NCBI RefSeq assembly: GCF_032163395.1
Contig: NZ_CP119968.1
Span: forward strand, 1,039,501 to 1,103,500
Reading direction: 5' to 3'
Length of the DNA: 64,000 nucleotides
Source of the DNA: Gloeocapsopsis dulcis
GTDB lineage: Bacteria > Cyanobacteriota > Cyanobacteriia > Cyanobacteriales > Chroococcidiopsidaceae
The position numbers were made by a program, and so were the translations under genes. This document shows, piece by piece, positions 1 to 64,000 of the stretch (the first letter of the stretch is position 1; each line of letters starts with the position of its first letter). A model generated the notes under the pieces. That model was not told the origin of the DNA and did not search any database. It saw only the letters and a program-made list of their open reading frames with translations.

Positions 1-2636
1 TAAACCCAGTATTACGCGATCGCACTCTCCGCGCTCTTTCCGATTTAACCTGTTTAGCTGATTCCTTAGCTTCTATCATCAAACATCCTCAGGATGCTGA
101 AAATACAAGGCTAAATGAGTTAATTCATAGCCTGAGTGATGGACAACTAAAATTTACTTACCACAGCATTGCGGAGAACCGAGGCGTACTCACCAACGTA
201 GTAAATAACGCTTTGATGGAGGCTCACGTCAGCCTTAATACTCAGAACTGCGCCTACTATGAACCACTGCTCTATCTACCAACTGGTGTAATCTACTTGG
301 CACAACGGGACGCACCCTCTGTACAAGTTGAAGATTTACCAGAACGGGTTGTTAACAAGATTAAGCAATTCTGTGCCAGTCAGCTACGTCTGCGACAAAC
401 AGGCTTTGGCAGAGATGGCAAGGGGATGAAATATGCCGAGTACTACAATCTGTTTTTTGATGCTCCAGATTTAATGCGAGTTGCTCTGGATGCTACTTTA
501 CGCATTTTAAGAACTGGAAAGAGTTCGGTTGCAAAAAGCCGCAGTGATAATCTCATCAAATTTCAGCAACAGAATGTTTTATCGGCTGATTATAACTTTG
601 AGTTTACTGACGATATTCGCATTGACCAAATTGCAGAGTTTGGAGACTTAATTAGCCGCAAAATTTGGGGAGAACAAGTAAAGCAAATCGAAGCGGAACG
701 GAAGAAGGACAAAAAACTCCCTACAATACCCCATCTAGATATTGTCGAAGAAATTGCCAAATTCTGGAATTTGTCGGAGTACCTACTCCCTATCCGAGAA
801 ATCCAACGAATCAATGAAAGTCTGAAGGAACACAAGCTAAAGGGTAATACTGGTGGCGTTCCCTACGAATGGTATTACTTAGGCGCAAAGTATCTAGAAC
901 GTCACCCAGGACTTGAGGATGTGCGGGAGATTTGTCAGGATGCGATCGCCTACATTTCCCAACTCATTAAACCCACCGTTGTACAGTACAAACTGCCTGA
1001 TGGTTGGGACGATTTGCGATTGTGGGTGACACGGGTTGTCATGCTACCCGGAAAAGCTACATCTGTCACAACATCTGCTGAAGTATTCTTACAAGAGTTA
1101 TCAGGTTATCAATTAGCTAAAAAACCGGGGAGAGGACGACAGCTAATCTGTTCTATTTCTCATTCTCCTTATACGGTAACTGAGCAGATGGAGTCAGCCG
1201 TGTTATTCACCCCTCAGGTTTATACCAATAAACAAATGCTGGGAGGTTCTAACGCTAAACGCAATATTTCTAGCATTGCTGGCATTGAAATGATGCTGCG
1301 GCAAATTTTGATGAATCAAACTCAAGCAGTGGGTAAAAGATTTGAGGATGGTAAGTATCGCTATCTCTATTTCTATCCGACTTATTACTTCACGCCAGAG
1401 ACTAACAAGTTTCTGCAAAAGGCGTACAATGGTATTGCTCAAACTCGCTTTGATACCAGCATCCGCAATCACTTCATTAGTAAGGATTTGCAAGCGAACT
1501 TAGAACGCGATCGCTATCAAAGTGTTGATGCTTTCCTAATTAACGAAAATATCGAATCTGGCAAAGACCGTACCTTCAAACTGTCCTATCCAGAAGACCA
1601 ACCTTTGACATTTTACTTCATGGCGCTACCTCCTGGTCGAGATGGCACTGATACCGAATCTTGGGTAATGCCAAGTTGGTTAGCGTTTGCGTTTCCAATG
1701 ATTCTGGATGTCAAGACGGTAGTTTCAGAGTCACCCATTCCCCCATTTAATGATGGTGCAGAGTTTGAGGAAAGTGTCTTTCTTGATAGTGCGCCACAGG
1801 CATTTAGGGTGTTGACGAAACGCGATCGCTTCCGTCTTGATTACATCCTTGAAGGATGGACGGAAGACAGTAAAGAATATTCCGCACCACTTAATCTGCT
1901 AACAGCCGCCTATGCTATTCACCTTGATGTTAATGCTAGACAGGGTAAATCTGGTTATGACTCTAACTGGGGACGTTTTACTGAACTGGCAAAGGATTTT
2001 GAAACCAGTCCACTCTATGTATTTAGCTACCTAAATCGATGGGTGCGTAACCAAAACGTTGAAACGGCACGAATTGAGAAAATAAAGCTTTATGCTTACC
2101 ACTTTTACCCCTGTTTTGACCCTTATGCCAAATTTAACCCGGAAATGGAGGAATTAATTGTGGGAGAAGAATCATCTTTAAATCACCCCCAAAAGCTGAC
2201 TGAACTTTATCGCCAATTCTACCGAGCAAATAAGCGATATAACCCCAAAGCAAATGCAGTATTAAAACCTATTGATATTGCATCAAAAACAATTCTTGAA
2301 GCTGACACAAGTTTTCAGGGTGAAGCCTTAGTTACTGTTGTTGCGGCTGAAGTCTTCAAGTTAATGGATCGGGTTCATGCTTCCACAGCAGAGGGACATT
2401 GGATCTTCAAGAATCGCGAAGAAGAACGACAGGCAATTTTAGACTTTGCTCGGTACTTTGTGAAGGAAGTTTTTGAAAATTCTTTTGCAGGCGATCGCGC
2501 TCGTTTAGCAGGTCGTCAAATTAACCTAATTAAAGACACTTGTGAGTTTCTATACCGACTAGAGGATGACAGAGAAAATCGCGCTAGAAATAGTGACCAA
2601 TCAACTGATAACTCCCCGAATGAAGCTGAAGAATAA
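1..2636 (+). CDS. cas10d: Type I-D CRISPR large subunit Cas10d (Csc3), 5' partial
   Basis: The frame is open from base 3 to the stop at 2636 with no interruption, so the gene begins left of the window; about 877 residues are visible. In type I-D the protein is the large subunit of the Cascade-like effector and carries the N-terminal HD nuclease. That N-terminal part lies outside the window, since full-length family members are roughly 950-1100 residues. The assignment rests on overall resemblance to Csc3/Cas10d and on the adjacent csc2 and csc1, which are diagnostic of subtype I-D. The nearest internal starts, TTG at 213 and ATG at 216, are not the real start because upstream codons continue as protein-like sequence. 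A cas3' helicase gene is expected further left. Confidence 0.9.
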   Translation, partial: NPVLRDRTLRALSDLTCLADSLASIIKHPQDAENTRLNELIHSLSDGQLKFTYHSIAENRGVLTNVVNNALMEAHVSLNTQNCAYYEPLLYLPTGVIYLAQRDAPSVQVEDLPERVVNKIKQFCASQLRLRQTGFGRDGKGMKYAEYYNLFFDAPDLMRVALDATLRILRTGKSSVAKSRSDNLIKFQQQNVLSADYNFEFTDDIRIDQIAEFGDLISRKIWGEQVKQIEAERKKDKKLPTIPHLDIVEEIAKFWNLSEYLLPIREIQRINESLKEHKLKGNTGGVPYEWYYLGAKYLERHPGLEDVREICQDAIAYISQLIKPTVVQYKLPDGWDDLRLWVTRVVMLPGKATSVTTSAEVFLQELSGYQLAKKPGRGRQLICSISHSPYTVTEQMESAVLFTPQVYTNKQMLGGSNAKRNISSIAGIEMMLRQILMNQTQAVGKRFEDGKYRYLYFYPTYYFTPETNKFLQKAYNGIAQTRFDTSIRNHFISKDLQANLERDRYQSVDAFLINENIESGKDRTFKLSYPEDQPLTFYFMALPPGRDGTDTESWVMPSWLAFAFPMILDVKTVVSESPIPPFNDGAEFEESVFLDSAPQAFRVLTKRDRFRLDYILEGWTEDSKEYSAPLNLLTAAYAIHLDVNARQGKSGYDSNWGRFTELAKDFETSPLYVFSYLNRWVRNQNVETARIEKIKLYAYHFYPCFDPYAKFNPEMEELIVGEESSLNHPQKLTELYRQFYRANKRYNPKANAVLKPIDIASKTILEADTSFQGEALVTVVAAEVFKLMDRVHASTAEGHWIFKNREEERQAILDFARYFVKEVFENSFAGDRARLAGRQINLIKDTCEFLYRLEDDRENRARNSDQSTDNSPNEAEE

Positions 2637-2684
2637 AGCTTTATTTATTTTAATGAACTTCACATTTTTTTTTGGAGATAAAGC

Positions 2685-3725
2685 ATGTCTTTTTTAAAAA
2701 CAATTGATCAAAAGTTTTTTCTTACAGAAATTCCCTACAAACCAATGGGGAAATATGCCCACTTCATCACGTTGAGAGTAACTGAATCCTATCCTCTATT
2801 TCAAACAGATGGAGAACTCAATAAAGCACGAGTGAGAGCAGGAGTAAAACTTGAAAACCATGTTCCTATTAGCCGCCTTACCATGTTCAAGCGTAAGCAA
2901 TCTACTCCAGAACGTTTAGTGGGTCGGGAGTTACTAAGAAACTATGGATTGATGACCGCTGAGGAGTGTGAATATAATGTAAATTTCGCCATGAACAATC
3001 CTGACTGTATTATTTACGGATTTGCGATTGGTGACTCTGGTTCTGAGAAATCTAAAGTAGTAGTTGATACGGCATTTTCAATTACAGCTTTTGATGAATC
3101 TCACGAAACTTTCACGCTCAATGCTCCGTTTGAAAATGGCACGATGGCATCTAAGGGAGAAGGCGCCTCTAAACCAGGAGAAGTTACAAGTCGGATCAAT
3201 CAACAAGACCATATCAAACCCCAAATCTTTTTCCCTAGTATTGTTACTTTAAAAGATCCCACAGAGGCGGGTTTCCTGTATGTCTTTAACAACATTCTCA
3301 GAACTCGACACTATGGCGCTCAAACTACCCGTACAGGTCGAGTCAGGAATGAATTAATTGGCGTGGTATTTGCAGACGGTGAAATTACGAGTAACCTCCG
3401 CTGGACACAGGCAATTTATGACAAACTGCAAGCTGAAAATAAACTGAATTACCGCGATCCGCTTAATGAGGATGATGTGATTGCGGCTGCTATCAGTGCC
3501 ATTGAAACATTAATGTCTGAGGAGTTTATTGTGCATACTGATTTTGTTGGCGCTAACTTTACTCCTGTGTTAAATGAAGTCAAGGCTTTAACAGGAAGTG
3601 AAGCAGGTATCAAGCAAATTTTGCAGCAGGCTGATGCAGAAGCTAAAGTCTACTATAAAAATCACATGAAGCAGAAGCCTGAAGGTGATAAAGCAAAGGC
3701 TGGAAAAGCAACGAAGGCAGGGTAA
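2685..3725 (+). CDS. csc2: Type I-D Cas7 backbone protein Csc2
   Basis: The 346-residue protein matches Csc2, the Cas7-family RRM-fold subunit that polymerises along the crRNA and contacts target DNA in the type I-D effector. It starts 48 bases after cas10d with a GGAG ribosome-binding site about ten bases before the ATG. The N-terminal part includes the typical aromatic segment after the first beta strand (FLTEIPYKPMGKYAHF). The C-terminus is a Lys/Ala-rich tail (KPEGDKAKAGKATKAG) that looks disordered. The next gene, csc1, follows after 5 bases, so the two are surely co-transcribed. Confidence 0.93.
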   Translation: MSFLKTIDQKFFLTEIPYKPMGKYAHFITLRVTESYPLFQTDGELNKARVRAGVKLENHVPISRLTMFKRKQSTPERLVGRELLRNYGLMTAEECEYNVNFAMNNPDCIIYGFAIGDSGSEKSKVVVDTAFSITAFDESHETFTLNAPFENGTMASKGEGASKPGEVTSRINQQDHIKPQIFFPSIVTLKDPTEAGFLYVFNNILRTRHYGAQTTRTGRVRNELIGVVFADGEITSNLRWTQAIYDKLQAENKLNYRDPLNEDDVIAAAISAIETLMSEEFIVHTDFVGANFTPVLNEVKALTGSEAGIKQILQQADAEAKVYYKNHMKQKPEGDKAKAGKATKAG

Positions 3726-3730
3726 CAGCA

Positions 3731-4438
3731 ATGGCAATTATTCATCGCTGTCAGCTAGAGTTGCACGATAGTCTTTATTATGCAACTCGTGAAATTGGGC
3801 GTTTGTATGAAACAGAACCAGTGATTCACAATTATGCGCTTTGTTATGCACTGGGGTTGGTCGATAGTGAAGTCTATTCTACTCGCGTTTCCGAAGAACA
3901 CTCATATCGCTACTTTTGCCCTGAACAAGTCCCTAAATATGAGGAGCATTTAACGCCTCTCAATCAACAAGGAATATACATTACTCCAGCGCGATCGCTT
4001 TCCCATGCTGCGGTTCTCCATACCTGGAAATATGCTGATAACCGCTACCACGTCGAAATGGAAAAAACACAGAAAAATATTCCTAGTTTTGGGAGAGCAA
4101 AAGAAATTGCGCCTGAAAGTAGATTTGAGTTCTTCGCCATCGCGGAAAAACCTTTGAAACTACCCCGATGGATTCGCTTAGGTAAGTGGATGAGTAAAGC
4201 AGAAGTAACAGTTAAAGAACTTCCTCTAACCAAGCGATCGCCAGGAGACTTTACTGTTTCTTTTCCGCTCAATCCTCTAGATGTGATGTTTTCCTATCGA
4301 GTTCTGAGTTATGACACTATTAATATGCCACCTGTGAGTCTAATTCGGAATGTGCGCTTGCACGGTGAATTTTATAGCTTTGAGAAGAGTAATCTAAAAG
4401 TTCCTGCTCAAATGCAGTATTGCTTCAGAGGTTCATAA
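3731..4438 (+). CDS. csc1: Type I-D Cas5 protein Csc1
   Basis: This 235-residue protein is the Cas5-family subunit of type I-D, expected to cap the 5' handle of the crRNA in the effector. Recognition is by similarity to Csc1 (start MAIIHRCQLELHDSLYYATREIG is family-typical; only part quoted here as a landmark: LHDSLYYATREIG) and by position directly after csc2 with a 5-base gap. No nuclease residues are evident, as expected for a structural Cas5 that leaves crRNA processing to Cas6. The stop is followed by about 50 bases before the oxygenase gene, the widest gap between genes in this operon apart from the 48 bases before csc2. Confidence 0.9.
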   Translation: MAIIHRCQLELHDSLYYATREIGRLYETEPVIHNYALCYALGLVDSEVYSTRVSEEHSYRYFCPEQVPKYEEHLTPLNQQGIYITPARSLSHAAVLHTWKYADNRYHVEMEKTQKNIPSFGRAKEIAPESRFEFFAIAEKPLKLPRWIRLGKWMSKAEVTVKELPLTKRSPGDFTVSFPLNPLDVMFSYRVLSYDTINMPPVSLIRNVRLHGEFYSFEKSNLKVPAQMQYCFRGS

Positions 4439-4487
4439 CAGTAAACTTTATTGATAAATAGTTGGGCAATCGCCCCGTAAATCAATT

Positions 4488-5105
4488 TTGAAATACTATC
4501 ATCAACACCCCAATGCCTTTCTCAGCAATTACCTCAAGGATCTGTGCGGAGAGATTCAAGCTTGCCCTTACTTTGCTATCAATAACCTCAACCGCGACTT
4601 TGTAAATACCAAGGGATTTTCGGTGGTATTTCAGCGAGCGCAATTAACAAAAGTAAAGCAGCAGTTTCCCTTCTTCAAGCCTTATCTAGATCTAGCTCTT
4701 CAGCCAAATTGTAATGCTTTTTATCTCAATCCTTTACTGCTAAAAGCAGGCTCCCGTGTCGATCCGCACATTGATCGCTCCTTGCGTTCCTACTGCAAAA
4801 CCATTGAACCGCCTGCAATCGTTAGCGTTCTTTATGTTCAAGTACCACCCAATCTGGAGGGGGGAGAACTAATATTGCACTCTCAAAAACGCCAAGTTGG
4901 AAAGATTAAGCCGCAAACGAATACCTTGCTTTACTTTCAGGGTGACTTAACCCATTCTGTTAATGTTGTGAAAACTTCAGGAACTCGCCTTAGCTTAGTT
5001 TGCGAACAGTATAGTTTGAGCGAGGCTGAACTTTCGGAAATCCCCCAGTTTAATGTGGAGTCAAGAGCTACTCAGTCCAGAACGAAGAAGAGATATGCCT
5101 CATAG
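4488..5105 (+). CDS. 2-oxoglutarate/Fe(II)-dependent oxygenase within the cas operon
   Basis: The 205-residue protein has the double-stranded beta-helix metal triad of 2OG-Fe(II) dioxygenases: HxD at H94-I-D96 (context DPHIDRS), distal H156 (DLTHSV), and R167 (GTRLSLV) placed to bind 2-oxoglutarate; GGEL at 125-128 is also typical of the prolyl-hydroxylase-like group. Substrates in this superfamily include proteins, nucleic acid bases and small molecules; none can be inferred here. The gene sits between csc1 and cas6 on the same strand and its last 11 bases overlap the cas6 start, so it is translationally linked to the cas operon. The only start available is TTG at 4488: an in-frame stop lies at 4455 and no ATG or GTG precedes the conserved core. 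Function in CRISPR immunity is unknown to me. Confidence 0.85.
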   Translation: MKYYHQHPNAFLSNYLKDLCGEIQACPYFAINNLNRDFVNTKGFSVVFQRAQLTKVKQQFPFFKPYLDLALQPNCNAFYLNPLLLKAGSRVDPHIDRSLRSYCKTIEPPAIVSVLYVQVPPNLEGGELILHSQKRQVGKIKPQTNTLLYFQGDLTHSVNVVKTSGTRLSLVCEQYSLSEAELSEIPQFNVESRATQSRTKKRYAS

Positions 5106-5916
5106 CTTAGTTTTGAATCTCCTGCCTCAGTCACCAATTTACCCCGCATACCTTAGTGGAAGACATCTCCACGCCCTATTTTTAACGCTTGTGAGTTCGG
5201 TAGATAAAACATTGGGCGATCGCCTCCATGCTTCCATTGCAGACAAAGCCTTTACTCTTAGCCCTTTACAAGCAAATAAATCAAAACACAACTTGCAATG
5301 GGAACATCAACAACCTATCCCTGCTGGTACTCCTTGCTGGTGGAGAATTTCTTTACTCGATGACACTTTATTTAGCAAACTTACCCAACTATGGCTCAAT
5401 CTCAATCCCAAACATCCTTGGCATCTTGGTTCGGCTGACTTATACATTACCAGCATTTTAGGTACTCCCCAATCAACGCAACCTTGGGCAAATGCGACTA
5501 CTTACGCGCAATTATACGAGCAGGCTTCTGATTCTGAACGCGAAGTTGCCTTTCGCTTTTACACTCCCACCTGCTTTCGTCAAGGTGAATTTGATGCTGC
5601 TTTGCCTACAAGAGAATGCGTGTTTAATAGCCTACTCAATCGTTGGCAAAAGTACAGTGGTATTGAGTTTGAACCTAATCTAACACCAGTTATCTTCCCC
5701 AGTTACTTCAATATTTCTACTACGATGGTTGCAGATTCTCGCAGTAAATTTATTGGCTGCATTGGAGAAATCACCTATCGAATTTTAGGCGAATTCGATC
5801 CAATAATTATTAAACAAATTAATGCCCTAGCTGATTTCGCTCTCTACTGCGGTGCAGGTAGAAAAACAACTATGGGAATGGGAATGCTGCGGAGAATTAG
5901 AATTACCAAAAAATGA
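5095..5916 (+). CDS. cas6: CRISPR pre-crRNA endoribonuclease Cas6
   Basis: Cas6 cuts the repeat RNA to release crRNAs. The C-terminal glycine-rich loop GAGRKTTMGMG is the family hallmark, and the two-domain RAMP layout fits the 273-residue length. The reading frame is open from 5053, but ATG 5095 is preferred because it is preceded by a purine-rich AAGAAGAG site and gives the family-typical N-terminus MPHSLVLNLLPQ. It overlaps the oxygenase gene by 11 bases. Cas6 of this system should recognise the 37-base repeat downstream. The catalytic histidine cannot be assigned with certainty; a candidate is in the N-terminal SGRHLHALF stretch. Confidence 0.92.
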   Translation: MPHSLVLNLLPQSPIYPAYLSGRHLHALFLTLVSSVDKTLGDRLHASIADKAFTLSPLQANKSKHNLQWEHQQPIPAGTPCWWRISLLDDTLFSKLTQLWLNLNPKHPWHLGSADLYITSILGTPQSTQPWANATTYAQLYEQASDSEREVAFRFYTPTCFRQGEFDAALPTRECVFNSLLNRWQKYSGIEFEPNLTPVIFPSYFNISTTMVADSRSKFIGCIGEITYRILGEFDPIIIKQINALADFALYCGAGRKTTMGMGMLRRIRITKK

Positions 5917-5926
5917 TCGCAAGAAT

Positions 5927-6520
5927 ATGCATGATACTGATTATATTCCGATTGCTGCGCTCAATCAATATACCTACTGTCCGCATCGATGTTGGCGGAT
6001 GTTTTGTGCAGGTGAATTTAGCGATAATCAATACACAATTGAAGGAACTAGCTTACACGATCGCGTCCACACATTAGGAGATGGACACCGTGAAGAAACT
6101 TGGCAAATTCGCGCCATTTGGTTGAAATCTGAACGCTACGGTTTAATTGGCAAAGCTGATTTAATTGAAGCCACTGACGGTCATTTCTACCCAATTGAAT
6201 ATAAACGCGGACGGAAAGGAGAATGGGATAACGATGAAATGCAAGTTACGGCACAGGCGCTTTGCTTAGAAGATATGACGGGTTCACCTGTAACGCAAGG
6301 GTATATTTACTACGCCCAGTCGCATCAACGTCAACTAGTCGAAATAACGCAAGAATTACGAGTAGGTGCGATCGCCACTATTAAAGCTGTTCATAGTTTA
6401 CTTGAAACGGGCAAAATGCCACCAGCGATATATAGCCAACGTTGCACTGGTTGTAGTCTATATTCGCATTGTTTACCACAAGCTATAGCGAAAGTTCAAC
6501 GTTATCAAGAAGCCAGTTAA
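5927..6520 (+). CDS. cas4: CRISPR adaptation nuclease Cas4
   Basis: Cas4 is a RecB-family nuclease that trims prespacers and helps set PAM and orientation. The 197-residue protein shows the N-terminal iron-sulfur cysteines (YCPHRC) and the C-terminal cysteine group (CTGCSLYSHC), together four ligands for a 4Fe-4S cluster, with the nuclease motifs GKADLIE, PIEYKRG and QVTAQA between them. The ATG at 5927 was chosen over upstream in-frame starts because those overlap the conserved end of cas6 and encode non-family sequence. It begins 10 bases after cas6 and ends 17 bases before cas1. Confidence 0.93.
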   Translation: MHDTDYIPIAALNQYTYCPHRCWRMFCAGEFSDNQYTIEGTSLHDRVHTLGDGHREETWQIRAIWLKSERYGLIGKADLIEATDGHFYPIEYKRGRKGEWDNDEMQVTAQALCLEDMTGSPVTQGYIYYAQSHQRQLVEITQELRVGAIATIKAVHSLLETGKMPPAIYSQRCTGCSLYSHCLPQAIAKVQRYQEAS

Positions 6521-6537
6521 TTTGAGTCTTAATCAAT

Positions 6538-7542
6538 ATGGGAACAGTTTACATTACACAACAAGATGCTTTTATTGGTAAAACTGACGAGCGCTTGAGT
6601 ATCAAAGCTAATAAACAAATACTGTTAGATGTACCATTAATTAAAGTAGATGGTGTTGTTATTTTAGGACGCGCTACAGTTTCTCCGGCTGCTATTTCAG
6701 AATTTTTAGAACGTCAAATTCCTTTAAGTTTCCTCACAGCTACAGGGAAATATCTTGGGCGTTTAGAACCTGAAGTCACTAAAAATATTTTTGTTCGTAA
6801 AGCACAATGGCAAGCTATCGGTGAATCTGTACAAGCAGTACACATCGTCAAAGGTTTTGTACGAGGCAAACTCAAAAATTACCGCAATGCATTATTACGC
6901 GCCCAACGATCAAGTTCAGAACTTGACCTAAATAATAGTATCATGCGCTTAGAACAAGCGATCGCACCAATCGAGAACACCAACACAATTCCTTCATTAC
7001 GTGGTTTAGAAGGTGCGGGTAGTGCTGCATATTTTGGTAGCTTGAATCAACTCATTCGCGTCGAAGGCTTTACTTTTACAGCTAGACGCCGGAGACCTCC
7101 GACTGACGCTGTTAATGCTTTACTAAGTTTAGGCTATGCTTTACTTCGCCATGACGTGCAAAGTGCGGTAAATATTGTAGGATTTGATGCTTATCTAGGA
7201 TATCTGCACGTCGAACGTTACGGTCGTCCTTCGTTAGCATTAGACTTGATGGAAGAATTTCGACCTTTAGTTGTCGATGCAATTGTGTTATCTGCGTTGA
7301 ACAAGCGATCGCTGCTACCAACAGATTTCACCACCGAACCGCTAAGTAATGCTGTATCGCTGACTCAAGAGGGATTAAGAACATTTTTGCGGTTGTACGA
7401 ACAGAAGAAACAATCTAAATTTAAGCATCCGGTATTAGGGCGACAGTGTACATACCAAGAAGCATTTGAAATCCAAGCACGGTTATTAGCAAAGTACTTA
7501 ATGTGTGAAACAGATAAGTATCCTCCTTTGGTACTGAAGTAG
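6538..7542 (+). CDS. cas1: CRISPR integrase Cas1
   Basis: Cas1 forms the integrase that inserts new spacers. The 334-residue protein has the expected metal residues: E158 in GLEGAGSAAYFG, H224 in LHVERYGRPS and an acidic residue at about 239 in LDLMEEFRP. Length and sequence match the type I-D/I-B-like Cas1 branch. It lies between cas4 and cas2 in the usual adaptation order, with gaps of 17 and 13 bases. Confidence 0.96.
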   Translation: MGTVYITQQDAFIGKTDERLSIKANKQILLDVPLIKVDGVVILGRATVSPAAISEFLERQIPLSFLTATGKYLGRLEPEVTKNIFVRKAQWQAIGESVQAVHIVKGFVRGKLKNYRNALLRAQRSSSELDLNNSIMRLEQAIAPIENTNTIPSLRGLEGAGSAAYFGSLNQLIRVEGFTFTARRRRPPTDAVNALLSLGYALLRHDVQSAVNIVGFDAYLGYLHVERYGRPSLALDLMEEFRPLVVDAIVLSALNKRSLLPTDFTTEPLSNAVSLTQEGLRTFLRLYEQKKQSKFKHPVLGRQCTYQEAFEIQARLLAKYLMCETDKYPPLVLK

Positions 7543-7555
7543 AGGAGATGATCAA

Positions 7556-7825
7556 ATGTATATTGTTGTGTCTTACGACGTTTCCGAGGACAAGCGTCGC
7601 ACCAAGATTCACTCGATTCTCAAATCTTACGGTCAGTGGGTACAATACAGTATTTTTGAATGTAACTTAACTGATAGTCAGTATGCGAGAATGCGATCGC
7701 GTTTATCTAAAGTTATCAAAGCCGAAGACAGCATTCGATTCTACTTTCTGTGTGGATGTTGTCAAGGTAAAGTAGAAAGACTTGGTGGAGAACAACCACG
7801 CGATGAAACAATCTTTTTTGCTTAG
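7556..7825 (+). CDS. cas2: CRISPR adaptation protein Cas2
   Basis: Cas2 bridges Cas1 dimers in the adaptation complex. The 89-residue ferredoxin-fold protein begins with the characteristic beta strand and aspartate (IVVSYDV, D8) followed by DKRR. A strong site, AGAGGAGATGATCAA, precedes the ATG. It is the last cas gene; the leader and array start 264 bases downstream. Confidence 0.95.
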   Translation: MYIVVSYDVSEDKRRTKIHSILKSYGQWVQYSIFECNLTDSQYARMRSRLSKVIKAEDSIRFYFLCGCCQGKVERLGGEQPRDETIFFA

Positions 7826-8089
7826 GCAAAACATTATTTGCGCGGAAGGGTAGCTGTTTATCCCAGCTAGACTTTAAAAAAGTCACGAAAGCTTTTATAC
7901 AGAAGCCTTACAAGTCCCTTTATCCTATCTTTAGATCCGCGCAACTTCTCAAACGCTTATCAGATATAACTTATCGCTTGTAACCCCACTTATTTTATCT
8001 GTGTTTTTGACTTTAAATGCTATAGTTATGACTATATCGCGCAACTGCACCATGAAAACCACATACTGTAAGCCTTTCAGCTACCTGCG
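7826..8089 (+). promoter_or_regulatory. CRISPR leader region
   Basis: These 264 bases contain no gene and join cas2 to the first perfect repeat. The stretch nearest the array is AT-rich (the TTTATCTGTGTTTTTGAC and TATAGTTATGACTATA segments), as expected of a leader that carries the array promoter and the integration site. Placement at this side is supported by the repeats: all mismatched copies are at the opposite end. No promoter was mapped. Confidence 0.7.
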
Positions 8090-9720
8090 ATTTCAATTAA
8101 CATAAATCCTTATCAGGGATTGAAACCGCTGCAACGTGGATATAAACCCTTCTCCTTGGATATTTCAATTAACATAAATCCTTATCAGGGATTGAAACCT
8201 TCCTGCTGCTGAGTTGGTAAAAGCTTCTCTTTATTTCAATTAACATAAATCCTTATCAGGGATTGAAACCTTAAAGTCGTGAAACCTAGAACGTACATAG
8301 TCAACATTTCAATTAACATAAATCCTTATCAGGGATTGAAACTTTTCGCTGCACAGTAACATTTGAGATTATCAAGATTTCAATTAACATAAATCCTTAT
8401 CAGGGATTGAAACTTCATTTGTAGCTTGCAGTTGTGTTGCTGGCTACTATTTCAATTAACATAAATCCTTATCAGGGATTGAAACACTGCTGCTTCCCCT
8501 GCTGCAAGTGCTGGTCTTGTTATTTCAATTAACATAAATCCTTATCAGGGATTGAAACAAGAAATACACTAACCGAACCATGAAAACCAAAAAATTTCAA
8601 TTAACATAAATCCTTATCAGGGATTGAAACGCAAATCTCCCATTCACGCGTTTTCTGATCATATATTTCAATTAACATAAATCCTTATCAGGGATTGAAA
8701 CTCTGCTTTATTAAAATATAATTTATCAGAAATTAATTTCAATTAACATAAATCCTTATCAGGGATTGAAACTCTAAACTGAATATCAACTTGCGTGTCA
8801 AATTGATTTCAATTAACATAAATCCTTATCAGGGATTGAAACTAAACTCTGGTGCAAGCATAAGCTGGTACAGTTTATTTCAATTAACATAAATCCTTAT
8901 CAGGGATTGAAACAAAACTTCATCTGATTCCGGTGAATTTGCTGAAGGCATTTCAATTAACATAAATCCTTATCAGGGATTGAAACTACTAGGCATAGCG
9001 GGATTAGAAAGAAAGATTATGCCATTTCAATTAACATAAATCCTTATCAGGGATTGAAACGCGATTATGGTGATCGGTCAAAAACTGACTGTCGCCATTT
9101 CAATTAACATAAATCCTTATCAGGGATTGAAACAAATCGCTGCAAGAACTTCTTAAAACAGTCGGTTATTTCAATTAACATAAATCCTTATCAGGGATTG
9201 AAACTTGCGATCGTGCGGAATTAATCAGCAATTGAATTTCATCCATTTCAATTAACATAAATCCTTATCAGGGATTGAAACGCTTAGGTGTGGTGGTATT
9301 ACTGCCCTAGCTTCTTATTTCAATTAACATAAATCCTTATCAGGGATTGAAACGAGGTTCGGCTTTCCTGCCAGCACAAATAGCAATTATTTCAATTAAC
9401 ATAAATCCTTATCAGGGATTGAAACTTCACAGTACCTCAACTCTATACTCTCAGAAGAAGAATTTCAATTAACATAAATCCTTATCAGGGATTGAAACTC
9501 TAGCCGCCGCTTATGGCAAGTGCGATAGAGGTACCCATATTTCAATTAACATAAATCCTTATCAGGGATTGAAACATATAAAGCAGTGTAGTTTTCTGTG
9601 TATAAGTTCATATTTCAATTAACATAAATCCTTATCAGGGATTGAAACTGAGTACCTAGGCTTTCAAGTATCGGCAGTCGTTTATTTCAATTAACATAAA
9701 TCCTGATCAAGGATTGAAAC
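8090..9720 (+). CRISPR. Type I-D CRISPR array, 23 repeats and 22 spacers
   Basis: The repeat is 37 bases, beginning ATTTCAATTAAC and ending GGGATTGAAAC. I count 23 copies, at 8090, 8162, 8233, 8306, 8377, 8449, 8522, 8594, 8665, 8736, 8806, 8877, 8950, 9024, 9097, 9168, 9245, 9317, 9389, 9462, 9539, 9612 and 9684. Spacers are 33-40 bases, all different. The first 22 copies look identical; the last (9684) has two changes (CTGATCAAGG instead of CTTATCAGGG), marking the trailer end and placing the leader at the cas2 side. The ATTGAAAC end is the usual 5' handle of crRNAs in this group. Confidence 0.98.
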
Positions 9721-9751
9721 ACTGTTTTAGATCTTCCTTGATTTTTGTAGT

Positions 9752-9789
9752 ATTTTTCAAATATAAAAAACTCAATCAAGGATTGAGGC
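9752..9789 (+). repeat. Strongly decayed CRISPR repeat past the array end
   Basis: About 31 bases after the last array repeat lies a sequence beginning ATTTTTCAAATATAAA and ending CAATCAAGGATTGAGGC that aligns along its length with the repeat. It keeps the CAAGGATTGA of the degenerate terminal repeat. The spacer-like distance supports descent from an old repeat unit rather than chance. Confidence 0.55.
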
Positions 9790-9880
9790 TATTAGAAAGA
9801 TAAATAATTTTCATTCTAATTCTACCTAATAAATTTGGGGTGATTGCATAATAGTATTAACAGAGAAATTAGGTAAAGAT

Positions 9881-10156
9881 ATGACATCAGAAGAAATTCA
9901 AAAAGCTATTGAAGGGACGCTAGCTGTGCAAAGGAAACTACAAAATACGCAGTTGATAACGAGAGAAGAAATAGCAGATTTAAAAGAATCAACTAGAAAT
10001 CTAAACGAAATTAGCCAGCGCCACGAGCGTCGCATTGAGCAGTTGCTCGGTTATTCAATAACTGGAGAGGGCGATCGCTTAGATTTGTTGCAGCGATTAA
10101 TGACTCTTGAGCGTAGAGTTTCGAGACTAGAACAGGAAGATAATGGAGAATCATAG
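9881..10156 (+). CDS. Small coiled-coil protein of unknown function
   Basis: A 91-residue, highly charged, helical protein. It opens with MTSEEIQKAIEGTL, a beginning I associate with a recurrent family of short cyanobacterial coiled-coil proteins of unknown function, and shows heptad-like spacing from about residue 25 to the end (LLQRLMTLERRVSRLEQE). It lies between the CRISPR array and a second set of decayed repeats on the same strand. No Cas-like motif is visible. It may have been inserted into or grown up in the trailer end of the array; a role in CRISPR cannot be claimed. Confidence 0.6.
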   Translation: MTSEEIQKAIEGTLAVQRKLQNTQLITREEIADLKESTRNLNEISQRHERRIEQLLGYSITGEGDRLDLLQRLMTLERRVSRLEQEDNGES

Positions 10157-10214
10157 TACAAATTCCTTCTATAATTGCTAAAGCTGGAACTCTTCGGGGT
10201 GAAACAGCTTTAAT

Positions 10215-10401
10215 ATTTCAATTAACAAAAAAAACATCAGGGATTGAAACTTAGGATACGGTAGCAAATTTACTTGAGCTACAACAATTATTTCAATTCC
10301 CATAACAAAACCCTCTACCAGGTATTGAAACACGGCTACTAAAGCTAATGATGGTAGCGTTATAGATTTCAATTAACATAAATCCTTATCAGGATTCAAA
10401 C
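10215..10401 (+). CRISPR. Decayed three-repeat CRISPR remnant
   Basis: Three degenerate copies of the array repeat occur at 10215-10250, 10290-10331 and 10366-10401 with 39- and 34-base spacers. The first keeps ATTTCAATTAAC and CATCAGGGATTGAAAC but has a poly-A middle; the second is longer and heavily changed; the third is near-perfect except for a lost G and ATTCAAAC in place of ATTGAAAC. All share the array orientation. This looks like the oldest end of the same array, separated from it by about 500 bases. Confidence 0.8.
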
Positions 10402-10512
10402 CCATTCAATGTTATGTTTACCTGTTTCTCTTACACAACACAGTTGAGTCCAAGGCTGCGATACATCGTGAAACCCTGGACTTCGACAAACATTTCCACT
10501 CAAATAATTTTT

Positions 10513-12747
10513 CTAAGGCACCTCAATCGGAATCAAAGTATTTTCTGGTAGATAACTGCGGAAACTGCCCTCATCTGCTAACAATAAAACCAACCTTAAC
10601 GGATAATCTGGCGGCATTTGTAAATCAGCCCACGGGACGGCAATTTCCAAACATTTGTTCAATGCCACAGTAGCGCGACTATAACGCGGATGCCATTGAT
10701 GGTGTTCTCCAGCTTCCTGAAAATGAACCGACTGAGTTAGTAAATTGATTTCTAGCTGGTGATGATACAAATAGTTTAGTGGAGCTTCATTCGGGATATC
10801 ATCTAGTGGCACTGGACTGTTGTGCATTGTGCGATCGGGATAAAACCACAGTAAATGTAACTCTGAAGGCATGTCACGTCCTGGTTGTACACCCTGTTTT
10901 AAGTCCACTCGCAGGTAGAAATTCAGGTGATCTAACCCATACCACAGACGCTGGATCGCACTGCTTTTGTGCATTGTTCCCCGCGCCCCACCGACTTCTA
11001 AACGTCCAGCGCGATCCCAATCTTGCTCATCACCCATACCATCAATCACAGGATGAATAAAACCTTGAGGTCGATGATCGGCTTGGACTTCATGCGATTC
11101 CACGGGTTGGCGCAAATACGGTGGAATAGGTTCGTTTAATGCTTGGTAGATCCCGCACAAATGTTCGCGAAATAGTTGGTCAAAAATAGCATCTTGATTC
11201 GAGGTATGACCTTCACCAAACCACCAAAACCAATCAGAACCTTCAGCAGCATACAAAGCTTCCCATGCTTCAGGGTTGTTTTCTTCGGTTGCTTCAGGAT
11301 GTTTGGCAAGTACAGCCCTAGCCTCAGCTAGCATATCCCAAGCACGATTCTTGGCAGGATCGCCGATCCACGTTGTAAAACTACCATCTACCCAAGAACC
11401 ACTGTGTAATTGTTCTCCTGGAATTGTTGCAGTTGGAGGGAATTTTTCCAGGAATTCAGAAACAGTGACAAGTTTGATATGGGGATGATCGCTGAGAGTT
11501 TGATACAAATTTTCTAAGAAAGGCTTACCATCTTGCGGATAAAACTCCCAACAGTTCTCGCCATCAAGGGCAATCGTGACTAACCACGGCTGTTCAGGTT
11601 GACGATGTTTGTGCGAGTGCGCGATCGCTTCTAAGTGTCCCACCAAATCTGTTGCTGCTTTCTTGGGTGGCATCGAACCATAAGTAAAGCCAATTAAATC
11701 AGATAAGCGGTGATCGCGAAAGACAATTGCTAAATCACCTGCAGCTGTCTCCAATCGATACGGACGATAGAGTAATTCAGGTTCACACACATTTCCCGCA
11801 CCATCGCGGTGGAAAAAGTGGTGTAGCGTCCAGCCTAATACCGCTTCGTCAGATATAATCCAGTTAAATCCTTGTTTAACAATATAAGGTAGAATCTCAG
11901 GACTCACCGATTGTTCTGAAGGCCATAATCCACGAGGTTCCTGTCCAAAGCGATCTTGATACAATTCCCACGCTTTATACAAATGTCGAGGAATGTCTTC
12001 TGCCCATTGAAATCGGTGTTGCGGCAATGTCATATTTGGTACAGCAACGCGTCCCGAATCAGTATCTGCGAGTAATGGCAAAATTGGGTGCGTGTAAGGC
12101 GTTGTGGTGACTTCCAACTGCCCAGCGTGTTGCATATCTCGGTGTTGAGGGATAATTCTACCCAAGATGTCGCGTTGCTTGGAATAGATCCGCTGGCGAT
12201 CGCTTAAAGTAAAATTCCGCCCTTGTTGTAACCACGCTGCAATTTCTGGATCGTCCCAAAATAGCGGATCAATCCAGGCTAAATTATGCCACGCCAATAG
12301 ATCGCTATAATCTTGCAACTGCCAATTTTCTAAACACCACGCTTTGCCTTCTTCTTGTTTTTGGTGGTACAAGTGGGCATAACGCGGGTGCGGATCAATT
12401 AACGTGTGGTGATTCGCATCAAAAAAATGTTCGATGATAAACTGTCGTTGTTCTTGACTTAGTTGCTCGGTCGGCGTCAAGCTGACAGCTAAATATGGGT
12501 CAAATGCTGTCCCATTGATATAATCTTCGAGTTGCAAAATCAACGAAGGAACCAAATTGACCGTTTGATGCAACTTCGGATAGCGCGCTAACAGTAAGAC
12601 TAAGTCCAAATAATCTTTCGTGCCATGCAGCCGTACCCAGGGTAGTCGGTATTGACTGTGTGCAGACAATGAAATGCTGCTATCTCGACCTTTGTACAGA
12701 GGCTGGTGTTGGTGCCAAACAAATGCAACGTATAGAGGATGCGCCAT
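10513..12747 (-). CDS. Glycoside hydrolase family 57 (alpha-amylase/glucanotransferase type)
   Basis: The 744-residue protein acts on alpha-glucans such as glycogen (family knowledge). GH57 landmarks are visible: HQHQPLY near the N-terminus (region 1), GLWPSEQSV around residues 285-295 with the likely nucleophile Glu, and ALDGENCW with the likely acid/base Asp. The C-terminal part after about residue 550 resembles the beta-rich domain found in cyanobacterial members. The precise reaction, hydrolysis or transfer, cannot be decided by eye. It is a single gene read toward the CRISPR remnant; upstream lie short GGGGCTAGAGGC-like repeats. Confidence 0.85.
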   Translation of the reverse strand: MAHPLYVAFVWHQHQPLYKGRDSSISLSAHSQYRLPWVRLHGTKDYLDLVLLLARYPKLHQTVNLVPSLILQLEDYINGTAFDPYLAVSLTPTEQLSQEQRQFIIEHFFDANHHTLIDPHPRYAHLYHQKQEEGKAWCLENWQLQDYSDLLAWHNLAWIDPLFWDDPEIAAWLQQGRNFTLSDRQRIYSKQRDILGRIIPQHRDMQHAGQLEVTTTPYTHPILPLLADTDSGRVAVPNMTLPQHRFQWAEDIPRHLYKAWELYQDRFGQEPRGLWPSEQSVSPEILPYIVKQGFNWIISDEAVLGWTLHHFFHRDGAGNVCEPELLYRPYRLETAAGDLAIVFRDHRLSDLIGFTYGSMPPKKAATDLVGHLEAIAHSHKHRQPEQPWLVTIALDGENCWEFYPQDGKPFLENLYQTLSDHPHIKLVTVSEFLEKFPPTATIPGEQLHSGSWVDGSFTTWIGDPAKNRAWDMLAEARAVLAKHPEATEENNPEAWEALYAAEGSDWFWWFGEGHTSNQDAIFDQLFREHLCGIYQALNEPIPPYLRQPVESHEVQADHRPQGFIHPVIDGMGDEQDWDRAGRLEVGGARGTMHKSSAIQRLWYGLDHLNFYLRVDLKQGVQPGRDMPSELHLLWFYPDRTMHNSPVPLDDIPNEAPLNYLYHHQLEINLLTQSVHFQEAGEHHQWHPRYSRATVALNKCLEIAVPWADLQMPPDYPLRLVLLLADEGSFRSYLPENTLIPIEVP

Positions 12748-12868
12748 AAGCTAGGGGCTAGAGGCTAGGTATTACTAGGGTTATCAGGTAAGCAAGCAAA
12801 ACTATTATATTTTCTTAACCACTTTACCCTAATTTGCTTTCTAGTCCCTAGTCCCTTTTACTGATTGA

Positions 12869-13099
12869 CTACAGCACTTGCTCAACTTCCGCAATTTCTG
12901 GAATCATTTCCCGTAAACGGCGCTCAATTCCCATTCTCAGCGTCATTGTCGAGCTAGGACAAGAACCACAGGCTCCTTGAAGCCGTAACTTGACAATAGG
13001 ACCATCTAGTTCGACCAATTCTACATTACCGCCATCAGATATCAGGTAAGGACGCAATTCATCCAGAACTGTTTCCACATTATCCATTGTCAGTTCCAT
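12869..13099 (-). CDS. nfu: NifU-like C-terminal domain iron-sulfur scaffold (Nfu)
   Basis: This 76-residue protein consists of the Nfu domain alone, which assembles and hands over Fe-S clusters, notably for photosystem I in cyanobacteria (family knowledge). The cluster-binding CGSCPSS motif (C44, C47) is intact and [10 protein letters not shown] is typical. Length matches the single-domain cyanobacterial form. The start at 13099 gives MELTMDNV; a slightly later Met (residue 5) is also possible. Confidence 0.93.
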
Positions 13100-13202
13100 T
13101 AATTTAGACCTCGTTCAGCTTGCAAAGTTTGTTGATAAGTTGATCCTAGATCTAATTTGCTGCGCTTTGCGCAATCGCCCGCAGCCACTAGCTTAATTAT
13201 GC

Positions 13203-13853
13203 CTAGACCGCTGCGGGTTCGAGCAACTTGATATTTGAGAAATTGAATTCCGTCGTGATTCGTTCTCCATTCTCATACGATTGCACAACCTGCTTGGTCA
13301 TGACGTAGTAGTCACCTACTTTCTCGTAAGTATCTTCAAAATTCAAAACTCTGATGACATCATTCGTTTGCGGATTGCGAAATACAGCATCATAGCGCGA
13401 TGCAACGTAACCATTCCCAGTATCTAAGCTTTCGTGAGTATCAATTACAAACGCCATGCGACCCATAACGCGGCTTACTTGGCAAATTTCGGTACCGCGA
13501 ATTTTGTAATTAGACCCCATTGAATCACCTTTTACTAGGATCTCAACAGCACCTGAAGCGTCAGTTTCACCTAAATTAAATTCGTGCTTACTATGCGATT
13601 GCTCAAAACTAGAGCGCTTGCGGTGCGTGACAATATCCCGTAGTTGCGTGTAGACACTTTCTTGCACTTCTTCATTGTCAATACCAGTGACTTCCACACT
13701 CCAATCACGGTTGATGCGTACGTGACCGTTGTAGACTTCAGAACCTTGCTTCAACTCCACATCAGCACTGTAGCCAGGAAAGTTTTCATCCCAGGTATAG
13801 CGATTCTCGTACGCAGTTTTAAATAGTTCAGTGGCACTCGATTGCTGTGTCAT
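13203..13853 (-). CDS. DUF3386 family protein
   Basis: A soluble 216-residue protein of the cyanobacterial/plant family DUF3386. It is recognised from the pattern FKTAYENRYTWDENFPGY, the internal IRGTEICQVSRVMG segment and the final beta-rich VMTKQVVQSYENG. Its function is not established. No signal peptide or membrane segment is seen. The gene stands between nfu and the SLH lipoprotein, all on the minus strand but separated by 100-base gaps. Confidence 0.8.
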   Translation of the reverse strand: MTQQSSATELFKTAYENRYTWDENFPGYSADVELKQGSEVYNGHVRINRDWSVEVTGIDNEEVQESVYTQLRDIVTHRKRSSFEQSHSKHEFNLGETDASGAVEILVKGDSMGSNYKIRGTEICQVSRVMGRMAFVIDTHESLDTGNGYVASRYDAVFRNPQTNDVIRVLNFEDTYEKVGDYYVMTKQVVQSYENGERITTEFNFSNIKLLEPAAV

Positions 13854-13965
13854 GTAATCATTCTGATTTCAACTGTCCTATTATCTCTTGTTTGAGGGGT
13901 GAGGGGTGAGGGGCGAGGAGTAACCAAAATCAGATTGCATCTCAAATGCTGGAGAACCCAAGACA

Positions 13966-15336
13966 CTAATTTTCTGATTCAGTAGCTTGTGATGTACCTG
14001 ATTGTTGCAGTCGCAGTGCATCTTGAGCTGAGACACCCTCGCTTGCGGAACCAATGTACCATAGTGCAGCTGCGGCTTCTGCACGAGTTACCGTTTTCTT
14101 GGGTTGAAACAGCGTGGTATAGCCAAAAACGCGGCGGATGTTTGAGCGATCGCTATTTTGAAAATCTGCCAAAACTGCTTGTAATGCTCTCGGTTCAATT
14201 TTTGCTGCATCTTGAAAACCCCATGTTTGTTGTACGGCATCTACTGAAGCATTGGGGAGCGAGGAACGCGTATCTAGTGGAACTTTCCAGAGAATCATTT
14301 GTTCCCGTGTTAGCGGTGCATCAGGGCGAAATAGCACGGTTGTTGAACTTCCTGATAGGGGACTGGGAATTAAACCTGCTTCCGCTAAACCTTGAATAAT
14401 TGGGAAATCTGCATCAGATGACGGTACATCTTGAAAGGCTGGTTGAGCAGAGGAAGATGCTTCGCGAATTTGTTGTGCGGGACTATTGGCATAAAATTGA
14501 TTATTCGCGGTTACTAGCCAACGCGCATACTCACGCCGCGTTACGGTTTTACTTGGTTCAAATTGAGTTGTTGAAGAACTACTTTTAGATGTTGATTGTA
14601 GTGGTAGTACACCTAATGCTGTTAAGTCTTGAAGATACTGCCGCAGTTCTTGTGGTGCTTGGTTAGTATCGTTAAAAGTTTGTGCATTATTTGTTTGTTG
14701 TGCAGTGTTATCTACAGTTTGTGCTGTTTGATCGGTTGGCTGTGATAGCACTGGACCAATAAAATCTGCATCTCCTGGCTGTGGTACATTGTCTGTTTCA
14801 GCCGATGTTGATAAATTAGCTGTAGTAGTGGTATCGCGAGTGTATTGCAGTGTAAATTCTGTACCTGCTACGTTTGGCTGGGCAGTACTGCTTTGATTAG
14901 TTGTTGCAGGAATTGTTAGTGTAACGCGCAACCCATTTTGCTGGGCTTCTAGTATTCCCTCTTGGGTTGGCTGACGCACATCCCAATTATTTGCCTGAAA
15001 CTCATTTTGATAAAAGCTTTGAACAGCATTCATGGGGTCAGAAGTTGTCCAGCGCGTTGTTGACTGTGTAACTTCCTGCAATTGAGCATTAGGATAACGA
15101 GGAATTTCTGGTGGAAAGTCTGCTGGTAGCTGAATATTAGTATTCGGAGCTGCTTGATTACTGTTATTATCACCACTACCAAAGGCGATCGCAGGGCTGT
15201 TTTCTAGTCTAGGATCTGCACCTAACATCTGCTCTAGACTTCTGCCAGACTGATTATTCGCACAGGCACTTACAGATGCCAATAACACAGCTATACTAGC
15301 TACTCGGAAAAAGCATCTTGAGGTCAACACAGTCAT
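13966..15336 (-). CDS. SLH-domain lipoprotein
   Basis: The 456-residue protein starts with a hydrophobic signal and lipobox ending VSAC (C25), so it should be a lipid-anchored envelope protein. Residues about 75-175 form a beta-rich domain, 190-225 are a Gln/Thr/Asn-rich linker, and the C-terminal half holds S-layer-homology modules (FEPSKTVTRREYARWLV, RPDAPLTREQMILW, KKTVTRAEAAAALW). SLH modules bind cell-wall polymers, so the protein probably links membrane and wall. It is divergent from sasA with a 260-base intergenic region. Confidence 0.8.
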   Translation of the reverse strand: MTVLTSRCFFRVASIAVLLASVSACANNQSGRSLEQMLGADPRLENSPAIAFGSGDNNSNQAAPNTNIQLPADFPPEIPRYPNAQLQEVTQSTTRWTTSDPMNAVQSFYQNEFQANNWDVRQPTQEGILEAQQNGLRVTLTIPATTNQSSTAQPNVAGTEFTLQYTRDTTTTANLSTSAETDNVPQPGDADFIGPVLSQPTDQTAQTVDNTAQQTNNAQTFNDTNQAPQELRQYLQDLTALGVLPLQSTSKSSSSTTQFEPSKTVTRREYARWLVTANNQFYANSPAQQIREASSSAQPAFQDVPSSDADFPIIQGLAEAGLIPSPLSGSSTTVLFRPDAPLTREQMILWKVPLDTRSSLPNASVDAVQQTWGFQDAAKIEPRALQAVLADFQNSDRSNIRRVFGYTTLFQPKKTVTRAEAAAALWYIGSASEGVSAQDALRLQQSGTSQATESEN

Positions 15337-15598
15337 TTAGAGAAGATACCATCATTTCTTACGCTAACGTAATTTTCCGATTGCTGGCACTGTTTATGTA
15401 GAAAGTAACAGGTGACTGGCTGTAAGTTAATATTCTTTTGTATAATTCTTTACCAAATAAGGTGGATTTCAATGAGATGGTAGATAAGTTCCAAAAAACT
15501 TGCGATCTGCTTGGTATCCAAAAGACAAAATAAATATTAAATTTAAGTATAAGATTATTAGCAAGCTTAACCTGTTTCCTGTGCCACAACAAAACTTC

Positions 15599-16765
15599 AT
15601 GCAGGTTTTCCCTCAAAAGCTTAGTGATTCTCGCGCACAGCTTCAGCTATTGCTGTTCGTTGACGAACGTTCTGGTTCCCAGCAACAGATTCAGCAAATT
15701 TATCACTACCTCAAAGAGTTACAAGAGAAATATGTATTTGAACTTCAAAGTATTGACGTTGGCGAACAACCATATTTCGCAGAACACTTCAAATTAGTTG
15801 CTACACCAGCACTGATTAAAATTTATCCAGAACCACGGCAAACTTTAGCTGGAAGTAATTTAATTGCCCAGCTACAATCTTGGTGGCCGCGTTGGCAACA
15901 AGCGATCACAGAAAAACTAGACTCGCATAACGCTAACCCCGAACTAATCGTACCATCACAAGGTAGTGTGCGCTCAATTGCCGATTCAGCAGAAGTAATG
16001 TTGATGGCAGACGAAATTTTTAGTTTAAAACGCGAACAAGAAAAGTTATTGGAACAGCTACACTTCAAAGAACAAGTCATTGCCATGCTGGCACACGATC
16101 TGCGAAATCCTCTAACTACTGTATCTATTGCGCTGGAGACTCTAGAAACAAATCTATATCCACGCCAAGGTCAACCTCAACTCACACCAAATCTGATCGC
16201 GCAGTTATTGAAGCAAGCACGGACGCAAGCAAGATCAATTGATAAAATGATTGCTGGGTTGTTGCAAGCGGCGTGTGGAACCGCAGCTGAATTAAACATT
16301 CAGCCACAAAAATTAGAGCTAAAACAACTGTGTCATGATGTACTTGCGCAATTAAGCGATCGCGCGAATGACAAAAATCAGAAAGTAGAAACTGATATTC
16401 CCCACGATTTACCACGGATTTATGCCGATCAGGAAAGAGTTCGCCAAGTTTTAATCAATTTATTGGATAATGCAATTAAGTACACGCCAATAAATGGCAC
16501 TATTCGAGTTTCTGCACTACATCGCACAACTCAAAAAATTCAATTGAGTATTTGTGATACAGGTCCTGGGATTCCCGAGGAAAACCGCGATCGCATCTTT
16601 GAAAACCGCTTTCGCCTCGAAAGAGATAAAGCAAAAGACGGCTATGGAATTGGTCTTTGTCTGTGCCAGCGAATTATTAGAGCACACTATGGTCAAATTT
16701 GGATAGATTGCCCGCCCACAGGTGGTTCCTGTTTTCACTTTATGCTACCAGTTTATCCAACTTGA
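15599..16765 (+). CDS. sasA: Circadian clock output histidine kinase SasA
   Basis: SasA reads the KaiC state and phosphorylates RpaA. The N-terminal domain (about residues 10-100) is KaiB-like ([21 protein letters not shown]). It is followed by a linker helix, the H-box with H166 in [11 protein letters not shown], the N-box [13 protein letters not shown], and the G-boxes DTGPGIP and GYGIGL. The 388-residue length from ATG 15599 matches the family; the frame is open further up but encodes unlike sequence, and GTG 15581 is an alternative. kaiABC and rpaA are not in this window. Confidence 0.92.
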
Positions 16766-16789
16766 GCATGGTATCTTCTCAAGCCGAAA

Positions 16790-17200
16790 CTAGCCTCTCG
16801 TTTCAGCGTATCTTTTAAGGGCAGCGATAATTTGAGTATTGGCAGTAGGGAAAGAATACTGCTCAATTTCGTTTAAACTTACCCAAAGAACTTCGTCGCA
16901 TTCGATCGGCATTGGTTTGCCAGAGAGATGATTGCACAAATGTACTGTTAAAGTAACTTGTAAATGTGGGTAAGTATAATCAATTGTAATTAAATGCTCG
17001 CCAACGTCAATCTCAATTCCTAATTCTTCTTTAATTTCTCTTTTAATACACTCTTCCACTGTTTCTCCTGGCTCAATCTTACCACCAGGAAATTCCCACA
17101 ATCCCCCCAAGTTTCCTTCTGGACGACGGCGATCTATCAGAATTTGTTCTTGGTCGTTCCAGACCACAGCAACACCAATAATTTTATGTGGAATTATCAC
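16790..17200 (-). CDS. mutT: Nudix hydrolase, MutT type
   Basis: The Nudix box is complete (GGKIEPGETVEECIKREI then EELGIE), so the protein hydrolyses nucleoside diphosphate derivatives, probably oxidised dGTP. I chose GTG at 17200, giving 136 residues and the family-like start IIPHKIIGVAVVW, because an AAGAGG site lies just upstream. The frame is open to 17311 but the extra 37 residues look non-coding. The gene converges with sasA, 24 bases apart. Confidence 0.85.
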   Translation of the reverse strand: MIIPHKIIGVAVVWNDQEQILIDRRRPEGNLGGLWEFPGGKIEPGETVEECIKREIKEELGIEIDVGEHLITIDYTYPHLQVTLTVHLCNHLSGKPMPIECDEVLWVSLNEIEQYSFPTANTQIIAALKRYAETRG

Positions 17201-17421
17201 CCAGAAACCTCTTAAGGCGTTATTGAGCGTACAAATTATATAGTCATGTAGTTTAGCTACTACCAGTAATAGTATTTGTTGAGTTTTGAATACTGGCAAT
17301 CTTTCTGCCAAAATTATATAACTCGGCTGAGCGAGATATTTGCTTGCCGAGTTGATTGTTGGTGGGATACGCGTGTTCTATTACTGTAGCGATCTTGAAT
17401 GTAATAGTACAAGCCTCATAG

Positions 17422-17760
17422 CTATTCATGGGTTGGATTACTCACTTCAGCTGCTTGTAGGGATTTTTCAAACAGCATTCTTTGCTCTGCGTTACGTAGG
17501 AAATATCCACTAATCATTGCTGACGCTAGCAAGCGCCCCAGATTCTCACGGGTTGTTGTCACACTGACATTAAAGTGTTCTGGAGGCAAACTCCCCAAAA
17601 GCCCAACGATGTTGCGTTCCATAATTTGAAACACTTCCCCAGAATTAGGTTTAGAGAGTTGATTAACGGATTCTGGACTTAGTCCTTGAACATACTGCCA
17701 CAATAGACCGCTGTTCTCGTCGCCTTCAAAAAATTCTGATTGGTTAGATACTTCGCTCAC
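17422..17760 (-). CDS. DUF760 family protein
   Basis: A 112-residue soluble protein of the cyanobacterial and chloroplast family DUF760, of unknown function. Family-typical segments are LWQYVQGLSPESV near residue 20 and the central IVGLLGSLPPEHF followed by REnLGrLLaSAMisGYFLR. It is transcribed away from the upstream sigma-factor gene's end, with about 170 bases between. Confidence 0.8.
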   Translation of the reverse strand: MSEVSNQSEFFEGDENSGLLWQYVQGLSPESVNQLSKPNSGEVFQIMERNIVGLLGSLPPEHFNVSVTTTRENLGRLLASAMISGYFLRNAEQRMLFEKSLQAAEVSNPTHE

Positions 17761-17927
17761 TTCGCACCTCTGGATTTAGTCATAGTCTATTCTCCGTTGA
17801 GAAGTTTGACTATGCTGTTAAAAATTGAACTGACTATCATTGTCTTCTGCAAACTAATGTAACAAGCTCTGACGGCTGCTGTTGTTGGTGAAACCGAACA
17901 CGACGGTGACGGATTCTCTCACTCTTT

Positions 17928-18884
17928 CTAGCTTGCTAAGTACTGATCCATATCAGCTTTGCGTTTGCGTAACTTTGTGAGGGCTTCGCGTTCAATTTGG
18001 CGGACACGTTCGCGACTAATATTGAGGCGATCGCCAATTTTTGCTAGTGTCATTGATTGTCCATCAACTAAACCAAAACGGAGTGACAGGACTTCGCGTT
18101 GCTGTGGTGTGAGATCCGCCATCATCTGTTCAATGTCAGTGGACATACATGATTGCAGCACGAAATCGTCTGGAGAGACGCCGGTATCTTCTAACAGTTC
18201 TCCAAGTTCTGTATCGTGATTATCTCCTACACGTAGGTCTAAAGATAACGGTAGTCGCGCTCGTTCTAAATATTCTCTTACCTGCTTGGGAGACAATTCT
18301 AATTCAGCGGCTAACTCCGAAATGGTAGCAGCACGTCCTAGTTGCTGGGATAGCTGTCGCTGTGCTTTTTTGATTTTGTTTAGCTTCTCGGTGATGTGAA
18401 TTGGTAGCCGAATTGTCCGACCTTTTTCCGCGATCGCCCGCGTAATTGCTTGACGAATCCACCAGTAAGCATAAGTTGAAAAGCGATATCCCTTTGTTGG
18501 GTCAAACTTTTCTACGCCACGCTGCATCCCAATGGTTCCTTCTTGAATCAAGTCCAATAAGTCCACGTTACGCTTGATATACTTCTTGGCTACCGACACA
18601 ACTAGTCGGAGATTTGCTTCTACCATTTTTCGTTTGGCAATTTCCCCTAAGGCGATCGCCTTACTAAGTTCAGCAGATTCTATCCCCGCAGTTGCTGCCC
18701 ACTCTTCCAGGGTTGGTTCTCGATTTAACTGTTCACTGAGAGTCTCTTTGATTTCTTGCAAGGCAGTTGAGCGCTGCACTTGTTTGCCATACAATATTTC
18801 TTGCTCGTGGGTTAAAAGTGGTACACGACCAATTTCTCGTAGATAAGTTCGCACGAGGTCTGTGGCTGTCTGAGCAGTCTTCAT
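17928..18884 (-). CDS. Group 2 RNA polymerase sigma factor (SigD-like)
   Basis: This 318-residue RpoD-family factor lacks region 1.1. It has region 1.2 ([17 protein letters not shown]), region 2 with [18 protein letters not shown] and [18 protein letters not shown], region 3 and region 4 with the recognition helix ([16 protein letters not shown]). That layout is the non-essential group 2 type used for stress and light/nutrient responses. The 318-residue length fits SigD-like members, but SigB or SigC cannot be excluded. A gene-free 816-base region lies upstream and may hold a long leader with several promoters. Confidence 0.9.
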
Positions 18885-19700
18885 GGCACTACGCTTGTAA
18901 ATTGATAATCAGAGGTTTGGCAAGATGGTGCAATCGTGGACTGGCAACTTTTGCGCAAAGTCACCCTCAACAAAGATTAAATGATTGTTACTTATAAACA
19001 ACTTAGCGTTTGACCCCAAAATTTAACCAGATTTGAACTTGGAAACGATAACTTCAGACAAAGCAGTTAACTAAAACTTTTTGTCTTGTCATCACTTCAT
19101 TAATTTTGAATACTCCTATGTTAACTATTGTAACCTTTATTAGTCCAGTGTTGCTAATTTCAGTGTTTGAACTCCAAGGGTAACTGCTAAATTCTTATGC
19201 TGCTGTTGTACTCCCCACCAATCTAATAGCTGAACTGATTTATTACAAAGTTAGTCTGATTTTTTACTACAGCCTAACTACTAATCATTCTCACAATTGC
19301 ATCTTGGAAAACAAAAGATTGTAAACTTTGATTTAATTTTTCACTAGTTGTACTTAGGATGTTTATTTTAATGCAGGAATTGGGTTTTCTGCCGTAATTT
19401 TGGCTTCTATACATTTCTTTACATTTCAGGCGTTAAAAATGAGAGCTAGAATTTTATGTAATTTTAGTTACCTTGCTTTTTACTAATCTATAGCCTATTA
19501 ATTATGAGATAGTTAAAATGATAGAGTTGTTGACCTACTTAAAACAGTTTTACACGTAAAATACTGGAATTAAATAATACAACAAGTTTTAGAAACACTG
19601 TTTGAAACTTCTAAATTCTTTATATTTGTACGTACTATAGCAATGGTCAGGTCTGCAAAAGCCCCCTGACCCTGATCCCTGCTACATATAACCCTCGTTC
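18885..19700. other. Gene-free region between sigma factor and carB
   Basis: This 816-base AT-rich stretch has no credible coding frame on either strand and no recognised RNA gene. It lies upstream of the sigma-factor start and downstream of the carB stop (both minus strand), so it probably holds the sigma-factor promoter and leader. Confidence 0.6.
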
Positions 19701-22700
19701 TTACTTAGAAGTGATGTAATCTTGAAGCGCCTTTACATTCAAAGACGTCGTTTGTAAAGAACGGATAGCTGCAGCAGTCGCTTTAGCACCAGCAATTGTC
19801 GTGATGATAGGAATTTTATAAGCCAGTGCGGTGCGACGAATTAGACGCGCATCAGTTTGGGCTTCTTCACCAGAGGGAGTATTGATAATCAGTTGAATTT
19901 GTTGATTCTTAATTGAATCTAGAACATTCGGGCGTCCTTCGTGGAGCTTCAGAATTAATTCAACATCTAAACCATGCTCTTTAAGTACCTGTCGCGTACC
20001 ATCAGTGGCAATAACTTTAAAGCCCAAGTCGATGAAATCTTTAACAACAGGGACAACAAGTGGTTTGTCGCGATCGCTCATTGAGACAAACACCGTACCT
20101 TGACGCGGTAGAGTTTCTCCAGCACCTAATTCCGCTTTAGCAAAGGCTTTACCAAAATCACTGTCAACGCCCATAACTTCACCAGTCGAGCGCATTTCTG
20201 GTCCTAAAATCGTATCTGTACCAGGAAACTTATTAAATGGCAGCACGGCTTCTTTCACCGCGATGTGATTTGGTGTAGGTTCTTGAGTAAAGTTAAGTGA
20301 TTCCAACGTCTCACCCGACATAATCAACGATGCCATTTTTGCCAAGGGGATACCCGTTGTTTTAGATACAAAAGGTACCGTCCGCGAAGCACGGGGATTT
20401 GCTTCTAAGATGTAAACTTGAGGATTGTAACCGTGGGCACCGACAACGGCAAATTGGATATTCATTAATCCAACGACTTGAAGTCGCTTTGCTAGCTGCA
20501 CAGTCCAAGTCCGAATTTTGTTTAATACCGAAGATGGTAGCGAAATGGCGGGTAAAGAACACGCTGAATCACCTGAGTGAATTCCTGCTTGTTCGATGTG
20601 TTCCATAATTCCGCCGATGACAACTTTACCTGTGCTGTCGGCGATCGCATCGACATCGACTTCGATAGCATTTTCGAGAAACTTATCGATTAAAATCGGG
20701 TGTTCTGGCTCTACCTGTACCGCAAATTTCATGTAGCGTTCGAGATCTGTATCCGAGTAAACAATCTCCATCGCCCGTCCGCCTAACACATAACTCGGAC
20801 GCACGACAACCGGATAGCCAATGCGACTTGCAATCACTAGCGCATCTTGGTAACTCCGTGCAATTCCATTTGGTGGTTGGGCAATATCTAACTCGTTTAA
20901 TATCTTCTCAAACCGTTCGCGATCTTCAGCAATATCAATTGAATCGGGAGAAGTTCCCCAGATTTTGGTAATTGGTGATTGATTGTCTGTTGCTCCTATT
21001 ACCGATGACCCATTACCAACTTTATTTAAATACTCTTGTAATGGTACTGCTAATTTAAGTGGTGTTTGTCCGCCAAACTGAATAATGACTCCTACAGGAT
21101 TTTCTGCCTCAATGATATTTAATACATCTTCTTTGGTGAGCGGTTCAAAGTAAAGGCGATCGCTCGTGTCGTAATCAGTCGAGACAGTTTCGGGGTTCGA
21201 GTTAACCATAATTGTCTCAAATCCTGCGGCTTTGAGCGCATAGCTAGCATGACAACAACAGTAATCAAACTCAATACCTTGTCCAATGCGGTTAGGACCA
21301 CCACCTAGAATCATCACTTTTTGCTTATCTGACGGTTGAACTTCGGATTCTTCTTCGTAGGCGGAATAGTGGTAAGGAGTATACGCTTCAAATTCTGCTG
21401 CACAGGTGTCTACTGTTTTGTAAACAGGGATAACACCAAGTTGTTTACGATACTCGCGCACCGCGTCTTCGGTTGTTTTCGTTGCAAACGCAATTTGGCG
21501 ATCGCTAAAGCCCTGACGTTTTACTGCATAAAATTGCTCTTTTGTCAACTTCTCCAGAGGCGTCCGCTTGAGAAATTTCTCTGTATCGAGCAACTGCTGC
21601 ATTTTATCCAAGAACCAGGGGTCAATACCTGTAAGCTCGTAAATATCCTCAGTACTTAACCCTAGCTGCATGGCGTGACGTACCGAAAAAATTCGTTCAG
21701 GGTTTGGTGTCCGCAGTTGAGCGCGAATTTGCTCACCACTGGGGAGTTTCTCAGGGCGATCGCATCCCCAACCAGCGCGTCCAGTTTCGAGCGATCGCAA
21801 GGCTTTTTGGAACGATTCTTGAAACGTTCGTCCAATTGCCATTGCTTCCCCTACCGACTTCATTTGTGTTGTCAGTACAGGTTCAGAACCAGGAAATTTT
21901 TCAAATGCAAACCGAGGGATTTTAGTAACTACATAGTCAATTGTCGGTTCAAACGAGGCTGGAGTTTTCTTGGTGATATCGTTTTTAATTTCATCCAGCG
22001 AATACCCAACCGCAAGTTTCGCGGCAAATTTAGCGATTGGGAAACCGGTAGCTTTAGACGCCAAAGCTGAACTGCGCGAGACGCGGGGATTCATCTCAAT
22101 CACAACGACATCTCCATCCACAGGATTCACCGCAAATTGAATATTAGAACCGCCTGTTTCTACACCAATTTCACGAATAATCCGAATTGAAGCATCGCGG
22201 AGGCGTTGGTATTCTTTATCAGTCAAAGTTTGGGCGGGTGCAACCGTGATTGAATCTCCGGTGTGAATCCCCATCGGATCGAGGTTTTCGATTGAGCAGA
22301 TAATCACCACATTATCCGCCAAGTCGCGCATCACTTCGAGTTCGTATTCTTTCCAGCCTAATAGCGACTGTTCGATTAAAATTTGGGAAACTGGACTAGC
22401 ATCAATTCCCCCTTGTGCCATCGTTTCAAACTCTTCCTGGTTATAAGCAATACCACCACCACTACCACCCATTGTAAAAGCAGGGCGAATAATCAGGGGA
22501 TAGCTACCAATTTGCTTAGCGATCGCTCTGGCGTCATCAACCGTAGAAGCGATACCGGAGGGACACACGCCCACTCCGATTTTCTCCATTGCTTGTTTAA
22601 ATAGTTGCCGATCTTCAGCTTTTTCAATTGCAGGTAGCTTCGCGCCAATTAACTCAACGCCATATTTTTCTAAAACACCATTCTTTGCCAAAGCCACAGC

Positions 22701-22994
22701 AATATTGAGCGCCGTCTGTCCGCCCATTGTTGGTAGCAAAGCTTCAGGGCGCTCTTTATCAATAATTTTCTCCACAATTTCCGGTGTCAGCGGCTCAATA
22801 TATGTTCGATCTGCTGTTTCCGGATCAGTCATAATTGTTGCCGGATTCGAGTTCACCAGCACCACCTGATATCCTTCTTCGCGGAGTGCTTTACAGGCTT
22901 GCGTACCGGAGTAATCAAACTCGCAAGCTTGTCCAATTACAATTGGACCGGAGCCAAGCAATAGAATTTTTTGGATATCGTCGCGGCGGGGCAT
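19701..22994 (-). CDS. carB: Carbamoyl-phosphate synthase large subunit
   Basis: CarB makes carbamoyl phosphate from bicarbonate, ATP and glutamine-derived ammonia for arginine and pyrimidines. The 1097-residue protein has the duplicated ATP-grasp architecture: first half from [19 protein letters not shown], second half from [19 protein letters not shown], then the MGS-like allosteric domain at the C-terminus ([15 protein letters not shown] onward). Length is as expected and no interruption is seen. The small subunit gene is not nearby, which is common in cyanobacteria. Confidence 0.97.
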
Positions 22995-23100
22995 AGTCTT
23001 TCTACCTAGAGAAGAAAATTTTGAATCCTGATTATTTTAAGCGGCAATGCCCCTATTAATTGTGGTTTATTTAGCAAGTTGCCTAAGATTTGATGACTTA

Positions 23101-23258
23101 GCTAGAGGTCAGGGGTCGGGGGTCAGATAGAGTTGAAAGCTAATAACTCACTCTATTCACTTGCTCCTCGCCTCGGACTTCGTCCCGCTAAACGCTAGAC
23201 GCTTCGCTACACTACGTGAACGCTACACTTTGTGAACGCTAACGCCCCTCGCCCCTCG
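23101..23258. repeat. Dispersed low-complexity repeat cluster
   Basis: The gap between carB and dps holds GGTCAGGGGTCGGGGGTC, then a CGCTAGACGCTTCGCTACAC / GTGAACGCTACACTTTGTGAACGCTAACG tandem-like stretch (second part quoted only as GTGAACGCTA repeated twice), and CCCCTCGCCCCTCGCTCC. The G-rich and C-rich ends are roughly complementary and could fold. Similar GGGGTGAGGGG motifs occur at 13895-13920, and such intergenic repeats are common in cyanobacteria. Confidence 0.55.
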
Positions 23259-23261
23259 CTC

Positions 23262-23819
23262 CTAGTTACTGTTACCGTTACCCATAAATCCCAAGGTGAG
23301 ACTGTCATGGGCAAGGAAGTGCGCCAAGTGATATGCCCTTTCTTCGGTTTCCAAAAGAATTTTTTCGTACAGGTAACGTGTAGCGCGATCGCCTAAACTT
23401 TCGGCTTGGGCTGCTTGGCGACGAATCAAACCAATAATTGCCTGTTCTGCAGCTAAGTCATGTTCTACCATTTGGCGACAGGAGAACACGCCATCGGGTT
23501 CTTGTTCAAAGCAGCATAGTTCTGCCAACTTGCTAAATGTTGCAGCGGGGACACCGCCAATACCATCGAGACGTTCGCCAACGTCATGGACGTGTTCTTG
23601 AACTTCGTCGTAGCTTTCGTTGAAGAATTGATGCAGTTGATAAAATTCTGCGCCTTCAACAACAAAGTGGTGTTTCTGATATTGAATATACAAAGCCTGG
23701 AAGCTAGCTAAGGCAGCGTTTAAGCCCTCGCAAATAGGCTCTGTCACTGAGCGATCTAGCAGGACGGGGTTGTCGTAAACCTGTCCGAAGTTACGTAATA
23801 CGGTTTGAGCTTCAGCCAT
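23262..23819 (-). CDS. dps: Dps-type ferritin-like DNA-protection protein
   Basis: Dps dodecamers oxidise and store iron and protect DNA from peroxide. The 185-residue protein has the ferritin-like helices with [22 protein letters not shown] (part quoted: [18 protein letters not shown]), [19 protein letters not shown] and a late helical part typical of the larger cyanobacterial type. ATG 23819 was chosen because GAGAGGAAACAT precedes it; the frame is open 13 codons further up without support. [14 protein letters not shown] near residue 120 is family-like. Confidence 0.87.
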
Positions 23820-24098
23820 ATGTTTCCTCTCTTTTTGAGCATTGTATTTTGGGAACACGTCTGCTCAATGTATCATCCAGTACCATTCTAGTCCCCCGCA
23901 AGGGCTGCGATCGTTGCGATCGCTTTACTTTAGCGTTTACAAAGTCTTTACATACCACCTATTTTGCTTTTCTTTTGCAAAAGTTTTGAGAATTATTCGC
24001 AGTTAATGTATTCTAGATTTAAAGTTAAATTTTCCTGGGTTTTAAACATTAAGGAAATTAGCTGAAATCGATAGGGTTGTTCTACTTAACGGAGCTTT

Positions 24099-24359
24099 AT
24101 GGAGGAAGTTGTCTTGGTCTCAGGGGCTAGTCTGAATATCGGCGAGATAGTGGAGGTGAACTGTATAGATAGATGGCAAATTTACCAACGACTACAAGAT
24201 CTCGCAATTCCTTGTTGGTGTGCCACTAATCAGCCATTAAGAGTTTGTGTTGTTGATGTCACTACTGCAATTCAACTTTGGAGTGTATCAAGGCAATTCC
24301 AAATGTCCCGTCATGATTTGGTCTGCTGGCTAGAGCGCTGCTGGGAACAAGACTTCTAA
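24099..24359 (+). CDS. Conserved hypothetical protein
   Basis: An 86-residue protein with the look of a real gene: a separate promoter-sized gap upstream, an ATG after GGAGCTTT, and a following gene on the same strand 27 bases later. It contains four cysteines, two in CWCATNQ and one in LERCWEQDF, but no motif I can name. It may be a cyanobacterium-specific protein co-expressed with the downstream 2Fe-2S protein. Confidence 0.6.
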   Translation: MEEVVLVSGASLNIGEIVEVNCIDRWQIYQRLQDLAIPCWCATNQPLRVCVVDVTTAIQLWSVSRQFQMSRHDLVCWLERCWEQDF

Positions 24360-24386
24360 GACAATTTAAATAACAGGTAAATAGAC

Positions 24387-25019
24387 ATGGGTAAAATCAA
24401 AAGCAAGAAAGTATCGGATTTTACATTAGAAGGGCGCTTCTTAAATTTCATTTTAGAGGATGGCTACAAACCTAAATACCTGCGTATAGCAAGCGCGGAG
24501 GGCGAATACTGGATTAAGCCTTGTAAAGAACTACGACAGCAAGGGATACAATTAACACCAGGCGACTGGGTACAAGTACTAGGTGAACGCAAGCTTGACT
24601 TAAAAACTGGCAAACTAAAACTCAAAGCTGCACAAGTCACGCGCACAATTCCTCATGCTCCAGAAAATGCGGCTTCTCCAAAAGTTGTACCAAGTAAAAA
24701 GAAAGCAAATATCTTGGTTTGTCAAAAATCTAGCTGTATGAAGCGGGGCGGCACAGCAGTTTGTCAAGCGTTACAAGCTACTTTAAGCGATCGCGGTCTA
24801 GAAAACGAAGTTGCCATCAAAGGTACAGGCTGTCTCAAACAGTGTAAAGCGGGTCCCAATATTGTTATGCCCGATAAAACCCGTTACAGCCGCATTCAAG
24901 CAGCAGAAATCCCCGAAGTCATCGACAAGCACTTTACAGCTTCCTGTAAAAATGCACCAGAAGCAGAACTGGAGCCAGTTTCATTGAATACAGCAAACAA
25001 CTTGGTATCGGCTAATTGA
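24387..25019 (+). CDS. Thioredoxin-like 2Fe-2S ferredoxin domain protein
   Basis: The 210-residue protein has an N-terminal basic beta domain (about 1-90, FTLEGRFLNFILEDGYKPKY) and a C-terminal thioredoxin-like ferredoxin domain starting ILVCQKSSC. Cluster ligands are C-x4-C in VCQKSSC and later C-x3-C in GCLKQC, the usual pattern of this fold. It probably acts in electron transfer or redox sensing; the partner is unknown. The N-terminal fusion is typical of cyanobacterial members. Confidence 0.8.
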   Translation: MGKIKSKKVSDFTLEGRFLNFILEDGYKPKYLRIASAEGEYWIKPCKELRQQGIQLTPGDWVQVLGERKLDLKTGKLKLKAAQVTRTIPHAPENAASPKVVPSKKKANILVCQKSSCMKRGGTAVCQALQATLSDRGLENEVAIKGTGCLKQCKAGPNIVMPDKTRYSRIQAAEIPEVIDKHFTASCKNAPEAELEPVSLNTANNLVSAN

Positions 25020-25175
25020 GAAAATATAACAAGTAGTTGAGAACAGTCTAATTCACATTAATTTTCAGTTTAATTTAATAGTTTGAGAGCGCAAAAACGC
25101 TTTTGATTTTGTGTGGGTGACGCGATCGCTTGTCATCTGTAACACTATGGTGCGTAATAGTGGAATAAGGCTTAT

Positions 25176-26003
25176 CTATTCAATCGGCACATCAGGAAGA
25201 CGGCTCCATTCGTTCCACGACCCGTCATAATTTCGGACATGAGGATAACCCAATAAATATTTCAGAACGAACCAGGTGTAAGCGGATCGTCCACCAATAG
25301 CACAGTAAGGAAATACTTCCTTGTCAGGTGTGATGCCATGCTTAGTGTAAAGTGCGTGTAACTCCTGGGCTGATTTAAACGTTCCATCTTCGTTGAGAGT
25401 GAGAGTATGCTCAAGATGTACAGCGCCTAAAATATGACCGCCGCGTTCTGTACCTGTTGGTGGCTTCATCATGAATATTTCGCCTCGATACTCTTGAAAG
25501 GTACGGACATCGAGCAACACGCAATCTGTCCGGTTCAGAGAGGCTTGAACTTCTGACTGTAGAATTCTCAAATTAGCATCAGGAGATTTTGCATAGTACT
25601 GAGTGGGTGCGACGTTTGACAAATCTGATGCCAGTGGGCAACCTTCCGCCACCCATCTCTGATAACCACCGTTGAGAACATATACGCGATCGTGTCCAAA
25701 TAGTTTTAAAAGCCAAAAGATCCAAGCACCCGTGCCAGGATAACTACCGTAGGCAATCACAGTCGTTTCATTGGAAATTCCCGATCGCGCCAGTAGTTTT
25801 TCGATGGCGGTTGGATCTAGATTAATCCGGAGATCGGGCATAAGTAGATCTGTAAGAATATTCCAGAAAACTGCACCAGGTATGTGAGCATCTTTGTATG
25901 GTGGACTCATATCAACTTCAACCACACGCACAGTCGGATCGTTGAGATGATTCATCAGCCATTGCGTATCGACTAAAACTTCAGGATGAGCATATTGGGA
26001 CAT
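25176..26003 (-). CDS. Two-domain rhodanese, thiosulfate sulfurtransferase
   Basis: The 275-residue protein has two rhodanese domains. The C-terminal one carries the active-site loop CAIGGRS (context FPYCAIGG); the N-terminal one lacks a catalytic cysteine and is structural. Sequence motifs GAVFWNI and GGHILGAVHLE are typical of CDC25-like/rhodanese folds. It should transfer sulfane sulfur from thiosulfate or mercaptopyruvate. The gene is divergent from the LuxR-type regulator, with about 96 bases between their starts. Confidence 0.88.
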   Translation of the reverse strand: MSQYAHPEVLVDTQWLMNHLNDPTVRVVEVDMSPPYKDAHIPGAVFWNILTDLLMPDLRINLDPTAIEKLLARSGISNETTVIAYGSYPGTGAWIFWLLKLFGHDRVYVLNGGYQRWVAEGCPLASDLSNVAPTQYYAKSPDANLRILQSEVQASLNRTDCVLLDVRTFQEYRGEIFMMKPPTGTERGGHILGAVHLEHTLTLNEDGTFKSAQELHALYTKHGITPDKEVFPYCAIGGRSAYTWFVLKYLLGYPHVRNYDGSWNEWSRLPDVPIE

Positions 26004-26099
26004 TGCTTTTCTCCTATCATTTGCACTAAAGCTAAGATTAGAAGAGGCAGATTGACTTCGCCTAGTCCTCGATCGGGTACACTTTTTGCTACTGCGAGC

Positions 26100-26801
26100 A
26101 TGACAAGTTCCTTGCAGCTTTTATTTACAGCAATCAACCAAGCTAAGGATGAACAAGACCTGCGATCGCAAGTCGTGCTGAAAATTGGTGAGTATTTTGC
26201 AGCCAAGCGATGGGGAATCTTTTTTTTCGATCAACTCCCCTTAGCCGATCGCAATTTTCAGAAAACACTGCAAATTGGACTATCGATTAAACATAATCCT
26301 GTTGTACGTTATTTAGTAGAACGCCATGCTCCTGTGCACGAAGCATTAGTAGTATCGCCTAAAGTTTGGACAATGATTTGTCCCCGACCCGATCATTGGC
26401 ACGTTATGGCGGGACCAATCGTGAGTGATGGTCAATTAGTGGGTGTTGTAGGCTGCACTCGCGAACAGTCAATGTTGGCTTTTGATACACAAAATCTTGC
26501 TGATTTGAGTGCAATTTGTTTGCACTTGTCCGTTTGGGCTGCAACAGTGCGACTGCGAAGTATTTCCACAGAATTACAACAGCAGTGTTACAAAAGCGAT
26601 CGCTTAACGCCTCGTGAATTACAAATTGCCGAATTGGTTGCTTTGGGGTTAACTAACGCAGAAATTGGAAATGAACTTTGGATTACGGAGAATTCAGTAA
26701 AGCAAGCTTTGAAGCGAATATTTCGTAAGCTTGGGGTTTCATCTCGTGCACAAATGGTTGCACAGCTTTTTGCTACAAAACCGCGTGATTTCCAAGCATA
26801 A
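26100..26801 (+). CDS. LuxR-family transcriptional regulator with GAF-like sensor
   Basis: The 233-residue protein ends in a LuxR-type helix-turn-helix (LTPRELQIAELVALGLTNAE ... VKQALKRIFRKLGV). The N-terminal 160 residues look like a GAF-type domain (VGVVGCTREQSMLAF) without phosphoacceptor features, so it probably senses a small molecule or redox signal. ATG 26100 was chosen over upstream in-frame codons that overlap the divergent rhodanese start. The divergent arrangement suggests that it controls the sulfurtransferase gene (inference). Confidence 0.82.
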   Translation: MTSSLQLLFTAINQAKDEQDLRSQVVLKIGEYFAAKRWGIFFFDQLPLADRNFQKTLQIGLSIKHNPVVRYLVERHAPVHEALVVSPKVWTMICPRPDHWHVMAGPIVSDGQLVGVVGCTREQSMLAFDTQNLADLSAICLHLSVWAATVRLRSISTELQQQCYKSDRLTPRELQIAELVALGLTNAEIGNELWITENSVKQALKRIFRKLGVSSRAQMVAQLFATKPRDFQA

Positions 26802-26811
26802 AACTAACAGG

Positions 26812-26878
26812 ACTTACGCAAAATTATGAAAAAACGAACCACAAAGGAATAAGAGTTTTAGAGATTCCTTGCGTAAGT
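26812..26878. repeat. Small inverted-repeat element, MITE-like
   Basis: ACTTACGCAA at 26812-26821 is matched by its inverse TTGCGTAAGT at 26869-26878, bounding 67 bases without coding capacity. The ACTTACGCA end is, from memory, a common terminal sequence of small non-autonomous elements in cyanobacteria. The interior contains CGAACCACAAAG, which recurs at about 53,385. Confidence 0.5.
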
Positions 26879-26884
26879 TCTAAC

Positions 26885-27001
26885 GATACTGATGTAACTG
26901 ATGTTGGGTGGGCAATTCTCAAACTATTGATTGCAGCAGTTCAACCTGATGGGCGTCTGCGGTTGAGAAATATGCGCGAGATCGTCAAGGCTATTTTTTG
27001 C
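26885..27001 (+). pseudogene. Transposase N-terminal remnant, IS5-like
   Basis: Bases 26885-27001 translate to a 39-residue stretch (DTDVTDVGWAILKLLIAAV ... NMREIVKAIF) that resembles the start of IS5-family transposases (pattern LTDxEWAILEPLLP ... REIVNAIFY). No start codon precedes it and it runs out at the 3' end of brnA. It is a dead fragment left by an insertion sequence. Confidence 0.55.
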
Positions 27002-27257
27002 TCATTGGTTCGTGCTTATTCATGTAGTCACGAAGCACAGCGTTAATAAAGGTTTGATATCCGCGAGTTGTCTGTTTCTTGTACCAAGCAACGATATCGC
27101 GATCAAGCCGGATGCTCACTTGCACTTTTTCGGGTGGAATGTGAAGTACTGCATCTTTCCAGAATTCTGCATCAGTCGAAGGTGCGTCAGAGTAATCGAT
27201 ATCAGAGTCCTTCATCTGACCAAGGATCTTCAGTTGTTCCTCTCTGGAAATAGCCAT
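26991..27257 (-). CDS. brnA: BrnA antitoxin
   Basis: The 88-residue protein is a BrnA-type antitoxin: acidic N-terminal half (DSDIDYSDAPSTDAEFWKDA) followed by a ribbon-helix-helix DNA-binding C-terminus (VSIRLDRDIVAWYKKQ ... YQTFINAVLRDYM). ATG 27257 lies inside the toxin frame, so the two genes overlap by 56 bases as is usual. It would normally bind BrnT and repress the operon. Here its toxin partner is broken (see next entry), but the antitoxin frame is complete. Confidence 0.88.
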   Translation of the reverse strand: MAISREEQLKILGQMKDSDIDYSDAPSTDAEFWKDAVLHIPPEKVQVSIRLDRDIVAWYKKQTTRGYQTFINAVLRDYMNKHEPMSKK

Positions 27258-27513
27258 AGTACACCTTCCTTTCTTCCTCATTTGCGCGCCGAGCCGAGAT
27301 GATCCGTATATTCTCACCCCGCATCGTGTAGACGATGAGAAGTATGAAGTCGCTGAAAGTTCCGAGTGCTACAAGCCTCGTTTCTCCATAATTTTTCCGT
27401 GCATCGACTTTGGAGATGAACGTGCCCTCAAAGACTTCTTGTGCAGACTCGAACGCGATACCGTGCTTGACGATATTCGTTTCATTCTTCGCCTCGTCTC
27501 ACTCACATCCCAT
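27202..27513 (-). pseudogene. brnT: BrnT toxin gene with premature stop at codon 5
   Basis: Reading the minus strand from ATG 27513 gives M-G-C-E-stop, then DEAKNETNIVKHGIAFESA and, to the TGA at 27204-27202, a BrnT-like sequence ending in RRANEEERKVYYGYFQ. The stop TGA at 27501-27499 occupies the place of the conserved Trp codon TGG in the family's EWDEAK motif. No other start occurs between the stop and the conserved KHG region. The RNase toxin should therefore not be made, although the rest of the frame is undamaged, which suggests a recent single-base change (or a sequencing error). Confidence 0.82.
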
Positions 27514-27682
27514 GCATTCATCTTACTATGCTCTAGGAACAATGTAAATACATTATGTCTATACAACTCACACAAAGGTGGTTTCTACCATTTCACTAAA
27601 TGAGAACTACAATTAATTTCTCTTGAAGTCCCTCTGCTCAAAAAGCTCCCCTGCACCCTTGCACCTCTACCCCCTGCTCACC

Positions 27683-28540
27683 CTAGAATTTCCACGGTTG
27701 CTGTCTCCACCCTAATCTCTGTTTTGCTGATGCGGTATCGACTTGAGGCATATGAATTTCTACAAGTTCTACGGTTTCTCGAACTAATGCTTCAAGTTGA
27801 TTGATGGCTACATGGGCTTCATTATGAAACAAGCCTTCGAGACGAGAGGCAAGGTTGTCAGGCGCAATCTCTATTTGCTCAATAAATCTACTCATCCGCT
27901 TGAATTGGAACGTTGAATAATACAAGTGGTTCAATCCAGACAATACACCGAGAAGGTTTTGGGCTGACTCAACCATGATTTGATAGTACCAAAGCGTTGT
28001 ATCACGCCTGGCGAACTTTTCCTGTATTCCCCAAATGGCGAAGAACTTAAGGTAATGCTCAACCATTTTCAGTGCCAAGGCATCAGGATAATTCGCAACT
28101 TTGGCTTTCCACTGCTGAATTAGTGTTTCGCCGTACAACGGAATTCCTGCCAATGTTCCAGACATTGCTTTCACCAATGGTGATTGAATATCAGACCCTT
28201 CTAAGATGCTTGAAATATCCTTTTCCCATTGTGCGATCGTGACGTGACCAAACTGACACTCGACACCGTTCACAAGGTAACTTTCTGCAAAACCACCATC
28301 GCTGCGATCGCCCAAAATCCAAAGTCGCTCTGAACCCTGATTTTGCTGACGCGCAAGCTGTAATTCCTCTTCAGAAGGTAATTCATCGTAATAAATGCTC
28401 ACGTCACAATCGGAATACTCATCACACAGTCCTTCCGCGACTGAACCCGCGACCATTACAGCCTTAGTTTTCGGATTATCGATGTAAGCTTTAACATTGC
28501 GTTTCGCTAATTCCAAGAGATATTGATTTCTATCATTCAT
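27683..28540 (-). CDS. Pol beta-superfamily nucleotidyltransferase
   Basis: A 285-residue protein with the nucleotidyltransferase signature GSVAEGLCDEYSDCDVSI, whose two aspartates bind metal. The C-terminal two thirds are helical. This resembles the aminoglycoside-type or DUF4037 nucleotidyltransferases. The substrate is unknown; drug modification or protein/RNA nucleotidylation are both possible. The gene stands alone. Confidence 0.72.
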   Translation of the reverse strand: MNDRNQYLLELAKRNVKAYIDNPKTKAVMVAGSVAEGLCDEYSDCDVSIYYDELPSEEELQLARQQNQGSERLWILGDRSDGGFAESYLVNGVECQFGHVTIAQWEKDISSILEGSDIQSPLVKAMSGTLAGIPLYGETLIQQWKAKVANYPDALALKMVEHYLKFFAIWGIQEKFARRDTTLWYYQIMVESAQNLLGVLSGLNHLYYSTFQFKRMSRFIEQIEIAPDNLASRLEGLFHNEAHVAINQLEALVRETVELVEIHMPQVDTASAKQRLGWRQQPWKF

Positions 28541-28607
28541 GGATCTTTATGCCTTGAGTAAGGATATACATCCATGATGCAGGACTGAATTTTGCAAGCA
28601 AGCAGAT

Positions 28608-28720
28608 GCCCTGCGACTGAAGTCAGGGCTACCCAAACGCAGTTTCGATTTTGAGTTTTGAGGGGGTAAGGCATGCCTTACGCGTAGACCAGGTCGGTGG
28701 ACTTTGTTTTCCTAGCAGCA
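28608..28720. repeat. Dispersed intergenic repeat
   Basis: The gap holds GCGACTGAAGTCAGGGCTAC followed 80 bases later by GTCGGTGGACTTTGTTT. The same kind of unit occurs at 61683-61750 (GCGAATGGAATTCGCGGCTA then AGTCCGCCTGCGCGGACT). In both a short palindrome is followed by CTAxxCAAAC and a second palindrome around GGACT. This is a known sort of cyanobacterial dispersed repeat. Confidence 0.5.
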
Positions 28721-28736
28721 AATTTATTCGCCAAGC

Positions 28737-31304
28737 TTACCGACCAACAACAATTATCCACATCATTGCGGTTAAGGCGATCGCTCCTAAATGTTGTGGC
28801 AAAAGAAGACGTAACGGCTGACGGGCAATTTTGTGCGTCAAGACTAGTGTTAACATTACAGAAAAAATTAAAGTGACTCCTTGTAAAAAAGCAGTTACCG
28901 CAGGGTGCGCTACGACGATCGGCATTCCTTGACCGCTATAGCCAAAAGTTGCCAATGTTACGGGAACAATCCTACCAGCCTCTCCTAAACCTAAACGTAG
29001 GTAGTGTGCCAGATTTGCACCTAATACAAGGGGTAAATAACCATAGGCTATCTCTACAAAAGGTCTAGGCTTAGGAATAAAGTTGGATTTTGCTTGTTTG
29101 ATAAAATTGTTGAACAAATATAATAGCTGCATTACACCGTATACCAATAGAGCAGCGATCGCTGGAATCACTAAGGCGACTAATGACACTCCTAAATGTG
29201 GCAAGAACTGCGTTAAATCTAGATGCCAACCTAAAGTTGCTTGCAACTCTGGTAAACGATGTAGAAATACTCCACCAAAGAGTAAGAACAACAACGCCAC
29301 TTCATAAGAATGGGGTACGTGCGTTGTCCACAATTCAATTCCAGGGGGGCGCAAGTTGACCTCAACCGAACGGTGCGGACAAGCTTTCAAACACGTCATG
29401 CACAGGACACAATCGCGGTTATCTTCAAGTTGGGCAGGGTGCGAGTACAACGGACATCCATTCGTTTCCATGCCTTCGCCCTTTTGCGGACCACCTTTGT
29501 AACACTGATATGTCGTACATTCTGCTGAACAAGTCCCCTGTTGCGCCCGCAACTCAATCATCGATAATTTAGCAAATAGCCCATTCATTCCCCCAATTGG
29601 ACAGAGGTAGCGACACCAAAATCGGCGCTCAAAAATTGCCGAGAAAATCATCGCACCAGCGGTGATTAATAGCAGCAAGCAACTAGATAGATAAGCAGTA
29701 TCTTCTAAATTCCAAAGTTCTTCCCACAAGAAAATTAAGGTAAATAGTCCAAATAAAAACCATCCACCCCATTTTTCCGCTTGATGTCGCGGCCAAGGCT
29801 TTAATTGTCGCGGAAATAGCCATAGAGAAAGCTTCTGGGTTACTTCCCCGTAAATCATGAATGGACAAAATGCACACCAAATTCGTCCGAGAAACGGAAA
29901 TCCGAGTAATATTAAAGGCCACCACCACGCCCAAAACATATTTAAGGCAAAGTTCTCACTACGATGTTGCGGTCCAACAAAGAGAACAATAACAACAACA
30001 GCAAAAAACCACAAAGTAAAGCCATAATTGATCCGGTCTGGATACCAAGGACTGCGGAGAAAGTGCCGCAATCCAGGATACATATTTAAAAGATTAACTC
30101 GGAATTGTTTTTTCTTAGTTTGAGCTGACCAAAAGATTTCTTCGGTAAGTTCTGCTGCCCCTGCTGACTGAATAATTGCTCTTTCTACTAAGCTTTGCAA
30201 TTCTTGCAGATTACCAGGAAAATCGTAGGATTGTAAGCGGCGTAGTGCTTCCGGAGTAATTCTCGGTTTGGCAATGCCTTGACTGCGACTGTAGAGACTA
30301 ATATAGTACTCAGCTTGAGCTTTAATGTCAGTTTTACGTACCCGTAGCGGTGGAACTTTGATGATCTGACCAGCACAGCGCTCAATTGTAGACTGAGTTT
30401 TTTCAGAAATCATTAAAATCCGAGCCTGAGAAATTCGAGGTGTAGGGGTGGGTTCTCCAGGACGACTCACTGGGGTGTATGTACCTGTTTTAAGTAGTTC
30501 TACCAAGGAAGGCACTAACTCCGCAGGTAAATCTTGAATATTATTAAGAACGAGCGTGCCATCTCCCAGCCATTCGAGTAATCCTACTTTGCCACTTGCA
30601 CGACCAAATAAATCTGCACCGCTGGATTGGAGAATATTACAGTTGAGTTTGATAATTGGTTGTTTGCGCTGTGGAGAACCAAAGTGAATCAACGCCGCGA
30701 TGTTGTCTTTTTCTATCCCTGGTTCGCCAAAAATCAACACTGACTTGCGCTCAAGGCTAGCTTCTCGAATGGCAGCACGCAGACGCACAGCATAGCGACT
30801 TGTCCCTACGATACCGCGTTGGGCTTTAGTAACTAAATAAGGACGTAGGGCTTGGGAACGTTCTTGTTCATAAGTGAGTGCTGAGGTGAGTTGTGCGACT
30901 TCTTGGATAAGTTGGCGGGAGAATACCTGCGTGATTTCTGGGTGTTGGGCAACGATCTGTTTGAATTGCGCCGCCGGAATAACCCAAAAGTGACTTTCGG
31001 TAAGAGTTTTAATCGTGCGCTGTGCGGGTTGATCTAATAAGAGTTCCTGGAGATGAACGACTGTTCCAGGAAGAAAGCTACATGCCGCTACTGCTGAATT
31101 ACTGGGATTGGTGCGATAACTTTCTAGCTTACCTTGTTTAAGAATGTAGAGTGCTTCTGGAGGCGTGTCCTCTGTGACGAGAGGGTAGTTTTCTGGTAGG
31201 GTTTTTTCTTCAAGAACTTGCGCGATCGCTTCCAATACTTCAGCAGAAAGAATTCCTAAAGCCGTGCGTTCTTGTAGCCATATGAGTGTGTCTGGAGAGG
31301 TCAT
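28737..31304 (-). CDS. Fusion: cNMP-binding domain, degenerate sigma-54-type AAA+, membrane polyferredoxin
   Basis: The 855-residue protein has three parts. Residues about 10-140 form a cyclic-nucleotide-binding domain of CRP type. Residues about 165-390 resemble the NtrC-type AAA+ domain, but the Walker A region reads GEPGIEK (193-199), the Walker B region LVLNNI (251-256) and the GAFTGA loop region FGRASGKVG, so ATPase and sigma-54 contact residues are lost. The remainder is a NapH/NosR-like membrane polyferredoxin: several transmembrane helices, two CxxxC[P] motifs (WCAFCP, WCRYLCP) and ferredoxin-type cysteines (CVLCMTCLKACP). It probably moves electrons at the membrane under nucleotide control. 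No C-terminal Fis helix-turn-helix is present. Confidence 0.85.
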   Translation of the reverse strand: MTSPDTLIWLQERTALGILSAEVLEAIAQVLEEKTLPENYPLVTEDTPPEALYILKQGKLESYRTNPSNSAVAACSFLPGTVVHLQELLLDQPAQRTIKTLTESHFWVIPAAQFKQIVAQHPEITQVFSRQLIQEVAQLTSALTYEQERSQALRPYLVTKAQRGIVGTSRYAVRLRAAIREASLERKSVLIFGEPGIEKDNIAALIHFGSPQRKQPIIKLNCNILQSSGADLFGRASGKVGLLEWLGDGTLVLNNIQDLPAELVPSLVELLKTGTYTPVSRPGEPTPTPRISQARILMISEKTQSTIERCAGQIIKVPPLRVRKTDIKAQAEYYISLYSRSQGIAKPRITPEALRRLQSYDFPGNLQELQSLVERAIIQSAGAAELTEEIFWSAQTKKKQFRVNLLNMYPGLRHFLRSPWYPDRINYGFTLWFFAVVVIVLFVGPQHRSENFALNMFWAWWWPLILLGFPFLGRIWCAFCPFMIYGEVTQKLSLWLFPRQLKPWPRHQAEKWGGWFLFGLFTLIFLWEELWNLEDTAYLSSCLLLLITAGAMIFSAIFERRFWCRYLCPIGGMNGLFAKLSMIELRAQQGTCSAECTTYQCYKGGPQKGEGMETNGCPLYSHPAQLEDNRDCVLCMTCLKACPHRSVEVNLRPPGIELWTTHVPHSYEVALLFLLFGGVFLHRLPELQATLGWHLDLTQFLPHLGVSLVALVIPAIAALLVYGVMQLLYLFNNFIKQAKSNFIPKPRPFVEIAYGYLPLVLGANLAHYLRLGLGEAGRIVPVTLATFGYSGQGMPIVVAHPAVTAFLQGVTLIFSVMLTLVLTHKIARQPLRLLLPQHLGAIALTAMMWIIVVGR

Positions 31305-31438
31305 CAGCGATTCTCCGATAATGCGGCTTGCCTATGTATTATGAACCAAGTACAGGCGATCGCGGCGACAATTCATTATATAAATACCGCAACCTCAAAT
31401 TCTTCCTAAAAATCCCTTGAATCAGGATCGTCATAACC

Positions 31439-31531
31439 ATGACCACAGCAGATTTACCAAATCTTTGGGTTCCTTTATTACTCTTAAGTTTAATCATCGC
31501 TGCTGCGATCTTCTTTAACCTAGTCAAGTAA
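31439..31531 (+). CDS. Candidate 30-residue single-span membrane protein
   Basis: ATG 31439 to TAA 31531 encodes 30 residues: a polar start (MTTADLPNLW), one hydrophobic span of about 17 residues and a closing NLVK. An AGGA site lies about 13 bases before the start. The profile is that of small photosystem or cytochrome b6f subunits, but I do not recognise it as any named one. It is divergent from the polyferredoxin fusion gene, 134 bases away. It is too short for ordinary gene callers and may be chance. Confidence 0.45.
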   Translation: MTTADLPNLWVPLLLLSLIIAAAIFFNLVK

Positions 31532-31591
31532 AATATAGAACTACCACAGCCATATCCTCAAAATAGCCATGGTAGTGAGATGTGAGACTTA

Positions 31592-32206
31592 CTACGATCG
31601 CAACTTAGCCGTTACCTCAGCCACACGACGACCCAATACTTTTGAAATTTCTAAATCTTCTGATTTAGGTTGCAACTCGCCTTGTCCGCCTGCGATTGTT
31701 GTAGCCCCATAAGGAGTACCACCACGTGCCTCAGTGTGAATCATTCCTGGCGTAGAGTAAGGCACGCCGACAATTAGCATACCTAAGTGCAACAACGGTA
31801 CCATCATTGTGAGCAGTGTTGTCTCTTGTCCGCCGTGAGTCGAAGCTGTGGAAGTAAAAACGCCTGCTGGTTTACCTTCCATTTCACCATTGAGCCATAG
31901 CTGTGCAGTTGAATCTATTAGCTGCTTCATTTGCGCACACATATTGCCGTAACGAGTCGGAGAACCCAAAATCACAGCGTCAGCTGCGCGCAAATCATCG
32001 ACAGTGCAAACTGGGATATCTTTTTGCTGTTCCCTTACTTGACTAGCAAACTCGTTTTGATCAATGATTTTGTCAACCGCTTCAAATTCCTGTACGCGGC
32101 GTAGCATAACTTCGGCTTGCGAAATTTGACTAGCGCCTTCTGCTACAGCTTTTGCTATCTGTAATGTGTGACCGTACATCGAGTAGTAAACAATCAAAAT
32201 TTTCAT
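31592..32206 (-). CDS. wrbA: NAD(P)H:quinone oxidoreductase WrbA
   Basis: The 204-residue flavodoxin-like protein has the FMN phosphate loop SMYGHT at residues 9-14, the GSPTRYGNM loop and ASTHGGQETT typical of WrbA. It reduces quinones by two electrons and so avoids semiquinone radicals. It is downstream of pirin and marR in the same direction, so it is probably part of one quinone/oxidative stress group. Confidence 0.95.
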   Translation of the reverse strand: MKILIVYYSMYGHTLQIAKAVAEGASQISQAEVMLRRVQEFEAVDKIIDQNEFASQVREQQKDIPVCTVDDLRAADAVILGSPTRYGNMCAQMKQLIDSTAQLWLNGEMEGKPAGVFTSTASTHGGQETTLLTMMVPLLHLGMLIVGVPYSTPGMIHTEARGGTPYGATTIAGGQGELQPKSEDLEISKVLGRRVAEVTAKLRS

Positions 32207-32313
32207 TTTTGCCTCTTAAAATTTAATGAACCTAGTGACTAAAGCTAGAGTTAATTTGGGGCGATTAGCGTTAATAGCTAATTGCCAATCGCTAGTCGCT
32301 TTCACTTCATTGA

Positions 32314-33015
32314 TTACGCCAAATCAAACAACAAAATTTCTGCACCGCTATCTGTGCTGATCTTGATTAGTTCAGCTTCGTTCACAGCGACACCATCACC
32401 CGCTTGCAAGACGTAACCGTTAAGATTGACTGCACCTCGTGCTAGTTGTAACCAGCCATAGCGATTTGGTTGCAACTGATAGGACAAGCGATCGCCTGCT
32501 TTTAATACCGAAGTGTACAAATCGACATCTTGGTGAATCTTTACTACACCATCGCGCCCATCACCTGCTGCGATCAACCGCAGTTGCGATCGTCTTTCTG
32601 CTAAGGGAAACATCCGCTGTTCGTAACTTGGTTCTAATCCTTGCTGATTTGGTAAAATCCAAATTTGCAACAGATGAACTGACTCGGTTTTTGAAGGATT
32701 AAATTCGCTATGAACAATCCCCGTTCCCGCACTCATCCGCTGTACTTCTCCTGGTGTAATAAGTGCACCGTTTCCTAAGCTATCCTTATGTTCGAGTGCG
32801 CCTTCGAGTACATAAGTGAGAATTTCCATGTCACGATGACCGTGTGCGCCAAAACCTCTTCCTGGGTTAACGCGATCTTCATTAATGACACGTAAAGCCC
32901 GAAAACCCATGTGTTCTGGGTCGTAGTAATTTGCAAAGGAAAATGTGTGGTAGCTGTCTAACCAACCATGATTTGCATGACCGCGATCGCTTCCTGGATG
33001 TAGTGTAATCATCAC
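32314..33015 (-). CDS. Pirin family protein
   Basis: The 233-residue bicupin is a pirin: metal-binding motif HxH in GAHGHRDME and [13 protein letters not shown]. Bacterial pirins often have quercetinase-like activity or act as redox sensors. It starts 67 bases after the marR stop, with a palindromic operator just upstream, and is followed by wrbA. Confidence 0.93.
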
Positions 33016-33041
33016 TTCCTCCTTAGTTTTAAGTTAAATAG

Positions 33042-33053
33042 TTTAATATTGAA
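33042..33053. promoter_or_regulatory. Likely MarR operator upstream of pirin
   Basis: TTTAATATTGAA lies 27 bases before the pirin start. It matches, with one change, the perfect palindrome before the marR gene (TTTAATATTAAA). The pair suggests autoregulation and control of pirin/wrbA by the MarR protein. Confidence 0.55.
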
Positions 33054-33082
33054 TTAATTAGACAAAAAAACAGCGCCAACAA

Positions 33083-33529
33083 TTATTCTTTTTTACCCAA
33101 TCGCCGACACAGACGACCAAGTTCTTCTTGTTCAGACATACTCAATATAGCCATTTCAGCTACTACAGCCGCCACATGAGTTGGGAAAATGCGACTAATT
33201 AACTGTTTTCCGGCTGCGGTTAAGTTGACTCGAATACAGCGGCGATCGTCAGGTTCGCGTTCGCGTTTAACTAGCTCTCGCTTCTCCAAATTATCGATGA
33301 CTAAAGTGATATTACCACCACTTTTGAGGAGTTTTGCAGCTAGGTCGCGTTGATACATTGAACCTAAGTGGTACAGTGCCTCAAGGACACCAAATTGGGT
33401 AATCGTCAAGTTTGTTTCATCCAAGTGACGATGAATGCGAGATGATACCGAATCTACAGCACGTACCAACTTAATATACGTGTCTAATGCTCTTACCTCT
33501 TCTTCTGTACCATGATATCGCGTCCCCAT
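33083..33529 (-). CDS. MarR-family transcriptional regulator
   Basis: The 148-residue winged-helix protein has LTITQFGVLEALYHLGSM, LAAKLLKSGGNITLVIDNLE and the wing KREREPDDRRCIRVNLT, typical MarR features. Such proteins often respond to phenolics, quinones or redox stress. Genomic context (pirin, wrbA) and the palindrome ATTTAATATTAAAT upstream support that role. Confidence 0.92.
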   Translation of the reverse strand: MGTRYHGTEEEVRALDTYIKLVRAVDSVSSRIHRHLDETNLTITQFGVLEALYHLGSMYQRDLAAKLLKSGGNITLVIDNLEKRELVKREREPDDRRCIRVNLTAAGKQLISRIFPTHVAAVVAEMAILSMSEQEELGRLCRRLGKKE

Positions 33530-33549
33530 TTATTGTTTGAGTCTAAATG

Positions 33550-33563
33550 ATTTAATATTAAAT
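33550..33563. promoter_or_regulatory. Perfect palindrome upstream of marR
   Basis: ATTTAATATTAAAT is a perfect 14-base palindrome 21 bases before the marR start, flanked by ATG/CAT-like arms (TGATTTAATATTAAATTATCA). A near-copy lies before pirin. It is the probable binding site of the MarR protein. Confidence 0.6.
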
Positions 33564-33600
33564 TATCATGTCAGGACTTCCCTTGTCAACTCTTCAAGAC

Positions 33601-34530
33601 TCAAAACTCTCTAAGATTCGCTTGTTGTAACAGTTGCTCAGTACTTTTTTCCCACTGCGAATTACCTTGAGATGCGTACAAAGTTTTAGCAGATTCCAAC
33701 ACGGCTTGTGCACTTTGATATTGCCCTAAATGCATATAGACTAGCCCAGCTGCATAGTACGCATTAGCATAGTTTCTATTTGCTAAGGCAGATTGGCGAA
33801 AGGCTTCTAGCGCGGATTGTAAATTGCCTTGCCCAAACAGAATAGCACCTAAATTGTAATGAGCTTCAGCATAATTTGGTTTAATTTTGATTGCTTCGCG
33901 AAAGGCTGCAGTTGCTTGTTCAACTTGATTTTGTTGAAGATAAACAACACCTAAATGATAAGTAACTTCTGGTAGATTTGGGCTGTATTTAATTGCTGTA
34001 CTGTATGCAGCGATCGCACCTTGCCAATCTTGTTGTTGCTCTTTTACTAAACCAAGGTTGTAGTGCGCTAGTCCTAACTTTGGTTCAAGTTCTATTGCGT
34101 TTTGTAAAAAGTCTTGTGCTTGTTTAGGGTTGTTTCCTTCTATTAGTACTGCTCCCAAGTTAGCATAGGCTAAAGCAAACTTTGGTTCGGCTTGAATTGC
34201 GCGGTAAAATGCTTCTGCCGCAGGTTGGAGTTGTCCGGTTTCACGCAAGGCAAGTCCTAGATTGTACTGCGCTGGTGCTAATCTAGGATCGAGCTTAGTT
34301 GCTGTTTCAAACGCGGCGATCGCATCTTTAAGTTTGTTTTGTTGTACCAACTGTAGCCCTTGATTAACCCAATCAGCAGCAGTTTGGGGATTTATCTGTG
34401 CTAGAGCAGGTGTAGTTAAGCTTTCATTGGTAACAGCAATTATTGTTAGTGCGGATACTAAGAATACTACTAAATTTTTTGAAAGTAGTTTGATCAATCC
34501 TATTTCTGACATTACTTTATAAAAGTTCAA
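33601..34530 (-). CDS. TPR-repeat protein, exported
   Basis: The 309-residue protein has a hydrophobic signal at about 18-46 ending PALAQ and then about seven tetratricopeptide repeats (repeated pattern AxYNLGxxLxxxGxxxxAxxxF, for example LAPAQYNLGLALRETGQLQP). TPRs mediate protein contacts, here probably in the periplasm or thylakoid lumen. Met at residue 7 is an alternative start. The partner is unknown. It is divergent from the EF-G-like gene. Confidence 0.82.
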   Translation of the reverse strand: MNFYKVMSEIGLIKLLSKNLVVFLVSALTIIAVTNESLTTPALAQINPQTAADWVNQGLQLVQQNKLKDAIAAFETATKLDPRLAPAQYNLGLALRETGQLQPAAEAFYRAIQAEPKFALAYANLGAVLIEGNNPKQAQDFLQNAIELEPKLGLAHYNLGLVKEQQQDWQGAIAAYSTAIKYSPNLPEVTYHLGVVYLQQNQVEQATAAFREAIKIKPNYAEAHYNLGAILFGQGNLQSALEAFRQSALANRNYANAYYAAGLVYMHLGQYQSAQAVLESAKTLYASQGNSQWEKSTEQLLQQANLREF

Positions 34531-34723
34531 AATCCTGCATAAAAATTTGTTTTGCTTAATTATTATTAAACTAAATCTTACAAGAGACTACGATTTTTGT
34601 TGCTCTGATTAAAGATAGGTAATAGTGAGATTAAATGACAGATAATTCCCTACAGCATCATTATCGCTTCTCGAATTAAAAAGATGCAGCGCTTTCGTGA
34701 GCAAAGTTGCTCAGGAGGATTTT

Positions 34724-36796
34724 ATGAACGAAAAAGGAAAAATGGGCTTGCACAATGTCGCCATTGTCGGCCCATATTTAAGTGGCAAAACAACGTTACT
34801 AGAAAGTTTGCTCTTCGTCACTGGGGCAATTTCCCGCAAGGGTAGTGTTCGCGATGGCAATACGGTAGGAGATAGCTCAACCGAAGCCCGCGATCGCCAC
34901 ATGAGTGTGGAAGTTAATGCTGCCAGTACAGAGTATAACGGAGTACGCTTCAATTTTATTGACTGTCCTGGCTCGGTAGAATTTGCCCAAGAGACTTACA
35001 ATGCCCTGATGGGAGTTGATGCAGCGATTGTTGTTTGCGAACCAACAAACGATAATTCCAACGAATCAAAACTACGGCTGCTCACACTCGCACCGATATT
35101 TAAATTTTTAGATGACTGGGAAATTCCCCATCTAGTCTTCATAAATAAAATGGACAAAGGCAGCAGCAACTTTATGGATATGTTGCACGCCTTAAAATCA
35201 ATCTCTAGCCGTCCAATTGTTCCACACCAATATCCGATTACGCAAGGCGAACAAATTACCGGATTTATTGACTTAGTGAGCGAGCAAGCTTACCAGTACC
35301 ATACAGGGGCAGCTTGCGATCCGATTCCGTTTCCTGAAGCATTTAAGGAACAAGAACAAGCAGCACGCACCGAAATGTTGGAGGAATTAGCCAACTTTGA
35401 CGATCGCTTGTTAGAAGAACTGCTAGAAGAAATTAACCCGCCGCAAGAAGAAATTGTCCAAGATATGCGGCTCGAACTAGGAGCAGATTTAGTAGTTCCA
35501 GTATTTTTTGGAGTTGCTGAACAAGACTTTGGCGTGCGATCGCTCCTCAAAGCACTCCTACGAGAAGCACCAACACCAGAAACAACCGCAGAACGTCGTG
35601 GTGTGGTTTTACACGCGGATGCTCCCCTAGCGCAGGTCCTGAAAACTTACTATACTCCCCAAGGTGGCAAATTATCATTAGTACGGGTTTGGCAAGGCAA
35701 GTTAACCGACGGGATTGTCCTTAACGGAGTGCGTGCTGGTGGCATTTATCGTCTCATCGGACAACAAACAACCTCACTCACCGAGGTGCAAGCTGGCGAC
35801 ATTGTGGCACTCTCGCGCTTAGAGGGAATCAACACAGGAGATACGCTGTCATCGAATAGCGAACTAGCTTCAGAATTGCCCAAAGCTGAACATTTAGATC
35901 CAGTATATGCTTTAGCAATTACTCCTGAAAAACGCAATGATGAGGTAAAGTTAAGTGGAGCGCTCAGTAAACTTTTAGAAGAAGATCCTGCACTATACTG
36001 GGAACAACACGGCGACACGCACGAAGTGATTCTGTGGGGTCAAGGTGAAATTCACTTGCAAGTTGCTTTAGATCGATTGCGGCGGAAATACAATTTGCCA
36101 ATGACGACGCATCTGCCACAAGTACCCTATAAAGAAACTATTCGTAAACCAATTTCTTCGGTACATGGGCGTTACAAGCATCAAAGTGGTGGTCACGGAC
36201 AGTTTGGCGATGTGTATTTAGAAATCAAACCATTACCACGAGGCAAAGGCTTTGACTTCAAGGAAACCATTGTTGGTGGAGTCGTACCAAAGCAGTATAT
36301 CCCAGGTGTGGAAACAGGTGTCCGCGAGTATCTCGCCCATGGACCTTTAGGTTTCCCGATTGTGGATGTTGCTGTCACACTCACAAATGGTTCTTACCAT
36401 AGTGTAGATAGTTCCGAACAAGCATTTAAGCAAGCTGCGCGGATTGCGATGCAAACAGGAATACCGCAAGGCGAACCTACGCTACTCGAACCGATTGTAT
36501 CTATTGAAGTGACGACACCGAATGAATTTACTTCTAAGGTGCTGCAACTCGTCAGTGGACGTCGAGGGCAGATTTTAGGTTACGAAGGTAGAAGTGACTG
36601 GCAAGGCTGGGATAATGTGACTGCTTACTTACCACAAGCCGAAATGCACAGCTTTATCATCGAGTTGCGATCGCTTACTTTAGGTGTTGGTTCGTTTCAC
36701 TGGCAATATCACCATCTTCAGGAGGTTCCCGAAAAGCTAGCTGAACGAGTGTGTTCAACCACTAACGGTAACGGTAACGGCAATAATCATCGTTGA
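34724..36796 (+). CDS. Elongation factor G-like translation GTPase
   Basis: The 690-residue protein has the complete EF-G layout: GTPase domain with P-loop GPYLSGKTT, switch II DCPG and NKMD, then domains II to V (final part with LEPIVSIEVTTPNEF). It differs from canonical FusA in the G1 loop and lies away from the str operon, so it is one of the paralogous EF-G-like factors common in cyanobacteria, possibly for ribosome recycling or stress. ATG 34724 was chosen because a perfect AGGAGG lies just before it; the frame is open to 34697. The ending carries Asn/Gly repeats (NGNGNGNN). Confidence 0.88.
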   Translation: MNEKGKMGLHNVAIVGPYLSGKTTLLESLLFVTGAISRKGSVRDGNTVGDSSTEARDRHMSVEVNAASTEYNGVRFNFIDCPGSVEFAQETYNALMGVDAAIVVCEPTNDNSNESKLRLLTLAPIFKFLDDWEIPHLVFINKMDKGSSNFMDMLHALKSISSRPIVPHQYPITQGEQITGFIDLVSEQAYQYHTGAACDPIPFPEAFKEQEQAARTEMLEELANFDDRLLEELLEEINPPQEEIVQDMRLELGADLVVPVFFGVAEQDFGVRSLLKALLREAPTPETTAERRGVVLHADAPLAQVLKTYYTPQGGKLSLVRVWQGKLTDGIVLNGVRAGGIYRLIGQQTTSLTEVQAGDIVALSRLEGINTGDTLSSNSELASELPKAEHLDPVYALAITPEKRNDEVKLSGALSKLLEEDPALYWEQHGDTHEVILWGQGEIHLQVALDRLRRKYNLPMTTHLPQVPYKETIRKPISSVHGRYKHQSGGHGQFGDVYLEIKPLPRGKGFDFKETIVGGVVPKQYIPGVETGVREYLAHGPLGFPIVDVAVTLTNGSYHSVDSSEQAFKQAARIAMQTGIPQGEPTLLEPIVSIEVTTPNEFTSKVLQLVSGRRGQILGYEGRSDWQGWDNVTAYLPQAEMHSFIIELRSLTLGVGSFHWQYHHLQEVPEKLAERVCSTTNGNGNGNNHR

Positions 36797-36806
36797 AGAA
36801 GGGCTA

Positions 36807-36831
36807 AGAGGATGCGAATCGCGCGTCCTCT
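36807..36831 (+). terminator. Hairpin after the EF-G-like gene
   Basis: AGAGGATGCG and CGCGCGTCCTCT can pair about ten bases after the stop at 36796. No clear T tract follows, so it may be a factor-dependent or weak terminator. Confidence 0.4.
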
Positions 36832-36861
36832 GGCATCTGAACCCTAATCCCCATCCTGAGT

Positions 36862-37053
36862 ATGAGTAACCATCCCCAAGCTTGGTATATTATTAAACGT
36901 CCGACTGGTCATTGCGAAGTTGTGCCAAGCGATCGCACTGATGACAAACTTCATGTATCAGCTAAAGATCGTTGGGGACCTTTTTCTTCCCAAGAAGAAG
37001 CCTTAGCACGACGTATAGGTTTAATTCGGGCTGGAAAGTGCCAGCCCATATAA
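36862..37053 (+). CDS. Conserved small hypothetical protein
   Basis: A 63-residue protein beginning MSNHPQAWYIIKRPTGHCEV with a central DRWGPFSSQEEALARRIGLI. The compact fold hinted by WYI(I/V)..G.C and W.PF.S.EEA suggests a beta-alpha module of a family found widely in cyanobacteria. Function is unknown. It follows the EF-G-like gene by 65 bases and converges with the protease gene. Confidence 0.65.
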   Translation: MSNHPQAWYIIKRPTGHCEVVPSDRTDDKLHVSAKDRWGPFSSQEEALARRIGLIRAGKCQPI

Positions 37054-37063
37054 CATATCAAGC

Positions 37064-38353
37064 CTACTGCGGCGTGACTACTGCTCGATTACCACGTTGC
37101 GCAGCAATTTCTTTTTGTAACACGTTTAAAGCTGTAGAGTATTGAGGATCGGCGGACGTGCCGATTTTGTCTCTGTCTTGAACTAGCGATTCTTTTTGTT
37201 GATCGGTGAGTTCGACTACCACATCAGGATTAATCCCCGCTTTATTGATATCACGACCACTGGGGGTAAAGTATTTAGCAATAGTCACTGCTAAACCTGA
37301 ACCATCTCCTAATCCACGTACCGATTGGACTAAACCTTTCCCAAATGTTTTTGTCCCTACTACTACACCACGTTTGTTATCCTGTAAAGCACCAGCCAGA
37401 ATTTCACTTGCACTTGCTGACCCACCATCAACTAAAACAACAACAGGTTTATCTGTCAAGGCACGGTGGTTAGATTTTTCAATGTCTCTTTTTCCTTGTC
37501 GATCCATCGTAGAAACAATTGTGCCATCTTGTAACCACATTTGGGCAATTTCTACGCTGGAAAACAGCAAGCCACCAGGGTTAGAACGCAAGTCGAGAAT
37601 ATATCCTTGAACTTGCTGTTTCTCTAAGTCTCGAATGGCATTACGCATTTCTGTTGCTGCATTGGCACTGAACTGAGTTATGCGAATGTATCCGACATTA
37701 CCAGTTGGAGATGTTTGCCGACTATAGCGGACAGGGTGCAATTCGATCCGCGCCCGTGTAATTTGAAATTCTCGTTGCTGGTTTTGTCGCTGAATCGTTA
37801 AGCGGACTTGAGTACCTGGCTTTCCTTTAATCATAGATACCGCTTGATTGATATCAATGCCTTCAGTACTTTGACCGTCAATTTGAAGAATGATGTCTTT
37901 TGCTAAAATTCCTGCTCTTGCAGCTGGAGTGTCTTCAATTGGAGAAATTACAGTCAATTTATTCGTTTTCTCGTCCTGGGCAATTGTAATACCAATACCA
38001 GTGAGTTCTCCAGAAGTCTCAACTTGCATATTCTTGAACTCATCTGGGTCCATAAACCGAGTGTAGGGGTCATCGAGTCTTTTGAGCATTTCTCGGATGG
38101 CCTTATAAGCATCCTCTTTGCTGTTGTAAGACTGGTTAAGGTACTCTCGGCGCACAGCCTGCCAATTAGCTTGATTAAAAGTACCGTCTACATATTGACG
38201 GTCAATAATCTGCCAGACTTCATCTACCAATTCTTTAGGACTTTCTTGAAAGAAAGCCTGACCCCGCGAGTGAATGCCTGCACCGGCAACTGCAACCGTT
38301 GTTAGCATTGCTGCTGTAGCACCCAGAACAAGTCCACGTTTTGAAATGACCAT
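37064..38353 (-). CDS. ctp: C-terminal processing protease, S41 family
   Basis: The 429-residue exported protease has an N-terminal signal (MVISKRGLVLGATAAMLTT), a PDZ domain (about 110-195, LTGIGITIA ... GKPGTQVRLTI) and the S41 catalytic core with the serine in GGSASASEILAGAL and the lysine in TKTFGKG. CtpA-type enzymes process D1 and other lumenal proteins; whether this is CtpA, B or C cannot be settled by eye. Start 38353 gives a clean signal peptide; the frame is open 12 codons further up. Confidence 0.93.
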   Translation of the reverse strand: MVISKRGLVLGATAAMLTTVAVAGAGIHSRGQAFFQESPKELVDEVWQIIDRQYVDGTFNQANWQAVRREYLNQSYNSKEDAYKAIREMLKRLDDPYTRFMDPDEFKNMQVETSGELTGIGITIAQDEKTNKLTVISPIEDTPAARAGILAKDIILQIDGQSTEGIDINQAVSMIKGKPGTQVRLTIQRQNQQREFQITRARIELHPVRYSRQTSPTGNVGYIRITQFSANAATEMRNAIRDLEKQQVQGYILDLRSNPGGLLFSSVEIAQMWLQDGTIVSTMDRQGKRDIEKSNHRALTDKPVVVLVDGGSASASEILAGALQDNKRGVVVGTKTFGKGLVQSVRGLGDGSGLAVTIAKYFTPSGRDINKAGINPDVVVELTDQQKESLVQDRDKIGTSADPQYSTALNVLQKEIAAQRGNRAVVTPQ

Positions 38354-38564
38354 AATGACTGCAAAAGTCGTAGGGAAAATGCAATTCAAGTATGCTCAAT
38401 GTAACACAGGTTCTCAGTGAATAGGGTTCGGATACCAGGGGTCGAGGGGTCGAAATTGAAAAATTCACGAAGAATAAATGTTCTTCAATATTCCTTCATC
38501 ATTCTTAATTTACTACTGTTCCTCTCGTCGCTAAGCAAAGTTTTGTAAATTTTGAGTTATTTCC

Positions 38565-39791
38565 TCATGGTTCAACCCAGCGTCCGTCTGCTTTAATGAG
38601 ATTGATTAATTCTTCAACGCCTTGAGCTTCAGGAACGCGCTTGATTTCATCCCTACCGCGATACAAAGAGATGTAACCTGGTTGCTTACCAACGTAGCCG
38701 TAATCTGCATCTGCCATTTCTCCAGGTCCATTGACAATGCAACCCATAACGGCAATATCTAAACCAGTGAGATGTTTTGTTGCTTCGCGGACTTTGTGTA
38801 GTACCTCTTCTAAATTGAACAAAGTACGACCGCAAGAAGGGCAAGCAACGTACTCTACCATTGTTTTACGTAAGCCAAGTGCTTGTAAAATGCTGTAGCA
38901 GACTGGAATTTCCTTTTCAGGTGCTTCAGTAAGCGATACACGGATAGTATCGCCAATTCCCTCAGCTAATAGAGTACCAATTCCCGCTGTAGACTTGATG
39001 CGACCATACTCACCATCACCCGCTTCAGTCACGCCGAGATGCAAGGGGTAATCCATTCCCAATTCATCCATTTTTTGAGCTATCAAGCGGTAAGCAGTAA
39101 GCATCACAGGAACGCGCGATGCTTTGAGGGACACGACCAAATTCCGAAAATCTAATGATTCACAAATCCGAATAAACTCTAAAGCAGATTCCACCATTCC
39201 TTCTGGTGTATCTCCATAAGTAAATAGCATTCTTTCGGCAAGCGAACCGTGATTGACACCAATACGCATTGCTTTGTTTTGGTCGCGCAGGGAGATGACT
39301 AAAGGTTCTAGCGTTTCCCGAATCTTGTTGCCTATTTCATCAAATTCTGCTTGGGAGTATTCTGTGCGATCTATTTTTGGTTTTTCAAATACATATAACC
39401 CTGGATTGATGCGCACTTTATCTACGTGCTTAGCAACTTCCAAGGCAATTTTCATGCCATTGTGATGTACATCCGCAACAAGTGGGACAGATTTGTAAGT
39501 TTGATGAAGTTTTTGCTTAATTTCTGCTAAAGCTTTAGCATGAGCCATGCTTGGTACAGTCACTCGGACAATCTCACAGCCAATTTCATGCAAGCGTCGA
39601 ATGGCAGCAACAGAGCCATCTATATCAAGCGTGTCTTCGTTAATCATTGATTGCACCACCACAGGATAACCACCACCGATGGTGACGTTGCCAACCTTAA
39701 CTGGACGGGTTTTGCGGCGATGGATCGTGGTATCAGTTAATAGCCCAGAGATAGGGTTAATCGTAGTTGATGGAGTAGGCAAGGTTTGCAT
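38565..39791 (-). CDS. ispG: 4-hydroxy-3-methylbut-2-enyl diphosphate synthase
   Basis: IspG catalyses the penultimate step of the MEP isoprenoid pathway using a 4Fe-4S cluster, in cyanobacteria reduced by ferredoxin. The 408-residue protein has the cluster cysteines in ACPSCGRT and GCIVNGPGE, the TIM barrel N-terminus ([16 protein letters not shown]) and the expected length. Single gene, about 210 bases downstream of the protease's upstream region. Confidence 0.97.
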
Positions 39792-40090
39792 AACGCTGTT
39801 CGCTAGTTACTTGCGAAAAATTTAGATATTCCTCTCTGTTCTTCAGAGTGCCACACTTAGGTCAAATTTGGTAGAAACAGCGCTAGTTTAAACTAGGTGT
39901 ACAATCTACCGTAGGTAATAGAAAAAAGTCAACATATTGCTTGTTAAAATGATTAAATTCCCAATAAAAATAGCCGACGTGTTATGGTGTCTTGTCTGTG
40001 TTCCATAACTTGCCGGAGTAACTTTGCTTTTTAATTTCTAGTTAAGTTTTAGCAGATGTAGCTTTTGCTCACTAGTGGCAACGAGGGTAA

Positions 40091-40381
40091 TTAGTATTCG
40101 TTTCTCCTCATACCAGTTCCGTTGCGCCGATTGTTTTCTTCACGTGGTTTTGCTTTATTTACTCTCAGTTGACGTCCCATCCAATCAGCCCCGTCCAATT
40201 CTGTAATTGCGGCATCTTCTTGGGCATCTTCTGTCATATCAACGAAGGCAAAGCCGCGCATCCTACCAGTTTCCCGGTCTGTCGGCAAGACAATTCTTTT
40301 GACTGTACCATACTCTGCAAATACTGCTCTCAAGTCGTCTTCTGTAGCGCGGTAGGATAAGTTTCCAACGTAAATAGTCAT
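40091..40381 (-). CDS. RRM RNA-binding protein (Rbp type)
   Basis: The 96-residue protein is a single RNA-recognition motif with RNP2 IYVGNLSY and RNP1 RGFAFVDM. The C-terminal tail is short and Arg/Asn-rich (EENNRRNGTGMRRNEY). Cyanobacterial Rbp proteins of this type are often cold-induced and bind mRNA. The start at MTIYVGN (40381) is family-typical, although the frame is open three codons further up. A gene-free region of about 385 bases precedes it. Confidence 0.9.
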   Translation of the reverse strand: MTIYVGNLSYRATEDDLRAVFAEYGTVKRIVLPTDRETGRMRGFAFVDMTEDAQEDAAITELDGADWMGRQLRVNKAKPREENNRRNGTGMRRNEY

Positions 40382-40766
40382 ATCGATCACGTAAGTCTGA
40401 ACAGAAGCTGAAGTTCAGTTAAGTTAAGACAACTTCCAACTTTAGTCAAGCAGGCTTGTCAAAAGCACAGTACGTCTTATTTACCAGTGATGAATTTCAA
40501 AACCAGCAACCGAGTTGGCAGCGTCTAAAACTCAACCAATGATAGGACTGAACTTAGGCATACGGTTTTATCATATCCTATCCACTCAGTTGTCAAAGGT
40601 TACTTGCATTACAAAGAATGTATGTTTTGTATTAGTTTAATTTCTCTAACGATGTCTAAATACAAATAGTGTAAGTAGCAGGTCTTTCTAGTGTTGTCTG
40701 GAAGTACAAGCAATAAGAAAAAGTTATGCGTGTGAGTATTCAAGCTCAAGCTAAATTAGTAGCAAA
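40382..40766. other. Gene-free region upstream of the RRM gene
   Basis: About 385 bases without a supported gene between the RRM gene and the terminator palindrome. Given the cold-type RRM gene, it may include a long 5' untranslated leader (inference); no motif was recognised. Confidence 0.45.
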
Positions 40767-40792
40767 TGAAGAGGTGCGATCGCACCTCTTCA
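40767..40792. terminator. Perfect 26-base palindrome with HIP1 core
   Basis: A perfect inverted repeat, arms TGAAGAGGTGCG, centred on the GCGATCGC octamer, begins one base after the stop of the minus-strand gene at 40793. It could form a strong stem and probably acts as a terminator, although no T run follows. Confidence 0.55.
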
Positions 40793-41008
40793 TTACTCGA
40801 TTGATATTGACTGGGGACCACTTTTGCCGTTTTGTGCTTGACTCGTTGGTGACGCGTAAGTTGTGTAACCTAGCTGTTGATCGAGCCAACTTTTTACGGG
40901 ATCTTCTCCAAGATTTAGCCGCAACAAGCCAGAAAAGAAGCCTCCTAAAAAAGAGCCTGGGTGTTGAGTCAATTGCTGGAAAATTGGTTTAAGTTCCTCT
41001 CCAAACAT
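40793..41008 (-). CDS. Conserved cyanobacterial hypothetical protein
   Basis: A 71-residue protein beginning MFGEELKPIFQQLTQHPGSF and containing FFSGLLRLNLGEDPVKSWLD. The pattern is, from memory, widely conserved in cyanobacteria without known function. Its gene is followed at once by the HIP1-centred palindrome and lies 98 bases downstream of the ribonucleotide reductase gene on the same strand, so it could be co-transcribed. Confidence 0.7.
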   Translation of the reverse strand: MFGEELKPIFQQLTQHPGSFLGGFFSGLLRLNLGEDPVKSWLDQQLGYTTYASPTSQAQNGKSGPQSISIE

Positions 41009-41106
41009 GATAAATCTTTTTCCTCTGTCCTAGATTGCCTTTTATTTTAGCGTCTCTCTTTGTAGACTAAAGCGAGAGGAAGCAAAAAGCCTCCTCTGTG
41101 CTGCAT

Positions 41107-44100
41107 TTATAGAGGTTTTTGATCTGAGAACAGACACTTGTCAGAGTCACAACCCGCAGGACCTACCTCGGATAAGTCTTTAGCGTCGTATTGAATCAAT
41201 GCTGACTGAAAAATGGTGGTGCGGCGTTGCGTTTTGACTTGTTGTATTAATTGCTCATATTGTTGTTTAGATATCGGTTCAAAAGGTAAACGCGGGAACG
41301 TTTGATGATCGTCAAATCGCGCTAGGAGTGCGGCTGAGATATAGCCTTCATCATTTTGGATTGTCTCGTAAATGCGAGTACCTAATGCTGCAACTTCGTT
41401 TTCTCGTAGTTCAATTGTGGCGGAGGTGTTATGTGAAACGTAAAACTTTTGGACTTGCATATAGAAATCCATTTGAGCGATCGCACTAAATTGACTAATA
41501 TCAATTTCATCTGCACCTGGCAATTCAGCCCAAGGTACAGCCACAGGAATTTCTACCAACCATTCGGTACAACGCGGATCGAATGGATCGTTAAGCAGAT
41601 TGCCATTTTCGTCTTTATCCGATTGTGATGGGATAACGTTGTAGCCGTAGTCAATACAAGCCAATGCCACAGGATCGTGACTGCGGAATGTGATGCGGCG
41701 AATAAAGCGTTGCGCTTTGGGGGGATGCCAACCAGGAGAAGCACCTGTGAGTAGAGATTTTGTTCCTGAAGGTTGCACAGTAGTACAGCGGTTCGGGCGT
41801 TTAATGTTGTGGCGATCGCAATATTCCCAAATCACCTGATGGACAATTTCTTTCCACCTGCTAAGATATTCTTGCTCTTTTTGTTTATATTCTAATCCTT
41901 GTGGTGTGTCTGGTCTTCCTGCTGTCCACCAATGCAGCCAATCGACACCAAAAGCACGGACAAAAAAGTCAAATAATCCGGTAAAAGATACACCTACAAT
42001 TGGGTCTAATTCGCGTGATTTTTGATAGCGTGGTTCAATGAATTTGTGGTTCAACAGTGCTGCAACTGAAAGTGCTCCAGCAGTAAATGCTTCTGCTTGT
42101 TCTTGATAGTTATTCGGGTCAATTTGATTGAGATGGATCTCTGACAAATTGCAGTTTCCGGTTAGAGTATTAGCAAAAACGCCTTTATGGAATTCTGGTT
42201 CATTGAAGCAAAAAGTATCGTGATAGCCTGGTAACTCTTCAACGCTTTTAATTATTTGCCATTTTCCTTTTGCTGTAGGCTTACATCCTTTACTAGTATT
42301 CAACTTTTGGCAAGGAATTTGATTACAATCAGTAATCTGCAAATAATATAAATCTTGCAATCTTTTACCTAAGTTTGTTACTGATGCCTTACGTGCCATC
42401 ATATTTACTGATGACTGAATTCCGCACTTAGACAAAAGTAGTTGTAATCGATGTGCTCTTTCGTAGTCAGCAATATAAATTCTGATACCATTTCCTTGAG
42501 TATTAGAACCATCAGTATCAGCAAGTCCAGCTATAAAAGCAAGAATTGCTTGCTTATTCCATGAACCAATTATATTTAATGCATCAGCTTGTGTTTTCAA
42601 GCGATACAAGAGTTCTCCTGAAAACCCTAAGTCAGTAACGTCTACAAAAGAGGGTAGATAATCGTAGTTTCTTAGAGGAGATTTTTTTCCAGAAACTAGC
42701 AGTTCAGCTTTCTGAGTATAAAGTCTAATTTTGGCATTACCGTTTCGGTCTAAAGTTCCATCACCTACAGCTACTCCTAATGTATAAGCATATGAAGGCT
42801 CAATAGCTTCTCCATCTTGATATTCAATCACAAATGGTTCGGTGTGAATTGAGTATTTGCTGTGTGATAATAAATCTTTCGTCTGTACTTCTTGATAGCT
42901 TTTACCAAATCTATCTTTAACAAAAAAACGATGGTATTCTGTCACATCTAGATACGAACCATCACCAAATTTTACACGATATAATTTTTGTCCTGTATTG
43001 GTTTGAAATGGAACAACTTTGCTCCAGCGTTTCCCATTCCAAATTTCAACTTCTTCGCCAACAATCTCTTTAATTTTATGAATACCTTGGCGGGTAATTA
43101 ACAAAGTTTTTCCTGACACACAATGGAAATTTGCACCAACGATTTCCCCGCAAGGATTCAGAGCATATCTTGATAGTCTATGTTCAATTTCTTCTGGTGA
43201 AAATTCATTAAAGCGATCGCGTAACCACTGCTGTGCTTGTTCCTTACCTTGAGTATAAGCTTGCAGAAATTCGGTTTTGAATTCAGGAGTAGTTAAGATA
43301 TCTGCATTAGCACGGGCGATCGCTTCGGGTGCATATTGAATTGCACCTTCCCCTGAATAATATTGATTGCGTACGGCATCAATACACTCATCTAAAGTTG
43401 GTTGACGATGAAACACGCGAGTATGATTTGCCATTCGTAGCGCATCGCGTTCGGGATCGATCCGCCAGTTACCGTTTTCATCTTGTTGCCATAGATTACC
43501 TTTGGCGTTAGCAAATAACTCATCGTTGCTGTCGCCTTGACGCATTCCCGCACTATTATGAGTTAAATAACCATCGCAATAAAAACAGTGGGCTTCTTCT
43601 ACTTCAATGTCATAAGTTTGAATGCAGTCGTAGCTACCCAAGCTTTTAACTGAGATTGGGACATCGAGGCAAATATCAGATTCAGCAATATAACGCTCGT
43701 AATTAGAATCGACGTTGCAAGAACCTTGAAATCCCATTTCCCGCATTTCGCTATAGGTGTATACCTCGCGCATCAGCGAACCAGGTACAGTAAAGCCAAA
43801 AGTTTTGATTCCTTGTCGTAATTTACCTTTAGCTGAATGAGGTGCAATCAAAGCATTGTATTGATTTTTGAAAGCTGGCAAAGCGATATTGTATTTTACT
43901 TGCCAATTTTGTGCTTGTGGAAGAGTTAGTTTTACTCTACCTGCAATCCCTAAACTAGAAAGAACTGAGGCAACTTGTCTAGCAAATGAGCGATAAACAG
44001 TCGTTAATAAATAAGGTGGTCTGTTGTTAATTGCTCCGTCACTATCCATTAAGCCAGCTAGATAAGCTGCTCTAACATCAACCGAACCTTGCAAGATAAA

Positions 44101-45600
44101 ATCAGGAATTTCTATAGGTTTATTTGGTTGCTTGATATATTTAGAAAAATATTCCGCTAACCGAATTGAAGTGACACATGATCGCAGTGTATTCTCACCT
44201 TGGATGAGGACGTGCGTTGCTTTTACCCCAAATTGAGCTAAAGCTATGTCGATCTTGTTGTGAATTTTATTAGCTAAATCCAAGTCTTGGCTATTACAAG
44301 CCCAAGAAATTGCACCATAGGGTTTTCCGTGTTTATTTCTTCCCAAGCTCACATATCTATCACCGTGAGTTAGTCCAATTAACCACGCAACTTCAGGAGT
44401 TAGTTCGGGGATAACAATCGGACTCGCATTTCGGCTTTGAGTAGGTCTATGCGCGGTAAAATCTGGCGGTAAGTGAGTTATTGTACCAGGAAGAACTTGG
44501 GTATTATGCATCAAGCGATCGCCTGATGTTAAATCTGCAACTCGCTTCCAAGCGATTTCTCCCTGAGCATCAGCTAATACGGCAATGCGATGATTCAAGG
44601 TAGCACGAGGAAAAGTTCCATTTGTTTCAATTTCGTAGACTTCTTGAATACCTTGGTCAAATTTGTTAACTACCCGCCGAAAACCAAGCGGAGTTTGTAC
44701 TAAATCGCCAATCTGAATGTCTCGAATTGCTACGAGTCCTTTAGAGGTATGTATCAAAGCATCTTCAGGTAGACAACGCCGCACATTACCAGCAACAACG
44801 ACGACAGCTGCTTCATCAATCAACAAACAGCATTCTACAGAATTAAGTTGTCTTCCTACTGCTTTGTTGAGAATTGCTGCACAGCGCTGATATAGTTCAG
44901 GTAACTTAATCGGGTTGGCGACGCCACCAAAGCCTTTGAGAAGTTCGCCTGCTGGGCGGACATTTTGCAGATTGATCTGGACATTTACTTCTCCTGCAAA
45001 TTGTTCATCGCTGGATAATTCGAGGAGAGTTTGATACGATTTCACCCAACCTTGACGGCTATCGCCAACATAAATTGTGATGTCGTTACCAGCCGCTTGA
45101 ATTTCAGTGATTTCTTGCCGTTCCAGTGCCGGTGTTATTCCAATTTCCCCAGTAATCGTAACGTTTAAGTGATTGCGAATTTGTGGTAGCTGATGAATAT
45201 ACTGCGGTTCGAGAACAGCACCAGTACCACAACCCATCATCGCCAGATCCATCATCAAGCCAAAAGCCCGCCAGTCTGTAACGTTGGTACTTGTACAGTT
45301 ATAGGCTCCAGAAAAATTTTCTTGCTTTTCAATCCATTCTGTGCCACCAACCCATAACCAACGTCCACTTGGCAACGCTTTCATTTGACGCTGCATTTTA
45401 ATGAGAATCGCAACTTCAGCATCGGTGAGTTTACCCAAATTGACTAAACCTTTGAGCGTGCGATCGCATACTTCTTCCCAGCTTTCCCGCCTACCATTCG
45501 GCTGGCGACGGCTATACGTTCTAAAAAATACAGGATTAGCAGCGGGCGCAGTTTCAGGGAACTGGCTAGTGTGATTAGTGCGCTCAAGCTCTCGAACCAT
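41107..45600 (-). CDS. nrdJ: Adenosylcobalamin-dependent ribonucleoside-triphosphate reductase with two inteins
   Basis: Class II (B12-dependent) monomeric reductase that makes dNTPs. The 1497-residue precursor holds exteins 1-275, 683-826 and 1150-1497, together 767 residues, the expected size of the mature enzyme. Host motifs include MMGCGTGAVLEP, NPCGEI with active-site Cys and Glu, and a C-terminal cysteine pair CDSDKC for thioredoxin. Intein 1 interrupts after GNVRR and intein 2 after GANFH, both at conserved catalytic-region sites. Removing both must occur for activity. The upstream 258 bases have no B12 riboswitch I could see. Confidence 0.95.
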   Translation of the reverse strand: MVRELERTNHTSQFPETAPAANPVFFRTYSRRQPNGRRESWEEVCDRTLKGLVNLGKLTDAEVAILIKMQRQMKALPSGRWLWVGGTEWIEKQENFSGAYNCTSTNVTDWRAFGLMMDLAMMGCGTGAVLEPQYIHQLPQIRNHLNVTITGEIGITPALERQEITEIQAAGNDITIYVGDSRQGWVKSYQTLLELSSDEQFAGEVNVQINLQNVRPAGELLKGFGGVANPIKLPELYQRCAAILNKAVGRQLNSVECCLLIDEAAVVVVAGNVRRCLPEDALIHTSKGLVAIRDIQIGDLVQTPLGFRRVVNKFDQGIQEVYEIETNGTFPRATLNHRIAVLADAQGEIAWKRVADLTSGDRLMHNTQVLPGTITHLPPDFTAHRPTQSRNASPIVIPELTPEVAWLIGLTHGDRYVSLGRNKHGKPYGAISWACNSQDLDLANKIHNKIDIALAQFGVKATHVLIQGENTLRSCVTSIRLAEYFSKYIKQPNKPIEIPDFILQGSVDVRAAYLAGLMDSDGAINNRPPYLLTTVYRSFARQVASVLSSLGIAGRVKLTLPQAQNWQVKYNIALPAFKNQYNALIAPHSAKGKLRQGIKTFGFTVPGSLMREVYTYSEMREMGFQGSCNVDSNYERYIAESDICLDVPISVKSLGSYDCIQTYDIEVEEAHCFYCDGYLTHNSAGMRQGDSNDELFANAKGNLWQQDENGNWRIDPERDALRMANHTRVFHRQPTLDECIDAVRNQYYSGEGAIQYAPEAIARANADILTTPEFKTEFLQAYTQGKEQAQQWLRDRFNEFSPEEIEHRLSRYALNPCGEIVGANFHCVSGKTLLITRQGIHKIKEIVGEEVEIWNGKRWSKVVPFQTNTGQKLYRVKFGDGSYLDVTEYHRFFVKDRFGKSYQEVQTKDLLSHSKYSIHTEPFVIEYQDGEAIEPSYAYTLGVAVGDGTLDRNGNAKIRLYTQKAELLVSGKKSPLRNYDYLPSFVDVTDLGFSGELLYRLKTQADALNIIGSWNKQAILAFIAGLADTDGSNTQGNGIRIYIADYERAHRLQLLLSKCGIQSSVNMMARKASVTNLGKRLQDLYYLQITDCNQIPCQKLNTSKGCKPTAKGKWQIIKSVEELPGYHDTFCFNEPEFHKGVFANTLTGNCNLSEIHLNQIDPNNYQEQAEAFTAGALSVAALLNHKFIEPRYQKSRELDPIVGVSFTGLFDFFVRAFGVDWLHWWTAGRPDTPQGLEYKQKEQEYLSRWKEIVHQVIWEYCDRHNIKRPNRCTTVQPSGTKSLLTGASPGWHPPKAQRFIRRITFRSHDPVALACIDYGYNVIPSQSDKDENGNLLNDPFDPRCTEWLVEIPVAVPWAELPGADEIDISQFSAIAQMDFYMQVQKFYVSHNTSATIELRENEVAALGTRIYETIQNDEGYISAALLARFDDHQTFPRLPFEPISKQQYEQLIQQVKTQRRTTIFQSALIQYDAKDLSEVGPAGCDSDKCLFSDQKPL
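42154..43122 (-). mobile_element. Intein 2 of nrdJ, LAGLIDADG homing type
   Basis: A 323-residue intein (precursor residues 827-1149) begins CVSGKTLLIT and ends LTGN, followed by Cys as the +1 residue. It has the splicing block B TxxH in VTEYHRFF and two LAGLIDADG motifs (YTLGVAVGDG, FIAGLADTDG). The penultimate residue is Gly, not the usual His. Both ends were checked at codon level: His CAT then Cys TGT at the left, Asn AAC then Cys TGC at the right. Confidence 0.93.
43555..44775 (-). mobile_element. Intein 1 of nrdJ, LAGLIDADG homing type
   Basis: A 407-residue intein (precursor residues 276-682) begins CLPEDALIHTSKGLVA and ends YLTHN, followed by Ser. Block B is RATLNHRI and block F SYDCIQTYDIEVEEAHCFYC. 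The homing endonuclease motifs are LIGLTHGDR (weak) and LAGLMDSDG (good). The splice residues Cys, His, Asn and Ser are all canonical, so splicing should work. Confidence 0.95.
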
Positions 45601-45858
45601 AGAAGGGTGGTGTTGGTTTGGGATAGATTAAGACTATACGCGATATTCACAAAGCGGTTCAAGAGTTGGGGTATTTGATATTCAAATCACACAGTTCTTC
45701 ACATATAGTGTTTAAAAGGTTGCATTTTCCTGATGATTGCGCTAGCTGTAGCGGTTGATCAAGTTCGGTGTATGACTGATGGGGTGAGTGCTGTAAATTG
45801 CTCATCAAGCTAAAATCGTAAACATTGAGTTGCACTTAATACTCGTTTAGAGGCGGTT

Positions 45859-46567
45859 ATGGTACGGTACGACCCATGGCAATGTCTGCCCACATCTGCT
45901 GAACTGCCTGATTCTGACGATACTCCTGTGGATAATGAACTGCAGAATCTGATTCCCAATCTTTTGGCAGCCATCTTAGCGTTTATCTGGGCAGATCGCG
46001 GAGATTGGTTCTTTGGTGTCGATATGGGAATCTACTATGCCCCAGGAGAACCACCAATCGTCTCTGATGGTTTTTTAAGTTTAGGTGTTGATCGCTTTGT
46101 TGGCGAAGAAGGGCGTTTAAGCTATGTTTTGTGGGAAGAAGACAATAAAGTTCCCCTATTAGCTTTAGAAGTCGTTTCTAAAACGTATAGTGGCGAGTAC
46201 GAACAGAAAAAAATTGATTATGCTCGCTTAGGTATTTTGTACTATGTTATTTATGCTCCAGGGAGAGGTAAACGCCGCAAAAGGAAAGCTTTGGAAGTTT
46301 ATCGACTGGTTGATGGGCAATACGTGCTACAAACTGATGAACCATATTGGATGCCAGATAATTGGCTTAGGGATAGGGCGAGAGCAAGGAACGCATCAAG
46401 GTTGGAGGCGAGAATGGCTTTATTGGTACGACAAAGCAGGAAAGCGATTACCTACCCCAGAGGAAGTAGCACAGCAAGCAAGCGAACGAGCAACTTTAGC
46501 AGAACAACGTGCGCAACGACTCGCTGCACGTTTACTAGAGATGGGAATTGATCCTGATAGTCTTTAA
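45859..46567 (+). pseudogene. Uma2-family protein gene with a frameshift
   Basis: The first frame encodes a Uma2 (DUF820) restriction-endonuclease-fold protein up to about EPYWMP (near 46356), then loses similarity. The +1 frame resumes with IGLGIGREQGTHQGWRREWL and a family-typical tail of AEQRAQRLAARLLEMGIDP ending at 46567. Deleting one base, for example the T at 46359, restores MPEIGLGIG, the usual family sequence. Either a recent mutation or a read error; a truncated 230-residue product is otherwise predicted. Confidence 0.8.
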
Positions 46568-46631
46568 ATACGCTATTGCTTGTTTGTTAAGGCATGATGG
46601 CATTAGGTAAACGTATTTGGAAACAATAATT

Positions 46632-47198
46632 GTGAATCCTTGGCGATCGCCTCTTGCGCGTGCTTTGCATAAAAATCCGCAACCATCTCGCTATTTACAA
46701 CTTGCAACAGTGCGCTTGGATAATCGCCCTGCAAATCGTACTGTCGTATTTCGCGGTTTTCTTGAAGATACCGATCAATTAAAATTTATCGTTGATGCGC
46801 GTACGCAAAAACCTGAACAAATTGCCCATCAACCGTGGGCAGAAGCGTGTTGGTACTTTATTGATACTCGCGAACAGTTTCGCATTGGTGGTTACTTAAA
46901 TTTAGTCGGAGAAGATCACCCCGACACAACATTACAGCAAGCGCGTCAAAACACTTGGCGCGAAATTAGTGACGCAGCGCGGTTACTCTTTGCGTTTCCT
47001 CATCCAGGAAAACCAAGAGCAGATATAGGTTTTGATGTTCCTCCACCCGATGCAACGCAGCCATTACCGCATTTTTGCTTGTTAATACTCGAACCTATCG
47101 AGGTAGATCATTTAAAACTACGTGGTGAACCGCAGAATAGATATCTTTATACTCGCAGGAGCAATCGCACTTGGTCTACTCAAGAAATTAATCCTTAA
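46632..47198 (+). CDS. PPOX-class FMN-binding flavoprotein
   Basis: The 188-residue protein resembles pyridoxamine-5'-phosphate-oxidase-like flavoproteins of cyanobacteria: LATVRLDNRPANRTVVFRGF (FMN phosphate site) and REQFRIGGYLNLVG. It has the beta-barrel fold of the family and may oxidise or reduce a small substrate; it is not the canonical PdxH. GTG 46632 gives the family-like start VNPWRSPLARAL; TTG 46617 is an alternative. Confidence 0.8.
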   Translation: MNPWRSPLARALHKNPQPSRYLQLATVRLDNRPANRTVVFRGFLEDTDQLKFIVDARTQKPEQIAHQPWAEACWYFIDTREQFRIGGYLNLVGEDHPDTTLQQARQNTWREISDAARLLFAFPHPGKPRADIGFDVPPPDATQPLPHFCLLILEPIEVDHLKLRGEPQNRYLYTRRSNRTWSTQEINP

Positions 47199-47201
47199 AG
47201 T

Positions 47202-48014
47202 TTAAATTCCAGCACCGTCTAAAAACTCTTGAATCGCTTTATTTCTTAATTGACAAGCTGCACCTTGAGTCGTTGGGATTTCATACTCATTTTGGACTAC
47301 ATCACTTGTGTCTTGCACAATACTGGAAATATGGTAAGCAGGAGCAGGAGTATGTTTGTGTTGTAACTGTTCTACTTGTTGCTCTAGAGATTCTATCCGA
47401 TCGACCAAAGCGCGAATCACTTCCGCTTCTGAGTCTGGTAAACTACCGTGTTCTAGAGGATCGACACGGACTCCAGATCGATAAATGACGCGCCCTGGCA
47501 CACCGACAACTGTGCAATTAGAAGGGACATTTCGTAGTACTACTGAGCCTGCACCAATCCGCACATTATTGCCAATTTCAATATTGCCTAAGACTTTAGC
47601 ACCAGCGCCAACGACAACATTATTACCCACAGTCGGGTGACGTTTGCCACTTTCTTTACCTGTACCACCAAGTGTTACTCCTTGATAAAGAAGAACGTCA
47701 TTACCAATAATCGCTGTTTCTCCAATCACAACTCCCATGCCGTGATCGATAAAAAACCCTTGTCCAATGACTGCACCTGGGTGAATCTCAATTCCTGTGA
47801 GGAATCGTGCTATAAAAGAGATGAAGCGAGGAATAAAAGGAATACCTATTTTGTAGAGCTTGTGTGCTATCCGGTGCAATAAGATCGCTTGCAAGCCAGG
47901 GTAGAAGAATAGCACTTCCAGCCAGTTACGTGCTGCTGGATCGCGCTCAAAGATAATTTGAAAGTCAGCAAGCAGGGTAGAGAACACCTTAAATACCCAT
48001 TGTAGGCAAAACAT
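47202..48014 (-). CDS. cysE: Serine O-acetyltransferase
   Basis: CysE acetylates serine with acetyl-CoA, the first step of cysteine synthesis. The 270-residue protein has the helical N-terminus ([16 protein letters not shown]) and the left-handed beta helix with hexapeptide repeats ([38 protein letters not shown]). The C-terminal extension after about residue 215 ([12 protein letters not shown]) is variable in the family. It ends 4 bases past the stop of the convergent flavoprotein gene. Confidence 0.95.
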
Positions 48015-48183
48015 TTCACAATTTATCTTAGCGTTTTCTGTAGCTTAGCAGTCAAAAATTTAAAATTAGACGCAAAGCGGCTTGCCGTGGGCTACCGCAC
48101 AGACGCAGAATACAGAGAGATTTTCGCGAACAATTCAAGATTGCTTAATTTGGTGCGATCGCTGCTGTGGAGTAACTTTGATT

Positions 48184-48345
48184 ATGCCACCATTTTTATT
48201 AATCCTATTTTTGCTTCTTACTTCAAGTTGGATAACTGAAATCTTTGTTTTAATTCCGCTAACTTTTATCAGAGAGTTTCATTTACCCAATATGCTGATT
48301 TGGGGTGCGGTGGCGCTGGTGTTGTTCTGGTGCTTTGGAGAATGA
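48184..48345 (+). CDS. Small membrane protein of unknown function
   Basis: A 53-residue protein from ATG 48184, nearly all hydrophobic: span one PPFLLILFLLLTSSWITEIF, a middle LIPLTFIREFHLPN, and span two LIWGAVALVLFWCFGE. The frame is open from 48082 but the upstream residues look non-family. It lies 72 bases before purH, which suggests that they may share a transcript. No function is recognised. Confidence 0.5.
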   Translation: MPPFLLILFLLLTSSWITEIFVLIPLTFIREFHLPNMLIWGAVALVLFWCFGE

Positions 48346-48416
48346 TGAATAATACGAAGCTTTGATCTATAAAAAATGCTATTATTTTCAATTCGGAACT
48401 AAGGAAGTTGCAAGTT

Positions 48417-49940
48417 ATGACGCGTCTAGCACTGCTGAGCGTATCTGATAAAACAGGGTTAGTTGATTTTGCTCAGAGTTTAGTAGCAGAATTTGGCTTT
48501 GATCTGATTAGCAGTGGTGGTACAGCCCAAGCTTTAAAAGATGCAGAATTACCAGTCACAAAAGTGGCTGATTATACAGGTTCGCCAGAGATTTTGGGTG
48601 GAAGAGTCAAAACATTGCATCCGCGAATTCATGGTGGTATTTTGGCACGTCGCGATGTTCCGCAAGATGTTACAGATTTAGAAAATAATCAAATTCGCCC
48701 GATTGATTTAGTTGTTGTCAACTTGTATCCCTTTAAAGAGACGATCGCTCAACCTGATGTCACTTTACCAGATGCAATCGAACAAATTGATATTGGCGGT
48801 CCTGCTATGCTCAGGGCAGCGGCAAAGAATTTCGCTCATCTAACAGTATTGTGCGATCCTACGCTTTATAGTACTTATCTACAAGAGTTACGCCAGCACA
48901 ATGGTGAAGTCTCTCTAAGTTTTCGCCAACAATGTGCAATTAAGGCATTTTCTCATACATCTGGGTATGACCAGGCGATCGCATCTTATTTAATAGGGGC
49001 GAGGGAAGAATTTACACTAATGGGGACGCAGTTGCAGGTTTTGCGGTACGGGGAAAATCCACATCAGGAAGCAGCTTGGTATCAAACTGGTGTTAATGAA
49101 AGTGGATGGACGGCAGCTAAGAAACTTCAGGGGAAGGAACTGAGTTATAACAACTTAGTCGATTTGGAAGCAGCGCGGCAAATTATTACTGAGTTTACGG
49201 ATACTCCGGCTGCAACAATTATCAAACACACGAATCCTTGTGGTGTGGCGTTAGGGGATACTCTTGTAGAAGCTTATACCAAAGCTTTTAATGCCGATTC
49301 TACTTCGGCGTTTGGGGGTATTGTCGCACTAAATCAGCCGATTGATGCTGCAACTGCAACGGAGTTAACGAAGACATTTTTAGAATGTGTGGTTGCACCT
49401 GGATGTGAGGCGGAAGCCCAAGAGATATTAGCAGCTAAATCTAAGGTGCGCGTATTGATTTTACCAAACTTGAGTGCAGGACCAAAAGAAACTATAAAAG
49501 TTATTGCGGGTGGATTTTTAGTACAAGCGGCGGATGATGTTGTTGCTGATACTAGTAAATGGCAAGTTGTAACACAAAAGCAACCTACAGCAGAACAATT
49601 AGCAGAATTATTGTTTGCGTGGAAAGTTTGTAAGCACGTCAAGTCGAATGCAATTGTTGTTACACGCGATCGCACAACTGTGGGTGTCGGCGCAGGGCAG
49701 ATGAATCGTGTCGGTTCAGTGCAAATTGCTTTAGATCAAGCTGGAGAAAAAGCCAACGGTGGATTCTTAGCAAGTGATGGTTTCTTTCCGTTTGATGACT
49801 CGGTAAAAACTGCTGTAGCGGCGGGAATTTCTGCGATCGTGCAACCTGGTGGAAGTATGCGCGATCAAGATTCAATTAATGCAGCGAATGATTTAGGTTT
49901 AGTGATGATGTTTACCGGAATACGCCACTTTTTACACTAA
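48417..49940 (+). CDS. purH: Bifunctional AICAR transformylase/IMP cyclohydrolase
   Basis: PurH performs the last two steps of IMP synthesis. The 507-residue protein begins TRLALLSVSDKTGLVDFA and has SSGGTAQALKDAELPVTKV, GGRVKTLHPRIHGG (cyclohydrolase part) and KHTNPCGVALGD and SDGFFPFDDSV (transformylase part). ATG 48417 was preferred over TTG 48408. Length is as expected. Confidence 0.97.
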   Translation: MTRLALLSVSDKTGLVDFAQSLVAEFGFDLISSGGTAQALKDAELPVTKVADYTGSPEILGGRVKTLHPRIHGGILARRDVPQDVTDLENNQIRPIDLVVVNLYPFKETIAQPDVTLPDAIEQIDIGGPAMLRAAAKNFAHLTVLCDPTLYSTYLQELRQHNGEVSLSFRQQCAIKAFSHTSGYDQAIASYLIGAREEFTLMGTQLQVLRYGENPHQEAAWYQTGVNESGWTAAKKLQGKELSYNNLVDLEAARQIITEFTDTPAATIIKHTNPCGVALGDTLVEAYTKAFNADSTSAFGGIVALNQPIDAATATELTKTFLECVVAPGCEAEAQEILAAKSKVRVLILPNLSAGPKETIKVIAGGFLVQAADDVVADTSKWQVVTQKQPTAEQLAELLFAWKVCKHVKSNAIVVTRDRTTVGVGAGQMNRVGSVQIALDQAGEKANGGFLASDGFFPFDDSVKTAVAAGISAIVQPGGSMRDQDSINAANDLGLVMMFTGIRHFLH

Positions 49941-49947
49941 TCAAATA

Positions 49948-50505
49948 TTAAGGGAAAATTTTGTTTACCTCTAAATAGAGGTTTGAAAAAGCTGTTAAGT
50001 TGAGAACATTGTGTTTGTCTTGTACCAATTTTTCTTGATAAGATTTACTTCCAGGTTCACTAAAAACAATAACTTTTTCATTTTTGATATCAATAACCCA
50101 GTATTCAGGGATACCAGCGCGTGCATACAACGCCGCTTTTTTGTTGCAATCATAGCTTAGTGTGCGATCTGCGACTTCTATAAGAAGAAAAACATCATCT
50201 GGAATTGGATGTCTGTCGATATAGTCACGGGGATCTATTTTGACAACAGCGATATCAGGTTCGGGTTCTGAGCGATCGCTGATATGAATTGGTTCTTGAA
50301 CTCGAATATCGGCTTTTCCAGTGAGGAGATTACGTAAAGTATCCGCAGTGCGCTTTGTAATTGCTGAATGCGGTGGGTTTTTAGCCGCCATTGCAATAAT
50401 TTGCCCTTCAATTAACTCCACTCGCTCATCTGGGTGCAAAATTCCCAGATCTGCCATTTTGTGATACTCCTGTGCCGTAAATAGTCTTACTTGTGTTGTA
50501 GTCAT
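49948..50505 (-). CDS. Uma2-family endonuclease-fold protein
   Basis: The 185-residue protein has the Uma2/DUF820 core: YHKMADLGILHPDERVELIEG, PEPDIAVV (PD motif) and DVFLLIEVADRTLSYD ... KKAALYARAGIPEYWVID (catalytic E-x-D and K). Such proteins are very abundant in cyanobacteria, with unclear function. ATG 50505 gives the family start MTTTQVRLFTAQEY; a longer frame reaches 50568. It is followed upstream by the DUF29 gene 6 bases beyond its longer frame, so the two are probably co-transcribed. Confidence 0.88.
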   Translation of the reverse strand: MTTTQVRLFTAQEYHKMADLGILHPDERVELIEGQIIAMAAKNPPHSAITKRTADTLRNLLTGKADIRVQEPIHISDRSEPEPDIAVVKIDPRDYIDRHPIPDDVFLLIEVADRTLSYDCNKKAALYARAGIPEYWVIDIKNEKVIVFSEPGSKSYQEKLVQDKHNVLNLTAFSNLYLEVNKIFP

Positions 50506-50574
50506 AAATTGTTCATCTAGTCGTGCTACCTTATCGAAAAACTTAGCTCTAGTGTTTGGATTTACCAAAATACT

Positions 50575-51003
50575 TCAGTCAAAATCGCACTGAATCTCAA
50601 TAGCAAACTGCCATTCATCAGGAAATTGATTTTTTGGATAGTCTTGCTTTACATCAGACAAGGCATCTTGCCACACTTGGGAAAATACTTTGATAAAATA
50701 CTTTTCTAAACTAGGAGACTGGTTTAACAATTCTCGAATTTGTCTGCGTTGTTCGCGAATCGTTCGTTCCCAGCCAGCATTATCGTAGATACTATCAACA
50801 TATACCCGCTTGAGAATGTGCATCAGAAGTACGTTCAGGCGATTTTTAAACTCTCGCTTTTCCGATCGTCCCAATGCTTCTATTTCCTCAATTAAGTTAT
50901 CAATATCGATCGCATCAAAATCTCTCGTTTTAAGCTTAGTCGCTGTATCCTCAAGCCAAAGGTAAAAATCTTGTTCGTATAGCGGCTGGATAGTTTCTTT
51001 CAT
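50575..51003 (-). CDS. DUF29 family protein
   Basis: A 142-residue helical protein of the cyanobacteria-rich DUF29 family, recognised by YEQDFYLWLEDTATKLKTRD, IEEIEALGRSEKREFKNRL and a final WQDALSDVKQDYP. Function is unknown. DUF29 and Uma2 genes are often adjacent. It is divergent from the GNAT gene. Confidence 0.88.
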   Translation of the reverse strand: MKETIQPLYEQDFYLWLEDTATKLKTRDFDAIDIDNLIEEIEALGRSEKREFKNRLNVLLMHILKRVYVDSIYDNAGWERTIREQRRQIRELLNQSPSLEKYFIKVFSQVWQDALSDVKQDYPKNQFPDEWQFAIEIQCDFD

Positions 51004-51033
51004 TTTTAATTGTGTTTCATATACTTAATAATT

Positions 51034-51915
51034 ATGAGTTTATATCGCTTTCAGAAGTCGTTTGCAGATCCTACTCTTAGCGAACGATTATTTACCTTAC
51101 TAGAAACGGTATTTCCTGGTTTAGATTTAAGCAACTTAGCCAAATCTACGAGGGCAATGGGCGCACCTTGGGAAACTGCATCTACTCCATTTATCCGGTT
51201 TGACGATGATATCGCGATCGCGCACGTAGGCGTTTTAGAAATTCCGCTTCAAATTATGGGGGAGAGTGTAACAGTAGGAGGAATTCACGCGGTGGCGACG
51301 CATCCTGAATATCGTCGCCGTGGTTACTATCGAGAAATCATGAGGGAAGTGCTGGATTATTGCGATCGCCGCTATGAAACATTAGTGCTAACAACATCAC
51401 AACCAGAATTGTATGAACCTTTTGGTTTTCGCGTCGTAGAAGAACATAAGTTTATCAAGCAGTGTGATGCAAAAGGAAATGGTGATCGCTTGCAATTATT
51501 AAATCTTTCCGACTCGAATGATGTCAAACTGCTACATCGACTTTTAAAAACTCGTATACCTGTCTCGAATGTTGTCGGTGTTTTGCCGCAGCAGGAGAAA
51601 GCTTTATTTTGTGTAAATGAAGCAACTCGTCCTCTGTATTATGCAGAAGATTTGAATGTCATTATTTGTATGGAGATTGAAGATACTCAACTCAAGCTTT
51701 TTGATGTAGTAGGAACTAATATTCCCACACTAGATGCACTTTTGGCACAAATTCCCCAGCTTATTAAGGAGATTATAGTGTATTTTAGTCCCGATCGCCT
51801 AAATTCAACTTTTCAAGCCATTCCACACGTACTAGACGAGGCATTGTTGATGGTTCGTGGTAAGTTTGCGGCAGAAGGTGATTTGTTTATGTTGCCGCGT
51901 TCTGCACGTTGCTGA
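51034..51915 (+). CDS. GNAT-family N-acetyltransferase
   Basis: The 293-residue protein has an N-terminal GNAT domain with the acetyl-CoA motif HPEYRRRGYYREIMREVL and LTTSQPELYEPFGFRV. The C-terminal half is of SCP2/Eis-like type by position only. The acceptor is unknown. ATG 51034 was chosen; in-frame residues upstream to 51010 lie in the gap to the divergent DUF29 gene. Confidence 0.82.
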   Translation: MSLYRFQKSFADPTLSERLFTLLETVFPGLDLSNLAKSTRAMGAPWETASTPFIRFDDDIAIAHVGVLEIPLQIMGESVTVGGIHAVATHPEYRRRGYYREIMREVLDYCDRRYETLVLTTSQPELYEPFGFRVVEEHKFIKQCDAKGNGDRLQLLNLSDSNDVKLLHRLLKTRIPVSNVVGVLPQQEKALFCVNEATRPLYYAEDLNVIICMEIEDTQLKLFDVVGTNIPTLDALLAQIPQLIKEIIVYFSPDRLNSTFQAIPHVLDEALLMVRGKFAAEGDLFMLPRSARC

Positions 51916-52052
51916 AGTGCAATTGTAGCTAATATTGTTCTTTCCCTAAAATTGCTTCACGATTTCGGATATAAAAACACGCATCTGGTTCTACTGTCTT
52001 CTTTTCAAACCGTTTAAGTATAGGCATTAAGAATCAGCAGATCAATCCTTAA

Positions 52053-52460
52053 CTAAACATAGAACTCTAATCCCTCCCAAGGTTTTTCCTTAGCTGTTTT
52101 AATTCTTGTTGCTAAATCTGATGCATGAATTTCTAGTTTATGATTGTTTGGATCTGTAAAGTAGAGAGAAGCACCTTCACTAGTATTTTCCTGCCAAATT
52201 TTTGCTTGAGAATGTTTTATACGGCTACTCATTGCTTCAAAATTTTGTTCAGAAACTGTAAAAGCAATGTGTGTATAATCAAGTTCGTCTGTGTAAATAT
52301 TTTTATTTTGAATAAGGCAAAACCACAAGTCTCCTGCAAGGAAGTAAGATCCTTTTTTCCATTTAGCTATAGGTCTAAAACCTAAAACTTCTTGATAAAA
52401 TCTGAAGGATTCTTCTAAGTTTTTAACAGTTAAAGTAATGTGATTAATGCCAGTAATCAT
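52053..52460 (-). CDS. FosA-like fosfomycin-modifying VOC metalloenzyme
   Basis: The 135-residue protein follows FosA, the Mn-dependent glutathione transferase that opens the fosfomycin epoxide, along its whole length. Metal ligands fall at the same numbers as in FosA from memory: H7 (GINHITL), H64 (DYTHIAF) and E110 (KLEIH). T9, SEGAS (94-98) and R119 are also kept, while the Lys expected at 90 is Gln here. Fosfomycin activity is likely but not certain; other small VOC enzymes remain possible. The gene lies 39 bases after galU. Confidence 0.75.
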   Translation of the reverse strand: MITGINHITLTVKNLEESFRFYQEVLGFRPIAKWKKGSYFLAGDLWFCLIQNKNIYTDELDYTHIAFTVSEQNFEAMSSRIKHSQAKIWQENTSEGASLYFTDPNNHKLEIHASDLATRIKTAKEKPWEGLEFYV

Positions 52461-52499
52461 TTCACTGCCTGCCTGATACTATACTTTTTTGGAGTTGTA

Positions 52500-53381
52500 T
52501 TACTCAATATTTCTAAAATCAATCATTGTTTGAAGATAAGCATCGGGCATTCCGATATCAAAACAACGTCCCTCAACAACGTAACCTGTCATTCCTTCAG
52601 CCTCACGCAATCGCTCAAGTGCAGATGTTAGCTGAAATTCGCCGCGATCGCGTATATTATTTCTGATCAGTTCTTCTAAAAAATCAAACAGCTTCGGTGA
52701 GAGTGCGTATAAGCCAAAGATACACAAGAATTCATCTTCAGGTATTCCTTCTACACGTAAGTGCTGACGTGCATATTCAATTGAGGGTTTTTCATATACT
52801 TGTGTAACACTAAGAATTGATTCTTGTTGCCAAGTCCCTGTAACGCAACCAGCTTTATGAATAATTTCTGCTGGCATTGTTGTTAAGCCGATTGTGTTTT
52901 GATTAACTTTGTTGTAAATATCTAAAACTTGCGCAGAACAAGACTTGTCTGTATCAGAAGCATAAATGTGATCGCCTAGCATTAACAGAAAAGGTTCGTT
53001 ATTTACCCATTCTTTAGCACAGAACACCGCATGACCGTAGCCCTCTTGTGTATCTTGTGTCAAAATTGTAACTTTGCTGCCTAAATCTTGAAGATATTGA
53101 CTATATTCTTGATTTTGTGATGATAATTTTTGCAAAAGTTCAGGTTTAGGTGGAGATTTGAAGAAATCTTCAAAAAGTAGGCGATCGCTTGTTTGTACAA
53201 CGATACCAACTTCTTCAATTCCTGCTTGGACGGCTTCTTCTACAATGATTTGAATAACAGGTTTTGCTCTTCCGTCTCTATCAATAATTGGGAAGAGTTC
53301 TTTTTTAATTGCTTTAGTTGCAGGAAATAAACGAGTACCGAACCCTGCTGCGGGAATTACCGCTTTGCGAATTTTCATCAT
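52500..53381 (-). CDS. galU: UTP-glucose-1-phosphate uridylyltransferase
   Basis: GalU makes UDP-glucose for glycolipids and polysaccharides. The 293-residue protein has the nucleotide-binding GFGTRLFPATKAIKKELFPI, the LGDHIY motif and VYEKPSIEYA. Two start codons are tandem (ATG ATG) at 53381 and 53378; the first is given. It is 62 bases downstream of leuS on the same strand, with a short dispersed repeat (GAACCACAAAGACACAAAG) between. Confidence 0.9.
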   Translation of the reverse strand: MMKIRKAVIPAAGFGTRLFPATKAIKKELFPIIDRDGRAKPVIQIIVEEAVQAGIEEVGIVVQTSDRLLFEDFFKSPPKPELLQKLSSQNQEYSQYLQDLGSKVTILTQDTQEGYGHAVFCAKEWVNNEPFLLMLGDHIYASDTDKSCSAQVLDIYNKVNQNTIGLTTMPAEIIHKAGCVTGTWQQESILSVTQVYEKPSIEYARQHLRVEGIPEDEFLCIFGLYALSPKLFDFLEELIRNNIRDRGEFQLTSALERLREAEGMTGYVVEGRCFDIGMPDAYLQTMIDFRNIE

Positions 53382-53443
53382 AGAACGAACCACAAAGACA
53401 CAAAGAGCGCAAAGAATGATGTCTCTGCGCTTAGAATGAACAC

Positions 53444-56026
53444 TTATCCAATCACAAAGTTGACGAGTTTGCCAGGTACGACGATGATTTTTTTGACGTT
53501 TTTACCTTCGATGTAGCGCTGCGCGGCTTCGGATTCGCGGGCAAACCTTTCCAACTCAGCTTTATCAGCTTGCGCGGGTACTTGTAAGTCACCGCGTTTT
53601 TTGCCGTTGATTTGAACAACTAAGGTAATTTCATCAGCGACTAAGGCTGATTCGTCGTACTTCAACCAAGGTTGGATGTGAATTGATTCGGTGTTACCCA
53701 AACTGTGCCACAATTCCTCAGCAATGTGGGGTGCAAAAGGTGCTAGTAATATCAATAAGGTTTGAATTCCTTCAGCATAAATTGCGGAGTCTTTGCACGG
53801 TGCATCAGCAAGCGCGTTACTTAATTTCATTAACTCAGAAACGGCGGTATTAAATTGGTATTCGCCATCTAAGTCTTCAGTAACGGCTTTAATTGCAGTA
53901 TGAATCGCCCGTCGCAGTTCTTTTTCTGGTTTGGTTAAGGCTTGCTGACTGACAACCGCTGGTTGATTGCTGTAATCGGTGACTAAACGCCAAATGCGGT
54001 TTAAAAAGCGGAATTGTCCTTCAACGTCAGCATCTTCCCATTCCAAATCTTTTTCTGGGGGTGCTTTGAACAAGATAAACATCCGTGCGGTGTCCACACC
54101 ATACTTAGCTAAGACTTCTTCAGGCTCAATGCCGTTGTATTTAGATTTAGACATCTTTTCGTAGAAGACTTGCAACGGTTCGCCAGTTTCAGGATCTTTG
54201 GGATCGTTAGGATCGACTTGTGCAGGTGGAATGTATTTACCCGTAACAGGATTTTTATAGGTTGTTCCTTGCACCATTCCTTGCGTTAATAGGCGCTGGA
54301 AGGGTTCGTCGAAGTTCAACAAGCCTCTATCGCGCAACACCTTAGTAAAGAACCGCGAGTACAATAAGTGCAAAATCGCGTGTTCGATACCACCTACATA
54401 CTGATCGACTGGCATCCAGTCATTGGTTTTTGCTGGATCAAACACCTGTTGGTCATTTTTAGCATCGGGATAACGCAAGTAATACCACGATGAGTCAATA
54501 AACGTATCCATCGTGTCGGTTTCCCGCTTGGCTGGTGTTCCGCAAGTTGGACAAGGCACATTTACCCAGTCTAGTTGTGATAAAGGCGAACCACCACGAC
54601 CTGTAAATTCGACTTCTTCGGGTAGTTCCACGGGTAAGTCTTCATCAGGAACTGATACTGTGCCACAGTTAGGACAATAAATTACAGGAATTGGTGCGCC
54701 CCAATATCTTTGTCGAGAAATTAACCAGTCGCGCAAGCGGTACTGGACTCGTGCATTACCGTAAGCATGTTTCTCGGCATGTTTAATAATAGCTTCTTTC
54801 GCATCGGTGGAAACCATGCCATCAAAATCAGCTGAATTTACCACGACTCCTGGTTCGACGTAAGCCGCCTCTAAAGGTACTGAGGGATCAGCGCCTTCTG
54901 GAACAATAACAACTTTGATTGGTAAATTCTTTTCTTGGGCAAATTTGAAATCACGCACATCGTGGGCGGGGACTCCCATTACTGCACCAGTACCGTATTC
55001 GTACAAGACATAATCTGCGATCCAAATCGGAATTTCTTCGCCAGTGAACGGATTAATTGCTTTACCACCTGTAGGAATTCCCCGCTTCGGTTTATCTTCG
55101 GCGGTGCGTTCTAATTCACTTTGGTTGGCGACTTCTTGCACGAACGCTTCTACAGTGGCTTGTCGGTCGGGTGTAGTGACGCGCTTTGTCAATGGGTGTT
55201 CTGGTGCTAAGACGACATATGTTACGCCATAAACCGTGTCAGGGCGTGTGGTGTAAACACCAATTTCTTCATCTAAACCTACGATAGGAAATTCCAAGTA
55301 CGCACCGATGGATTTACCAATCCAGTTAGCTTGCATTAACTTGACGCGCTCGGGCCATCCTGGTAATTTGTCTAAATCATTGAGCAACTCTTCAGCGTAG
55401 TCGGTGATTTTCAAAAACCACTGACGCAACAATTTCCGTTCTACTTTAGCGCCACTGCGCCAAGAACGTCCTTCGCTGTCTACCTGTTCGTTGGCGAGTA
55501 CAGTTTGATCGATCGGGTCCCAATTTACTGCGGCTTCTTTTTGATATGCAAGTCCTGCTTTGAGAAATTGCAAGAAAATCCACTGCGTCCACTTGTAATA
55601 CTCAGGCGAACAGGTGGCGACTTCGCGATCCCAGTCAATTGATAAGCCCAAGCGTTGCAATTGCGATCGCATCTGGGCAATATTTTGATACGTCCACTTT
55701 GCAGGCGCTATTCTGCGATCAATCGCTGCATTCTCTGCGGGTAAACCAAAAGCGTCCCAACCCATAGGATGTAATACCCGATATCCTTGCATCCGCTTTT
55801 GTCGGGCGATAACATCCGTAATCACATAGTTGCGAACGTGACCCATATGCAGGCTACCCGATGGATAGGGAAACATCGATAACGCATAAAATTTTGGCTT
55901 AGCACTATCTGTCTGAGTTTTATCTAAACCAAGATCAGTCCAAGTTTGTTGCCACTTTTCCTCGATTGCTGCGGGGTTGTAACGCGACTCCACGAAAGTC
56001 ACTCCTGATATTGTCTCTGTCCCCAT
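53444..56026 (-). CDS. leuS: Leucyl-tRNA synthetase
   Basis: LeuRS charges tRNA-Leu. The 860-residue class I enzyme has the HIGH-type motif in [12 protein letters not shown], the editing domain ([19 protein letters not shown]), zinc-type cysteines [10 protein letters not shown] and CPTCGTP, and the KMSKS motif. Length is standard. Its upstream 1 kb is gene-poor. Confidence 0.97.
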
Positions 56027-57064
56027 ATTTTAAATGGTTCTCGCCGCAAATAAAGGTTTTTACCAGGATGGCGTTTTGGTAGCAATCGTACAGAAACTTA
56101 CGCGCTTGGCTAAAAGCTTTATCAGTAAGGAGTTTCAACCCACGCTTCTCCCAAAGGTGGTGTTCTAGATCTGGTGTTCAAGTACGGCATCGATGACTGA
56201 CTATCGATTATGAAGCTTTGCCTGCTACTTCCGAAGCGTTTATTTACGCTGCTATGATTCGACTTATGGTTCGACGATTAGCGTAAAAATTTATACTTCT
56301 CAGACATCTTCTCAATGTTTAGTCACTGCGAAAGTTGGAGCATAAGGTCAGTTAACCCTCTGCTAGTTTGTAAAATTTGTTTGAACTTTTCCGACCAAAT
56401 CAACTTGAACTTCTTACTAGAGAAAAACGTAGCCTTGACTGGTGAACAAGCACGAAAGCCTCTCCTTCCTTTAGATTCAAGTGCAAAACACATCGAGACT
56501 TAGCTGAAAATACCTCCTAGCTATTGAGTTAAAAGCGGCACATAGTAGCTAAAAAATATCTGCTTTTATAGGAACGTACCAAATGAATTGCTCCTCAAGG
56601 TAATTTGAGATTTCACTTGATCACAGCTTAATAAATTCGTCGCTAGCAAACTGTTTACTTCACAAAATTCTGATAAATCTCCTAATTTGCTCTACGTAAA
56701 ATTGCCAATGGTTATGAGCATAAATTACTTCTACAACTAAATAAGTAATGTTAGACACGCACTCTTAAGTAGCGGGTAAAGCAGTGCCAAGAAAACCACT
56801 CGACATCTCGGTTCAATTTACTTGAGGCTTGTGAGTTTAGATGAGGATGCACCGGAAGTTCTCTGGTGGGTCACGACGCGATAGCTGTCAAGTCTTCCGG
56901 AATTTTTTTACTTCATTCACCAGGAAGCTCAACTCCAACTCTATGAACTCAACTGTAGTTATTCAGGATTTGGTAATTGTCGTTGCCGCCAAAAATCACC
57001 ATAAGACGATTTTGAACTCAGATTTTCAAAGATGCATCTTCTAGGCTGAGTGGGAGTAGGCTTC
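56027..57064. other. Gene-poor region with a transposase fragment
   Basis: About 1 kb without an intact gene between leuS and the ShlB pseudogene. Short open frames here have no family features. One stretch (56197-56286) is a transposase C-terminal remnant, described separately. The remainder shows nothing recognisable. Confidence 0.6.
56197..56286 (+). pseudogene. Transposase C-terminal remnant
   Basis: The frame ends YEALPATSEAFIYAAMIRL then MVRRLA and a TAA at 56284. This is the kind of ending seen in IS5/IS4-like transposases (pattern TSEAFIYxAMIRLxxRRLA). No upstream coding part is present, so it is a fragment. Confidence 0.5.
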
Positions 57065-57677
57065 ATGAGTAATAAATCCTCTACTTATAAACAAGCTACA
57101 ACCTACTTGCTGCCAAAAAGCCGAAGATGTTTTCTACTATCATTGTTAGCTAGCTTCGCGGCATTCAGTAATATCAGGACTTTGGCACAGACAGTACCAC
57201 CACTGCCTTCCACAGCCGATCCCAGTCGCATTCAGCAGCAGTTACAACTGCCAGAATCACCACCACCGCAACAACAGGAGATTGCTGTTCCGCGTCCGAA
57301 AGAATTCACTCCCCCACCAGGAGCAGAGCAGCAAAAATTCCGCCTCAACTTGTAACGAGTTGAGGGCAGCACTGTGTACAACCCTGAACGCCTCCAAAAA
57401 CTTGAAGCTGAGTTTTTAGGACGAGACATTAGCCTTAGAGAACTGTATCAAATTGCCAATCGCATCACCCAGCTTTATCGACAAGATGGCTATGTCCTCT
57501 CACAAGCGCTCGTACCAGAGCAGACAATTCGTGATGGTGTTGCTCGGATACAGGTGATTGAAGGGTTTGTTGAGCGGGTAGATTTCACCGGAGCACCACA
57601 AGAGCAATTAAATCGATTAAAAGGGTTTGGCGACAAGATTGCTGGGTTACGTCCGCTCTCTATGCACTCCCTAGAGC
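57065..57677 (+). pseudogene. TpsB/ShlB-type outer membrane transporter, broken
   Basis: The N-terminus has a signal peptide (FLLSLLASFAAFSNIRTLAQ) and a Pro/Gln-rich linker, then the POTRA domain of two-partner secretion transporters (GSTVYNPERLQKLEAEFLGR, YRQDGYVLSQALVPEQTIRD, VQVIEGFVERV-like). An in-frame TAA at 57353-57355 interrupts it just before GSTVY, and at 57678 it is cut by an IS1-family element. The expected beta-barrel (about 350 residues) is nowhere downstream, so the gene is dead. Confidence 0.82.
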
Positions 57678-57697
57678 GGTACTTGATACTTCCAGCC

Positions 57698-58010
57698 ATG
57701 TCAGAAATCAAAATCACCTGTCCACGCTGTCAGTCAAAATGGATTGTCAAGAATGGATTCATCCATAACGGCAACCAAAATTTCAAGTGTAAAGACTGTG
57801 GCAGGCAATTTGTACAGAACCCAATAAAAAAGGTGATTGGACAAGAAACTAGAGAGTTAATTGACAAGTTACTGCTCGAAAAGCTCCCTTGAGCAGGGAT
57901 TGCGCTTAGTGACTGGGGTATCTGGGCAATGGTTGCAGACATACGTTAATGCTAAATATGAAGCAATGCCAAAAATTGTAGAGGTCTGGTCGAAAAAAAG
58001 GGGTGACTAA
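57698..58010 (+). pseudogene. IS1 InsA-like frame, with stop and frameshift
   Basis: ATG 57698 starts MSEIKITCPRCQSKWIVKNG, the zinc-finger N-terminus of IS1 InsA. A TGA at 57890-57892 truncates it after LLLEKLP; the expected continuation (TGVSGQWLQTYVNAKYEAMP) resumes in another frame near 57905 and reaches the slippery stretch A7 at 57993-57999 before a TAA at 58008. Confidence 0.72.
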
Positions 58011-58420
58011 CCATCCAGTGTGACCAGATGTGGTCATTTGTCGGCAACAAGAAGAACAAACAGTGGCTCTGGTTGGCATTAGATACGGAAACAAAAGAAA
58101 TCGTTGGTATTTATGTTGGTGCGCGCTCACGCAAGGGAGCAGAAGGGTTATGGCAGTCTTTACCCCCAATTTATTGGCAATGTGCTGTATGTTATCCCGA
58201 TTTTTGGTCTGCCTACGAGGAGATTTTTCCAGCATCTAGGCATCAAGCTGTTCGCAAAAAAAGTGGCAAGACTAATTTAGTTGAGCGATTTAACTGCACT
58301 TTACGGCAACGAATTTCTCGTTTAGTGCGAAAAACTTTGTCCTTTTCCAAGAACTTAGAAAACCACGTTGGAGCTATCTGGTATTTCATCCACTACTACA
58401 ACGAACTCTTACGTATTTAG
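58007..58420 (+). pseudogene. IS1 InsB'-like catalytic frame
   Basis: This frame carries the DDE catalytic part of IS1 transposase: LTIQCDQMWSFVGNKKNK, WLALDTETKEIVGIYVGA, PDFWSAYEEIFPA and LVERFNCTLRQRISRLVRK, ending in FIHYYNELLRI. It is complete from 58007 but preceded by TGA at 58004. In IS1 it is made only by -1 frameshifting from InsA; the A7 run is in place, but the stops mean that no full transposase is expected. Confidence 0.72.
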
Positions 58421-58602
58421 AGCTATCATTTACCCTCTACCCTTACTTATTTAGGACTACCCAAAAGTGACGCTCAGTTGATCAGTAGACATTTAGGGTG
58501 ACAATATTTAACCGCGCAGTTAATTAACCACTAGGTTAAATGTATTGGTCAAGAATGCCAAGGGCTAACGGATTGCATTCCTTGAACTTTTGTATTGCAA
58601 TC

Positions 58603-59118
58603 TTACGTATTCTGATGACTTACGGAGATGGCGATAACGATCGCAATCAGACTCACAAGGGCAAATCCTGCACGCACCACATGGGAGTACTCCCATTGGT
58701 TACGCAAATCTGTCCAGTCCACTGGACGAGTTTCGCTAGACTGATTCGCTCCAAATGAGAAAAAGCCCGCACTAAATTTATTGAGGGTTTCGCCTTCAAG
58801 CCAGAACTGATTCACTGGATGCGTTAAGAGCCAGTACACGGCTTGCATCCCGACCAGTCCGAGTAATGCCACCAATGTCAGCCAGAATTCTGCACTTCTC
58901 CAAGGTGTAAAGAACAACAGGATTAGGGTTGCAATTAAGGCACCAAACTCACCAACCCCTCCACCAATCGTAAAGCCTGGATAATAGATGGGCTGCATAG
59001 CAAAATACACTTCCTTTGTCAGCCGCATTTTCCCAGGCAACTCAAGGGCATGGGCAAGTGCCATCGCCATCGCCACAGCAATGAGGATTGCGCTCAGAAT
59101 TTGTAGAACATTGAACAT
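58603..59118 (-). CDS. DUF1772-like four-span membrane protein, copy 1
   Basis: The 171-residue protein has four hydrophobic spans, with AHALELPGKMRL in the first loop and NQWEYSHVVRAG before the last span. These positions are shared with the neighbour at 59176 (CHALELPAKMQY, NQWEYSHLARFF), so they are tandem paralogs. The family resembles DUF1772/anthrone-oxygenase-like proteins, of unknown role in bacteria. The pair is controlled probably by the MarR gene to the right. Confidence 0.7.
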   Translation of the reverse strand: MFNVLQILSAILIAVAMAMALAHALELPGKMRLTKEVYFAMQPIYYPGFTIGGGVGEFGALIATLILLFFTPWRSAEFWLTLVALLGLVGMQAVYWLLTHPVNQFWLEGETLNKFSAGFFSFGANQSSETRPVDWTDLRNQWEYSHVVRAGFALVSLIAIVIAISVSHQNT

Positions 59119-59175
59119 TAGTTATCCCTCCTCGCCAATCATTGATGGTTGATCTTGGATTCCTTCGCATGAAAA

Positions 59176-59697
59176 TCAATCTTTCAAGACCGCATAGGGC
59201 TGTTGAACTTGATCTTGCAAATACCGTGCAGGTGTCTCAACTAGAACAGAAAGCACCAGCGCACTGAATGCGGCTAAATGGCAGAAAAAACGTGCCAGAT
59301 GCGAATATTCCCACTGGTTGCGAATTTGTTCCCAGTTTGTCGGAATCGATTCTGGTGTAGCACTGCGAAAGACGACGTTTGCGGGTTCTGTGAAAGCAAA
59401 GAAGATGACTGGAAATGCCAGCAGCATAAACGCGATCGCCACCAATGTCAGTTGAAATGCTGAGCGACGCTTGCGGACGAGGATAGCCAAAGCGATCGCG
59501 GCAAGCGGTGCACCAAATTCAATGAATGCCCCAATATTGGGAGGTCCAAACGCCACATAGAGGCTGTTTTGAATTGCAATGTATTGTGACGCAGAGTACT
59601 GCATTTTTGCTGGGAGTTCTAGTGCGTGACAAAATGCCATCCCCGTAACCAGAGCAGACAGAATAATGGTGATGAAATGCCAACTTTTCACAAGCAT
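59176..59697 (-). CDS. DUF1772-like four-span membrane protein, copy 2
   Basis: A 173-residue paralog of the previous gene, 57 bases upstream and in the same direction. It keeps the LELPAKM, EFGAPLAA and NQWEYSHLAR signatures. Its start lies at the edge of the divergent intergenic region with the MarR gene, which contains the repeated TGACAATTA operator. No catalytic residues are known. Confidence 0.7.
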   Translation of the reverse strand: MLVKSWHFITIILSALVTGMAFCHALELPAKMQYSASQYIAIQNSLYVAFGPPNIGAFIEFGAPLAAIALAILVRKRRSAFQLTLVAIAFMLLAFPVIFFAFTEPANVVFRSATPESIPTNWEQIRNQWEYSHLARFFCHLAAFSALVLSVLVETPARYLQDQVQQPYAVLKD

Positions 59698-59766
59698 TGC
59701 GATTCCTCCTAAATGAGGCTCTCTGCCAGTTGAATGGCATGGCTTAATTCAGCCATAATTGAAGTA

Positions 59767-59801
59767 TGACAATTAATAGTCGAAGTGACAATTATTTGTC
59801 A
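59767..59801. promoter_or_regulatory. Likely operator of the divergent MarR regulator
   Basis: TGACAATTA occurs at 59767 and again at 59786, the second inside the near-palindrome TGACAATTATTTGTCA. It lies in the 140-base gap between the DUF1772-like genes and marR, the usual place for a MarR operator controlling both sides. Confidence 0.55.
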
Positions 59802-59837
59802 ACTAAGAATTATCAACTTTTGTGATGAATAACGCTG

Positions 59838-60305
59838 ATGACAAGACAGGCAGTCAATAGAACTCTTGCAGGACAGGCGATCGAAGACTTAATCGTTGAA
59901 ATTGTGGCAACCTTTTTTCTACTGCGGGCGGAAGGAATGCGAATAGGAGTGGTTTCACCATCAGGAGAGGGCTACTGGAGTGTTTTGCGAATTCTCAAGA
60001 TGAATGGCGCTCAAACTGTGCCGCAGATTGCCCGATATCGTTACGTGCCCCGCCAGAGTATTCAAAAACTCGCCAACGAAATGCTAGAGGATGGGGTAAT
60101 TGAGTTGGTGAATAATCCCGCCCACAAGCGATCAAAACTCTTGCGCCTCACACCGAAGGGAGATGCCGTTTTTCAAGAATTGAGCGATCGCATTGCCACA
60201 CTCTCTGAAACCCTAGCAGAACAGGGAGATGCAGCCCAGTTACAAAATGCAGTCGGTGTTGTCAAACATTTGCACGCACAACTCAGAGCAATGTTGAATC
60301 AGTAG
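59838..60305 (+). CDS. MarR-family transcriptional regulator
   Basis: A 155-residue winged-helix protein with YWSVLRILKMNGAQTVPQIA, YVPRQSIQKLANEMLEDGVI and the wing HKRSKLLRLTPKG. It is divergent from the two DUF1772-like genes with a repeated operator between, so it most likely represses them and itself, perhaps in response to a phenolic or lipophilic compound (inference). Confidence 0.87.
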   Translation: MTRQAVNRTLAGQAIEDLIVEIVATFFLLRAEGMRIGVVSPSGEGYWSVLRILKMNGAQTVPQIARYRYVPRQSIQKLANEMLEDGVIELVNNPAHKRSKLLRLTPKGDAVFQELSDRIATLSETLAEQGDAAQLQNAVGVVKHLHAQLRAMLNQ

Positions 60306-60366
60306 GTTATATACTATTCCTATTGCCTTGCAATCGGACGAGTGTAAGAGCAATCACTCATTGTAG

Positions 60367-60552
60367 CACTCTGTATCTGTATATATCGGACGTGCAGTGA
60401 CTAATCTAGCTGGCGATCCAAAGGTGGCTCGTTGGAACGAGCAATCGCTATCAAGTGGTCAGCTAGCGCAGATTTACGGCTTTACGGATCTAGATGGTTC
60501 TCAGCCCGATGCTTTCCCAATTTTCATGGCTGAACTACTCCATAAATCTTAA
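60367..60552 (+). pseudogene. Short-chain dehydrogenase C-terminal remnant
   Basis: An open stretch from after a TAG at 60364 encodes YIGRAVTNLAGDPKV, LSSGQLAQIYGFTDLDGSQP and ends HKS-stop. This is the usual C-terminus of SDR oxidoreductases of the plant-like type. The NAD-binding Rossmann part is missing, so only a fragment remains. Confidence 0.6.
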
Positions 60553-60579
60553 GTTGCCAAGTTAATTAAGTTACTAAGC

Positions 60580-61093
60580 TTAGGTTTTGCGAGTTGCACA
60601 CTCATGCAATGAGAAAGCTTTCAGTGCTGCTAGCCAAGCCGTTAACACAATGATGTGACGGAAATGATTGAGATTTGCCCACTGCAACGCTGTCGATACA
60701 GCCTCCGCTTCAGGCAGGGCTTCGTTCATCAATTTAACCATGGTCGGCACTAGGAAAAGGAAATATCCGATCAATCGCCGCCACCCCAACCGCACACAGC
60801 CACCAGTGCCGCAATTTGCCTCGGTGATTCCAGGTGGCGATCGCATTTCCTAGGGTTAGCACTGTCAGCGGCACCGTCGTGACATAAACCCAAAACCTCA
60901 GCCCTGTATTTACCTGACGGGCTGCTTCCGCATTCCACTGATAGCCGATCGGTAATGCCATCAACCATTGCGGCAATTCGATTCTTGCTTCATAAAGCCC
61001 AGCACCTAGTGCAATGCCAAGATTGATCGCAAATAACCACAGCAAAATTTGAGATAACGACGGCTGCTCCATCTGTGCAGATTGTGGAGGCAT
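60580..61093 (-). pseudogene. DUF1772-like membrane protein with frameshift, third copy
   Basis: On the minus strand one frame (from 61093) gives a membrane protein up to HRGKLRHWWLCAVGVAAIDR, and another continues IGYFLFLVPTMVKLMN ... NHFRHIIVLTAWLAALKAF to 60580. The two join near 60780, so one small insertion or deletion has broken a third DUF1772-like gene. The composite length of about 165 residues matches the intact family members. Confidence 0.6.
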
Positions 61094-61173
61094 GGCGCTC
61101 GTATGGATTCGTTGTCTTTGCTGGATTGTTTAGCCTGCTAGCGTTTCAACCTCGTCACTATGCAGGTGTTAGC
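61075..61173 (+). pseudogene. Membrane-protein fragment
   Basis: A short open stretch (SVQIVEAWRSYGFVVFAGLF ... RHYAGV) looks like one hydrophobic helix of a membrane protein. There is no start or stop and no recognised family. It may be a relic. Confidence 0.3.
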
Positions 61174-61366
61174 GATCCTGGGAGAACCGATCGCTACTCA
61201 ACAATCCGTACAAACCGGAGTCTGAGACTTTATCGTTGACGCTCCATCGTTTCCGCAGCAAACCTTCCTGAACAAAACCTAGCCGTTCCAAGCTTCTCGC
61301 TGATGAAACATTACGTGGATCGATTTCTGCCTCAAGGCGATGGAGATCTAATTCAGCTTGACTGAA
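61169..61366 (-). pseudogene. GNAT acetyltransferase C-terminal remnant
   Basis: On the minus strand the frame gives LDLHRLEAEIDPRNVSSARS, LERLGFVQEGLLRKRW and SDSGLYGLL, ending at a TAA. That is the C-terminal half of RimJ/RimL-type GNAT acetyltransferases. An in-frame TAA lies just upstream (61367-61369), so it is only a fragment. Confidence 0.6.
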
Positions 61367-61499
61367 TTAAGGATCTGCATAGTGTTGTGTAAATTTCCAA
61401 TTGCATGTCATTGAGGTAGACGAATTCGCTGCCATATTAGATTGGCGATTCTCTCTGCAATCGTGCCCATGCCCACATCGCGAATTCGGTTATTGTGAA

Positions 61500-61647
61500 A
61501 TGCTGCAAAGTACAATCACTCTCACGTTACAGTACTCAGGAATTAGCTGTCATTAATGATTTCATTGCCCAAAACATCACGATCCTGCAAGAGGAGACGA
61601 CGAAGCTACAAGAGATAGCAAACGCGGAAAATTTATCATCCGATTGA
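61500..61647 (+). pseudogene. Possible regulator C-terminal fragment
   Basis: An open stretch ending in TGA at 61645 encodes LSRYSTQELAVINDFIAQNI and ILQEETTKLQEIANAE, helical with acidic and leucine residues. It resembles the final helix of MarR-type regulators, but the match is weak. The rest of the gene is absent. Confidence 0.25.
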
Positions 61648-61682
61648 GCCTTTCAACCCAAGAGATTGCCTATGTTCATGAG

Positions 61683-61750
61683 CCTTGCGAATGGAATTCG
61701 CGGCTATACAAACCAAGTCCGCCTGCGCGGACTAACGAAAAATCGAGGTT
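61683..61750. repeat. Dispersed intergenic repeat
   Basis: GCGAATGGAATTCGCGGCTA followed by AGTCCGCCTGCGCGGACT, each containing a palindrome. The unit resembles the copy at 28608-28720. It is probably a member of a dispersed family in this genome. Confidence 0.5.
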
Positions 61751-62374
61751 TTTGTAACCTTAAGCAGGTTTTGTCTGATTAGCTGCGGTTTCAACTGCTA
61801 AGTGCAAGATGTGAACTCAGTAGACTTTTAAAAAATATCGTTATTATCTTCTGACCCCCACTATAGTATTGGGATAAACACCTATTGTTACTGAAACATC
61901 CAGCAATTTATCAATAGGCAAACAAGATTAAATTAAACGAAGAGCGCTACACTACACTGCGTTTCGTTCAGAATGACATCCATGATTTTTTGATTCATGC
62001 AGGAGTTCGATTCAGTAGAACACTGAGAAATACAATAGGCAAGTTTTATAAACAGCCGCAGATTTACCGAAAAAATAAATATCTTTATAAAGCATAAAAG
62101 TCGTATTTACACTAATGATGAACTTGGGTTGCATTGAATAGGATATACCCATAGATGAGGTTCTTCAATTAGTCTTCATTCTGCTCAAATAAAAACCAAT
62201 TAGTTTTTAGTAAGTCTTTACAAAGATTACCGAAATACTTAATTCATTTTTTGAATCTATCTTCGATTGAGAATCAAAGATTCAAGAAAAATACTGTGCA
62301 GACATAAAAACTAAAGAAAAAGCTTATTAGAAAGTTCAACTTGTTTTCTTATAAAAATAGCTACGTATAGAAAG
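61751..62374. other. Gene-free region upstream of the beta-helix gene
   Basis: About 620 bases, AT-rich, without a supported gene. A GTTCGATTC-like string near 62010 is not part of a tRNA. The right end presumably contains the promoter of the secreted beta-helix protein. Confidence 0.5.
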
Positions 62375-64000
62375 ATGAATAACAAAATTACCTGGCAATC
62401 AATCAAAACTCTCGTACTTACCAAAGGATTATTAGCAACATTATTAATTGCTCCTGGAGTAGCTTCGGCAAATACTAATATCTCTGTTCCTGATCTTAAG
62501 ACTACTAATTACGCAATCCCCACCGATGCTTATTTTGTCTCCCCAGATGGACAAGATACAAATACTGGTAGAACTATTAACTCTCCTTTGTCAGTTGAAA
62601 AAGCGCTAGCAACTGCTCCTAGTGGTGCAACAATTGTATTTCGTGGTGGGATATATCGCGGTGTAGAAGCTAATGTTCCTAAAACGTTGACCTTGCAAGC
62701 CTACCCAAATGAGAAACCTTGGATTAAAGGCAGTGTTGTTGTAAATGAATGGGTGAAAGAAGGTAGTATTTGGCGCAAAGATGGCTGGAATTATTCATTT
62801 CCTTCTAAAGTCCAGCGTGCATCTATTGACCCGAAATACCCATTAGCAGGTGTACGGGACATGGTTTTTATTAATAACGTTGGACTGCAGCAAGTAGCAA
62901 GCAGATCTCAAGTTGTTCCTGGAACCTTTTATGTTGATGCTGCTAATAAGAAACTCTATATTGGTAGCGATCCTGCAGGTAAAACTGTTGAATCCACAGC
63001 AAAAGAATCTGCCTTTACTGTCCTCAACAATGGCTCTAATACAGTCATCAGAGGATTGGGCATCACACACTATGCTGACAATGCGATTAGTATTAGAAGA
63101 CCAAACATCACACTAGAAAATAATACGCTCACTTGGAATGGTCTTAATGGAGTTTTGCTTACTAATACAGATGCCGTATTGCGGGGCAACATCCTGAGCT
63201 ACAACGGACGCCAGGGCGTCGCTGGTGTTCGTGCTGACCGGATGCTCTTAGAAAATAACGTTGTGAGTTACAACAACATTGAAAATTTTGCTAAACATTG
63301 GGGGTCAGCAGGAATTAAAACTATTTGGACTGATGGCTTGGTATGGCGTGGCAATCTCGTAGAGAATAACAACTCTATCGGGATGTGGATTGATGAATCT
63401 ACGACAAACTCGACCGTTGTTAATAATGTCATTCGCAACAATGACGGTAATGGTATTTCGATGGAAATTTCGCACAAGGCAATTATTGCCTCAAACGTTA
63501 TCTACGGTAATGCACCTGCAGGTATCATCGTACTTAACTCTTCAAGTGCACGCATTTACAACAACACGCTGGCACGCAACCATGCCAACCTCTTAATTAA
63601 AGAAACGCCACGAAACAATACAAAATTAGCTGAGATTGCCGAGGGGATTGCTTGGATTACACGGAATACTGTTGTCAAAAATAATATTTTATGGGGTTCT
63701 AGCGGTCCTACATACTTTGCTCCTAGCTGTGAACTAAAAGAGCAATCAAAACAAATGATCCCTGTTACTAATTACAATGCTTACTATCGTCCAGCAGTAG
63801 CTGAACCAGTAAACTTTGTCACCTGGGGATTAGGTGGCAGCCAGTGCTCTCAAGGATTCCGGACTCTTGCTAGCTTCGTCTCAGCCACAGGGCTAGAGTC
63901 TAATGGATTAGAAGTCACAAATAGTACCGATCCATTTTTTGTCAGTGCAGAAACTAATGATTATCGCTTAAAGTTGGATAGCCCTGCTATTGGACGTGGT
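62375..64000 (+). CDS. Secreted right-handed beta-helix protein, 3' partial
   Basis: ATG 62375 opens a frame with no stop up to the right edge (542 codons visible). A signal peptide (LLATLLIAPGVASA) is followed by a short domain with YFVSPDGQDTNTGR and then many parallel beta-helix coils in which asparagines stack (NTVIRGLGI, LENNTLTWNG, LENNVVSYNN, NNVIRNNDGN, NNTLARNH). This is the fold of pectate-lyase-like and other polysaccharide-active exported proteins. Catalytic residues are not assignable and the C-terminus is missing. Confidence 0.8.
   Translation, partial: MNNKITWQSIKTLVLTKGLLATLLIAPGVASANTNISVPDLKTTNYAIPTDAYFVSPDGQDTNTGRTINSPLSVEKALATAPSGATIVFRGGIYRGVEANVPKTLTLQAYPNEKPWIKGSVVVNEWVKEGSIWRKDGWNYSFPSKVQRASIDPKYPLAGVRDMVFINNVGLQQVASRSQVVPGTFYVDAANKKLYIGSDPAGKTVESTAKESAFTVLNNGSNTVIRGLGITHYADNAISIRRPNITLENNTLTWNGLNGVLLTNTDAVLRGNILSYNGRQGVAGVRADRMLLENNVVSYNNIENFAKHWGSAGIKTIWTDGLVWRGNLVENNNSIGMWIDESTTNSTVVNNVIRNNDGNGISMEISHKAIIASNVIYGNAPAGIIVLNSSSARIYNNTLARNHANLLIKETPRNNTKLAEIAEGIAWITRNTVVKNNILWGSSGPTYFAPSCELKEQSKQMIPVTNYNAYYRPAVAEPVNFVTWGLGGSQCSQGFRTLASFVSATGLESNGLEVTNSTDPFFVSAETNDYRLKLDSPAIGRG

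Follow-up and report, generated by a model that had tools for sequence, protein, structure and literature searches.

A 2-oxoglutarate/Fe(II) oxygenase gene between csc1 and cas6 of a cyanobacterial type I-D locus: probably a cellular hydroxylase enclosed by cas genes

Does an oxygenase gene that lies between csc1 and cas6 of a type I-D CRISPR locus, and shares bases with cas6, serve the CRISPR machinery, or is it a cellular gene that cas genes have come to surround? The question is raised by a stretch of 64,000 nucleotides from Gloeocapsopsis dulcis (hereafter the window), for which an initial annotation, made from the sequence, had described an intact dioxygenase produced together with the Cas proteins and had considered a role on a Cas protein, the crRNA or phage DNA. 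The arrangement proves true and recurrent, but the evidence assembled here speaks more for a cellular hydroxylase enclosed by cas genes than for a part of the CRISPR system.

The oxygenase gene and its place in the locus

The following features were located in the window.

1..2636, plus strand: cas10d/csc3 (NCBIfam), the frame running on upstream past the window edge
2685..3725, plus strand: csc2 (cas7) (NCBIfam)
3731..4438, plus strand: csc1 (cas5) (NCBIfam)
4488..5105, plus strand: 2OG-Fe(II) oxygenase gene, 205 aa, TTG start, HxD...H...R intact, prolyl-hydroxylase-like fold model
5095..5105, plus strand: oxygenase/cas6 overlap of 11 bases, ATGCCTCATAG, common to 33 other cas-linked loci
5095..5916, plus strand: cas6, with a conserved MPHS start at 5095 (longest ORF from 5053)
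5852..6520, plus strand: cas4, given as the longest ORF; the true start may be later
6538..7542, plus strand: cas1 of I-D type (cas1_CYANO, Cas1d) (NCBIfam)
7556..7825, plus strand: cas2 (NCBIfam)
8089..9740, plus strand: CRISPR array of 23 regularly spaced repeats

The NCBIfam matches of the neighbouring genes, cas6 and cas4 included, confirmed that the oxygenase gene is flanked by csc1 and cas6 in a type I-D operon, and the 11-base overlap was recovered when cas6 was read from its conserved MPHS start. The overlap is present in 34 of the 46 distinct cas-linked loci, the window counted, and the csc1 stop and the oxygenase start are separated by 49 bases in the window. Production together with the Cas proteins was retained in a narrower form: in the window the oxygenase is plausibly co-expressed with cas6, with which it would be co-transcribed. 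A promoter scan of positions 3600-6600 returned no plus-strand site; it yielded fewer sites than shuffled sequences and was hence uninformative. Isolated CRISPR-repeat-like copies lie at 10208-10257 and 10365-10422, about 0.5 kb past the end of the array.

The ORF was assigned to the 2OG-Fe(II) oxygenase superfamily because it scores 35.3 bits (E 2.3e-8) with Pfam model PF13640 (2OG-FeII_Oxy_3), whose cut-off is 27, and because it has an HxD...H triad and a basic 2OG-binding residue. In the homologue set (127 rows, representing 121 distinct loci), H94, D96, H156 and R167 were all kept in 126 rows, the sole exception being L180, whose protein is truncated. The description of the enzyme as intact, with these four residues, was thus borne out by score and conservation alike.

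An AlphaFold model of the oxygenase (pLDDT 88.3, pTM 0.86) was searched with Foldseek, and the top PDB matches were 4iw3 and 4j25 (P. putida prolyl hydroxylase) and 6t8m (Dictyostelium PHD), with E-values of 3e-8 to 9e-8. The predicted fold appears nearest to the prolyl hydroxylases of P4H/PHD type, a moderate likeness with TM-scores of about 0.5-0.57. The best 50 of the 1655 fold matches were prolyl hydroxylases, PKHD/PiuC proteins and other amino-acid or small-molecule oxygenases, with no AlkB or TET protein among them. Assignment to the PKHD family (PiuC, PRK05467) was not supported, as the NCBIfam models gave 16.2 and 15.6 bits where their cut-offs are 143 and 180.

Divergent copies of the oxygenase were found at 13 loci (L102-L106 and L247-L254). 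Nif11-type leader peptides were detected nearby in 8 of these, both precursors tested matched TIGR03798, and an NHLM-type exporter is encoded in L102; csc2 and cas6 were sought in all 13 stretches and gave no match. In 11 of the 13 loci the copy lies in an operon of the order c59-oxygenase-c36-c60, which resembles a RiPP cluster type and is conserved in cyanobacteria; c36, c59 and c60 (first 200 residues) matched no NCBIfam model. The fold matches of the predicted structure, taken with the precursor peptides near the paralogues, favour peptide or protein hydroxylation as the probable activity.

Distribution, surroundings and descent

Among 100 relatives, 50 genomes gave a match, 48 of them a strong one (43 orthologues and the five divergent paralogues L102-L106), and csc2 was present in 53. 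The oxygenase adjoins csc2 in 5 of the 100, namely the window's own genome, G002, G014, G052 and G092, and 38 of the 43 orthologues do not adjoin it; tblastn with the window's Cas proteins as queries found cas genes around the oxygenase in 4 of 47 fetched loci. In the window's genus and genus g3 the gene is restricted to cas loci (G000, G002, G014) and is absent from G001, G004 and G010, of which G004 carries csc2.

Class-wide, 123 of 291 genomes matched, one of them weakly and seven by a divergent copy only. In the Nostocaceae the oxygenase was found in 153 and csc2 in 160 of 192 genomes, and at least 58 of 150 oxygenase places have a listed csc2 no more than 6 kb away. This is a lower bound, as both lists cover part of the places, that of csc2 (150 places) stemming from 141 of the 160 csc2-positive genomes. 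In all 58 the two genes are on the same strand with the oxygenase downstream, and the arrangement occurs in many genera of the family. Homologues of I-D cas genes lay within 8 kb in 43 of 79 named loci from GTDB genomes, in a search that began from the window's protein and hence favoured near relatives.

The initial annotation had named two patterns that would speak against its reading. Occurrence elsewhere without cas linkage, as often as with it, is what the relatives show, with only 5 of 43 orthologues adjoining csc2; in the Nostocaceae up to 92 of the 150 listed places likewise lie more than 6 kb from any listed csc2. Absence from nearly all other I-D loci describes the relatives, in which 5 of 53 csc2-positive genomes have the oxygenase there, but not the Nostocaceae, in which it accompanies csc2 at 58 or more of the 150 places listed for csc2. 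On these same counts the oxygenase is not a regular part of I-D loci; its cas association is real and recurrent in the Nostocaceae and in the window's lineage, though not general.

Presence of the oxygenase and of csc2 was independent in the Nostocaceae (129 genomes with both, 24 with the oxygenase alone, 31 with csc2 alone and 8 with neither; p=0.48), also after removal of the four most divergent matches (125, 24, 35 and 8; p=0.65). Across the 100 relatives the orthologue and csc2 co-occurred (30, 13, 23 and 34 in the same order; p=0.005, or 31, 17, 22 and 30 with p=0.029 when paralogues were counted), these p-values being uncorrected for kinship and genome size. A phage or plasmid origin was rejected: no match was found among 50,697 phage records, and the two among 72,556 plasmid records were cyanobacterial.

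The surroundings of cas-free copies were also compared. Outside the Nostocaceae, neighbours of the oxygenase are common within lineages and not across the whole set. A fructosamine kinase gene (PF03881) lies upstream in 17 of the 121 distinct loci, of which 15 are cas-free, and in the Nostocaceae it is mostly preceded by an M16 peptidase gene (PF00675). This pair stands upstream of the whole cas locus in three of the eight cas-linked Nostocaceae genomes whose flanks were compared (G418, G437, G433), and was not found beside the cas locus in the other five, nor in G000 or G002; in L140 and L184 the pair, the oxygenase and cas6 sequence are found all together. We read this as cas effector genes having come between kinase and oxygenase, with cas6 and the adaptation genes arriving on the oxygenase's other side. 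Some unlinked copies probably arose the other way round, by losing the cas genes that had once enclosed them, because the 3' ends of L143, L149 and L151 are like those of linked copies and these loci are nested among linked copies in the tree.

The tree was built from 116 proteins, with L180, L107, L112 and identical rows dropped and decayed loci labelled as cas-linked. The cas label required 8 changes, 6 of them forced by well supported forks, against a shuffled mean of 35.0, and a single clade of cas-linked copies was therefore rejected. The window copy groups with G002 and G014 (support 100/97), and the three together are placed beside a clade made up of Nostocaceae plus a few other copies (99/94 for the whole). 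Among those other copies are the unlinked G003, G009 and G013, which belong to the same family as the window; the family's remaining copies lie elsewhere. That the window copy descends from those of most of its family was accordingly not supported. The divergent paralogues L102-L106 form a separate clade with 100/100 support. Taken together, the tree and the shared overlap suggest that the enclosed segment goes back to a common ancestor or was transferred, and that it was not recruited independently, the transfer itself being what we infer.

Module exchange, decay and the competing readings

Effector shuffling with conserved adaptation genes and/or cas6 is described for I-D loci in a review (PMC10212523). 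In G002 and G014, csc3, csc2 and csc1 are 50-72% identical to those of the window, and the genes from the oxygenase through cas2 86-99%. Both (L061, 8234-8356; L062, 8677-8802) also have remains of the start of a second cas6 between csc1 and the oxygenase, a recombination fossil of module exchange. Six further loci (L110, L117, L119, L141, L154 and L182) carry a divergent csc2 (36-37% identical to the window's) and csc1 (29-31%) in front of the usual oxygenase-cas6-cas4-cas1; cas2 was detected in five of the six, the copy in L154 being partial. These six are I-D-like with no csc3 match; they have a gene of class c23 (about 780 aa) directly before the oxygenase and one of class c29 (666-912 aa) upstream. 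Separately, in 17 named loci (L121, L123 and L130 among them) csc1 and the oxygenase are separated by an opposite-strand ORF of class c10, which is about 136 aa long and matched nothing in Pfam; it occurs in operons and in some decayed loci.

Where cas loci have decayed, the oxygenase is intact in all eight cases (L109, L111, L127, L129, L138, L139, L140, L184), with pairwise dN/dS of 0.05-0.19, ratios that also span time before the decay. In loci with cas genes the median dN/dS was 0.077 for the oxygenase, 0.108 for cas6, 0.107 for cas4, 0.113 for cas1, 0.095 for csc1 and 0.060 for cas2. Decayed loci were found through the oxygenase search, so that a decayed oxygenase beside intact cas genes would be under-counted; the check on this was a set of 40 csc2 loci picked for having no oxygenase listed nearby, 20 from genomes with the oxygenase elsewhere and 20 from genomes without a listed place (one of the latter, G460, has a divergent match in the genome table). 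A remnant of the oxygenase was sought in all 40 and found in none. All seven other cas genes were matched in 31 of them; cas6 follows close behind csc1 in 33, lies 2.3-3.0 kb further on in the four with divergent csc2/csc1, is elsewhere in two and was not found within the stretch in one. Over residues 1-195, 39 linked rows, of which 37 are distinct, were compared with 20 unlinked copies of Nostocaceae-like type. No position sets the two groups apart, and this lack of a fixed difference gives no hint that the function has changed beside cas genes.

The reading that we prefer, at a probability of roughly 0.65, is that the oxygenase is a prolyl-hydroxylase-type peptidyl hydroxylase with a cas-independent substrate, which was enclosed by an I-D locus and has stayed with cas6-cas4-cas1-cas2. 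The relatives point to a widespread chromosomal gene surrounded by CRISPR genes, and for this reason the target is most likely some cell protein or peptide other than the CRISPR machinery. The starting state would have been a usually single-copy cyanobacterial gene for a small Fe(II)/2-oxoglutarate hydroxylase, independent of cas and acting on a peptide or protein outside CRISPR. I-D cas genes would have settled on either side of it in an organism ancestral to the cas-linked lineages, effector genes upstream and cas6-cas4-cas1-cas2-CRISPR downstream, giving the csc1-oxygenase-cas6 order and the overlap. The segment may then have been inherited, and probably also passed between lineages, with the cas6/adaptation module, while upstream effector modules would have been swapped and cas genes repeatedly lost around a kept oxygenase. 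The co-occurrence with csc2 across the relatives is the main result contrary to this reading; the persistent same-strand order with its shared overlap, and the cas-only occurrence in the window's genus and g3, also stand against it, as do the cas-linked genomes in which the peptidase/kinase pair was missing beside the cas locus and the modest TM-scores to prolyl hydroxylases.

The co-occurrence, the same-strand order with its overlap and the cas-only occurrence speak for a dedicated or co-opted I-D accessory, hydroxylating a Cas protein or oxidising crRNA or phage DNA and so tuning immunity, with Cas6 or another protein of the cas6/adaptation module as its likeliest target. Its retention with cas6-cas4-cas1 where the effectors differ and the listing of the family in PADLOC-DB as CAS-associated point the same way. 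We nevertheless consider such an accessory rather unlikely: oxygenase-free I-D loci retain their other cas genes, the enzyme's presence is independent of csc2 in the Nostocaceae, it is kept where cas genes decay, linked and unlinked copies cannot be told apart by residue, and the opposite-strand ORF comes between csc1 and the oxygenase in 17 loci. The role on Cas proteins, crRNA or phage DNA first considered thus found no support in distribution, decay or residue comparison. Improbable, too, is a variant in which a cellular peptidyl hydroxylase, its older substrate kept, would have been co-opted, in the window's lineage and in the Nostocaceae, as an I-D switch that depends on oxygen and 2-oxoglutarate and hydroxylates Cas6 or an adaptation protein; if it were true, CRISPR activity would follow oxygen and carbon/nitrogen status.

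Selection might instead keep the arrangement because a non-CRISPR enzyme between csc1 and cas6 makes large cas deletions costly. The oxygenase is indeed kept and conserved where cas is gone, there is mostly one match per genome, and many Nostocaceae genera share the arrangement; yet cas genes have been lost on either side regardless (L109, L127, L129, L138, L139, L140, L184), and 39 of 192 Nostocaceae lack a match, from which it follows that the gene is not essential. We regard such an anchoring effect as doubtful. An AlkB/TET-type dioxygenase acting on DNA or RNA would fit the superfamily and the defence setting, and these are all that speak for it; with none of that type among the best 50 of 1655 fold matches, and paralogues adjoining precursor peptides, it is very improbable.

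Relation to known systems

The PADLOC-DB model PDLC01587, '2OG', matches residues 1-194 of the oxygenase (model positions 1-194 of 195, E 3.4e-86). We take this model to derive from surveys such as Shmakov 2018 and Shah 2019. Since it is full-length and CAS-associated, the linkage is already catalogued, and the earlier statement that no experimental description was known stands with the addition that the family is listed there, without a function. No word beginning with 'oxygenase' or '2OG' occurs in the searched main text of the I-D review (PMC10212523) or of the 2025 CRISPR classification. Among the publications listed by the literature searches, none on this gene was found; the history of the enclosed gene was likewise not found in print within the literature searched.

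The locus is a warning that steady cas linkage, even with a start/stop overlap in dozens of genomes, need not imply CRISPR function: here a family catalogued as CAS-associated has the look of a cellular gene around which cas genes have closed. The locus further indicates how I-D loci recombine, with a breakpoint that parts the effector genes from the cas6/adaptation module. It draws attention, too, to a hydroxylase family that is strongly conserved in cyanobacteria and has paralogues close to RiPP precursors; no functional description of this family was found in the literature searched.

Compared with known systems, PDLC01587 (CAS-I to VI associated) is the same protein family, already catalogued as CRISPR-linked; its entry gives no function, and most orthologues among the 100 relatives are not cas-linked. 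Among solved structures, PiuC, of PKHD type, gave the best profile match (E 1.4e-3), but this match covers just about 88 residues around the oxygenase core. The paralogues near Nif11-type RiPP precursors are 41-53% identical and keep all four metal/2OG residues in 13 of 13 loci; unlike the window gene, they lie in the c59-oxygenase-c36-c60 operon (11 of 13 loci). The best fold matches, namely P. putida prolyl hydroxylase (one structure with EF-Tu), Dictyostelium PHD and HIF PHD2, have in common with the oxygenase the H-x-D...H motif with a basic residue, presumably Arg in PHD2, at 10-19% identity.
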